Source: Alphaproteobacteria bacterium
GTDB lineage: Bacteria > Pseudomonadota > Alphaproteobacteria > Geminicoccales > Geminicoccaceae
Assembly (NCBI GenBank): GCA_030431615.1
Contig: JAUIID010000022.1
Location: 1-40,711 of the forward strand
Direction: 5' to 3'
DNA: 40,711 nt
Position numbers and translations under genes: made by a program. Of this stretch, positions 1 to 40,711 are shown piece by piece. Under the pieces are notes generated by a model that worked only from the letters and a program-made list of their open reading frames with translations, did not search any database and was not told the DNA's origin. Numbering within the stretch: position 1 is the first letter of the stretch; each line of letters opens with the position of its first letter.

Positions 1-1838
1 CCGGCGACTTCCTGTTCGAGCTGGAGCGCAGCTTCGACTGGCCGTTCTTCGATCCCGAGCGCGGCGGCGATCCGCTGCTCTGGCAGCACCTTTTCTGGAT
101 CTTCGGCCACCCCGAGGTCTACATCATCTTCCTGCCCTCCATCGCGATTGCCGCGATGGTGGTGCCGACCGCCGCCCAGACGCCGATCGTCGGCTATTCC
201 TGGATCGTCCTCTCGGCCGTCGGCACCGGCTTCCTGTCGTTCGGCCTCTGGGTCCACCACATGTTCACGACGGGCCTGCCGGCGATCTCGCTGGGCTTCT
301 TCTCGGCCGCATCGGAGGCGGTCGTGATCCCGACCGGCGTGCAGCTCTTCGCCTTTGTCGCCACCCTGATGGTCGGCAGGGTCAGCCGCAGCGTGCCGAT
401 GCTCTACATTGCCGGCGCCCTCGCCGTCTTCACCGCCGGCGGCCTCACCGGCGTCATGCTGGCGCTGGCACCGTTCGACTGGCAGGTCCACGACACCTAT
501 TTCGTCGTCGCCCACCTCCACTACACGCTGTTCGGCGGCATGGTCTTCCCGGTGCTGGCCGGCGTCTACTACTTCTTCCCGATCTTCACCAAGAAGCTGC
601 TCTCGCCCCGTCTCGGCACGTGGTCCTTCTGGCTCATCTTCACAGGCTTCAACATCACCTTCCTGCCGATGCACTTCACCGGGCTCATGGGCATGCCACG
701 GCGCGTCTTCACCTATCCGGGCGGGCTGGGCTGGGACTGGCCCAACATGATCTCGACGCTCGGCGCCTTCGTCGTCGCCGCCGGCTTCCTCGTCTTCACC
801 TGGGATCTGCTCCGCCCGAAGGGGCGCCAGCCACTGACCCCGCGCAACCCCTGGAATGCCGGCACACTGGAGTGGTCGCACGACGTGCCGGAGGAAGCCT
901 GGGGGGTGCGCTCCATCCCCTATGTCGAGAGCCGCTACCCGCTCTGGGACCAGCCCCGCATCGTCGAGCGGATGGATGCCGGGCGATACTACCTCCCGGA
1001 CGCCGAGGAGGGGCTGCGCGAGACCCTGGTCACCACGGTCATGGACGCGAAGCCCATCCAGTGCCTGCGCGTCGGCGGCCCGACCTGGATCACCCTCTTC
1101 GCCGCCGCCTTCACCGGCGGGGCGTTCATCTTCCCGACGTTCCACCTCTACCCGCCGGCCATCGTCTCGGCCTGCCTCGCCATTCTCTGCGTCGTCTGGT
1201 GGCTGTGGACGGGCACGGCCCCGCTGCCGGAGAAGCCGGCGAAGGACGTGGGCCTCGGCCTCAGCCTGCCGATCTACGCCTCGGGGCCGGCGGCGCCCGG
1301 CTGGTGGGGCATGTGGATCACCATGCTCGGCGATTCGACCGCGTTTGCCAGCATCGTCTTCGGCTTCTTCTTCTACTGGACCGCGACCCCGGCCTTCCCG
1401 CCGGAGGGCGCCGTCCACGCGCATGCGGGCTGGGTGGCGTCGGGCGGCCTGCTGCTCGTCGCTGCCTGGCTCGCCACCGTTGCGGCCCGCCGGGCCAATG
1501 GCGACGGCCACGTCCGACCGGCGCGGCTGGCGCTGGCCGGTGGTGCCGCCTGCGCGGTGGCGGGTGCCACAGCGCTCGTCTGGTCGCTCCTTGCCGCCGG
1601 GCTCGAGCCGACGAGCCACGTCTATCCGGCCATCATTTATGCCATCGTCGTCTGGGTCGTGGTCCATATCGGCGCCGGCATCATCATGCAGGCCTACTGC
1701 CTGGCCCGCAGCATCGCCCGCCGCATGACCCCCGAGCATGATGCCGACATCCAGAACGTTACGCTCTTCTGGCACTTCCTCTGCCTGCAGGTGCTGGTGG
1801 CGGCGGCCGTGATCGGCCTCGTGCCGAGGCTGCTCTGA
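1..1838 (+). CDS. ctaD: Cytochrome c oxidase subunit I (fused I-III, caa3/aa3 type), 5'-truncated
   Basis: Catalytic subunit of a haem-copper terminal oxidase in the inner membrane, reducing O2 with electrons from cytochrome c and pumping protons. The frame is open from base 3, so the N-terminus lies outside the window. The visible part carries the CuB/tyrosine motif FGHPEVY (bases 105-125), the CuB His pair in WVHHMF and the haem ligand region VAHLHYTL. Subunit I ends near base 850. After a linker, a second membrane domain containing WWGMWITMLGDSTAFASIVF and a late NVTLFWHF resembles subunit III, so this is probably a I-III fusion. The next gene starts 1 bp after its stop, indicating one operon. 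The oxidase assignment is very secure; the subunit III fusion is fairly secure. Confidence 0.95.
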   Translation, partial: GDFLFELERSFDWPFFDPERGGDPLLWQHLFWIFGHPEVYIIFLPSIAIAAMVVPTAAQTPIVGYSWIVLSAVGTGFLSFGLWVHHMFTTGLPAISLGFFSAASEAVVIPTGVQLFAFVATLMVGRVSRSVPMLYIAGALAVFTAGGLTGVMLALAPFDWQVHDTYFVVAHLHYTLFGGMVFPVLAGVYYFFPIFTKKLLSPRLGTWSFWLIFTGFNITFLPMHFTGLMGMPRRVFTYPGGLGWDWPNMISTLGAFVVAAGFLVFTWDLLRPKGRQPLTPRNPWNAGTLEWSHDVPEEAWGVRSIPYVESRYPLWDQPRIVERMDAGRYYLPDAEEGLRETLVTTVMDAKPIQCLRVGGPTWITLFAAAFTGGAFIFPTFHLYPPAIVSACLAILCVVWWLWTGTAPLPEKPAKDVGLGLSLPIYASGPAAPGWWGMWITMLGDSTAFASIVFGFFFYWTATPAFPPEGAVHAHAGWVASGGLLLVAAWLATVAARRANGDGHVRPARLALAGGAACAVAGATALVWSLLAAGLEPTSHVYPAIIYAIVVWVVVHIGAGIIMQAYCLARSIARRMTPEHDADIQNVTLFWHFLCLQVLVAAAVIGLVPRLL

Positions 1839-1839
1839 G

Positions 1840-2247
1840 ATGTCCCGGCTGCACCCCGACGAGGAACGCCGCAGCTTCGCCGAGGAGGCCGACAGCCTCT
1901 GGCGAATCGCTTTCGGCCCGCTCATCTGGAGCGCCCATTTCCTCCTCTGCTATGTCGGGGCAGCGCTGGTCTGCGCCAGGCTCGGCGGCACTGAGGCGAC
2001 GCTCGCCTGGCTCCGCCTCGGCATCGGCGGGGTCACCGTCCTGGCCCTTGCCGGCATCGCCTGGGTCGGCTGGCAGGCCTGGCGGCAATGGGACTTCCTC
2101 GACGACTACGACCATGTCCACGACCGGGCGGTAGCGGAGGACCGGCACGAGTTTCTCGGCCACGCCTCCTTCCTCCTGGCAGTGATCTCGTTCGTCGGCG
2201 TCGTCTACGTCGCCCTGCCGGCCGCTTTCGGGGTGGGCTGCCAATGA
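1840..2247 (+). CDS. Small integral membrane protein of the oxidase operon
   Basis: A 135-residue protein with a charged N-terminal tail (about residues 1-23) followed by three or four hydrophobic segments (about 26-46, 55-76 and 105-130). I do not recognise a named family with certainty. It starts 1 bp after ctaD, and its stop overlaps the next start (ATGA), so it is translationally locked into the oxidase operon. By position it could be an accessory or assembly subunit of the caa3 oxidase. That role is inference from context only; no redox or metal-binding motif is visible. Confidence 0.75.
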   Translation: MSRLHPDEERRSFAEEADSLWRIAFGPLIWSAHFLLCYVGAALVCARLGGTEATLAWLRLGIGGVTVLALAGIAWVGWQAWRQWDFLDDYDHVHDRAVAEDRHEFLGHASFLLAVISFVGVVYVALPAAFGVGCQ

Positions 2248-2828
2248 CCCGCGCCTTCTGCCTCGCCCTTGGCCTCGCCCTCTGCGCCGCCGCCTGGACG
2301 ATCGGCGAGCCGTTCTCGCTCTGGCCCTTCGCCGACCACATGCTCCGCCACATGACGGTGGTGGCCATCGCCACGCCGCTGCTCGCCCTGGGCCTCGCCC
2401 CGCTCGGCCTCGGTGCCGCCATCCCGCCTTTAAGTGCGGCCGTCATCGAGTTCCTCGTCGTCTGGGGCTGGCACCTGCCGGCGGCCCATGCGGCGGCACA
2501 GACCTCGACCGGCTGGTTCCTCGCCGAGCAGGCGTCTTTCCTCGCAGCGGGCATGGCGATCTGGCTCAGCGTCCTCGCCAGCGGCCGGGCACTCGCCGGC
2601 GTGGGCGGGCTCCTCCTCACCTCGATGCACATGACGCTGCTCGGCGCCCTCCTGCTCCTCGCCCCCTCGCCGCTCTACCCAGCCGCCATCTGCGGCAGCC
2701 TCGCCGACCAGCAGGTCGGCGGCATGCTGATGCTCGGCATCGGCACGCCCGTCTATCTCCTGGCGGCGCTGGCCCTCCTCGCCCGGCTTCTGGCGGGCGA
2801 CCGGCCACGCGCGGGGCAGCCGGCATGA
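2244..2828 (+). CDS. ctaG: CtaG-like cytochrome c oxidase assembly membrane protein (short form)
   Basis: A 194-residue polytopic membrane protein with about five hydrophobic segments. The HMLRHM motif followed by ATPLLALGLAPLG, plus later membrane-embedded His/Met (TSMHMTLLGALLLL), resemble the caa3-type CtaG family, which assists copper-site assembly of cytochrome oxidase. Typical members are appreciably longer, so this is a short version. The chosen ATG at 2244 overlaps the preceding stop by 4 bp, and its own stop overlaps the next start (ATGA at 2825-2828). An in-frame start further upstream would run deep into the preceding gene. The family call is good; the copper role is from family knowledge. 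Confidence 0.75.
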   Translation: MTRAFCLALGLALCAAAWTIGEPFSLWPFADHMLRHMTVVAIATPLLALGLAPLGLGAAIPPLSAAVIEFLVVWGWHLPAAHAAAQTSTGWFLAEQASFLAAGMAIWLSVLASGRALAGVGGLLLTSMHMTLLGALLLLAPSPLYPAAICGSLADQQVGGMLMLGIGTPVYLLAALALLARLLAGDRPRAGQPA

Positions 2829-3919
2829 GGCGCTTCATCCGCCATATAGCCTGGCTCGCTGCCGCAGGGCTCGCCGGGGCGGTGCTCGTGGTCTGGCTCG
2901 GGCTCTACAACGTCTCCGCCCGACAGGGCCATTGGCCGGGCGTCGAGTGGCTGCTGCACACGACCTACGAGCACGCGGTCGAGCTGCGCGCCCCGCCCGC
3001 CTCCGCCACGCCGGACCTCGGCTCTGCCGATCTCGTGGCACTCGGTGCGCGCCACTACGACAGCGCCTGCCGGCTCTGCCACGGTGCCCCGGGCGAACGG
3101 CAGCCCGCCACGATCCGCGCCATGGAGCCGGTGCCGCCGCCGATCACCGAAGCCGTGGCGGACTGGGAGCCGGAGGAGCTCTTCTGGATCGTCAAGAACG
3201 GCGTCAAGATGACCGGCATGCCGGCCTGGCCGACCCGGACACGCGACGACGACGTCTGGGCTGTGGTCGCTTTTCTCCGGCAGGTGGACGCCGCCGGTGC
3301 CGGCTATGCCGAGCTCGTCGCCGCCCCACCTGTATCCGAAATGCCGGACCTCGCCCGCTGCACCGCCTGCCATGGCAGCGATGGCGGCGGGCGCGGCAAC
3401 CAGTTCGTGCCGCGCCTCGACATTCTGGGCGAGACCTACATGGCAGCCTCGCTGGAGGCCTATCGCGGCGGTGCCCGGCAAAGCGGCATCATGCACCAGG
3501 CGACCTCGACCCTCGACGACGCGGCGATCGCCCGCCTGGCGCGCCACTTCGCCGGGGCGGGCTCGGACCGGCCCGGCCATCCGGCCACGGCGGCAGCGGA
3601 TCCGTTGCTGGTCGAGACCGGCCGCCGGCTCGCCATGGGCGATCCGGCCGACCCCGACGTCGCCGCCTGCCGCGCCTGCCACGGCCCCTGGCCGACCCGC
3701 CGCTCGCCACTCTTCCCGACCATCGCCGGCCAGTACGAGCCCTATCTCCGCACCCAGCTCCACCTCTGGCGCGACGGCGAGCGCGGCGGCACCAGCCGCG
3801 CCCACCTGATGCACGCCGTCGCCGCCGAGCTGATCGATGACGAGATCGACGCCCTCGCCGCCTTCTACGCCTCCCTGCCCCCCACACCCGCCGACACGCG
3901 TGGCCAGGCAGCGGATTGA
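2825..3919 (+). CDS. Membrane-anchored triheme c-type cytochrome
   Basis: A 364-residue cytochrome with an uncleaved-looking N-terminal anchor (about residues 8-27) and three haem c attachment motifs: CRLCH (82-86), CTACH (179-183) and CRACH (282-286). A GVKMTGMPAW segment near 127-135 has the usual axial Met context of class I cytochrome c. The domains would sit in the periplasm. As the last gene of the oxidase operon, coupled by an ATGA overlap, it most likely delivers electrons to the oxidase. The domain order is one mono-haem domain followed by a di-haem c4-like half. The exact electron donor is unknown. Confidence 0.9.
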   Translation: MRRFIRHIAWLAAAGLAGAVLVVWLGLYNVSARQGHWPGVEWLLHTTYEHAVELRAPPASATPDLGSADLVALGARHYDSACRLCHGAPGERQPATIRAMEPVPPPITEAVADWEPEELFWIVKNGVKMTGMPAWPTRTRDDDVWAVVAFLRQVDAAGAGYAELVAAPPVSEMPDLARCTACHGSDGGGRGNQFVPRLDILGETYMAASLEAYRGGARQSGIMHQATSTLDDAAIARLARHFAGAGSDRPGHPATAAADPLLVETGRRLAMGDPADPDVAACRACHGPWPTRRSPLFPTIAGQYEPYLRTQLHLWRDGERGGTSRAHLMHAVAAELIDDEIDALAAFYASLPPTPADTRGQAAD

Positions 3920-4272
3920 GTTGGACCCCGCCACCCCCTGACCGCCTTCAGGCGTGCTGAACACTTCCCGTTTCGATATAAGTTTTCATCTCAAACACAT
4001 GAATTTACGTGCAAAATTTGACAACTGGGAGTTTTGTACGACGAATTGACTATTCCCTGCCATTGATCTAATCCGGATCTGGGAGGTGGCTCAAAAGTGC
4101 TTGTTGCGCATATGCGGTTTGGCGGATTCGGCACCGCCGACCAGTGGAGTCTGGCGCGGATAGCCGCCACCATCTCTCCTCGTCGCGTGCCCATGCCCGG
4201 CATGCGGGCCCTCGTCCTGACCCGGCAGCGTGGATTGGGTGAAAGAGGCCCCATTCACATGCTGCGGCCCAC
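3920..4272 (+). other. 353-bp intergenic region between the oxidase and importer operons
   Basis: The first 160 bases are clearly AT-richer than the flanking genes and contain a promoter candidate (4046-4074) and an isolated perfect TTGACA at 4018-4023 with no good -10 at the right distance. The remainder is GC-rich and open in one forward frame from GTG 4097 to the stop overlapping the first ATPase start. A short odd palindrome (CATGCCCGGCATG, 4192-4204) is present. I see no convincing terminator for the oxidase operon. Confidence 0.6.
4046..4074 (+). promoter_or_regulatory. Candidate sigma-70 promoter of the first importer operon
   Basis: TTGACT (4046-4051) and TAATCC (4069-4074) are separated by 17 bp, giving 5/6 and 4/6 matches in an AT-rich pocket. 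Transcription would start near 4081, leaving a leader of about 190 nt ahead of the first ATPase gene. This is consensus matching only. Confidence 0.4.
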
Positions 4273-4276
4273 ATGA
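4097..4276 (+). CDS. Possible leader ORF coupled to the importer operon
   Basis: A forward frame of 59 codons starts with GTG at 4097 (or ATG at 4112) and stops at TGA 4274-4276, sharing ATGA with the ATPase start at 4273. A GGGAGG stands at 4081-4086, about 10 nt before the GTG. The ATPase start itself has no visible Shine-Dalgarno sequence, which fits translational coupling from this ORF. The predicted peptide is basic and resembles no family I know. It could also be an untranslated GC-rich leader that is open by chance. Confidence 0.25.
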
Positions 4277-5286
4277 CGTCGACGCCATCGACCGTGCTCG
4301 AGGTGAGCAATCTCAGAACCGTCTTCGGTTCGCATAACGATGTCTTGCCGGCCGTCGACGATGTCTCCTTCAACCTGGAGCGAGGCAGGACGCTTGGCGT
4401 GGTTGGTGAATCCGGCTGCGGGAAGAGCGTGACAGCGCTCTCCATCCTGCGTCTCGTCCCCGATCCGCCGGGACGGATCGTCGGCGGTGCCGTCCGGTTC
4501 GAGGGCGTCGATCTGCTGTCCCTCGACGACGCGGCGATGCAGCGGCTGCGCGGCAACCGCATCTCCATGATCTTCCAGGAGCCGATGACGTCGCTCAACC
4601 CGCTGCTGACCATTGGCCGCCAGATCGGCGAGACGCTGATGGTGCACCAGGGCCTGTCGCGGAAGGCGGCCCGGGAACGTGCCGTCGAGATGCTGCGCCT
4701 CGTGCATATCCCGGAAGCGGCGCGGCGCCTGGACGAGTATCCGCACCAGCTGTCCGGTGGGATGCGCCAGCGCGTGATGATCGCCATCGCCCTGGCATGC
4801 GACCCCAGGGTCCTGATCGCGGACGAGCCGACGACGGCACTGGATGTCACGATCCAGGCGCAGATCCTTGGCCTGATGCGCGAGTTGCAGGACAAACTCG
4901 GCACGGCCGTGCTGCTGATCACCCACGACATGGGCGTCATCGCCGAGATCGCCGAGCGCGTCGTCGTCATGTATGCCGGGAAGAAGGTCGAGGAGAGCGA
5001 CGTCGACGAGCTCTTCGAAGCGCCCTGCCACCCCTATACGCGCGGCCTCCTCTCCTCCATCCCGCATCTGGCACTGGGGCCATGGGAGGGTCGCCGCGAC
5101 CGCCTGAACGAGATCAAGGGCATGGTGCCCTCGCTCGACCAGCTGCCGCGAGGCTGCAGCTTCGCGCCGCGCTGCCCGCACGCGACCAACCTCTGCCGCA
5201 ACGAGGCGCCGCCGCTCGAGGAGAAGCTGCCGGGTCATGTCGCCGCCTGCTGGCACAGCGACCGGGTGCTCGAGGCCCGCGTCTGA
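4273..5286 (+). CDS. Peptide-type ABC importer ATPase, DppD/OppD-like (cluster 1)
   Basis: A 337-residue cytoplasmic ATPase that energises import by the permeases at 8055-9927. It has Walker A GESGCGKS (45-52), Q-loop Gln102 in MIFQEP, signature LSGGMRQR (160-167), Walker B LIADEP (Asp184/Glu185) and H-loop His218, all canonical. The C-terminal oligopeptide-transporter extension carries four spaced Cys (GCSFAPRC, then C, then AAC), the pattern that binds an Fe-S cluster in studied OppD-type proteins. The stop overlaps the next start by one base (TGATG). The transported substrate cannot be read from the sequence; peptides, opines or amides are possible. Confidence 0.93.
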
Positions 5287-6392
5287 TGCAGGCTGCCCCA
5301 ACGAGCCCGGATAATGACGCCTACCGGCCCCTCTTCCAGGTGGACGACCTCAAGAAGCATTTCGCGGGACGCAACCGGCTGTTCTCCCGCCGGGCTTCGC
5401 GGGTCCTCGCCGTTGATGGCGTCTCCTTCGAGATCGGCCATGGCGAGACGCTGGGGCTCGTCGGCGAGAGCGGCTGCGGCAAGTCGACGGTGGGCAGGGC
5501 CGCGATGCGGCTCATCGAGCCGACCTCGGGCACGATCCGGCTGCATGGCGAGGACATCACCCGGATCAAGGGCGAGCGCCTGCGGGCCATCCGGCGCGAG
5601 ATCCAGATCATCTTCCAGGATCCGTACTCGTCGCTCAGCCCGCGCATGACCGCGGGGCGTATCGTCGCGGAGCCGATGGCGCTGCATCGCACCGCTTCCG
5701 GCAAGGTGCGGGAGGAGCGCGCGGCAGCGCTCTTCAGGCGCGTCGGCCTGAACCCCGGGCGCATGGCCGACTACCCGCACGAGTTCTCCGGCGGCCAGCG
5801 CCAGCGCATCGGCATCGCGCGTGCGCTCGCCCTCAATCCAAGCCTCATCGTCTGTGACGAGGCGGTCTCGGCGCTCGACGTCTCGATCCAGGCCCAGGTG
5901 ATCAACCTGCTCATGGACCTGCAGGACGAGTACCGTCTCTCCTATCTCTTCATCGCCCACGACCTCGCCGTCGTGCAGCATGTCAGCCGCCGCATCGCCG
6001 TCATGTATCTCGGACGCATCGTCGAGCTCGCCGACACGCAGACCCTGTTCGCCGCACCCGGGCATCCCTACACGGAAGCGCTGATCTCGGCCGTCCCCGT
6101 CCCGAGCCCGAAGCAGGCCCGGCACGGCCGGCGGATCGTCCTGACCGGCGACGTGCCGAGTCCCGTCAACCCGCCGCGCGGCTGCCACTTCCATACCCGG
6201 TGCCCCTACGTCATGCAGCGCTGCCGGACGGAGGAGCCGAAGCTGCGCGCCATCGAGCCGGGGCACCTTGCCGCCTGCCACCTGCACGAAGCAGGTTCTG
6301 CCAAGGACCAGCCCCGCCCGGACGTGCCGGGGGAGCAGGTCTACGGCCGGTTGAAGGTCGACCGGGCAGCCGGCCAGGCAAGTCGCCAGTGA
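5286..6392 (+). CDS. Peptide-type ABC importer ATPase, DppF/OppF-like (cluster 1)
   Basis: A 368-residue partner ATPase. It has Walker A GESGCGKS (60-67), Q-loop Gln111 in IIFQDP, signature FSGGQRQR (167-174), Walker B LIVCDEAVSALD (Asp191/Glu192) and H-loop His225, the usual DppF-like set. The Cys-rich C-terminal extension (GCHFHTRC onwards) is present. The ATG at 5286 shares a base with the upstream TGA, so the two ATPases are translationally coupled and should form the heterodimer. A longer in-frame reading starting near 4797 lies inside the upstream gene and is not credible as the start. Confidence 0.93.
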   Translation: MQAAPTSPDNDAYRPLFQVDDLKKHFAGRNRLFSRRASRVLAVDGVSFEIGHGETLGLVGESGCGKSTVGRAAMRLIEPTSGTIRLHGEDITRIKGERLRAIRREIQIIFQDPYSSLSPRMTAGRIVAEPMALHRTASGKVREERAAALFRRVGLNPGRMADYPHEFSGGQRQRIGIARALALNPSLIVCDEAVSALDVSIQAQVINLLMDLQDEYRLSYLFIAHDLAVVQHVSRRIAVMYLGRIVELADTQTLFAAPGHPYTEALISAVPVPSPKQARHGRRIVLTGDVPSPVNPPRGCHFHTRCPYVMQRCRTEEPKLRAIEPGHLAACHLHEAGSAKDQPRPDVPGEQVYGRLKVDRAAGQASRQ

Positions 6393-6426
6393 CTGAATCA
6401 ACAAGCAATAAGGGGAGCTGAAGGAG

Positions 6427-7980
6427 ATGGTACAGATAGGTGCGGCGCTGAGGAGATCCGGCGTAGCCTCCGCGATGGCGGCGCTGCTGCTGGCCGCCCC
6501 CATGACGGCAGGGGCGGTCGAGCGCGGCGGCAAGCTCGTGGCCACCAGCCAGGTCAAGGTCACCTCCATGGACCCCGTCAACGGCAATGCCTATGGCGGG
6601 ACCGAAGGCGTCGTCTACCTCGCCGTCTACGAACGGCTCATCCGCCAGAACGAGGCCGGCGAGTTCGTGCCGGAACTGGCGGAGAGCTGGGAGCTGGCGC
6701 CGGACGGCAAGAGCATCACGTTCAAGCTGCGCGAGGGCGTGACCTTCCACGACGGCACGCCGTTCAATGCGGAGGCCGCGAAGTTCAACCTGGACCGCCT
6801 CCTGGATCCCGAGGACGCCACCCAGGCCTACCGGCTCTATCCCGACTATGCCGGCACGGACGTCATCGACGACTATACGATCCGGGTGAACCTCAAGAAC
6901 CCGTCGTCCATCATGATGCCGGGCCTGACCTACAAGGGCGGCCTGATGATGTCGCCGACCGCCTATCAGGAGCTCGGCGAGGATATCACGCGACATCCGG
7001 TCGGCACCGGCCCCTTCGTCTTCGAGGACTGGGTGCCGGGCGACCACGTCTCGCTGAAGAAAAATCCGGACTACTGGCAGATGGGCGAGGATGGCGAGCC
7101 GCTGCCCTATCTCGACGAGATCGTCGTCCGCGTGATCGCCAAGGACTCCGTCGCCGTCGTCGAGCTGCAGACGGGTCGCTCGCAGCTCACCAAGCGCATC
7201 CCGGCCGAGAGCCTCGAGGACATCCGCGCCGATCCTGAGCTCGAGCTCATCGAAGCGCCATCGGCGACCATGTACCGGCTCTACCTGAACATGCGGCAAC
7301 CGCCGTTCGACAACCTGAAGCTGCGCCAGGCGATCAATTATGCCCTCGACCGGCAGGCCATGGCCGAGGCTATCCTGCCCGGCGTCGGCTATGTGCAGCC
7401 GTTCATCCTCCTGCCGAGCGAGCCGTCCTACTGGGACTACACGCCCTATTCGTATGACCCGGAGAAGGCGCAGCAGCTGATGAACGAGGCGGGCCACGGC
7501 GATGGCCTCGATGTCGAGTTCATGATGATCAATCGGGAGCCCGACATCCAGATCGCTCCGGCGGTCCAGGCGTTCCTCCAGCAGATCGGCATCAACACAG
7601 AGATCGTCTCGCTCGAGCGGCTGATCTATGTCGACCGCGCGACCAGCGGCAATTTCGAGATCGCCATGGCGCAGACGAACCTGCCGCTGCCGACGGCCGT
7701 CACGTGGCTGCAGCAGCAGCTGGCCTCCGACGGGCCGGTGAACCGGGCCGCATGGAACAATGCGGACTTCGACGCGGCCGTGGCGAAGCTGGCGGCGGAA
7801 ATGGATCCCGAGGCGCAGGAGCAACTGCTGCACGAGATCCAGCAGATCGTCCTCGACGATGCTGGCCAGACCTTCCTCTTCGCCGCGCAAAGCTATGACG
7901 GGGCGAGCGCGAGGCTGCATGGCCTGGAGTACCAGCACGAAGGCGTGTGGCGCCTGACCGACGCCTGGCTGGCAGACTAG
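6427..7980 (+). CDS. Periplasmic solute-binding protein, family 5 (cluster 1)
   Basis: A 517-residue extracytoplasmic binding protein with a Sec signal peptide (basic start, hydrophobic core about 12-29, likely cleavage after AGA or AVE near 30). The family-5 (Dpp/Opp/NikA) core is evident in LAESWELAPDG and REGVTFHDGTPF, and in the PVGTGPFVFEDW segment. It delivers substrate to the permeases encoded downstream. Purine-rich AAGGGGAG and AAGGAG lie just before the ATG. It sits 34 bp after the ATPase genes and is followed by a strong stem-loop before the permease gene, an arrangement that often lets the binding protein be made in excess. Ligand unknown. Confidence 0.92.
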   Translation: MVQIGAALRRSGVASAMAALLLAAPMTAGAVERGGKLVATSQVKVTSMDPVNGNAYGGTEGVVYLAVYERLIRQNEAGEFVPELAESWELAPDGKSITFKLREGVTFHDGTPFNAEAAKFNLDRLLDPEDATQAYRLYPDYAGTDVIDDYTIRVNLKNPSSIMMPGLTYKGGLMMSPTAYQELGEDITRHPVGTGPFVFEDWVPGDHVSLKKNPDYWQMGEDGEPLPYLDEIVVRVIAKDSVAVVELQTGRSQLTKRIPAESLEDIRADPELELIEAPSATMYRLYLNMRQPPFDNLKLRQAINYALDRQAMAEAILPGVGYVQPFILLPSEPSYWDYTPYSYDPEKAQQLMNEAGHGDGLDVEFMMINREPDIQIAPAVQAFLQQIGINTEIVSLERLIYVDRATSGNFEIAMAQTNLPLPTAVTWLQQQLASDGPVNRAAWNNADFDAAVAKLAAEMDPEAQEQLLHEIQQIVLDDAGQTFLFAAQSYDGASARLHGLEYQHEGVWRLTDAWLAD

Positions 7981-7988
7981 GCAGTGCG

Positions 7989-8020
7989 GGCGGGGAGCGA
8001 CCGAAACGTCGCTCCCCGCC
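7989..8020 (+). terminator. Perfect stem-loop between binding-protein and permease genes
   Basis: A perfect 13-bp inverted repeat (7989-8001 pairing with 8008-8020) encloses a 6-nt loop (CGAAAC). It lies 8 bp after the binding-protein stop and has no following T-tract. It therefore looks more like an mRNA 3'-protecting or attenuating hairpin within the operon than a full terminator. Confidence 0.65.
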
Positions 8021-8054
8021 GCACGCCGTCTCGCATCGCTTCGAGCCGACCGCA

Positions 8055-9008
8055 GTGACCGCTTTCCTGCTCCGACGTTTCCTCCAGACGCTGCTCGTGG
8101 CGTTCCTCGTCAGCGTGCTGGTGTTCTCGATCATCCTGCTGATTCCGGGCGACCCGGCCACGGCCATGCTGGGCGAGCTGGCGAATGAGGAGGACATCGC
8201 CCTCCTCAAGCGGAAGCTCGGCCTCGATCAGCCCCTCTACATGCAATACCTCCACTGGATCGGCAACGCGCTCCAGGGTGATCTCGGCCGGTCGATGCAC
8301 ACGCGCTTCCCGGTGACCGAGCTGATCGCCCGAGCCCTGCCCTACACGATCCAGCTGGCGCTCTGCGGCATGTTCCTCGCGGTCGTCGTCGGCATTCCCG
8401 CCGGACTGATCGCCGCGAGGCGCCATGGCCAGAGCCCGGACATGGTCATGCGTGGCCTCACCACCATCGGGATGGCGATGCCCAACTTCTGGCTCGGTAT
8501 CCTGCTGATCCTCATCTTCGGCCTCTGGCTCGACTGGCTGCCGCCTTCGGGCATCGTGCCCATCAGCGAGAGCTTCTCGGGCTGGGCGAGCTCGATGGTC
8601 CTGCCGGCGGTGACCATTGCGGCAGGCTTCACGGCGGTCGTCGTGCGCCAGACCCGCTCGGCCTTCCTCGAGGTGCTGCGCACCGACTACATTCGCACGG
8701 CACGTGCCAAGGGGCTGCCCGAGTACATGGTCATCACCCCGCATGCGATGCGCAACGTGCTCATCCCGGTGCTGACCGTGGTCGGCCTGCAGACCGGGCG
8801 ACTGCTCGGCGGTGCCGTCGTCACCGAGACGATCTTCTCCATTCCCGGCATGGGCAGCCTGATCGTCGAGGGCGTCAATGGCCGGGATTTCGTCGTCGTC
8901 CAGGCGGGCATCATGGTGGCGGCACTCGGCGTGCTCGGGATCAACCTGCTGGTCGACGTGCTCTACGGAGTCATCGATCCACGCATCCGGCTGGCGGGCA
9001 GGACCTGA
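8055..9008 (+). CDS. Peptide-type ABC importer permease, DppB-like (cluster 1)
   Basis: A 317-residue inner-membrane permease. It has the typical N-terminus (FLLRRFLQTLL then a LIPGDPA motif after the first membrane helix), about six hydrophobic segments and the cytoplasmic EAA-type coupling loop around RTARAKGLPEYMV. GTG at 8055 is chosen as start because the family consensus begins a few residues before the first helix. The in-frame ATG at 7947 lies within the preceding gene and would read through the hairpin. The next permease starts one base after this stop. It forms a heterodimeric pore with the DppC-like protein. Confidence 0.92.
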   Translation: MTAFLLRRFLQTLLVAFLVSVLVFSIILLIPGDPATAMLGELANEEDIALLKRKLGLDQPLYMQYLHWIGNALQGDLGRSMHTRFPVTELIARALPYTIQLALCGMFLAVVVGIPAGLIAARRHGQSPDMVMRGLTTIGMAMPNFWLGILLILIFGLWLDWLPPSGIVPISESFSGWASSMVLPAVTIAAGFTAVVVRQTRSAFLEVLRTDYIRTARAKGLPEYMVITPHAMRNVLIPVLTVVGLQTGRLLGGAVVTETIFSIPGMGSLIVEGVNGRDFVVVQAGIMVAALGVLGINLLVDVLYGVIDPRIRLAGRT

Positions 9009-9009
9009 C

Positions 9010-9927
9010 ATGGCTTTTCTCAATTCCCGGATCGAGGAACTGGCAGGTGCCGATGCCGCCGAGCTGCGCCGCGACCCGAAGAAGCGGCACCGGGCGCTCA
9101 GGCGATTCGTGCGCAATCCCTACAACATCGCCGGGGCCATACTGATCTCCGCCTTCTTCCTGGCAGCGCTGCTCGCCGATTTCATCTCCCCCTACCCGCC
9201 GAACCAGATCTCGCTCGCCAACACGTTCGACCCGCCGAACGCCGAATTCTGGTTCGGCACCGATCATCTCGGACGCGATATCCTGAGCCGCATCATCCAC
9301 GGCAGCCGCGTGGCCTGCGCCGTGAGCTTCGGCGCCGTCGGCCTCGCCATGCTCTTCGGCGTCACGCTCGGCATGATCGCGGGCTACACCGACTCCTGGA
9401 TCCGCGATGCGATCATGCGGGTGATGGATGCCTTATGGGCCTTCCCCTCCATCATTCTGGCATTGACGATCGCTGCCGTGCTCGGCCCCAGCCTCGGCAA
9501 CATCATCCTCGCGGTCGGCATCACCTACACGCCTGCCTTTGCACGCGTGATGTTCGCCCAGGTGATATCCCTGCGCGAGGAAACCTTCGTCGAGGCGGCC
9601 CGTGCGGCCGGCGCTCGCGACCGGCAGATCCTGGCGGACCACATCTTTCCCAACACCGTGGCGGCGCTGACGGTCTATGGCTCCATCATGGCGGCCGAAG
9701 CGATCATCGCCGAAGCCGGGCTGAGCTTCCTCGGGGCCGGCGTGACCCCGCCACAGGCGGCATGGGGCTCCATGCTGCGGCTGGGCTACCCCTATCTCCA
9801 GCAGGCACCCTGGATCGCCATCTTCCCCGGATGCGCGATCTTCTTTCTGGTGCTGGCCTTCAACTTACTGGGTGACGGCATTCGCGACGCCATGGACGTG
9901 CGCCTCGCGGACAGCCAGCGACGATAG
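9010..9927 (+). CDS. Peptide-type ABC importer permease, DppC-like (cluster 1)
   Basis: A 305-residue second permease. A cytoplasmic N-terminus of about 40 residues precedes the first helix, and the DppC hallmark FGTDHLGRDILSR follows the first periplasmic loop. The coupling loop EAARAAGARDRQIL and the SFLGAG segment are also typical. The ATG at 9010 follows the DppB-like stop by one base. With the DppB-like subunit, two ATPases and the binding protein it completes a five-component importer. The next gene starts 19 bp on, so the dioxygenase probably shares the transcript. Confidence 0.93.
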   Translation: MAFLNSRIEELAGADAAELRRDPKKRHRALRRFVRNPYNIAGAILISAFFLAALLADFISPYPPNQISLANTFDPPNAEFWFGTDHLGRDILSRIIHGSRVACAVSFGAVGLAMLFGVTLGMIAGYTDSWIRDAIMRVMDALWAFPSIILALTIAAVLGPSLGNIILAVGITYTPAFARVMFAQVISLREETFVEAARAAGARDRQILADHIFPNTVAALTVYGSIMAAEAIIAEAGLSFLGAGVTPPQAAWGSMLRLGYPYLQQAPWIAIFPGCAIFFLVLAFNLLGDGIRDAMDVRLADSQRR

Positions 9928-9946
9928 CAGCAGCGGGAGTGAGCAG

Positions 9947-11026
9947 ATGAGCAGAACGGCAAACCGCGTCGAGATCAGGGCCTGTCGGCCGGCACAGGGG
10001 CTGCAGCCCTACAGCGGTCCAGCCGCCTGGATGGGCAGCGATATGGAGAACGACGAATCCTGGCTCTACGTCTTCGAGCTCGCGGAAATCGAGGAGATCG
10101 AGGCTGCCATGCGTGCCGTCCAGCAACGGCGGCTGCCACTCGCCGAGATCTCGCGGCAGGACTTTCCGCTGCCGAGCCTGGAGAGGACGTTCGCGCGGAT
10201 GCGCAGCGATCTGCAGGATGGGCGGGGCTTCGTCCTGACCCGGGGCCTGCCGCTGCGGCGCTACACGTTCGACGAGGCGCAAATCATCTACTGGGGCCTC
10301 GGCACCCATATCGGCCGCGCCGTCTCGCAGAACGGCAAGGGCGAGCTGATGGGCCATGTGAAGGTGGTCGACAGCGCCCTGAGCGACCCCAACAAGCGCG
10401 GCTACATGAAGCCGAACGAGGCGCCCTTCCACACCGACACCTGTGACGTCGTCTCGCTCATGTGCTGGCGCAAAGCCAAACGCGGCGGCGAGAGCTTCGT
10501 CGCCAGCGCCATGACCGTTCACAACATCATGCTGGAGGAGCGGCTGGACCTGCTGGAGCAGCTCTACGAGCCGTTCTACCTGGACAAGAAGGAGGAGGAG
10601 CAGCCGGGCGACAAGCCCTACTACCGGCTGCCGGTCTTCAGCTGGAAGGACGGCCGCGTCTTCACGCGCTACAGCCGCGGACGCACCGAAACCGCACCGC
10701 GCCTGCCGGAGGTGCCACCTTTGTCGGCGAAACAGCTGGAGGCGCTCGACTACCTCGACACGACCCTGCGGCGCCCGGGCGTCGTCCTGGCGATGGACTT
10801 CCAGGTCGGCGACATCCAGTGGCTCAACAACTACGTGAGCTTCCACAGCCGAAACGCCTATGTCGACTACGCCAATCCGGCCGAGAAGCGCCACCTGCTC
10901 CGCCTGTGGCTCTCTGTTCGGGACGGGCAGGAACTGCCCGAGTCGTTCCTGGACGTGTATCACGGTGACCTGACACCCGGCGTGCGCGGCGGCATTCCGG
11001 CACTTCCGGACGCCGTGCACGCATGA
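9947..11026 (+). CDS. TauD/TfdA-family Fe(II)/2-oxoglutarate dioxygenase
   Basis: A 359-residue enzyme of the clavaminate synthase-like superfamily. The facial triad is visible as His162-x-Asp164 (FHTDTCD) and His300 (VSFHSRNAY), with Arg319 in HLLRLWLSV as the probable 2-oxoglutarate-binding arginine. Such enzymes couple 2-oxoglutarate decarboxylation to hydroxylation of a small substrate, often releasing an amine or sulfite. It starts 19 bp after a complete ABC importer, so its substrate is probably what that importer brings in (inference). The ATG at 9947 has a GGGAG about 6 nt upstream. The exact substrate is unknown; TauD itself is unlikely given the length and low motif identity outside the active site. 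Confidence 0.88.
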   Translation: MSRTANRVEIRACRPAQGLQPYSGPAAWMGSDMENDESWLYVFELAEIEEIEAAMRAVQQRRLPLAEISRQDFPLPSLERTFARMRSDLQDGRGFVLTRGLPLRRYTFDEAQIIYWGLGTHIGRAVSQNGKGELMGHVKVVDSALSDPNKRGYMKPNEAPFHTDTCDVVSLMCWRKAKRGGESFVASAMTVHNIMLEERLDLLEQLYEPFYLDKKEEEQPGDKPYYRLPVFSWKDGRVFTRYSRGRTETAPRLPEVPPLSAKQLEALDYLDTTLRRPGVVLAMDFQVGDIQWLNNYVSFHSRNAYVDYANPAEKRHLLRLWLSVRDGQELPESFLDVYHGDLTPGVRGGIPALPDAVHA

Positions 11027-11032
11027 GCCCCC

Positions 11033-11058
11033 GGCGGCGCACATCGCGTTGCGCCGCC
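11033..11058 (+). repeat. Stem-loop A after the dioxygenase gene
   Basis: A perfect 9-bp inverted repeat (GGCGGCGCA, 11033-11041, pairing with 11050-11058) with an 8-nt loop, starting 6 bp after the dioxygenase stop. Only a TT follows, so it is a poor rho-independent terminator but a stable RNA hairpin. Confidence 0.55.
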
Positions 11059-11066
11059 TTGCGTCG

Positions 11067-11092
11067 ACCGCCAGCCGCACCGGGCTGGCGGT
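11067..11092 (+). repeat. Stem-loop B between the dioxygenase and amidase genes
   Basis: A perfect 10-bp inverted repeat (ACCGCCAGCC, 11067-11076, pairing with 11083-11092) with a 6-nt loop. It lies 8 bp after stem-loop A. Together they separate the importer-dioxygenase genes from the amidase gene. Confidence 0.55.
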
Positions 11093-11175
11093 GAGCGGAC
11101 GCAACATGGTCGAAGAGAACGCCGCCTTGGTCAGTCGGCACCGGCTACCCACCGCCCAGCCAAAGGCACGATCGC

Positions 11176-12591
11176 ATGTCATCCCGATCCGAACTGATCG
11201 ACCGTACGGCCTGCTCCATCGTCGATGACCTCGGCCGTGGCGAGATCACGCCGCTCGATCTGCTCGAGGCGGTGGAAGCGCGCATCGCCGAGGTCGATCC
11301 CCTGGTCAACGCGCTGCCGACACTCTGCTTCGACCGCGCCCGCGATCATGCGAAGCGGCTCATGCAGCTTCCATCGGAGGAACGCGGGCTATTGGCCGGC
11401 CTGCCGCTGCCGATCAAGGATCTGGCCGAGGTCGAAGGCGTGCGCACCACCTGGGGCTCGCCGATCTACGCCGATCATGTTCCCACCCGCTCCAACATCC
11501 TCGTGCAGAACCTCGAGGCCGAGGGCGGCGTGGTCTATGGCAAGAGTGCCGTGCCGGAGTTCGGCGCCGGGGCGAACACCTTCAACGAGGTCTTCGGCGC
11601 CACGCTGAACCCATGGGACCGCACGCGCTCGGCGGCAGGCTCGTCCGGCGGGGCCGCGGTCTCGCTGGCGACCGGCATGGCCTGGGTCGCCCATGGCAGC
11701 GACATGGGCGGCTCCCTGCGCAACCCCGCCAGCTTCTGCGGTGTGGTTGGCTTCAGGCCAACGGCCGGCCGCGTGGCGCGCGATCCCGGCGTCCTGGTCG
11801 ACAACCTGCTCGGCGCCGAAGGGCCCATGGCGCGCAACATCGCCGATACGGGGCTCCTGCTCGACGCCATGTGCGGCGAGGCCCCGGCCGATCCGCGCTC
11901 GCTGCCGCGCCTGCCGCTCAGCTATCGCGACCATGCCAGCAGCCCGAGAAAGCCGCTCCGCGTCGCCTTCAGCGCCGATCTCGGCATCACGCCGGTCGCC
12001 CCGGAAGTGGCGGCGATCTGCCGTGCGGCCGCCTCGAAGCTCGCCAAAGCGGGCGTCGGCGTCGAGGAAGCGCATCCCGACCTCTCCGAAGCGCACAGCG
12101 CCTTCCAGGTGCTGCGCGCCTTCAACTTCGCCGCCGCGCATGGCGCCAAGCTGCGGGACTTCCCGCATCTCCTGAAGCCGGAAATGGCGTGGAACATCGA
12201 AAAGGGACTGAAGCTCGACGCCGCCGAGCACCTCGAGGCCGAGGCGCAGCGTGCCAGGATGGTGGCACGCACGGTCGCCTTCTTCGAAACCTACGACCTG
12301 CTGCTGACGCCGGCGACCATCGTCGCCCCCTTCCCCGTCGAGCAGCGCTATGTCGAGAACTGCGCCGGCCACCAGTTCGAGACCTATATCGATTGGCTGG
12401 CGATCGCCTACGCCATCACCCTGACGACCGCCCCCGCCCTCTCGATGCCCTGCGGCTTCACGGCAGGCGGCCTGCCCGTCGGCCTCCAGGTCGTGGCAAG
12501 GCCACGCGCCGAGCACGACCTGCTCGCCTACGCGGCCTTCATCGAAGGTGAACTGGACGCGACGATCACGACGCCGATCGACCCGCGTTGA
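11176..12591 (+). CDS. Amidase (amidase-signature family)
   Basis: A 471-residue cytoplasmic amide hydrolase. The Ser-cisSer-Lys triad is visible as Lys81 (LPIKD), Ser156/157 (AGSSGGA) and nucleophile Ser180 in GSDMGGSLRNPAS. The length is normal for the AmiE/GatA superfamily. It lacks GatB/GatC neighbours, so a catabolic amidase is more likely than a tRNA amidotransferase subunit. It follows the importer and dioxygenase genes on the same strand after a 149-bp gap with two hairpins, which suggests a shared catabolic route with possibly reduced or separate expression. The substrate is not deducible. Confidence 0.92.
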   Translation: MSSRSELIDRTACSIVDDLGRGEITPLDLLEAVEARIAEVDPLVNALPTLCFDRARDHAKRLMQLPSEERGLLAGLPLPIKDLAEVEGVRTTWGSPIYADHVPTRSNILVQNLEAEGGVVYGKSAVPEFGAGANTFNEVFGATLNPWDRTRSAAGSSGGAAVSLATGMAWVAHGSDMGGSLRNPASFCGVVGFRPTAGRVARDPGVLVDNLLGAEGPMARNIADTGLLLDAMCGEAPADPRSLPRLPLSYRDHASSPRKPLRVAFSADLGITPVAPEVAAICRAAASKLAKAGVGVEEAHPDLSEAHSAFQVLRAFNFAAAHGAKLRDFPHLLKPEMAWNIEKGLKLDAAEHLEAEAQRARMVARTVAFFETYDLLLTPATIVAPFPVEQRYVENCAGHQFETYIDWLAIAYAITLTTAPALSMPCGFTAGGLPVGLQVVARPRAEHDLLAYAAFIEGELDATITTPIDPR

Positions 12592-12607
12592 GACGGCAGC
12601 GCCGTCT
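12591..12607 (+). terminator. Short hairpin after the amidase gene
   Basis: AGACGGC (12591-12597) and GCCGTCT (12601-12607) form a 7-bp stem with a 3-nt loop that begins at the last base of the amidase stop codon. No T-tract follows, so termination is only possible. It lies directly against the 3' end of the oppositely oriented tRNA gene. Confidence 0.35.
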
Positions 12608-12609
12608 GG

Positions 12610-12699
12610 CGGAGACGGGGGGATTCGAACCCCCGATACAGGTTCACCCTGTATAACGGTTTAGCAAACCGCCGCCTTCAGCCACTCGGCCACGTCTCC
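12610..12699 (-). tRNA. tRNA-Ser (anticodon GCU)
   Basis: A 90-nt class II tRNA read leftwards. The 7-bp acceptor stem GGAGACG/CGTCTCC, discriminator G (12610), D arm, anticodon loop TTGCTAA (anticodon at 12663-12665 on the complementary strand), long variable arm and T arm with GGTTCGAATCC all fold canonically. GCU reads AGC/AGU serine codons. CCA is not encoded: the next genomic bases read CC then A only after a mismatch. No integrase or duplicated 3' end is visible nearby, so the tRNA does not appear to be an occupied integration site here. Confidence 0.96.
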
Positions 12700-12709
12700 G
12701 GACCGGCGG

Positions 12710-12739
12710 GTTCTACAAGGTCAGCGGGCCGAGCGTCAA
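12710..12739 (-). promoter_or_regulatory. Candidate promoter of tRNA-Ser
   Basis: On the minus strand, TTGACG (12739-12734) and TAGAAC (12715-12710) are 18 bp apart, and the -10 ends 10 nt before the mature tRNA 5' end. It lies between the pirin stop and the tRNA, so the tRNA probably does not depend on read-through. This rests on consensus matching only. Confidence 0.4.
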
Positions 12740-12769
12740 TGATCGGCGCATGGTTCGGCCGGCTTTCGC

Positions 12770-13654
12770 TCAGGCTTCGGGCAGCGGGATGTACTCGCCG
12801 TCGCCCGGCACAACAGCGAAGCGGCCGGCCTGCCAGTCCGCCTTGGCCGCCTCGATCCGGTCCTTGCGCGACGAAACGAAGTTCCACCAGAGATAGCGGG
12901 GGCCATCGAGGGGGGCGCCGCCAAGGTACATGAGCCGGGCCGGCTCTAGCGCCTCGACGGTGAGCCGGTCGCCCGGGGCTAGCACCAGCAGCCGGCCGGC
13001 TTCATGCTCGTCCGGGCCGATGCGCAGCCGCCCGGCCACCAGATAGAGGGCCCGCTCCTCGACCACCGGATCGAGCGGCAGGCGGGCGCCGGCGGCGAGC
13101 GTGATGTCGGCATAGACCATCTCCGAGGCCGTCTCGACCGGCGAGACGGCGCCGAAGATCGCGCCGGTGATCACCCGCACGGATGCCCCGTCGCCCTCGA
13201 CCATGGGCAGGCTCGGTGCCGCGTGGTGCGTAAAGGCCGGGTCGGTCTCCTCGAGGGCTGCCGGCAGCGTCACCCAGGCCTGGATGCCGAAGAGCCGGCT
13301 CGGCGCCGCCCGGTCCTCCGCCGGCGTGCGCTCCGAATGGGCGATGCCCCGGCCGGCCGTCATCCAGTTGACCGCCCCGGGCTCGATCGGCAGCGACGTG
13401 CCGAGGCTGTCCTTGTGCAGGATCCGGCCATGGAAGAGATAGGTCACGGTGGCGAGGCCGATATGCGGGTGCGGCCGCACGTCGAGCCCGCCGGCCGTCA
13501 GGAACTCGCCCGGCCCCATCTGGTCCAGGAAGACGAAGGGGCCGACTGTCCGCACCGCCCGCGACGGCAGGGCACGCCGCACCTCGAAGCCGCCGATATC
13601 GGCCGTGCGCGGCACGACGATCGTCGCTATCGAACCACTCTCCGGTCGGCTCAT
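12770..13654 (-). CDS. Pirin family protein (cupin metalloprotein)
   Basis: A 294-residue bicupin. Metal-ligand motifs of pirins are present: RPHPHIGLATVTYLF, a His in ILHKDSLG and WMTAGRGIAHSE supplying His and Glu. Family members bind Fe; some have quercetinase activity and others respond to redox state. The start ATG at 13654 follows a purine-rich stretch (AGGGTGAG), and homology begins with the AIVVPRT-like strand just after it. An upstream in-frame ATG overlaps the preceding gene. It lies 4 bp after the FMN reductase stop, so it is last in the yfcG-led operon. Confidence 0.92.
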   Translation of the reverse strand: MSRPESGSIATIVVPRTADIGGFEVRRALPSRAVRTVGPFVFLDQMGPGEFLTAGGLDVRPHPHIGLATVTYLFHGRILHKDSLGTSLPIEPGAVNWMTAGRGIAHSERTPAEDRAAPSRLFGIQAWVTLPAALEETDPAFTHHAAPSLPMVEGDGASVRVITGAIFGAVSPVETASEMVYADITLAAGARLPLDPVVEERALYLVAGRLRIGPDEHEAGRLLVLAPGDRLTVEALEPARLMYLGGAPLDGPRYLWWNFVSSRKDRIEAAKADWQAGRFAVVPGDGEYIPLPEA

Positions 13655-13658
13655 GGCC

Positions 13659-14225
13659 TCACCCTTCCCCTGCAAGCCGGCGGCGCTCGCCGATGGCCTG
13701 GGCCAGCGCCGCAAGCTGCCGGCCGACGATGTCGCGGGTCGCCGCGTCGGTCAGCCGCCCTGCCGCATCGAAGAGGGCGGCCGCACCACCGACCATCACT
13801 TCCGGCTTGTTGAGGACGCGGGCATCGAGAAAGACGAAGACCTGGCGCAGGTGGTACTGCATGCGGGCAGTGCCGAGGCGGCCGGGGCTCGCCCCCATGA
13901 TCGCCACGGGCTTTTGCCGGAAGGGGCCGCGCTGGTCGCGCGACAGCCAGTCGATCGCGTTCTTGAGGCCGCCCGGGATCGAGTAGTTGTACTCCGGCGA
14001 GACGATCAGCACCCCGTCGGCCCCAAGGATCCGCTCCGCCAGCTCGCTGACCGCCGCCGGCATTGCGGCATCCTGGAGGTCCTGGTCGAAGACCGGAAAA
14101 TCGCCGAACCCGGCCCGCTCGATGGTCATGTCGGGCGGAGCGAGTTCGATCGCTGCCTCGAGCAATCGGGTGTTCAGACTGGCCCGGCGGAGACTGCCGG
14201 AAAGACCGATGACGGTCGTCGTCAT
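13659..14225 (-). CDS. NAD(P)H-dependent FMN reductase
   Basis: A 188-residue flavodoxin-fold enzyme. The phosphate-binding loop GSLRRASLNTRLL at the N-terminus and SPEYNYSIPGGLKNAIDW in the middle are the standard motifs of the NADPH-dependent FMN reductase, chromate reductase and azoreductase family. It would pass two electrons from NAD(P)H to quinones, azo compounds or metal ions, commonly protecting against redox cycling. GGAG stands 5 nt before the ATG. It is flanked by YbaK-like and pirin genes in the same direction, consistent with a stress-response operon. Confidence 0.92.
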   Translation of the reverse strand: MTTTVIGLSGSLRRASLNTRLLEAAIELAPPDMTIERAGFGDFPVFDQDLQDAAMPAAVSELAERILGADGVLIVSPEYNYSIPGGLKNAIDWLSRDQRGPFRQKPVAIMGASPGRLGTARMQYHLRQVFVFLDARVLNKPEVMVGGAAALFDAAGRLTDAATRDIVGRQLAALAQAIGERRRLAGEG

Positions 14226-14247
14226 GTATGCTCCAGGCGCTGCAAAT

Positions 14248-14742
14248 TCAGGTCAGGGGTTCGCCGATGTCGTCGCTGAGCCTGCCCTGCGTCAGGCGAA
14301 CGAGCTCGGCAAGGTCCGTGGCGAAGACGCAGTGTGGGTGGCCGGCAGCCGCGAACAGCCGCCCGAAGCGGCCGAGGCTGCCGTCGATGACGGTCGGCAG
14401 CGGCGCCGGGTGGCCGACCGGGGCGACCCCGCCGATGGCGAAGCCGGTAAGATCCCGCACCCGCTCCGCATCGGCGCGCCGCACCTCGCCGGCGAGACCG
14501 AGGCTGACGCCCAGGCCGGCGGTGCGGCAGCGCCGGTCGCCCGCGACGAGTGCCATGACCGGCGTGTCGCCGACCAGGAACACGAGCGACTTGACGATGG
14601 CGCCGACCGGCACGCCGCAGGCCAGGGCCGCATCGGCGGCGGTCCGCGCCGTGGCGTCGAGCTCGACCACCCGCTCGCCGAGGCCGGTCCCGGCGAGAGC
14701 CTGGACGACCCGCTGCACGGACGGGCGATCGAGCGCGCTCAC
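14248..14742 (-). CDS. YbaK/ProX-like aminoacyl-tRNA deacylase
   Basis: A 164-residue protein of the YbaK/EbsC fold, trans-editing factors that hydrolyse mischarged tRNAs such as Cys-tRNA(Pro) or Ala-tRNA(Pro). The conserved lysine is in GAIVKSLVFL, and the GFAIGGVAPVGH segment is diagnostic. The start is GTG at 14742 with only a weak ribosome-binding site, 6 bp after the yfcG stop, so translation may depend on coupling. The exact tRNA specificity within the superfamily cannot be decided by eye. Confidence 0.88.
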   Translation of the reverse strand: MSALDRPSVQRVVQALAGTGLGERVVELDATARTAADAALACGVPVGAIVKSLVFLVGDTPVMALVAGDRRCRTAGLGVSLGLAGEVRRADAERVRDLTGFAIGGVAPVGHPAPLPTVIDGSLGRFGRLFAAAGHPHCVFATDLAELVRLTQGRLSDDIGEPLT

Positions 14743-14748
14743 CTGTTG

Positions 14749-15384
14749 TCAGCCCGGCAGCGGAATGGCGTTGCCCCGGGCCGGCACGTCATAGCCGCGC
14801 TGCACGCCCGGCCGCCCGGCGAGGTCCAGATACCAGCGGCGGACATTGGGGAATTCGGCGAGGTCGATGCCCTGCCACTCGAAGCGGGAGAACCAGGGCC
14901 AGGTGGCGAAATCGGCGATGCTTGGATTGTCGCCGGCGAGATAGGCATGCGTGGCGAGCCGTCGGTCGGCGACGCCGTAGAGCCGCTTCGCCTCGTTGCC
15001 GTAGCGCTCCTCGGCATAGGGCGCCTTGCCGACATTGAAGCGGAGGAAGTGATGCGCCTGGCCGAGCATCGGGCCGACGCCGCCCATCTGCCACATCAGC
15101 CACTCGAGCACGGCGAGCCGCTCGGCCTCGTCAGCGCCGCCGAACTTGCCGGTCTTCTCGGCCAGATAGATGAGGATGGCGCCACTCTCGAAGACCGAAC
15201 GGCCGTTCTCCCGATCAACGATCGCCGGGATCTTGTTGTTCGGGCTGATCGCCAGAAACTCGGGCGCGAATTGCTGGTCCTTGCCGATGTCGATCTCGTG
15301 CACCGTGTAGGGCAGCCCACACTCCTCCAGCATGATGGAGACCTTGCGGCCGTTCGGGGTGCTCCAGGTATAGAGGTCGATCAA
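14749..15384 (-). CDS. yfcG: YfcG-type glutathione transferase / disulfide oxidoreductase
   Basis: A 211-residue GST-fold protein. The N-terminal thioredoxin-like domain matches the Nu-class YfcG pattern: IDLYTWSTPNGRKVSIMLEE, then SPNNKIPAIVD and FESGAILIYLAEKTG. The C-terminal helical domain has GGVGPMLGQAHHF. YfcG is a glutathione-dependent disulfide-bond reductase with low classical GST activity. The start is TTG at 15384, chosen because AAGGAG lies 6 nt upstream and residue 1 then coincides with the family's MIDLY start. First gene of the four-gene leftward operon. Confidence 0.93.
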   Translation of the reverse strand: MIDLYTWSTPNGRKVSIMLEECGLPYTVHEIDIGKDQQFAPEFLAISPNNKIPAIVDRENGRSVFESGAILIYLAEKTGKFGGADEAERLAVLEWLMWQMGGVGPMLGQAHHFLRFNVGKAPYAEERYGNEAKRLYGVADRRLATHAYLAGDNPSIADFATWPWFSRFEWQGIDLAEFPNVRRWYLDLAGRPGVQRGYDVPARGNAIPLPG

Positions 15385-15612
15385 TGTGTTCTCCTTGTCT
15401 TTTCTCGCACCGGCGTACGCCGCGCGTGGCCCGCCCCGAAGGCGGCAAATGGGCGCTTCCGGGGTCGTATTCCCAAATTTCGGTGAATCGAATTCTGGAC
15501 TTTCCTGACCCCATACCGCATATAGGGGCTTCGTCAGTTTTGCCCAATGCACAGCGGCACGCGCGGCGGCGGCATACTGGTCTACTTAACTCTAACGGGT
15601 TGGGGGATCGGC

Positions 15613-16782
15613 ATGATCCAGTCCTACGGCGGCGTGGCCGCGATGATTCGCGTCTCCACTCCAGAGATTCCGGTGGTCGGCATTCGGCCACACCTCATCG
15701 AGCGACGCGCGAGCGACGTGCTCGCCGCGTTTCCGGGTGACGTGCTCTACGCGGTCAAGTGCAACGACCATCCGGTCGTCCTGCGCGCCCTCTTCGACGC
15801 CGGCGTGCGTCACTTCGACACCGCCTCGATCAAGGAGATCCGCCTCGTGCGCGGTCTCTTTCCGGAGGCGGCCTGCCACTTCATGCATCCGGTCAAGAGC
15901 CTCGAGGCGATCGCCGAGGCGTACTTCGCGCATGGCGTGCGCCGCTACGTGCTCGACCATCCGCGCGAGCTCGACAAGATCGTGGCCGCCACCGGCGCCG
16001 CCGAGGATCTCGAGCTCTTCGTCCGCGTCGCCGTCCCGGGCGACGGTGCGCTCCTGACGCTCACCGGCAAGTTCGGCGCAACGGTCGAGGAATCGATCGC
16101 ACTTCTCAGGCAGTGCAAGACTGTGGCCCGGAGCACGGGCGTCACCTTCCACGTTGGCTCCCAGTGCCTCGCCCCGCAGGCCTTCGAGCGGGCGATCGGC
16201 ATCGTCGCCGGCATCATCGACGAGGTGGGCGGCATCGACCATCTCGACGTGGGCGGCGGCTTCCCGGCCGCCTACACGGGTGACGAGCCGCCCTTCGAGG
16301 CCTTCGTCGCGGCCATCCTCCGGGCGGTCGGCGAGCACGGGCTCACTTGCGGCCTGCAGTGCGAGCCCGGCCGTCTCCTCGTCGCCGACGGCGCTTCCGT
16401 GTTCGCGCGGGTCGAGCTGCGCCGCGGCCAGGCGCTCTACCTGAACGACGGCGTCTACGGCAATCTCGCCGAGCTCAAGTGGGTCGGGCCGCAGTTCCCG
16501 ACGCGCGCCCTCGGCGTGCACGGGCCACGCGGCGGCCGCCAGGTCAGCTTCGACCTCTTCGGCCCGACCTGCGACAGCATCGACAGCATGCCCGGGCCGC
16601 ACTGGCTCGCGGCCGATGTCGCCGACGGCGACTGGATCGAGGTCGGCATGATGGGCGCCTATTCCTGCGCGCTCCGCACCGACTTCAACGGCTTCGCGGC
16701 GGCCCACACCGTGCTGCTGGACGACGAGGCCTGGTACGATGTGACCCGGCTCGGTACCGACAGGCTCGCCTGCGCGGCCTGA
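15613..16782 (+). CDS. Fold-III PLP-dependent ornithine/lysine-type decarboxylase
   Basis: A 389-residue enzyme of the alanine-racemase-fold decarboxylases (ODC, L/ODC, DAP and carboxynorspermidine decarboxylase). Visible residues are PLP Lys49 in YAVKCN, His180 in HVGSQ, the glycine-rich phosphate loop GGGFP (214-218), EPGR (251-254) and the cross-subunit catalytic Cys320 in FGPTCDSID. It would make a diamine such as putrescine or cadaverine, feeding polyamine synthesis. ATG 15613 is chosen because GGGGGA precedes it by 6 nt; an ATG at 15547 is in frame but without such a site. It is divergent from yfcG, with no polyamine genes beside it. ODC is slightly favoured over lysine by the GPTCDS motif context. 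Confidence 0.9.
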   Translation: MIQSYGGVAAMIRVSTPEIPVVGIRPHLIERRASDVLAAFPGDVLYAVKCNDHPVVLRALFDAGVRHFDTASIKEIRLVRGLFPEAACHFMHPVKSLEAIAEAYFAHGVRRYVLDHPRELDKIVAATGAAEDLELFVRVAVPGDGALLTLTGKFGATVEESIALLRQCKTVARSTGVTFHVGSQCLAPQAFERAIGIVAGIIDEVGGIDHLDVGGGFPAAYTGDEPPFEAFVAAILRAVGEHGLTCGLQCEPGRLLVADGASVFARVELRRGQALYLNDGVYGNLAELKWVGPQFPTRALGVHGPRGGRQVSFDLFGPTCDSIDSMPGPHWLAADVADGDWIEVGMMGAYSCALRTDFNGFAAAHTVLLDDEAWYDVTRLGTDRLACAA

Positions 16783-16820
16783 GCCGGGCGCAGCACCACC
16801 CCCGACGTCCGCTCGCGAGA

Positions 16821-16853
16821 CACCCGCAAGGCCTCATCTCCACCTTGCGGGTG
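16821..16853 (+). terminator. Stem-loop terminator candidate of the decarboxylase gene
   Basis: A perfect 11-bp stem (CACCCGCAAGG, 16821-16831, with 16843-16853) and 11-nt loop lie 38 bp after the stop. The flanks extend the pairing imperfectly (CGCGA with TCGCG). Only short T runs follow, so strength is uncertain. Confidence 0.6.
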
Positions 16854-16897
16854 GTTTCGCGATCTTTGCCCCCCCTTCCCCGTCTTGAAAAAGAAGG

Positions 16898-16925
16898 GGG
16901 CGCCCGAGAGTTGTCTCGGGCGCCC
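16898..16925 (-). terminator. Rho-independent terminator of the autotransporter gene
   Basis: A perfect 12-bp stem (GGGCGCCCGAGA, 16898-16909, with 16914-16925) has a 4-nt loop. Read on the minus strand it is followed by CCTTCTTTTTC, a T-rich tail, so it fits termination of the leftward autotransporter gene about 90 bp upstream. Confidence 0.75.
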
Positions 16926-17015
16926 TGAGCAGGACCACTGGCGATGGTCGAGGCGGCCGTGGGGTGCGGCCGCGACACCGGCGCGCCCCAAGGGGCGCGC
17001 CCGTGTTCCGGGGTG

Positions 17016-19013
17016 TCAGAAGCGGTAGTTGAAGCGGGCGGTGATGGCGTGGTCGGTCTCGACCCCGACCTGCTTGCTCAGCGCGTAGTCGGCGCTGAGC
17101 GAGAGCGCCTCGCCCATGTCGAGCACCGAGCCGAGCCTGAGCCCCACCGTCTCGTAGCCCTCGCGCTCGATCGTCTCGGTCTGGTCCAGGCCGCCCATCG
17201 CCTGCTCGCTGACCTGCACCTGGTAGTCGTCGAGGTGCAGGCTGCGCGTGTAGCTGAGCCCGCCCGTCAGGGTCAGGCCGAAGCGCCGGTCGAGGGCGAT
17301 CCGGTCACCGGTGGCGTTCAGGCCGAGGCTCGCCACGGTGTCGTTCACCTCCGCCCCGGAATAGGTCAGGTCGGAGACATAGGGGTTGCTGATGGTGTAG
17401 CCGTCGATCTGCTGCTGGGTGTGGGTGATGTTGACCCAGGGCTGCAGCCAGGAGCTGCCGACGCGGTACGCCTTGCTGGCGGTCTGCGAGAGCGCCATGG
17501 TGCGGCCGCCATGGCTGGCCGCGTTGCGCTCGCCGACCAGGGTGTCGAAGCTGCTGTGGTCGTACTGGTCGTCGGCGAAGCTGGCCGTGGTCCGCAGGTC
17601 GATGCCGGCGACCTGGGTGTTGAGGTAGAGGCTGACGGCGTCGCTCTGGCTGTCGAGGCGGCTCGAGGTGACCCCGTTGGTGTAGTCGCTGTCGCTGCCG
17701 TAGCGGGACATGACGACGCCGAGCATGCTGCCATCACCGAGCGTGTAGTTCAGGCCGAGCCCGCTGTCGGGGCGCTGGCTCTGGGTCAGCCGCATGAAGC
17801 CCGACCGGCTCGGGTCGCTCGTGTCGAGCTCGTAGGCGTCGAGGGCGGCGGCGTCGCGGTCACCGACGAAGAAGGTGGTGAAGCCCTGCCGCTGGGCCGG
17901 GCCCTGGGCGTCGAGGGCGAGCAAGAGGCCGTCGGCGATGTCGTCCTGCAGCTGCTGGGTGGCGCCGCTGCCGGCGGCCAGCGTGTTGGCCCAGTCCCAG
18001 CCACGCGTCAGGTAGTGGTTGTAGACCTCGGCCAGGATCTCCTGGCCGCGGGCGCCGAAATGGCTGCCGTCGAAGTAGAGCGCCGTGCTGTCGGAGTTCG
18101 CCGCGTCCGCCGTCGTCACGTTGTCGAACCCGTAACGACCAGGGTCCGCCATGATCCGCTCGAACACCGTGAACATGTCGACAGCGACCACGTTGTCGCG
18201 CGCATTGACGATGTTCCGCAGATTGCTGTTCAGGACGTTCGTGCGGTTCGCAGCACCGGTCTTGGTGTCGGGCACGCTGCCCCAGTCGTGCACCAGGGTG
18301 ACGAAGACCCGCCTTCCATCGCTCGCGGCCCCTGCGGCCCGCAGCTCGTCGAGCTGGTTCGTGTAGCCCGTGACGGCATCGGTGGCCCAGCCCGGCTTGG
18401 CGGCGATGATGTCGTTGTAGCCCATGTAGACGATGGTCAGGTCGTTGCCCTGCAGGACATGCGCGTCGGCCTTCCACTGGTCGACCTGGGCCTTGAGGGT
18501 GTTGTCACGCTCGTTGAAATTGCTGTCGATGCCGTCGCCGGCGACGCGGTCGTTCCCGATCCCGTCATCGTTGGCGCCGGCGGAGAGGAAATAGGGGTTG
18601 GTGCTGGCGGCCGAGGCCTTGCCGCGAGCATAGGAGAAGAGATCGCTGTCACTGCCACCGGCGGCGGCCACGAGGCGGTTCGACCAGAGGTCCTCAGGTG
18701 CCAGGCAGGTCGCCTTGGCCGTGCCGCTGCGCGGCTCGCAGGAGCGCTGCGGGTCGTAAGGATCGGAATAGCTGTCGCCGAAGACGAAGAGCCGGCCGAG
18801 CTTGTCCGGGCTCTCGCTGCCGGCCGTCGCATAGGGATTGGGGACGGCGAAGTCGACGACCGGCGGCGTGCCGCCACCCGTGCCACCCGTGCCGCCGGAT
18901 GGGGTCGACGGCGTACCGCCCCCGCCACTCCCGCCGCCGCCGCTGCAGGCGGAGAGCGCCAGCAGCGCCATCGCGCTGAAACCCGAGATCGACCAGTGGT
19001 TCCTGTTAATCAT
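17016..19013 (-). CDS. Autotransporter SGNH/GDSL esterase with lipoprotein-type signal
   Basis: A 665-residue outer-membrane esterase of the EstA type. The signal ends in a lipobox, LSAC (Cys23), followed by a Gly/Ser/Thr/Pro linker (about 24-51). The SGNH hydrolase passenger has GDSYSDP (nucleophile Ser81), GYNDI near 200 and DGSHFGARG near 313 carrying the catalytic Asp and His. From about residue 390 to the C-terminal Phe (ARFNYRF), amphipathic strands form the autotransporter beta-barrel. It would hydrolyse esters at the cell surface. A lipobox on an autotransporter passenger is unusual, as most have plain Sec signals. AGGA lies 8 nt before the ATG. It is monocistronic, with a terminator at 16898-16925. 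Confidence 0.92.
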   Translation of the reverse strand: MINRNHWSISGFSAMALLALSACSGGGGSGGGGTPSTPSGGTGGTGGGTPPVVDFAVPNPYATAGSESPDKLGRLFVFGDSYSDPYDPQRSCEPRSGTAKATCLAPEDLWSNRLVAAAGGSDSDLFSYARGKASAASTNPYFLSAGANDDGIGNDRVAGDGIDSNFNERDNTLKAQVDQWKADAHVLQGNDLTIVYMGYNDIIAAKPGWATDAVTGYTNQLDELRAAGAASDGRRVFVTLVHDWGSVPDTKTGAANRTNVLNSNLRNIVNARDNVVAVDMFTVFERIMADPGRYGFDNVTTADAANSDSTALYFDGSHFGARGQEILAEVYNHYLTRGWDWANTLAAGSGATQQLQDDIADGLLLALDAQGPAQRQGFTTFFVGDRDAAALDAYELDTSDPSRSGFMRLTQSQRPDSGLGLNYTLGDGSMLGVVMSRYGSDSDYTNGVTSSRLDSQSDAVSLYLNTQVAGIDLRTTASFADDQYDHSSFDTLVGERNAASHGGRTMALSQTASKAYRVGSSWLQPWVNITHTQQQIDGYTISNPYVSDLTYSGAEVNDTVASLGLNATGDRIALDRRFGLTLTGGLSYTRSLHLDDYQVQVSEQAMGGLDQTETIEREGYETVGLRLGSVLDMGEALSLSADYALSKQVGVETDHAITARFNYRF

Positions 19014-19387
19014 TGCACCTATCCTGCGTTAGTCATCGCGGCTTGTGCCTGCCGCTATTTATTGATTTCGCAGGAACGAAGTCTATAAAAAGTCCGTATC
19101 AACAGAAGACGATCAGAATAATCCTACAGTTTATTTTTAACCATCTCGGCACTTGCGACCACACTTCGCCCGCCTGCGCAAGCAACTGGAACCATGACAT
19201 TCTCGTGGTTAACCGGATCGACAGCATTAATATTGTGTTACGCCGGCCGACGCGGCGACGGCAGCGACAAAAACAGCATCGGGATAGGCGCAGATATTAA
19301 GATCGGGCGGCCTGCCCGGTTAATTTGCGGCGCGCCCGGCGGCCGTTGACGTTAACGCCCGGGCTGTGCGGGCGACCTTGGCAGGGC
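19014..19387 (-). other. 374-bp AT-richer upstream region of the autotransporter gene
   Basis: The segment holds several A/T runs (for example around 19085-19140) that contrast with the surrounding GC-rich genes, as expected for a promoter region of the leftward autotransporter gene. TATAGA and TTGATA hexamers occur on the minus strand but not at a convincing spacing, so I do not call a specific promoter. An open forward frame (19013-19300) looks non-coding: no ribosome-binding site, and a low-complexity basic tail. Confidence 0.5.
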
Positions 19388-20191
19388 TTACCAGCGCTCC
19401 GGCTGCAGCACGGCGACCTGGCGCTGCGGCAGGGTCATGCGGGAATAGGCGAGGCTCGAGCCGCCGACCGTCACCACGTCCCAGTCCTCGCCCATGAGCG
19501 CCAGGAACCGGTCGAGCGAGGCCGTGCCGAAGAAATGCATCGGGATCACCACGGACGGCCGGATCTGCTCGATGACCTCCTTCATCGAAACCTGCGCGAT
19601 CGTGTAGCTGCCGTCGACCGGCACGAGCAGGATGTCGATCACGCCGAGCTCGCCCAGATGCATGTCGGTGAGCATGTGATGCAGATGGCCGAGATGGGCG
19701 ACGCACACGTCCTCCATCTCGAAGACGAAGATCGAGTTGCTGTTGCCCTGGGCCCCGCTCCGCCCGTGCACCGAGGTCGGCACGTTGCGGATCCTGAGGT
19801 CAGCGTATTCGAGATCGTGCTCGGCCACCCCGCCCAGCGGGTTCCAACCGCGCAGCACATGCAGGATCCCCGGGTCCGGCGCCGACGTGAAATGCGTCGA
19901 ATGGGCGTTGTTCATGGTGACGATGTCGGGCAGCACCGGGCCCGTGTGGTAGCCGTTGTAGTCCGTGATCAGCGTCGTCCCGCCGGCCGTCTCGATCCAG
20001 AAGCTGGAATGGCCGAGATAGGTGATGCCGACCGTCGCACCGTCGGGCAGGCTGGCGAGCTGCACCCCGGGCAGCAGGCGCTCGGCGATCGGGAAACAGC
20101 CCCGCGCCTCGGCCGGCGGCGTCGCCAGGGCGAGGCCGAGAAGCGCCAGCAAGCCGCAGGCAAAACGGGTGAAGTCACGGGATTCGCGCAT
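19388..20191 (-). CDS. Secreted metallo-beta-lactamase-fold protein (UlaG-like) with altered metal ligands
   Basis: A 267-residue protein with a Sec signal peptide (cleavage about AEA-RG near residue 29). The fold is recognisable from ITYLGHSSFWIET, TLITDYNGYHTG, VAHLGHLHH and VVIPMHFFG, as in UlaG-like hydrolases. The canonical metal motif HxHxDH reads N95-A-H97-S-T99-H100, and the usual HLGD reads HLGH, so two primary ligands and the bridging Asp are replaced. It may bind one metal, a different metal or none; the substrate is unknown. It is divergent from an MFS carrier gene 66 bp away. Confidence 0.85.
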   Translation of the reverse strand: MRESRDFTRFACGLLALLGLALATPPAEARGCFPIAERLLPGVQLASLPDGATVGITYLGHSSFWIETAGGTTLITDYNGYHTGPVLPDIVTMNNAHSTHFTSAPDPGILHVLRGWNPLGGVAEHDLEYADLRIRNVPTSVHGRSGAQGNSNSIFVFEMEDVCVAHLGHLHHMLTDMHLGELGVIDILLVPVDGSYTIAQVSMKEVIEQIRPSVVIPMHFFGTASLDRFLALMGEDWDVVTVGGSSLAYSRMTLPQRQVAVLQPERW

Positions 20192-20257
20192 TTACCGTCT
20201 CCTCCTCATCCGACAACCCTTTCCGGACCCCCCGGGTCGCGGCTATGTACGGGCATT

Positions 20258-21466
20258 ATGCTGCACCGCTCCCTCATTCGAAATGTCTCGATCCTGGCAA
20301 CGTGCCAGGCCTTTTTCTTCATGGCCAACACGATCCAGATCACGACCTCGGCTCTGGTCGGACTGCAGATCGCCCCGAACCCAGCCCTCGCCACCATGCC
20401 GCTCGCGGCGCAGTTCCTCGGCAACATGCTCTCGACCATGCCGGCTTCGCTGCTCATGGCGCGCATCGGCCGGCGGCTGGGGCTCATGCTCGGCAGCCTC
20501 TTCGGCGTGATCTCGGGCCTGCTCGCGACCTGGGCGGTGGTGCAGGCGAGCTTCCCGCTCTTCATGGCGGCCGGCCTGCTCTACGGCGTCTTCAGCGCGT
20601 TCGGGCAGTATTTCCGCTTCACCGCAGCCGATGCGGCCGATGCCAGCGACGTCGCCGACAAGGTGGCGGCCAGGGCACGGGCCATAGCACTCGTCATGGC
20701 GGGCGGCCTCGTCGCCGCCGTGCTCGGCCCGGAGCTCGCCAAGGCGACGCAGGACCTGCTGCCGCCCTTCATCTTCGCCGGCTGCTACCTGATGATCGCC
20801 ACCGTGGCGTTCTGCTGCGGCGTGGCGCTCGCCTTCCTCGACCTGCCGCACCGGGTGCCGGCGGCCAGCGACGCACCGGCACGGCCGCTTTTCGAGATCG
20901 TCCGCCGGCCCGAGGCGATCACCGCCTTCGCCGCGGCCCTCGTCGCCTATGTCACGATGAACATGCTGATGACCGCGACACCGCTCGCCATGCTCGCCTG
21001 CGGCTACGCCTTCGCCGACAGTGCCATGGTCATCCAGTGGCACGTGGTCGGGATGTTCGCGCCGAGCTTCTTCTCCGGCTCCCTGATCGCCCGGTTCGGC
21101 GCCGAGCGGATCATTGCGTTTGGCGGCGTGCTGATGCTCGCCTGCATCGGCACCAATCTCATGGGCATCGAGGTCCTCAACTTCGTCGTCGGCCTCCTGC
21201 TCCTCGGTCTCGGGTGGAACTTCATGTTTGTCGGCGGCACCACGCTGCTCACCCAGGTCCATCGGCAGTCGGAGAAGGCCAAGGTGCAGGGGTTCAATGA
21301 TCTCTGCCTGTTCACCGCCGTCGCCGCCTCGGCCGCGGCCAGCGGTGCCCTGCACGATTGGCTCGGTTGGCAGCCGATGAACATCGCGGCCCTGCCGCTC
21401 CTGCTCGCCGTCATCGTCCTCGCGGTGATCCGCGCCGCCCGCCGGCCGCTCGCGGCCCCCGTCTGA
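20258..21466 (+). CDS. MFS transporter
   Basis: A 402-residue membrane protein with about twelve hydrophobic segments in two halves. The loop after the second helix carries a basic MARIGRRLGLMLGS, matching the major facilitator motif A position, and the second half repeats it weakly as IARFGAERIIAFGG. It is probably a secondary active exporter or importer; the substrate cannot be inferred. ATG 20258 is chosen because it lies just before the first helix. An in-frame extension upstream reads through the opposite-strand metallo-beta-lactamase-fold gene and is not credible. A gamma-glutamyltransferase gene follows after 30 bp. Confidence 0.88.
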   Translation: MLHRSLIRNVSILATCQAFFFMANTIQITTSALVGLQIAPNPALATMPLAAQFLGNMLSTMPASLLMARIGRRLGLMLGSLFGVISGLLATWAVVQASFPLFMAAGLLYGVFSAFGQYFRFTAADAADASDVADKVAARARAIALVMAGGLVAAVLGPELAKATQDLLPPFIFAGCYLMIATVAFCCGVALAFLDLPHRVPAASDAPARPLFEIVRRPEAITAFAAALVAYVTMNMLMTATPLAMLACGYAFADSAMVIQWHVVGMFAPSFFSGSLIARFGAERIIAFGGVLMLACIGTNLMGIEVLNFVVGLLLLGLGWNFMFVGGTTLLTQVHRQSEKAKVQGFNDLCLFTAVAASAAASGALHDWLGWQPMNIAALPLLLAVIVLAVIRAARRPLAAPV

Positions 21467-21496
21467 AACCTCCAGCCCGTCAGGTCAGGAATCCCC

Positions 21497-23059
21497 TTGA
21501 GCGCGTTCGCCGACAATCTCCGCATCAGCAAGCACGCCGCCCGCGGCAAGCAGGGCGTGGTCGCCGCCCAGAATTTGAAGGCGGCGACGGTCGGCGCCGA
21601 GGTGCTGAAGGCCGGCGGCCATGCCATCGACGCCGCCGTCGCGGCCTCGCTGGCGCTGGCCGCCACCGAGCCCTGGATGAGCGGCCTCGGCGGCGGCTCG
21701 ACCATGCTGATCCGCGACCAGGCGAGCGGCGAGGTCGAGGCCATCGACGCCGGCATGATCGCCCCGGCGGCACTCGATCCCGCCGCCTACCCGCTCGCCG
21801 GCGGCACGGCCGGCGACCTCTTCGCCTGGCCCGCCGTGGTCGAGGACCGCAACGTGCTGGGCCCCCTCTCCTTCGCCGTGCCGGGCCACCTCGCCGGGCT
21901 CGGCCTGGCGCACGAGCGCCACGGCCGCATGCCGTTTGCCGAGCTCGCAGCACCGGCCCGCAAGCTGGCGAAGGAAGGCCTCGAGATCGACTGGTACGCC
22001 GCCCTCCTGGTCGGCACTGCCGCCCGAGATCTTCGCCGCTTTCCCGCGAGCGCCGGGGTCTGGCTTCCCGACGGCCTGCCGCCGACCCCCGCCGTCGCCG
22101 GCGAGCCGACGCGGCTGCCGCTCGGCCGGCTGGCCGAGACGCTCGCACTCCTCGCCGAGGAGGGGCCGCAGACGCTCTACACGGGCGGCCTCGCCGAGCT
22201 GGTCGCGGCCGACGCGGCAGCACTCGGCAGCCCGCTCGCGGCAGCCGACCTCGCCGGCTACCGGGCCTCGGTGACGCCTGCTCTCCGCATCCCCTACGGC
22301 GAGGCCGAGGTCTTCGGTATGCCCGGCCTCTTCGCCGGGCCGACGCTGCGCCGCTGCCTCGAAGCCCTGGCCGGGCGCTCGCTGGGCGGCGATTCGCCGG
22401 ACAGGGACACCTATCTCGCCTTCGCCGAGGTGCTGAAGAACGCCTATGCCAGAAGGCTCGCCGAGGACGGCCATGCCAGCGACGGCCCGGCCCCCTTCTG
22501 CACGAGCCACCTTTCGGTGATCGATGCCGACGGCAACATGGTCGCCCTCACCCAGACCCTGCTCTCGCTCTTCGGCAGCCGGGTCGTGCTGCCGTCCACC
22601 GGCATGCTCATGAACAACGGCATCATGTGGTTCGACCCCAGGCCCGGCCGCCCGAACTCCATCGCCCCCGGGGTCCGGCCGCTCTCCAACATGTGCCCGG
22701 TGATCGCCACCGACGCGACGCGCCATCTGGCGCTCGGCGCATCCGGCGGCCGGCGCATCCTGCCCGCCGTCCTGCAGCTCCTGAGCTTCATCCTCGACAA
22801 CCACATGGCCCTGGAGGAAGCCTTCGCCGAGCCGCGCATCGACGTCTCGGGCGAGGAGCTGGTCACCATGAGCCGGGACCTGGACGAGGAGGTGCGCACC
22901 GCGCTCGCCGCGGCGCACGGGGCGGAAACGGTGCGGGCCGACGTCTATCCCATGCGCTTCGCCTGCCCGGTCGCGGTCCTGCACGACCTCCTGCTCGACG
23001 ACCGCTATGGCACGGCCGAGGTGATCCATCCCTGGGCCGATGCCGTGGCGGTGGCGTGA
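21497..23059 (+). CDS. Gamma-glutamyltransferase family protein
   Basis: A 520-residue Ntn-hydrolase. GGT landmarks are visible: VAAQNLKAATVGAEVLKAGG at the N-terminus, EPWMSGLGGGS, and the autoprocessing site Thr336 in FCTSHLSVIDADGN, whose Thr becomes the N-terminal nucleophile of the small subunit. NNGIMWF and PGVRPLSNM follow. It would cleave gamma-glutamyl amides or related N-acyl bonds. No signal peptide is seen, so it is probably cytoplasmic, unlike classical periplasmic GGT. The start is TTG at 21497 with AGGA 7 nt upstream; without it the conserved N-terminus would be cut. An orphan binding protein gene follows within 65 bp. Confidence 0.9.
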   Translation: MSAFADNLRISKHAARGKQGVVAAQNLKAATVGAEVLKAGGHAIDAAVAASLALAATEPWMSGLGGGSTMLIRDQASGEVEAIDAGMIAPAALDPAAYPLAGGTAGDLFAWPAVVEDRNVLGPLSFAVPGHLAGLGLAHERHGRMPFAELAAPARKLAKEGLEIDWYAALLVGTAARDLRRFPASAGVWLPDGLPPTPAVAGEPTRLPLGRLAETLALLAEEGPQTLYTGGLAELVAADAAALGSPLAAADLAGYRASVTPALRIPYGEAEVFGMPGLFAGPTLRRCLEALAGRSLGGDSPDRDTYLAFAEVLKNAYARRLAEDGHASDGPAPFCTSHLSVIDADGNMVALTQTLLSLFGSRVVLPSTGMLMNNGIMWFDPRPGRPNSIAPGVRPLSNMCPVIATDATRHLALGASGGRRILPAVLQLLSFILDNHMALEEAFAEPRIDVSGEELVTMSRDLDEEVRTALAAAHGAETVRADVYPMRFACPVAVLHDLLLDDRYGTAEVIHPWADAVAVA

Positions 23060-23123
23060 GGCGGCTTGGCGCCGGGGGCCGCTTGTGCTGATCTCTGGCG
23101 CGCTGCAACGGAGGGGACGGTCG

Positions 23124-24626
23124 ATGCGCAAGCTGGTTGAGCTGATCGGGATGGCAGGGCTCGCTCTGGGCCTGCAGCTCGCAATGGTCGGGGCAATGGT
23201 CGGGAACGCCAGGGCGGCCCAGGACCAGCTCGTCATGGGCATGGTGCTCGAGCCGCCGCATCTCGATCCCACGGCCGGGGCCGCGGCGGCGATCCGCGAG
23301 GTCGGCTACGCCAACATCTTCGAGGGTCTGACCCGGATCGACCGGAGCGGCACCGTGCAGCCGGCCCTGGCCCGGTCCTGGACGATCTCCGACGACGGGC
23401 TGACCTACACTTTCGAGCTCGCCGACGGCGTGACCTTCCACAACGGCGTGCCGCTCCTGGCGGAGCATGTCGTCTTCTCCTTCGAGCGGGCGATGGCCGA
23501 GGACAGCGTCAATGCGCAAAAGGGCCTGTTCGAGCCGATCGCCTCGGTCGAGGCCCCGGACGACAGCACCGTGGTGGTCACGCTCCAGCGGCCGACCGGC
23601 CACTTCCTCTTCAATCTCGGCTGGGGCGACATGGTGATCGTCGAGCCGGGCTCGGCCGACACCAACAAGAACGAGCCGGTCGGCACCGGCCCCTTCCGCT
23701 TCGTCCGCTGGGTCAAGGGCGACCGGGTCGAGATCGAGCGCAACCCCGACTACTGGGGCGAGGCGCCGGCCCTGGCGACGGCGACGTTCAAGTTCATCCC
23801 CGACCCGGCAGCGGCGACCGCCGCCATGCTGGCCGGCGACATTGACGCCTTCGCCAACTTCCCCGCACCCGAAGCGCTCATCCAGTTCGAGGCGGACCCG
23901 CGCTTCGTCGTCGTCATCGGCTCGACCGAGGGCGAGACCATCCTCGCCATCAACAACGCGAAGCCGCCGCTCGACGACATCCGCGTCCGCCGGGCGCTGG
24001 CCCATGCGATCGACCGGCAGGCGATCATCGACGGTGCCATGATGGGCTACGGCACGCCGATCGGCTCGCACTTCGCCCCGCACAACCCGGCCTATGTCGA
24101 TCTCACCGGCACCTATCCCTACGATCCGGAAGCAGCGAAGGCGCTGCTCGCCGAGGCCGGGGCGGAGAACCTGGAGCTGACCCTCAAGCTGCCGCCGCCC
24201 TCCTACGCCCGCCGCGGCGGGGAGATCATCCAGGCGCAGCTCGCCGCCGTCGGCGTCGAGGCCGAGATCATCCCGATGGAATGGGCGCAGTGGCTCGAGC
24301 AGGTCTTCACGGGCAAGGACTACGACCTCACCATCGTCAGCCACACCGAGCCCATGGACATCGGCATCTACGCCCGCCCGGACTACTACTTCCAGTACCA
24401 GAGCGAGGCCTTCAACGAGGTCATGGACAAGCTGGCGGCCGAGACCGACGAAGCGGAGCGCGCGGCGCTTCTCGGCGAGGCGCAGGAGATCCTGGCCGAG
24501 GACAGCGTCAACGTCTTCCTCTTCCAGCTCGCCAAGCACGGTGTGTGGAAGGCCGGCATCGAGGGCCTCTGGCACGACAGCCCGATCCCCTCGAACGACC
24601 TGACGGAGGTCCACTGGACCGAGTAG
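23124..24626 (+). CDS. Orphan family-5 solute-binding protein
   Basis: A 500-residue periplasmic binding protein of the Dpp/Opp type with a Sec signal (hydrophobic core about 8-30, cleavage after ARA near 34). Family features are LARSWTISDDGLTYTFEL, DGVTFHNGVP and PVGTGPFRFVRW. No permease or ATPase gene is adjacent, so it must borrow a transporter from elsewhere, possibly one of the two importers in this window. GGAGGG lies 9 nt before the ATG at 23124. Its position 64 bp after the gamma-glutamyltransferase gene suggests a gamma-glutamyl or peptide ligand, by inference. Confidence 0.9.
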   Translation: MRKLVELIGMAGLALGLQLAMVGAMVGNARAAQDQLVMGMVLEPPHLDPTAGAAAAIREVGYANIFEGLTRIDRSGTVQPALARSWTISDDGLTYTFELADGVTFHNGVPLLAEHVVFSFERAMAEDSVNAQKGLFEPIASVEAPDDSTVVVTLQRPTGHFLFNLGWGDMVIVEPGSADTNKNEPVGTGPFRFVRWVKGDRVEIERNPDYWGEAPALATATFKFIPDPAAATAAMLAGDIDAFANFPAPEALIQFEADPRFVVVIGSTEGETILAINNAKPPLDDIRVRRALAHAIDRQAIIDGAMMGYGTPIGSHFAPHNPAYVDLTGTYPYDPEAAKALLAEAGAENLELTLKLPPPSYARRGGEIIQAQLAAVGVEAEIIPMEWAQWLEQVFTGKDYDLTIVSHTEPMDIGIYARPDYYFQYQSEAFNEVMDKLAAETDEAERAALLGEAQEILAEDSVNVFLFQLAKHGVWKAGIEGLWHDSPIPSNDLTEVHWTE

Positions 24627-24642
24627 GGCCCAGCTGACCACC

Positions 24643-25644
24643 ATGCCGACACCCATCCAGATAGGCCCGCTCACCCTCGCCTCGCCCGTCCTCATGGCGC
24701 CGATGACGGGGATCAGCGACCTGCCGTTCCGCCGGCTGGTGGCGCGGTTTGGGGCCGGGCTGATCTTCTCGGAGATGATCGCGAGCCCGCAGCTCCTGGC
24801 CGAAACCGCTAAGACCCGGCGCCAGGCGCGCTTCGATGCAGCCTCACGGCCCTGGGCGGTGCAGCTCGCCGGCACCGAGCCTGCCGTGCTGGCGGAGGCC
24901 GCGCGGTACGTCGTCGATCGGGGCGCGGACCTCGTCGACCTCAATTTCGGCTGCCCGGCAAAGCTGGTCGTGGGCAAGGCCGCGGGCTCGGCCCTGATGC
25001 GCGATGAGGCGCTGGCCGGCCGCATCCTGGAGGCCGTGGTCCAGGCCGTGCCGGTGCCGGTCACGCTCAAGATGCGGCTCGGCTGGGACGACCACAGCCG
25101 CAACGTGGCGACGATCGCCCGCATCGCGGAAGAGGCCGGCATCCGGATGCTCACCGTGCATGGCCGCACCCGCTGCCAGCTTTTCAAGGGCGCCGCCGAC
25201 TGGGCAGCGGTCGCCGAGGTGAAGGCCGCCGTCGGCCTGCCGGTCGTCGTCAACGGCGACATCACCGACGCCGCCACCGCCGCCCGGGCCCTTGCCCTCT
25301 CCGGCGCCGATGGCGTCATGGTCGGCCGCGGCGCCTGCGGCCGACCCTGGCTGCTCGACCGCATCCGGAGGGCGCTCGACGGTGCCGGCGAGCCGGCGGA
25401 GCCGACGCCGGACGAGATGCTGGCCATCGTCCTCGAACACCATGCCGCGATGCTCGAGCATTACGGGCATGATCTGGGGCTCCGCCATGCCCGCAAGCAC
25501 CTCGCCTGGTACCTCGCGGCCCTGCCAGGGGGCGCCGGGCTGGCCCGCCGGGTCAACCAGCTGGACGATGCCGCCGCGGTCGTCGCCACCTTGCGCGAGA
25601 TCTACGCCACCGCCGCGGAGACGGAGCCGGCGCTCGCCGCCTGA
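24643..25644 (+). CDS. dusB: tRNA-dihydrouridine synthase DusB
   Basis: A 333-residue FMN-dependent enzyme that reduces uridines in the tRNA D-loop. The TIM-barrel motifs are intact: APMTGISDLPFRRL near the N-terminus, DLNFGCPAKLVVG with catalytic Cys104, LTVHGRTR and NGDITD, followed by the phosphate-binding GVMVGRGACGRPWLL and a helical C-terminal domain. The length and the KLVVGKAAGSALM segment fit DusB better than DusA or DusC. It starts 16 bp after the binding-protein stop. In many alphaproteobacteria dusB precedes ntrBC, which is not the case here. Confidence 0.95.
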   Translation: MPTPIQIGPLTLASPVLMAPMTGISDLPFRRLVARFGAGLIFSEMIASPQLLAETAKTRRQARFDAASRPWAVQLAGTEPAVLAEAARYVVDRGADLVDLNFGCPAKLVVGKAAGSALMRDEALAGRILEAVVQAVPVPVTLKMRLGWDDHSRNVATIARIAEEAGIRMLTVHGRTRCQLFKGAADWAAVAEVKAAVGLPVVVNGDITDAATAARALALSGADGVMVGRGACGRPWLLDRIRRALDGAGEPAEPTPDEMLAIVLEHHAAMLEHYGHDLGLRHARKHLAWYLAALPGGAGLARRVNQLDDAAAVVATLREIYATAAETEPALAA

Positions 25645-25724
25645 GGGCGCTCCCACCGCTTCGCCATTCGGCGCCATCGTAGTAGATCGTCCCTAGACAT
25701 GCTCGCTGCTTGGAGTTGACAGGA

Positions 25725-26435
25725 ATGCACGTCGCAAGAAGGGCCGCGGCTGCCCTTTCGGTTCTGCTGGCGCTGACCGCGGCCGAGGCAAGGGGCCAAG
25801 GCGAGGCGCCGCTCTTCGACCTCGACTTCGCCGACTATCGCCCTTCCGACGGCTCGGTACGCGACTGGCTCGCCGGCCGGGGCTTCGATTTCGGCAAGGC
25901 GGCCGACGACGAGCGGAAGATCGCCGTTTCCGTCAAGGACGGCATCCTCCAGGTCGACACGAAGAAGCAGGCCTTCGGCGTGATCTACCACGAGGGTGAC
26001 GTGCCTGGCGCCACCCGGCTGCGCGTCACCTGGGGCGTGGACGCCTTTCCGAAGGACGTCGGCTACGAGAAGGGCGTCAACAACGAGGCGCTGATGATCT
26101 ACGTCTTCTTCGGCCGGGAGAAGATGCCGTCGGGCTCGGTCTTCATTCCGGACGTCAGCTACTTCATCGGCTTCTATCTTTGCGACACCGACCGGATCGA
26201 TCACCCGTACAAAGGCCGCTATCACCACGATAGCGGCCGCTTCGTCTGCCTCGCCCACCCCGGAACCGGCGAGACCGTCGTCTCGGAGGTCGATCTGGCC
26301 GAAGCCTTCAGGACCTATTTCAACAAGCCCGACATGCCGACGGTCTCCGGCATCAGCCTCGAGGTCGACACCTCCAATGCCGGCGATGGCGGCAAGGCCC
26401 GGGCGTTCCTCGAGAAGGTCGAGCTCCTGCCGTAG
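25725..26435 (+). CDS. Secreted protein, DUF3047-like
   Basis: A 236-residue protein with a Sec signal peptide (cleavage after ARG-QG near 25). The mature part has a beta-rich look, with TRLRVTWGVDAFP in the middle and a C-terminal TVSGISLEVDTSNAGDGG that resembles the DUF3047 pattern of alternating hydrophobics ending in a DTxNxG motif. Function unknown, no catalytic motif seen. ATG 25725 is preceded by TTGGAG about 12 nt upstream. The gene ends 13 bp before the convergent Mla-type lipoprotein gene, with no obvious terminator between them. Confidence 0.7.
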   Translation: MHVARRAAAALSVLLALTAAEARGQGEAPLFDLDFADYRPSDGSVRDWLAGRGFDFGKAADDERKIAVSVKDGILQVDTKKQAFGVIYHEGDVPGATRLRVTWGVDAFPKDVGYEKGVNNEALMIYVFFGREKMPSGSVFIPDVSYFIGFYLCDTDRIDHPYKGRYHHDSGRFVCLAHPGTGETVVSEVDLAEAFRTYFNKPDMPTVSGISLEVDTSNAGDGGKARAFLEKVELLP

Positions 26436-26448
26436 CGGCCGTCCGGGG

Positions 26449-27087
26449 TCAGGTGGCGACAACGGCGGCGTTGCCGGTCTCCAGCGTCCACTCGACCAAC
26501 CGCTTGAGGACCTTGCCCAGCGCGTCATCGAAGGCGGCGACGATCGAGGGCAGATCGCCCGCCGCGGCCGGCACCGTCCGGCCGATCTCGGTCGTCCCCA
26601 CCACGTCCCGCCGCGGCATGGCGATCAGCTTGGCCGAGATAACCACGCGCACCTCGGGCGGCCCCGATTCCGGCTGCTGCGCCTGGAAGGCGATGATGTC
26701 CGGCTGCAGCATGAAGTCGGGACGCACCTCCGAGCGCCGGTCGGTCACGACCGCGATGGCGCCCGAGTTCCGGAACGACTGGATGATCATCGGCTGGATC
26801 ATCGGCGGCGGCCGGTCGACCCAGACCGCATCGGCGTAGAACTCGACCTCGACGCCATTCATGCGCGCGATGCGATCGGTGTCGATTGACCGGTCGATCG
26901 TCGGTCGGTCGACGGCCAGCGCCCAGTCGGCCTGCGGCAGCTCGTCGAACGTCGTCTTGGGCGTGACCCGGAACTGGCGGGGCGGTGCCGACTGGCCCGG
27001 CAGCTGGCAGGCGCCAAGGGCGAGAACCGGCAGTGCGGCGCCCATGATGATCAGCCCGCGTCGATCGACCCTGGCCCGGTTTCGCAT
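26449..27087 (-). CDS. ABC-type transport auxiliary lipoprotein (PqiC/YmbA type)
   Basis: A 212-residue outer-membrane lipoprotein. The signal ends in lipobox LGAC with Cys27, and the rest matches the auxiliary lipoprotein family (DUF330/PqiC): PKTTFDELPQADWALAVDRP, DAVWVDRPPPMIQ and a C-terminal helix. Such lipoproteins form the outer-membrane receptacle of Mce/Pqi lipid bridges. ATG 27087 is chosen because a strong GGAGGAGGAGGGG lies 5 nt upstream. Last gene of the four-gene lipid transport operon, 54 bp after the MCE gene. Confidence 0.88.
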   Translation of the reverse strand: MRNRARVDRRGLIIMGAALPVLALGACQLPGQSAPPRQFRVTPKTTFDELPQADWALAVDRPTIDRSIDTDRIARMNGVEVEFYADAVWVDRPPPMIQPMIIQSFRNSGAIAVVTDRRSEVRPDFMLQPDIIAFQAQQPESGPPEVRVVISAKLIAMPRRDVVGTTEIGRTVPAAAGDLPSIVAAFDDALGKVLKRLVEWTLETGNAAVVAT

Positions 27088-27141
27088 GGCGTCCCCTCCT
27101 CCTCCTTGCTGATAGCCCCGGCCTGCCGACACGCGTCCCGC

Positions 27142-28167
27142 CTATTCCGCCAGCACGCCCCGGCTCCGGTTGCCGAACAGGAAGCGGGCAGGATCGCGCT
27201 CCAGATCCTCCATCACCCGCGTGATCTGGTCCACCATGCGCTCCGCATCCTGCGCCAGGCCGGTGATCTCGTAGAGCCCGGTGCGCGTGAAGTCGCGGAT
27301 CCCCTCGCGGTTCTCTGCCACCATGTTGTTCACCTGGTCGGCCACCCGGCTCAGGGCAACCAGGCTCGCCTGCAGGTCCGTCACCGCCTGGGCGATGCCC
27401 GCCGCGTTGTCCTGCATCAGCGCATTCGCCGAATCCGCCGTGCGGGTCACCGCCGCGGCGGACCGCGTCGACTCGTCGACCAGGTCCGCCAGCTTCGGGG
27501 CGACGCTGCTCATGTCGCTGGCGATCTCGGCGACGCTGTTGATGATGCTGTCGATCCGGCCCTCGTTCTTCTCGGCGGCGGCGCTGAACCCGCCGAGCAC
27601 GTCGTTCATGTTGTTCAGGGCCGAGGTCAGCTCCTTCGCGATCTCGCCCGCATTGGCCTGCAGGGCCTGCAGGTCCGACTGCATGGTCGGCACCTCGGGA
27701 TAGGGCAGCTGGAACTCGCCCGAGTTGTGGAACGCCGCCGGCCCCGCGTTCGGGAAGAAGTCCAGATTGACCGAGAGCAGGCCCGTGACGACGCTCTCCA
27801 GCCCGAGCTGGGCCCGCAGGCCCTTCGCGATCAGGCTCTGGCGAAAGGTCTCGTTGTCGACGCTCCCGCCAGTGCCGACCTCGATGATCCGCTTGGGGTC
27901 CATTTCGAAGATCACGGGAATCCGCGCCTGCACGTTCTCCTGGTCGAACAGCACCTTGATGTCCGTGACCTGGCCGACGCTGACGCCGCGGAAATTGACC
28001 GACGCGCCGACCCTGAGCCCGGCGATCGAGCCCGGGAAGAAGGCCACGACCGCGGTGCGGTGCTGGAACCATTGCGCACCACCGAAGGCGACGATGCCGG
28101 CGGCGAGGAGCGCCATGCCGCCGAGCACGAAGGCGCCGATCACTCTCGGGCTGGCTTTGCTGCTCAT
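27142..28167 (-). CDS. mlaD: MlaD/MCE-domain lipid transport protein
   Basis: A 341-residue inner-membrane-anchored periplasmic protein. One N-terminal helix (about 9-29) precedes a single MCE domain (about 37-115, with GLRVGASVNFRGVSVGQV). A long helical region follows, rich in heptad-like repeats and Asn/Ala (about 150-300), probably forming a hexameric tunnel through the periplasm. It would carry phospholipid or sterol-like lipids between membranes with the MlaE and MlaF homologues encoded upstream. It overlaps the ATPase stop by 4 bp (ATGA). It is longer than E. coli MlaD, closer to the needle-type MCE proteins. Confidence 0.92.
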   Translation of the reverse strand: MSSKASPRVIGAFVLGGMALLAAGIVAFGGAQWFQHRTAVVAFFPGSIAGLRVGASVNFRGVSVGQVTDIKVLFDQENVQARIPVIFEMDPKRIIEVGTGGSVDNETFRQSLIAKGLRAQLGLESVVTGLLSVNLDFFPNAGPAAFHNSGEFQLPYPEVPTMQSDLQALQANAGEIAKELTSALNNMNDVLGGFSAAAEKNEGRIDSIINSVAEIASDMSSVAPKLADLVDESTRSAAAVTRTADSANALMQDNAAGIAQAVTDLQASLVALSRVADQVNNMVAENREGIRDFTRTGLYEITGLAQDAERMVDQITRVMEDLERDPARFLFGNRSRGVLAE

Positions 28168-28967
28168 GGCTGCTGCTTCTCCTGCGGTGGACGACCGTCA
28201 TGCGCATCGCCGCCGCCACGGGTCAGGAATTCGTGAACCTTGGGCTCGCTCGTCTCGGCGAGCAGCCGCTTCGGATCGCCGGTGGCGAGCTGCGTGCGCG
28301 TCTCGGCGTCGAGGAAGACGGAATTGTTGGCGATGGCGAAGATGCTGGGCAGCTCGTGGGTGACCATGACGATGGTGGCACCCAGGCTCTCGCGCAGCTC
28401 GAGGATCAGGTCGTCCAGATGCCTCGAGCTGATCGGGTCGAGCCCGGCCGAGGGCTCGTCGAAGAAGAGCACTTCGGGGTCGAGCGCGATCGCCCGGGCG
28501 AGGCCGGCCCGCTTGCGCATGCCGCCGCTGATCTCCGAAGGGTAGTAGTCCTCGAAGCCGGCGAGCCCGACCAGCGCCAGCTTGAAGGAGACGAGGTCCC
28601 GGATTTCCGGGGCCGAACGATCGGTGTACTCGCCGATCGGCAGAGCCACGTTCTCGGCCAGCGTCATCGAGCTCCAGAGCGCTCCCTGCTGGTAGAGCAC
28701 ACCGAAGCGCTGCATCAGCCCGGCCCGGGTCGCCTCGTCGGTGCCCCAGAAGCTGGCCCCGCCATAGAGCACCTCGCCCTTCGCCGGCGCCTTCAGCCCG
28801 ATCATCGCCCGCATCAGCGTGGTCTTGCCGCAGCCCGACCCGCCCATGATGACGAAGACGTCGCCCTTCCTGATCCTGAAGTCGATGTCACGCATCAGGA
28901 CGAAGCTGCCATAGGCGATGGTCAGCCCGTGCACGGCGATGAACGGCGCCTCAGATGCCGAGGGCAT
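28164..28967 (-). CDS. mlaF: MlaF-like ABC transporter ATPase
   Basis: A 267-residue cytoplasmic ATPase of the Mla/Mce lipid transporters. It has Walker A GGSGCGKT, Q-loop in GVLYQQGALWSSMTLAENV (a typical MlaF/Mkl motif), signature EISGGMRKRAGLARA and Walker B EVLFFDEPSAGLDP, followed by H-loop VTHELPS. It drives the MlaE-like permease. The start overlaps the permease stop by 17 bp, so it is translationally coupled within the operon. The substrate is probably phospholipid, by family knowledge. Confidence 0.93.
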   Translation of the reverse strand: MPSASEAPFIAVHGLTIAYGSFVLMRDIDFRIRKGDVFVIMGGSGCGKTTLMRAMIGLKAPAKGEVLYGGASFWGTDEATRAGLMQRFGVLYQQGALWSSMTLAENVALPIGEYTDRSAPEIRDLVSFKLALVGLAGFEDYYPSEISGGMRKRAGLARAIALDPEVLFFDEPSAGLDPISSRHLDDLILELRESLGATIVMVTHELPSIFAIANNSVFLDAETRTQLATGDPKRLLAETSEPKVHEFLTRGGGDAHDGRPPQEKQQP

Positions 28968-30108
28968 CGTAGATCACCGTGAGTGCTGCCATGGAGAGGA
29001 TGATGAAGACGATGCTGGTGACCACGGCCGAGGTCGTGGCGTTGCCTACCGCTGCGGCACTCCGGCCGCACTGCATGCCGCGCAGGCAGCCGCAGACCGC
29101 GACGACGATGCCGTAGACCGTGGCCTTGAGGAGGCCGCCCGCGAAGAAGAGGAGCGGCGTCGAGGCCTGGGTCTGCTGCATGTAGAGAACGGCCGGCAGG
29201 GCGAGCATGACCACGCCGACGAACATGCCCCCCAGGATGCCGAGCAGGTTGGCATAGAGGCAGAGCAGCGGCGTCATCAGGATCAGCGCCATCATCCTCG
29301 GCAGGACGAGGAACTCCATGGGCGAGAGGCCGAGCGTGCTGAGCGCGTCGATCTCCTCGTTGACCTGCATGGTGCCGAGCTGCGCCGCGAAGGCCGCCCC
29401 CGTCCGCCCGGCCAGGATGATGCCGACCATCATCGCCGCCATGTCGCGCGCCATGCCGATGGCGACGAGATCGGCGACGAAGATCTGGGCACCGAACTGC
29501 ACGAGCTGGATGGCACCGAGAAACGCCAGGATGACGCCCACGAGGAAGCTGATGAGGCCGACGATCGGCAGGGCCTCCGCCCCTACCTCCTGCACGACCT
29601 GCCAGAAATCCGACCAGCGAAAGCGCGCCCGCCCGCGCAGCAGCCGGCCGAACGCGATGAGCGCCCCGCCGATGAAGTCGAGCGTCTCGCCGCCGGCCTC
29701 AAGACAGGCGAGCGTGCTCTTGCCCACCCGCTCGACGAAGGGTGTGCGCCCCGCGGCTTTCCGCGCCCCCGCCCGCTCCGGCACGCTGGCGGCGAGCCTC
29801 AGCAGCCGCGTCGCCCCCTCGGGCAGGCTGGTGGTGTCGAGCTTCGGCCCATCCGCCGCCGCCAGCCGGTCGAGCTTGCGCAGGAACGTCAGGAATGCCG
29901 TGTCCCAGGCGCCGAGCCGGGTCGTGTCGAGCCGCACGCGCGTCGCCCTGTCGCCCTTGAGCTCGGCATGCACGCTCTCGGCACTCGGCACGCCCTGGCG
30001 GGTCAGCCAGTCACCGACCAGAACGAGCCGCAGCGCCCCCTTGTCGCCGGGGTCCGGCACGACCTCGAAGGCCGCCGTCTCGTTCTTGTTCTGGATCGCC
30101 GCCGCCAT
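28951..30108 (-). CDS. mlaE: MlaE-like lipid ABC permease with N-terminal STAS-like domain
   Basis: A 385-residue protein. Residues about 15-110 form a soluble STAS-like domain (RLVLVGDWLTRQGV, RVRLDTTRLGAWD), a role played by separate MlaB in E. coli. The MlaE permease follows, with five or six membrane segments and the diagnostic MVGIILAGRTGAAFAAQLG and VNEEIDALSTLGLSP. The domain fusion means no mlaB gene is needed. First gene of the leftward operon, permease then ATPase, MCE protein and lipoprotein. No mlaC-type periplasmic shuttle is present. Confidence 0.93.
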   Translation of the reverse strand: MAAAIQNKNETAAFEVVPDPGDKGALRLVLVGDWLTRQGVPSAESVHAELKGDRATRVRLDTTRLGAWDTAFLTFLRKLDRLAAADGPKLDTTSLPEGATRLLRLAASVPERAGARKAAGRTPFVERVGKSTLACLEAGGETLDFIGGALIAFGRLLRGRARFRWSDFWQVVQEVGAEALPIVGLISFLVGVILAFLGAIQLVQFGAQIFVADLVAIGMARDMAAMMVGIILAGRTGAAFAAQLGTMQVNEEIDALSTLGLSPMEFLVLPRMMALILMTPLLCLYANLLGILGGMFVGVVMLALPAVLYMQQTQASTPLLFFAGGLLKATVYGIVVAVCGCLRGMQCGRSAAAVGNATTSAVVTSIVFIILSMAALTVIYDALGI

Positions 30109-30238
30109 GAGGCTTCCGAAAACTGCCGATCATCGTCAACTATGCCGATTGCCGTACTACGGACAGGCGGCGTGCAGAACATGACGAACGTCGACGGCCG
30201 GTCTTTTCCCCGCACTGTGACCCCGGCGCGGCCACGCC

Positions 30239-30994
30239 TCAGATCATGTAGTCGCCGCCGTTCATGTTCAGGCTGGCGCCGACGAAGAACGAGCCCTCCT
30301 CGGAGGCGAGGAGGAGGGCGGCGGGCGCCACCTCCTCGACCCGGCCGAAACGGCCGATCGGCAGCTCGCCCTTCTTCATGGCGAGCCACTCCTCCGGCAG
30401 CGCCTGCAGGAGCGGCGTGTCGACAGGCCCGGGATTGATCGTGTTGGCGGTGATGCCAAAGGGGGCGACCTCGTAGGCCAGCGACTTGGTGAAGCCCATG
30501 ATCCCCGCCTTGGCGGCGCAGTAGTGGGCCATGGTGCGCCCGCCCTTGTGGGCCAGCTGCGAGCTGATGTTGATGATACGGCCCCAGCCCTTCGCCTTCA
30601 TCGCCGGCAGGACCTCGCGCGTGCAGAGGAAGGTGCCCTTCATGTGCACGTTGACCATGCGGTCCCACATCTCGGTCGGCATGCCGTCGACCTCGTGGGT
30701 GGTGTCCATGCCGGCATTGTTGACGATGATGTCGATGGGTCCGAGCCGCTCGACGATCCGGGCAATGGCCGCCTTCACCGCCGGCTCGTCGCTCACATCC
30801 GCACCGGCACCGGCCGCCGCGGGACCGTGCGCCTCCACCTCCCGGGCGGTGGCCTCGGCCTTGCCGGCGTCGAGATCGATGATGCCGACCCGTGCCCCCT
30901 CGCGCGCGAAGAGATCGGCGACGGCGCGGCCGATGCCGCTGCAGCCGCCGGTGACGAGCGCCGTCCGGCCGTCCAGCTTACCCATGATCCACAT
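30239..30994 (-). CDS. SDR family oxidoreductase (classical short-chain dehydrogenase)
   Basis: A 251-residue NAD(P)-dependent dehydrogenase. The nucleotide-binding TGGCSGIGRA, the acidic IIDLD that favours NAD, NNAG, catalytic Ser in INISSQLAHKGG and YCAAKAG (Tyr-x-x-x-Lys) are all present. Start ambiguity: ATG 30994 lies directly after GAGAGGGA, and ATG 30985 gives better spacing; the product differs by three residues. It overlaps the upstream ATPase gene by 17 bp and is the last gene of the importer operon, so it probably oxidises an alcohol or hydroxy acid derived from the imported compound. The C-terminal GGDYMI is typical of the family. Confidence 0.93.
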   Translation of the reverse strand: MWIMGKLDGRTALVTGGCSGIGRAVADLFAREGARVGIIDLDAGKAEATAREVEAHGPAAAGAGADVSDEPAVKAAIARIVERLGPIDIIVNNAGMDTTHEVDGMPTEMWDRMVNVHMKGTFLCTREVLPAMKAKGWGRIINISSQLAHKGGRTMAHYCAAKAGIMGFTKSLAYEVAPFGITANTINPGPVDTPLLQALPEEWLAMKKGELPIGRFGRVEEVAPAALLLASEEGSFFVGASLNMNGGDYMI

Positions 30995-32069
30995 TCCCTC
31001 TCTCTGACTCGTTCATCGGCTGGCCGGTCGACACCTGCGGCGGCATGCCGGCACCGAGTATCCGCTCGGCCTCGGCCTGGAACCGGGCGAAATAATCGAC
31101 CGCGTCGCCGTCCCTGACCACCTCCTCGTGGCGATAGCAGCGCACGAGGTGGCCAGGCTCGACCGTCTCCACCTCCGGCATCCGCGTCCGGCAGCGCTCC
31201 TCGACCATGGGACAGCGGCTGGCAAGATAGCAGGCCTTGGGCAGGTCGATCGGGCTCGGGATCTCGCCGGCGAGGCTGATCCGGCTTTCCCGCCGGATGG
31301 TCGGGTTGGGCAGCAGCACGGCCGAGAGCAGCCCGACCGAATAGGGGTGGCTCGGCCGGGCGAAGAGCTTCGCCGCCGGCCCCTGCTCGACGATCATGCC
31401 GAGATAGAGCACCGCCACCCGGTGGCTGATCTGGCGGACCGCGGAGAGGTCGTGGCTGATGAAGAGATAGGCAGTGCCGAGGTCGCGCTGGATGCGGATC
31501 AAGAGGTCGATGATCTCGGCCCGGGCGGTCGGATCGAGTGCCGAGGTCGGCTCGTCGAGCACGACGATCTCGGGCTCGGAGATCATCGCCCGCGCGATGC
31601 CGACGCGCTGCTGCAGCCCCATGCTGATCTCGGCCGGATAGAGGCCGAGCATCGCCTCGCGGAGCCCGACCCGGGCCGCCGCCGCCCGGACCCGCTTCTC
31701 GCGGTCCGCCCGATTGACGCCGAGCGCCCGCAGGGGCTCGTCGATCTGCTCATACAACCGCTGGCGGGGATCGAGAGATTCGGCGGGCTCCTGGAAGACC
31801 AGCTGCAGCTTGCCGCGCAGCTCCGGCGAGCGGACGGTCCGGCGCCCGCCCATCTCCACGTCACGGTAACGGATGAGGCCGCCGGTCGGGCGGATGAGCC
31901 CCAGCACGCAGCGGCCGATGGTGGTCTTGCCGGAGCCGCTCTCGCCGACCAGCGCCAGGGTCTCGCCGGGCTCGAGGTCGAAGCTGACCGAGTTGACCGC
32001 GGCCACGACCTTCCGGCTGCCGGCGACGGGGAAATGCTGGACGAGGCCCTGGACGGTGAGCAGCGCCAT
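30978..32069 (-). CDS. DppF/OppF-like importer ATPase with a degenerate signature motif (cluster 2)
   Basis: A 363-residue ATPase. It has Walker A GESGSGKTT (42-50), Q-loop Gln93 in LVFQEP, Walker B VVLDEP (Asp172/Glu173) and H-loop His206, all intact. Its own signature, normally LSGGQ, reads ISMGL (148-152): the first Gly is Met and the Gln is Leu. The Cys-rich C-terminal extension (ACYLASRC onwards) is present. The signature motif serves the partner subunit's ATP, and that partner lacks its catalytic residues (see 32073-33062). It starts 3 bp after the DppD-like stop and overlaps the SDR gene by 17 bp. Confidence 0.92.
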   Translation of the reverse strand: MALLTVQGLVQHFPVAGSRKVVAAVNSVSFDLEPGETLALVGESGSGKTTIGRCVLGLIRPTGGLIRYRDVEMGGRRTVRSPELRGKLQLVFQEPAESLDPRQRLYEQIDEPLRALGVNRADREKRVRAAAARVGLREAMLGLYPAEISMGLQQRVGIARAMISEPEIVVLDEPTSALDPTARAEIIDLLIRIQRDLGTAYLFISHDLSAVRQISHRVAVLYLGMIVEQGPAAKLFARPSHPYSVGLLSAVLLPNPTIRRESRISLAGEIPSPIDLPKACYLASRCPMVEERCRTRMPEVETVEPGHLVRCYRHEEVVRDGDAVDYFARFQAEAERILGAGMPPQVSTGQPMNESERGNVDHG

Positions 32070-32072
32070 CCC

Positions 32073-33062
32073 TCAGCGCTCCACCGGAAAGTGACAGCGG
32101 GCGAAATGCCCAGGCGCCATTTCCTCGAGCCGCGGATGCTCGGTGCGGCAGCGGTCCTGGGCCCGCACGCAGCGCCGGGCGAACGGGCAGCCGGTCGTGG
32201 CCGGCCCCTCGGCCGCGCCCGCCGTCGTGTCGCCGAGCCAATAGCGCCGCAGGCGTTCGTTCTGGGCATATGCTGCGAGCAGCAGGATGGCATAGGGATG
32301 TTTCGGATCGGCGAAGAAGGCGTGGCGCGGTCCGATCTCGACGATCTCGCCGGCGAAGAGCACCGCCACCCGATCGCAGAAATGCGCCGTGATGCCGATG
32401 TCGCGGGTGATGAAGAGCAGCGAGGTGCCGCGCTCGACGACGAGCTTGCGCATCAGCTCGAGGACCTGGGCCTGCACCGTGACGTCGAGGCCGCTGGTGG
32501 CGTCGTCGGAGATGATGAAGCGCGGCTGACAGGCGAGTGCTATGGCCATGACGACGCGCTGCGCCATGCCGCCCGAGAGTTCGTGCGGATAGGCGTTGAT
32601 GCGGCGCTCGGGGTCGGGGATGCTGACCTGGCGCAGGAGCTCCAGCGAGCGCGCGCGGATGGCCGGCTTGTCGAGCGTCAGGTGGTGGCGCAGCACATTG
32701 CCGATCTGCTGGCCCACGGTCTCGAGCGGGTCGAGCTCGCTGCGCGGGTTGGCGATGATCATGGCAATATCGCGGCCGCGCAGCCGCCGCAGCGCTTCGC
32801 CGTCGAGCTGGCCCATGTCGCGGCCGTCGAAGCTGATGCGCCCGGCCTCGATCCGTCCGGGACGCGGCACGAGGCGCATGATGGCCCGCGCCAGCATGGT
32901 CTTGCCGGAGCCGGATTCGCCGACGACCCCCACCACCTCGCCCGGTGCGAGCGCGAGGTCGATGCCCTTGAGCACCCGCACGGGCTCGCCGCCATAACGG
33001 GGAAAGGCGACGGTGAGCCCCTCGAGAGCTATGACGGGGTCCTGTGGCTGCCGGTCGCTCAT
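32073..33062 (-). CDS. DppD/OppD-like importer ATPase lacking Q-loop Gln, catalytic Glu and H-loop His (cluster 2)
   Basis: A 329-residue ATPase with intact Walker A (GESGSGKT, 48-55) and intact signature LSGGM (162-166). The Q-loop Gln is Ala104 (AMIIANP), the catalytic Glu after Walker B is Asp187 (IISDDATSGLD) and the H-loop His is Arg220 (FITRDIG). The frame is uninterrupted and the C-terminal four-Cys extension is present, so this is not a decayed gene. The protein should bind ATP but hydrolyse it poorly at its own site. ATG 33062 is preceded by the permease stop in an ATGA overlap. The longer upstream frame lies inside the permease gene. Confidence 0.92.
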   Translation of the reverse strand: MSDRQPQDPVIALEGLTVAFPRYGGEPVRVLKGIDLALAPGEVVGVVGESGSGKTMLARAIMRLVPRPGRIEAGRISFDGRDMGQLDGEALRRLRGRDIAMIIANPRSELDPLETVGQQIGNVLRHHLTLDKPAIRARSLELLRQVSIPDPERRINAYPHELSGGMAQRVVMAIALACQPRFIISDDATSGLDVTVQAQVLELMRKLVVERGTSLLFITRDIGITAHFCDRVAVLFAGEIVEIGPRHAFFADPKHPYAILLLAAYAQNERLRRYWLGDTTAGAAEGPATTGCPFARRCVRAQDRCRTEHPRLEEMAPGHFARCHFPVER

Positions 33063-34066
33063 CGGGTGCGCGGATCGATGGCAAAGTAGATGAGGTCGAC
33101 GATCAGGTAGATCACGAGCGAGAGGATCGCCGAATAGAGGACGAAGCCCATGACGGGGTTCAGGTCGGCGTTGAGCACGCCGCCCACCGCGTACTGGCCG
33201 GCGCCGCCCCAGGAGAACACGATCTCGACGAGCACGGCACCGCCGATGAGGAAGCCGTAGAGCACCGAGACGATGGTGACGACGGAGGGCAGCGCATTGC
33301 GCAGCGCCTTCCGCGCCACGACCCGCTCGGGCAGGCCGCACATCTCGGCATAGCGGCTGAAATCGCTCTCCAGCATGCGCTCCATGGTCGACTGGGTCAT
33401 CTTCAGGATGGGCCCGGCATTGATCAGGCCCAGCGTCAGCACCGGCAGGACGAGGTGGCCGGCGGCGTTGCGCAGGGCCTGCCAGTTGCCGGCGAGCGTA
33501 CTGTCGATCAGCAGCGAGCCCGTGATCTCCGGTGGCGGCAGGATCACGAAGTCGAGCCGGCCGAGCGGCGCCGGGACGAGCGCCCAGGTCGTGTAGAAGA
33601 GGAAGATGAGCACCAGCCCGAACCAGAAGTCAGGCAGCGCACCGGCGAAGAGGCCGTAATAGTCAGCGGTGGTGCGCAAGAGGCCCTTCTTGTAGCGGGC
33701 GCCGGCGACACCCAGCGGCACGCCGATGGCGAGCGCCAGCAGCAGCGCCAGGGTGACGAGCTCCAGCGTCGCCGGGAAGCGTTGGGCGAGATCGGTCGTG
33801 ACCGGCAGCGTCGTCTGCCACGACGTGCCGAGATCGCCCTGGAGGACGTTGCCCAGATAGATCAGGAACTGCTCGAGGAGCGAGCGGTCGAGGCCGAGCT
33901 CGGCCCGCAGCCTGGCGAGCCCGTCATCGGTGGCGAACGGCCCGAGCATCATGACCGCGGGATCGCCGGGGATCAGCTTGAGGAGGAAGAACGAGACCAG
34001 GAGGATGCCGACGAGCTGGGGAGCCACGAAGAGCAGGCGCCGGCCGAGATAGGCAAGCAGCTGCAT
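33059..34066 (-). CDS. Peptide-type ABC importer permease, DppB-like (cluster 2)
   Basis: A 335-residue permease. The N-terminus (YLGRRLLFVAPQLVG), the LIPGDPA motif and the NVLQGDLGTSW segment are classical DppB features. The coupling loop around RYAEMCGLPERVVARK lies in the second half. A periplasmic insertion between the middle helices (about residues 185-215) is longer than in the cluster 1 homologue. ATG 34066 shares a base with the DppC-like stop (TGATG). It forms the membrane pore with the DppC-like subunit. Confidence 0.92.
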   Translation of the reverse strand: MQLLAYLGRRLLFVAPQLVGILLVSFFLLKLIPGDPAVMMLGPFATDDGLARLRAELGLDRSLLEQFLIYLGNVLQGDLGTSWQTTLPVTTDLAQRFPATLELVTLALLLALAIGVPLGVAGARYKKGLLRTTADYYGLFAGALPDFWFGLVLIFLFYTTWALVPAPLGRLDFVILPPPEITGSLLIDSTLAGNWQALRNAAGHLVLPVLTLGLINAGPILKMTQSTMERMLESDFSRYAEMCGLPERVVARKALRNALPSVVTIVSVLYGFLIGGAVLVEIVFSWGGAGQYAVGGVLNADLNPVMGFVLYSAILSLVIYLIVDLIYFAIDPRTR

Positions 34067-35040
34067 CAGGCCGTCGCCAGTCTGGCGCGTCGGCGCGCCT
34101 CGAGCTCGCCCGCCAGCGCCCGCCGGCGGGCGGGATCGGCCAGCACCTCGACGCTCGAACCGATGAGCGCGAAGCCGAAGACGGTGACGGCGAGCGCCAG
34201 GCCCGGGAAGATCGAGGGCCACCAGTGGCCCGTGATGATGCTCTGGAAGCCCATGGCGATCATGCTGCCCCATTCGGGGGTCGGCGCCTCGACGCCGGCA
34301 CCGATGAAGCTGAGGGCGGCGGTGAGCAGGATCGCCCAGCCGATATTGACCGAGAGCTGCGCCAGCACCGGCGCCATGGCGTTGGGAATGACGTGGCGGC
34401 GGATGATGCCGAAGTCGGAGACGCCGGCGATATAGGCCGCCTCGACGTAGCGCATGCGGCGAATCGAGAGGACCTGACCGCGCATCAGCCGAAGGTAGAT
34501 GGGCGTGTTGACGAAGGCGACGGCGATCACCACCGACTGCAGGCTCTGTCCGAGCACGGCCACGACCGCGATCGCGAAGACGAAGACGGGAAACGCCTGC
34601 AGCACGTCGGCGGCGCGCATGACGAAGCCGGCGGCAAACGTGCCGATGCCGCGCTGCGCCTCGTAGTAGCCGGCGGCCGCACCCAGCGCCGAGCCGACGA
34701 CCGCCGAGATCAGCGTGCCGGCGAGGGCGATGGCGAGGTCGATGCGCGGGGCGTAGATGACGCGCGAGAAGATATCCATGCCCGTCGCGTCGGTGCCCAT
34801 CACATGCGGCCAGCCGGGCGGCTTGAGGAAGTCCACCGGGCTCGCCTGCACCGGGTTGTAGGGGGCCACCCAGGGCGCCAGCACCGCCAGCACGACGACG
34901 GTCGCGACGATGACGTAGCCCAGCGCATAGGCCGGGCGCGCCCGGAGCAGCGCCAGGAAGAACGCGATGCCGCCCGAGCCGCCGGCTGTCGCCGACGACC
35001 CGGGAGGAGCACCGTCACCCTTGGCGGGTGCTTCGGCCAT
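34066..35040 (-). CDS. Peptide-type ABC importer permease, DppC-like (cluster 2)
   Basis: A 324-residue permease with a Gly/Ala/Pro-rich cytoplasmic N-terminus (about 1-25), a first helix, then MGTDATGMDIFSR in place of the usual GTDxxGRDxxSR: Met replaces the Arg. The coupling loop EAAYIAGVSDFGIIRRHV and the SFIGAGVEAP segment are typical. AGAGG lies a few bases before the ATG at 35040. It starts 20 bp after the binding-protein stop and shares a base with the next start, so the operon is tightly packed. Confidence 0.92.
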   Translation of the reverse strand: MAEAPAKGDGAPPGSSATAGGSGGIAFFLALLRARPAYALGYVIVATVVVLAVLAPWVAPYNPVQASPVDFLKPPGWPHVMGTDATGMDIFSRVIYAPRIDLAIALAGTLISAVVGSALGAAAGYYEAQRGIGTFAAGFVMRAADVLQAFPVFVFAIAVVAVLGQSLQSVVIAVAFVNTPIYLRLMRGQVLSIRRMRYVEAAYIAGVSDFGIIRRHVIPNAMAPVLAQLSVNIGWAILLTAALSFIGAGVEAPTPEWGSMIAMGFQSIITGHWWPSIFPGLALAVTVFGFALIGSSVEVLADPARRRALAGELEARRRARLATA

Positions 35041-35060
35041 GGCCTCTGACAACCCGCCGC

Positions 35061-36713
35061 TCAGGCGCGATGGAAGTCCTGGAAGCGGATGTTGTTGGAC
35101 GTGTAGTAGGTGAAGCCCTCGAGTTCGGCCTTCCGCGCCATCGTGTAGTTGGGATAGGCGATGAAGGTCCAGGGGGCCTCGCTCATGATGATGCCCTGCG
35201 CTTCCTTCATCATGTCGAGCCGCGCTGCCTCGTCCGCCGTCGCCGCCGTCTCGGCGATCAGCCGGTCGACCTCGGCATTCTCGTAATTGCTGTAGTTCAC
35301 GTAGGACGCGCTGTCGAAATAGAGCGTCAGCGAATAGCCGGGATCGGGGCACCACGGGCTGTCGACGTAGAAGATCATCGGCTGGCCGCGCTCGGTGACG
35401 GCATTGTAGAAGGAGCCCGCCGGGATCTTCTTGAGCTCGAGCTCAACGCCGACCTCGCGCAGCGCTGTCTGGTAGATGATGGCGATGGGCTCCTGCACGG
35501 GGTCGCCGGCATTGTAGGCGAGCGACGTGGTGAAGCCGTCGCCGAAGCCGGCGCCCGCCAGCAGCTCCTTGGCCTTCGCCGGATCGTAGCTGTACTCGAA
35601 GAACTCGTCCGAGAAGCCCGGATAGATGTTGGGCATGCACCCGTTCAGCGGCGTGGCGAGGCCCTGGTAGACGGCGTCCAGCACCTGCTGCTGCGGGAAC
35701 GCGAAGTTCATCGCCCGGCGCACGTCGACATTGTCGAAGGGCGGCGTCTTGGCGTTGAGCTCGATCCAGATCATGAACGATGCCGGCACCGTCTCGACCA
35801 CCACATTGGGCACGTTCTGCAGGCTGATGATCTCGAGCGGCTGCAGGTACTGGGCGATATCGACAGCACCGCCCTGCAGCAGCTGGACACGCGCCGCCGA
35901 GGTCGGCACCTCGCGGAAGACCACGGTGTCGATGGCGGGCTTGCCGCCCCAGTAGTCCTCGCGCGCGGCGAAGACGGCCTGCTGGCCGCGGGTGAGCTGC
36001 TGCAGACGGTAGGGGCCGAAGCCGGCGCTGTCGTTCTCGATGAACTTGCGCGCCCAGGGATCGTCCGTGCCACCGACCTCCTTGCACTTCGTGCTGTCGT
36101 AGACCGGGGTGTAGAGATTGGTCTGGATCTTGAGCAGCAGCGGGTTGGGCTCGGCGGTATTGAAGGAGACGACGTACTTGTCCTCGACCCGCACGTCGTC
36201 CGGGCTCTTGAGGCCGGAAACCGCCGTGTAGAAGGCGCCGAGGGCACCCAGCTCGAACGCGCGGTTCCAGGTCCAGCGCACGTCCTCGGCAGTGAGCTCG
36301 TTGCCCCAGTTGCTCATCACCCCTTCGCGCAGCTTGAAGACGACGCGCGTGCCGGAGGGATCGAGCTCCCAGCTCTCGGCGAGCTTGCCCACCATGTTGA
36401 CGCCGCCGGGCAGGTCGGCGTGGAACGAGATGTCCTCGCGGCTCGCACTCGGCACGCCGGGATCGGGGATCTTCTCGAAGCCGAGCAGGCCGTCATAGAG
36501 GGCCCCGATGGCCTCGAACGTGCCGAGGCTGACATCGAAATTGCAGTCCAGGCTCTGCGGCGTCGCCGGGGCGGCGATGACCATGGTCGAGCCGGCCTGG
36601 GCATGGGCGCTCGGGATCGAGAGGATGCGCGGCATGACGGCAGCGCCGGCGATGGCCGAGGTGGTGCGGAAGAAGGAGCGACGATCGAGGAACGGCAGCC
36701 GAGGGTCCGACAT
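35061..36713 (-). CDS. Tat-exported family-5 solute-binding protein (cluster 2)
   Basis: A 550-residue binding protein. The signal peptide carries a twin-arginine motif, DRRSFFRTTS, then a hydrophobic stretch and a probable AHA-QA cleavage near residue 38, so it should be exported folded via Tat. Family-5 features include LAESWELDPSGTRVVFKL and REGVMSNWG. ATG 36713 is preferred over the in-frame ATG at 36725 because GGAGG lies 5 nt before it. First gene of a six-gene leftward operon ending in the SDR gene. Ligand unknown; the locus enzymes suggest an amide or N-carbamoyl compound. Confidence 0.92.
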   Translation of the reverse strand: MSDPRLPFLDRRSFFRTTSAIAGAAVMPRILSIPSAHAQAGSTMVIAAPATPQSLDCNFDVSLGTFEAIGALYDGLLGFEKIPDPGVPSASREDISFHADLPGGVNMVGKLAESWELDPSGTRVVFKLREGVMSNWGNELTAEDVRWTWNRAFELGALGAFYTAVSGLKSPDDVRVEDKYVVSFNTAEPNPLLLKIQTNLYTPVYDSTKCKEVGGTDDPWARKFIENDSAGFGPYRLQQLTRGQQAVFAAREDYWGGKPAIDTVVFREVPTSAARVQLLQGGAVDIAQYLQPLEIISLQNVPNVVVETVPASFMIWIELNAKTPPFDNVDVRRAMNFAFPQQQVLDAVYQGLATPLNGCMPNIYPGFSDEFFEYSYDPAKAKELLAGAGFGDGFTTSLAYNAGDPVQEPIAIIYQTALREVGVELELKKIPAGSFYNAVTERGQPMIFYVDSPWCPDPGYSLTLYFDSASYVNYSNYENAEVDRLIAETAATADEAARLDMMKEAQGIIMSEAPWTFIAYPNYTMARKAELEGFTYYTSNNIRFQDFHRA

Positions 36714-36756
36714 GAGGGCCTCCATTTGTAGGCAGTGGCGGAAGCGGTCGTCCGTT

Positions 36757-36773
36757 GGGTGGTCAGACCACCC
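36757..36773. promoter_or_regulatory. Perfect palindromic operator for a GntR/FadR-type regulator
   Basis: GGGTGGTCAGACCACCC is a perfect 17-bp odd palindrome whose core TGGTCAGACCA matches the FadR-subfamily consensus TNGTNNNACNA. It lies 44 bp before the binding-protein start and 148 bp before the divergent gntR start. It would sit just downstream of the leftward promoter candidate, a typical repressor position. A weaker similar site (TGGTCGGAACA) overlaps the gntR start region near 36908-36918. Confidence 0.7.
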
Positions 36774-36792
36774 GAGGCGTCATTGACGAACC

Positions 36793-36820
36793 ATCATCGA
36801 CGACCAACCGCTCGCGTCAA
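36793..36820 (-). promoter_or_regulatory. Candidate promoter of the cluster 2 importer operon
   Basis: On the minus strand, TTGACG (36820-36815) and GATGAT (36798-36793) are 16 bp apart (5/6 and 4/6 matches). Transcription would begin near 36786, placing the 36757-36773 palindrome at about +13 to +29. This rests on consensus matching only. Confidence 0.4.
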
Positions 36821-36920
36821 GTAGCAAATTCCTTGCCATCTGAACCGATCAGGGCAATTCTGCCGGTCATCGTGAGGAGAGCCGGCCCAGGCCGACGATT
36901 GATCTGCTGGTCGGAACAAT

Positions 36921-37664
36921 ATGGATTCTTCAGACCAATATCCGACATCAATGGCGGATCCGGCCGCGACGGCGCCCGTCACGCAGCGCGCCCTGGCCCG
37001 CATCCAGGACATGCTGCGCTCCGGCGCCTTCCCGCCGGGCTCCAGCCTGCCGCCGCAGCGCCGGCTCGCGGACGAGCTGCAGGTCAGCCGCGCGTCGCTG
37101 CGCGAGGCGCTCTCGATCCTCGGCACGCTCGGCATCATCCGGGTCGAGCACGGCCGCGGCACCTTCGTCGCCGCCAGGGGCGACGACGATCAGGCAAGCG
37201 GACCGGCGCCAACGGTCCGGCGCTTCAAGGGGCGCTACTCGGAGGCGGAGGTCTACCAGTTCCGCTGCATCGTCGAGCCCCGCGCCGCCGCCCTCGCCGC
37301 CCTGCGCCTGACGCCTGAGGAGATCGGCCGCCTGGAGGCCACCAACCGGGCCTTTGCCCGGGCAACCCGCGAGCTCGACCTCGTCGCCAGCGCCGAGACC
37401 GACTGGGAATTCCACGACCTGCTCATGCAGTTCTCGCACAACCGGCTGCTGGTCGATATCTATCACGGCTACCGGCCGGTCATGATCGAGAGCCAGCGGC
37501 TGCCGCTGGCCAGGCGCAGCCGGCTGCTGGAGCCGATCGGCGAGCACGAGCGCCTGCTCAGGGCGCTGAAGATGCACGACCCGGATGGCGCCAGCTACTA
37601 CATGCGGGTGCATATCGGCCGCGCTGCCGACCGCATCGGCCTGAGCTTTGTCGACGTCGGCTGA
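36921..37664 (+). CDS. GntR-family transcriptional regulator, FadR subfamily (FCD domain)
   Basis: A 247-residue DNA-binding regulator. The N-terminal winged helix (about 20-85) has LPPQRRLADELQVSRASLREAL and the wing GIIRVEHGRGTFV. The C-terminal FCD ligand domain shows the metal-site pattern DWEFHDLL, GEHERLL and MRVHIGRA. It most likely represses the divergent importer operon and its own amidase-hydrolase operon until the imported compound or a product binds. The start could be ATG 36921 or ATG 36951; neither has a good ribosome-binding site. The amidase gene follows 31 bp later. Confidence 0.9.
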   Translation: MDSSDQYPTSMADPAATAPVTQRALARIQDMLRSGAFPPGSSLPPQRRLADELQVSRASLREALSILGTLGIIRVEHGRGTFVAARGDDDQASGPAPTVRRFKGRYSEAEVYQFRCIVEPRAAALAALRLTPEEIGRLEATNRAFARATRELDLVASAETDWEFHDLLMQFSHNRLLVDIYHGYRPVMIESQRLPLARRSRLLEPIGEHERLLRALKMHDPDGASYYMRVHIGRAADRIGLSFVDVG

Positions 37665-37695
37665 CCAGACAGGGGTACGAGGGAGGACTGAAGGC

Positions 37696-39069
37696 ATGAC
37701 AACGATCGAGCGGGTGGCGGCGGGCTCGGCGGCGGCCATCGGGCGCGCCATCGCGGCCGGCGAGGTCGATCCGGTAGCACTGACCGAGCATCTGCTCGAG
37801 CGCATCGGCGCCACTGACGAGCCGGTCTTCATCACCGTCACCGCCGCCCGTGCCAGGGCCGAGGCCGAGGCGGCCCGCGCGCGCCAGGCCGCCGGCCGGC
37901 CGCTCTCGCCGCTCGACGGCGTGCCGATCGCCTGGAAGGACCTCGTCGACATCGCGACGAGCCCGACCACGGCCGGCTCCTCGCTCTACCGCGACAGCGC
38001 CCCCAAGGCCGCCGACGCGCCCTGCGCCGCCAATCTCGCCGCGGCCGGCATGGTGACGCTCGGCAAGGTGAACCTCACCGAGTTCGCCTATTCCGGCCTC
38101 GGCCTCAACCCGCATTTCGGCACGCCCACGAACCCGCACGACCGGACCACGCGCCGCGCCCCGGGCGGCTCGTCCTCGGGCTCGGCCGTCGCGGTGGCTG
38201 CGGGCCTCGCACCCGTCGCCATCGGCACCGACACGGGCGGCTCGGTGCGCATCCCTGCCGCCTTCAACGGCCTCGTCGGCTACAAGAGCTCCGAAGGCCG
38301 GATCGACAAGCGTGGCGTCTTCCCCCTCTCCGAGACGCTCGACAGCATCGGCCCCATCGGCCGCACGGTCGAGGATTGCATCCTCGTCGAGACCCTGCTG
38401 CGCGGTGCTGCGACCAGCGCCGTGCGCCGGGCACCTCTGGCTGGCCAGCGCTTCGTCATGGCGACCAACGTCGTGCTCGACGAAATCGAGGCCGACGTCG
38501 CCACCGCGCTCGAGGCGGCCATCGACGACCTGGCGAAGGCCGGGGCCCGGATCGAGTCCCGCCCGGTGCCGGTGCTGGACGAGGTGATGCGGGTCACCGC
38601 CGAGCACGGCACGCTCACCGCGGCTGAGGCCTACACCGTCCACCAGGCCCTGGTCGACGGCCCCGAGGCCGAGCGCATCGACCGCCGCGTGGTGTCGCGC
38701 ATCATGAACGGCAAGCGGATGTCGGCCGCCGACGTGCTGATCATCCAGAGCGAGCGCCGGCGCCTTAAGGCCGAGCTCGCGGCCGATCTCGACGGTGCGG
38801 CCCTCGTCATGCCGACGACCGTCCACGTCGCCCCGCCGATCGCCCCGCTCGAGGCCGACGAGGCCCTCTTCCACAGCACCAACCTGCGCACGCTCCGCAA
38901 CACCATGCTCGGCAACTTCCTCGACCTCTGCGGCCTCGCCATCCCGAGCGGCCGCACGCCGGCGGGCATGCCGGCCAGCATTCTCTTCAACCTGCCGGCG
39001 GGCGAGGATGACCGGCTCCTCTCGCTCGGTCTCGAACTCGACCGCGTGCTCCTGCCTAGGCGACTCTGA
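37696..39069 (+). CDS. Amidase (amidase-signature family), cluster 2
   Basis: A 457-residue cytoplasmic amidase. The triad is visible as Lys81 (PIAWKD), Ser159/160 (APGGSSSGSAV) and nucleophile Ser183 in GTDTGGSVRIPAAF. ATG 37696 is chosen because GGGAGG lies 9 nt upstream and homology begins there; an in-frame ATG at 37648 lies within gntR. It lies between the regulator and an N-carbamoyl-D-amino-acid hydrolase gene, consistent with a two-step breakdown of an imported amide. It is not closely similar to the amidase at 11176 outside the active-site region. Confidence 0.92.
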   Translation: MTTIERVAAGSAAAIGRAIAAGEVDPVALTEHLLERIGATDEPVFITVTAARARAEAEAARARQAAGRPLSPLDGVPIAWKDLVDIATSPTTAGSSLYRDSAPKAADAPCAANLAAAGMVTLGKVNLTEFAYSGLGLNPHFGTPTNPHDRTTRRAPGGSSSGSAVAVAAGLAPVAIGTDTGGSVRIPAAFNGLVGYKSSEGRIDKRGVFPLSETLDSIGPIGRTVEDCILVETLLRGAATSAVRRAPLAGQRFVMATNVVLDEIEADVATALEAAIDDLAKAGARIESRPVPVLDEVMRVTAEHGTLTAAEAYTVHQALVDGPEAERIDRRVVSRIMNGKRMSAADVLIIQSERRRLKAELAADLDGAALVMPTTVHVAPPIAPLEADEALFHSTNLRTLRNTMLGNFLDLCGLAIPSGRTPAGMPASILFNLPAGEDDRLLSLGLELDRVLLPRRL

Positions 39070-39112
39070 TGGCCGGCTTCACCTTCACGTTCGACCATAA
39101 GCAGGGAGGAAA

Positions 39113-40081
39113 ATGAACATGAGCAGGAAGCGGGTCGTCGCCGCCGCCCAGATGGGCCCGATCGCTAGGTCGGAGAGCCGCGAACAGGTCGTCCGCCGCC
39201 TCCTCGCACTCCTCGCCGAGGCGAAGGGCAAGGGTGTCGAGTTCATCACCTTCCCGGAGCTCGCCCTCACCACCTTCTTCCCGCGCTGGATGATGGAGGA
39301 CGAGGCCGAGCTCGACAGCTTCTACGAGGGCAAGCTACCTGGTCCTGCCGCGGCCCCGCTCTTCGAGGCGGCGAAGGCCGCCGGCATCGGCTTCTATCTC
39401 GGCTATGCCGAGCGCTTCGTCGAGGCCGGCCGGGTGCGCCGCTTCAATGCCGCGATCACCGTGGCACCCTCGGGCGAAATCGTCGGCAAGTATCGCAAGG
39501 TCCACCTGCCGGGCCATGCGGAGCCGCAGCCGGACCGCGCCTTCCAGCACTTGGAGAAGCGCTATTTCGAGCCGGGCGACCTCGGCTTTCCCGTGTTCGA
39601 GGCGTTGGGCGGCCGGGTCGGCATGCTGATCTGCAACGACCGCCGCTGGCCCGAGGCCTACCGGGTCATGGGCCTGCAGGACGTCGAGCTCGTCTGCCTC
39701 GGCTACAACACGCCGCTCGACCATGCCGGCCACGAGCCGATCAACGTGCTGACCGGCTTCCACAATGCCCTCTCGATGCAGGCCGGTGCCTACCAGAACG
39801 CCAGCTGGGTGATCGGCACCGCCAAGTGCGGCCGCGAGGAAGGCTCGCTCATGCTCGCCGACAGCATGATCATCGCCCCCTCCGGTGAAATCGTCGCGAA
39901 AGCGACCACCATGGAGGACGAGCTGGTCACCGCCACAATCGATCTCGACATGGGCCGGCCCTACAAGGAAACCTTCTTCGACTTCGCCCGCCACCGCGAG
40001 CCTGCGAGCTACCGCCTCCTCACCGAGCGCAAGGGGGCCGGCGACATGCTGCCGCCGGTACGGGGTGCCGGAATCGACTAG
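39113..40081 (+). CDS. N-carbamoyl-D-amino-acid hydrolase (carbon-nitrogen hydrolase)
   Basis: A 322-residue nitrilase-superfamily enzyme. The triad is Glu49 (FPELALTTFFPRW), Lys129 (KYRKVHLPGH) and Cys174 (ICNDRRWPE). Several segments follow Agrobacterium D-carbamoylase as I recall it: GPIARSESREQVV, HLEKRYFEPGDLGFP, NDRRWPEAYRVMG and SMQAGAYQN. The paired Arg after the catalytic Cys bind the substrate carboxylate in that enzyme. The reaction is N-carbamoyl-D-amino acid to D-amino acid, CO2 and ammonia. GGAGG is 4 nt before ATG 39113; ATG 39119 is an alternative. No hydantoinase is adjacent. Close relatives with other ureido substrates remain possible. Confidence 0.93.
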   Translation: MNMSRKRVVAAAQMGPIARSESREQVVRRLLALLAEAKGKGVEFITFPELALTTFFPRWMMEDEAELDSFYEGKLPGPAAAPLFEAAKAAGIGFYLGYAERFVEAGRVRRFNAAITVAPSGEIVGKYRKVHLPGHAEPQPDRAFQHLEKRYFEPGDLGFPVFEALGGRVGMLICNDRRWPEAYRVMGLQDVELVCLGYNTPLDHAGHEPINVLTGFHNALSMQAGAYQNASWVIGTAKCGREEGSLMLADSMIIAPSGEIVAKATTMEDELVTATIDLDMGRPYKETFFDFARHREPASYRLLTERKGAGDMLPPVRGAGID

Positions 40082-40101
40082 TCCCGCTCCCCGCTGAACT
40101 C

Positions 40102-40711
40102 ATGCCCTTCGCTCGCGGCCGGCTCCCGACCCTCGACCAGGCGCTCGTCGGCGTCGCCCTCGTCGCCCTGATCGGCGGCGGGCTCGCCTGGTGGCTGGTC
40201 GATCCGACCCTGGCCAGCTGGTTCTGGCGGATCGGCACCGTCGTCGTGCTCGCCGCCCTGGTGGTCGAGATCGGCCGCAACCTGCTGCGCGGCGAGACCG
40301 GTGTGGACATCTTGGCGGCCCTCTCGATGACGGGTGCGCTGCTGCTGGGCGAGAATCTCGCCGGCAATATCGTGGCGCTGATGCTCAGCGGCGGCACGAT
40401 GCTCGAAGCGGTGGCCGACCGCCGGGCGCGGCGCGAGCTTACCGGTCTGCTCGGCCGCACGCCGCGCACGGCGCACCGCGACACGGGCCAGGGCCTCGAA
40501 GACGTCGCGATCGAGGCGGTCCAGCCGGGCGACCGGTTGCTGGTCAAGACCGGCGAGGTCCTGCCGGTCGACGGCATGCTCGAGGCGGCGCCGGCGCTCC
40601 TCGACGAATCGGCGCTCACCGGCGAGGCGCTGCCGGTCGAGCGGCCGGTCGGCGACACGCTCGCCAGCGGCACGCTCAATGCCGGCCCACCCCTGCGGTT
40701 GCGCGCCAGTG
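40102..40711 (+). CDS. Heavy-metal-type P-type ATPase, N-terminal part (truncated by window end)
   Basis: About 203 codons are visible, running off the window. After two hydrophobic segments (about 15-33 and 43-58), further membrane segments and EAVADRRARREL lead into the actuator domain with DESALTGEALPVERPVG, carrying the TGE dephosphorylation motif. The phosphorylation site DKTGT lies beyond the window. There is no N-terminal CxxC metal-binding domain, so it begins directly with membrane helices. It is probably a P1B metal exporter; the metal cannot be told without the CPC-type motif. It starts 20 bp after the D-carbamoylase gene but looks functionally unrelated. Confidence 0.9.
   Translation, partial: MPFARGRLPTLDQALVGVALVALIGGGLAWWLVDPTLASWFWRIGTVVVLAALVVEIGRNLLRGETGVDILAALSMTGALLLGENLAGNIVALMLSGGTMLEAVADRRARRELTGLLGRTPRTAHRDTGQGLEDVAIEAVQPGDRLLVKTGEVLPVDGMLEAAPALLDESALTGEALPVERPVGDTLASGTLNAGPPLRLRAS

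Follow-up and report, generated by a model that had tools for sequence, protein, structure and literature searches.

A conserved lipoprotein-type signal and flexible tether on EstA-like SGNH esterase autotransporters of Geminicoccaceae and other proteobacteria

The window analysed here, 40,711 nucleotides of contig JAUIID010000022.1 (positions 1 to 40,711) of a Geminicoccaceae genome (GCA_030431615.1), encodes an autotransporter SGNH esterase that begins with a lipoprotein-type signal followed by a flexible spacer. This arrangement had been recognized in a preliminary description of the DNA, and we found the signal to be conserved in relatives. We put at roughly 0.6 the probability that the protein is a lipoprotein processed by Lgt and LspA, acting as a surface esterase held both by its barrel and by an N-terminal lipid that probably sits in the outer leaflet. 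Lipidated autotransporters as such are already known, and NalP, SphB1, AlpA and CapA have been described (PMC9289746, PMC8151025; cited papers, here and below, are represented by excerpts). Of most interest here are the lipobox pattern across the family and the series of tether lengths. No lipidated GDSL autotransporter was found in the open-licence literature, a coverage that leaves most subscription papers outside.

Architecture of the window protein

The features of the gene are collected in Table 1. Ahead of Cys23, the sequence MINRNHWSISGFSAMALLA consists of a basic residue and then a hydrophobic, uncharged stretch. Arg4 lies within the first seven residues, and the N-terminus matches the PROSITE-type pattern, the looser of the two lipobox tests used here. 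The LSAC tetrapeptide also fits the strict pattern [LVI][ASTVI][GAS]C, as given in PMC5472700 and PMC8151025. From Cys23, 35 residues (SGGGGSGGGGTPSTPSGGTGGTGGGTPPVVDFAVP) lead to Asn59, which opens an Asn-Pro-Tyr motif and is invariant across the 19-row alignment of relatives. The LSAC ending of the signal and the long Gly/Ser/Thr/Pro linker behind it were both as first described.

Table 1 Features of the esterase gene and of two subtilisin loci of the same genome; coordinates are those of the window unless a locus is named
Feature	Position	Strand	Basis
Whole ORF	17016..19013	-	ATG start; 665 aa running from the lipoprotein signal through spacer and SGNH esterase to the autotransporter barrel
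Signal peptide, residues 1-22	18948..19013	-	Sequence; basic residue within first 7, then hydrophobic stretch
Lipobox LSAC, residues 20-23	18945..18956	-	Strict [LVI][ASTVI][GAS]C and PROSITE-type match
Cys23 codon, predicted lipid acceptor	18945-18947	-	Last codon of LSAC
Flexible Gly/Ser/Thr/Pro spacer, residues 24-58 (35 aa)	18840..18944	-	86% G/S/T/P/A; low pLDDT
SGNH/GDSL esterase passenger, residues 59-340	17994..18839	-	PF00657; VIA matches to ChoE, PlaA
Catalytic Ser81 codon (GDSYS)	18771..18773	-	Ser in 16/19 relatives, lost in 3
Catalytic Asp315 to His318 (DGSH)	18060..18071	-	Kept in 16/19 relatives
Long helix, residues 321-360, passenger end running toward barrel	17934..18053	-	AlphaFold secondary structure
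C-terminal beta-barrel, residues 378-665, ending FNYRF	17019..17882	-	AlphaFold; Foldseek and VIA; profile match to 9oqa
Terminator-like perfect 12-bp inverted repeat, 4-base loop, then T run on minus strand	16898..16925	-	Read from sequence, unscored
Lipobox/poly-Gly subtilisin proteins of the window genome	L103:2687-5080 (G000:C4) and L107:310-2502 (G000:C216)	-	S8 search

The only Pfam domain in the protein is PF00657 (Lipase_GDSL), which covers residues 75–329 with 52.7 bits against a cut-off of 23.6; an S8 passenger, the mark of the NalP/SphB1 type, is not present. The catalytic residues Ser81, Asn200, Asp315 and His318 are all intact. A PDB sequence search with the single window protein gave no match. 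Supplied with the 19 sequences, AlphaFold predicted an SGNH fold over residues 74–340, a helix at residues 321–360 and about 12 barrel strands from residue 378 to the end, with a mean pLDDT of 74.3, a pTM of 0.73 and uncertain relative placement of the domains. Residues 1–54 were predicted to be disordered (pLDDT below 50), confidence was low at 378–416, and values over 417–665 were mostly 73–94.

Structural comparison placed the model closest to EstA of Pseudomonas aeruginosa. This full-length autotransporter was the top Foldseek match (3kvn, E = 4e-20), followed by AaaA and EspP and, further down, by the NalP translocator (1uyn, E = 4e-7), which has the barrel fold in common with the window protein. 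EstA was also the best full-length match in VIA-align (Z = 22.2 over 508 residues, 19% identity); the two proteins share an SGNH passenger, a long C-terminal helix and a 12-strand barrel. The passenger aligned with ChoE and Legionella PlaA at Z of about 25, from model residue 55–60 onward; both of these share the passenger fold but were solved as single-domain enzymes without a barrel. Independently of the model, a family profile compared with PDB sequences matched the barrel of a single one, AaaA of P. aeruginosa (9oqa, E = 2.1e-6), and it matched passengers with E = 1.5e-8 and 3e-11 (ChoE 6uqv family, PlaA 8a24 family).

An SGNH passenger with the Ser, Asn and Asp-His residues, joined to a barrel by a helix, characterizes EstA-type GDSL autotransporters, and all of these elements were found. 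The C-terminal barrel of about 12 strands with a terminal Phe (AlphaFold; matches to EstA, EspP, NalP and AaaA) is that of a type Va autotransporter. An ordinary signal without a spacer is typical of the EstA type, not defining, and in this respect the window protein differs: the structural alignment with EstA starts only at model residue 63, and the lipobox and 35-residue spacer have no counterpart in the EstA structure. By comparison with EstA, we infer that the helix would lie inside the barrel and that the passenger would reach the surface through its own barrel. The preliminary identification of an SGNH esterase and a C-terminal beta-barrel was borne out, the barrel by structure and profile comparison and not by Pfam. 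PF03797, the Pfam autotransporter model, matched neither the window protein nor anything else in its genome, a match to this model being an annotation aid and not a definition of type Va. The same model misses both subtilisin C-termini described below, and proteins of this kind may end up annotated simply as GDSL hydrolases or subtilases.

Other known systems share single parts of this architecture. In NalP of Neisseria meningitidis and SphB1 of Bordetella, a type Va autotransporter likewise starts with a lipobox signal (PMC8151025, PMC9289746), a likeness taken from published descriptions. The NalP passenger is a self-cleaving subtilisin (PMC7857515), whereas that of the window protein is an SGNH esterase. 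AaaA, whose passenger stays with the cell (PMC3426542), differs in carrying an aminopeptidase, and searching the text of that paper turned up no mention of a lipoprotein.

Just downstream of the stop codon lies a second inverted repeat, perfect over 10 bp and GC-rich with a 2-base centre (window 16980–17001). The flanking gene at 15547–16782, for a PLP decarboxylase, is convergent with the esterase gene.

Conservation and loss of the lipobox

Matches to the esterase family were obtained in 14 of 60 related genomes and in 12 of 31 genomes of the same taxonomic family. The 18 loci detected when named bacterial genomes were scanned came, among others, from Geminicoccaceae and further alphaproteobacteria, from Hydrogenophaga and Spiribacter, and from a Thioalkalivibrio MAG. 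When more clade members were sought across the phylum, only one of 398 genomes matched, the window's own, and a search of a plasmid collection returned no match.

A lipobox was present in 14 of 19 full-length relatives by the looser pattern and in 12 by the strict one, with members in the alpha-, beta- and gammaproteobacteria, and in all three additional N-terminal fragments. Five rows of the alignment are near copies from Hydrogenophaga, so the independent lineages are fewer than the rows. All lipobox proteins have Lys or Arg within the first seven residues and a spacer that is 70–92% G/S/T/P/A. The residue preceding the lipobox Cys is Ala or Gly in 14 of 14, and this Cys is the sole cysteine of the protein in 10 of 14 (five of the ten being the close Hydrogenophaga copies). 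As proof of a lipobox, the motif in a single sequence is too weak and was set aside: when the first 60 residues of the window protein are shuffled, the PROSITE-type pattern appears 14.5% of the time. We judge the lipobox to be real because it is kept at one place in most of the relatives, and not from the motif alone. Spacer length varies from 10 to 92 residues among relatives and takes values of 35, 24, 22 and 92 within the window's genus; judged from these sequences, the spacer looks like a flexible leash of no fixed length.

Five of the 19 rows lack the lipobox (L041, L043, the second copies of L042 and L044, and L045), and the Gly/Ser/Pro spacer is missing in all five as well. In three of these rows, all paralogues, the catalytic triad is gone: Ser is replaced by Glu or Asp, and the Asp and His are lost. 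These paralogues (L042:5777-7663, L044:5817-7694 and L045:1406-3247) have ordinary signals, and each lies directly downstream of another copy, which in L045 is cut by the contig end; they are possibly pseudo-enzyme partners. A strict match at residue 49 of the L042 paralogue, which follows the ordinary signal of that protein, was not scored as a lipobox.

In a tree of 35 rows built without the N-terminus, the clade was separated from 11 ordinary EstA-like alphaproteobacterial autotransporters with a support of 100/100, and the five lipobox-less rows branched within it. On this tree the lipobox takes 4 changes against a shuffled mean of 11.6, with 0 of 500 shuffles as low, a count that does not tell gain from loss. 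The preliminary description had named orthologues lacking the Cys as evidence against lipidation. Such relatives do exist, but as a refutation they were rejected because they are without the spacer as well and branch inside the clade, three of them being the triad-less paralogues.

The class-wide control set held 25 loci with a match, of which eight were dropped because they were cut at the 5' end. Among the 17 left, none had a strict lipobox and two fitted the looser pattern (L063 and L079). Eleven of these controls are the EstA-like autotransporters of the tree, with no strict lipobox, no Gly-rich spacer and one looser match (L063); the remaining six, whose passengers are short or of another kind, are not in the tree. 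In addition, four soluble SGNH relatives without a barrel (L010, L012, L020 and L025; G025, G020) nest in the clade and have neither lipobox nor spacer, so barrel, lipobox and spacer were apparently lost together.

Topology and function

We propose the following route. The precursor would be exported by Sec, and Cys23 would become the lipidated first residue through Lgt and LspA, as the conserved lipobox suggests; LspA is encoded in the window genome. The C-terminal barrel would then enter the outer membrane and the SGNH passenger would cross through it, as its fold suggests by comparison with EstA. Under the hairpin model, the C-terminal end of the passenger emerges first and the lipidated N-terminus last, and for this reason the lipid would probably come to rest in the outer leaflet, with the flexible tether joining it to the folded head. 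As with EstA, cleavage of the passenger is improbable, and the esterase head would then be held twice, once by helix and barrel and once by the lipid. The enzyme would probably serve to strip acyl groups from envelope- or surface-bound substrates. By the enterobacterial rule, a lipoprotein with no Asp after the lipobox Cys is sorted to the outer membrane; Asp was found there in 0 of 17 lipobox sequences, which by that rule points to outer-membrane sorting.

The preliminary description had offered two topologies, a lipid at the surface or an N-terminus held in the periplasm, and these are the right alternatives. A review of type V secretion from 2021 states that, for lipidated autotransporters, the leaflet in which the lipid ends up, and hence the topology, 'have not been determined' (PMC8151025). 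Tether length bears on the choice. In seven of the 19 rows, only 10–11 residues separate the Cys from the conserved start of the passenger; six of these seven are from Hydrogenophaga, five of them near copies. The model of one Hydrogenophaga member (L036, from a cultured H. pseudoflava; pTM 0.50) is ordered from about residue 29–31, which is 8–10 residues past Cys21 and, by our own arithmetic, at most about 40 Å from it when fully extended. A tether of this length would seem to fall short of the inner leaflet if it had to pass through a barrel plugged by the helix, and we therefore favour an outer-leaflet lipid, a placement that leans on the predicted models. The alphaproteobacterial members, including the window protein, have tethers long enough for either leaflet.

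The opposite topology, in which the tether returns through the barrel lumen beside the helix and the passenger forms a surface loop with both ends fixed on the periplasmic side, is unlikely in our view, though it has points in its favour. Lol delivers lipoproteins to the inner leaflet (PMC5472700), crystal structures leave room in the pore for two extended strands (reviewed in PMC3297439), and 10 of the 17 lipobox sequences have spacers of 14–92 residues. A short tether, as in the seven rows and the L036 model above, could nevertheless hardly span the membrane through a helix-filled pore unless the start of the passenger dips into it.

We give a similarly low weight to release of the kind described for NalP, in which the passenger is clipped off the barrel and the lipid keeps the freed enzyme on the surface for a time (PMC7857515, PMC9289746). 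Candidate proteases are at hand: the window genome also codes for two subtilisins, alike to the esterase in N-terminal arrangement, that could do the cutting. Self-cleavage by an SGNH esterase is not expected, however, and EstA-type passengers remain attached (PMC6555100, PMC13304423). Because the EstA passenger undergoes no cleavage (PMC6555100), the lipid of the window protein would, unlike that of NalP, be a second anchor on a protein already in the membrane. The family also separates two ideas of what the lipid does, as retention after self-cleavage cannot apply to a passenger that, as in EstA, is never released.

The two weakest explanations can be dealt with briefly. That the Cys is a bystander, with signal peptidase I cutting the signal and the spacer serving merely as an exit leader, is improbable: chance produces the motif readily and five relatives manage without it, but the Cys recurs at the same position in 14 of 19 rows from three classes, with Ala or Gly before it and Lys or Arg in the n-region throughout, mostly in otherwise cysteine-free proteins. 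Equally improbable is an outer-membrane lipoprotein whose barrel is only an anchor and whose esterase faces the periplasm without ever crossing, as most Gram-negative lipoproteins do (PMC13304423), given that the domain order, the helix running into the barrel and the 508-residue fold match are those of EstA, whose passenger is surface-exposed.

Gene neighbourhoods gave a lead on the substrate of some members. All five beta- and gammaproteobacterial loci examined, out of eight (L033, L035, L036, L039 and L048), have glycosyltransferase or nucleotide-sugar genes nearby, a setting of surface-polysaccharide loci; in Spiribacter the neighbour is an Acyl_transf_3 acyltransferase. Among the scanned neighbour ORFs of the five alphaproteobacterial loci examined, window included, no glycosyltransferase was found; the neighbours were chosen mechanically and a subset of the ORFs was scanned. 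As the signal is present in the former loci and absent from the latter, we treat the deacylation of surface polysaccharide or LPS as a lead for some of the family and not as a result for the window gene.

The family makes the position of the lipid directly testable, with natural tethers of 10–92 residues on the same enzyme. In most lipobox members the lipobox Cys is the only cysteine, which allows clean labelling, and the enzyme is readily assayed as an esterase. Relatives that naturally lack lipobox and spacer can serve as controls.

Subtilisin autotransporters and the distribution of the signal

We searched the window genome for DNA that would code for lipobox-x-Gly-Gly-Gly and found 5 places, against 12 for a backward control pattern; the pattern alone therefore means little. 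Read individually, the five places yielded the query gene and a single subtilisin ORF, which has a lipobox in frame close to its beginning. A Peptidase_S8 search extended this to two long S8 proteins in the genome, with N-terminal motifs LLLVAAC-GGGGGGSGGG and LLSLTAC-LGGGGGAGGGG. In both, the C-terminus has a terminal Phe and is barrel-like, and it is left unnamed by Pfam.

Two wider surveys followed the S8 proteins. In the first, 50 of 385 genomes of the class matched, and a lipobox was present in 25 of the best 30 loci; its profile consisted of two rows including lipobox and spacer and was thus biased toward them, and the count includes one doubtful lipobox (L121). In the second, the N-terminus was cut from the profile; 24 of 398 genomes of the phylum matched and 22 of 27 loci had a lipobox, mostly preceding Gly and Pro/Thr runs. 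Several genomes occur in both surveys, the window's own among them. Barrels were judged by profile coverage and open-frame length; L166, with 368 aa, has no room for one.

These results do not support the view, expressed in the preliminary description, that lipoprotein autotransporters are rare with NalP as the known example: the two surveys led us to reject it, and SphB1, AlpA and CapA had been described besides (PMC9289746). In the sets read here, most subtilisin autotransporter-type loci have a predicted lipobox. On the strength of the surveys, lipoprotein-type signals appear common on such proteins, and the same module is found on two unrelated passengers. For enzyme autotransporters of this class, the pairing of lipobox and tether looks more frequent than the handful of described cases would imply. 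More tentatively, with a likelihood that we place a little short of even, lipobox and Gly/Pro tether might form a membrane-tether module that is standard at the N-terminus of enzyme autotransporters from Alphaproteobacteria and their relatives, common to SGNH esterases and subtilisins. If so, lipidated autotransporters would be the majority class in this group and no oddity.

On this tentative reading, if the lipid does end outside, autotransporter barrels would form a widespread, Slam-independent route by which bacteria bring their own lipoproteins to the outer leaflet. Surface lipoproteins of the TbpB type, by comparison, are Slam-dependent and, unlike the window protein, have no barrel of their own. 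A TbpB_B_D protein (PF01298) encoded at about 1486-2778(+) of L014 (G010), the locus of a family member, starts much like the window protein, with LALAAC-SGGGGDDD and a long, partly masked Gly/Thr repeat spacer, and is a probable surface lipoprotein. A Slam search of the window genome gave no match, as did the controls of the same search.

Three of the subtilisin loci (L132, L135 and L136; L158 is the same gene as L135) lack a lipobox; the segment immediately ahead of their Gly-rich run is instead hydrophobic, as though the lipid anchor had been exchanged for a membrane segment.
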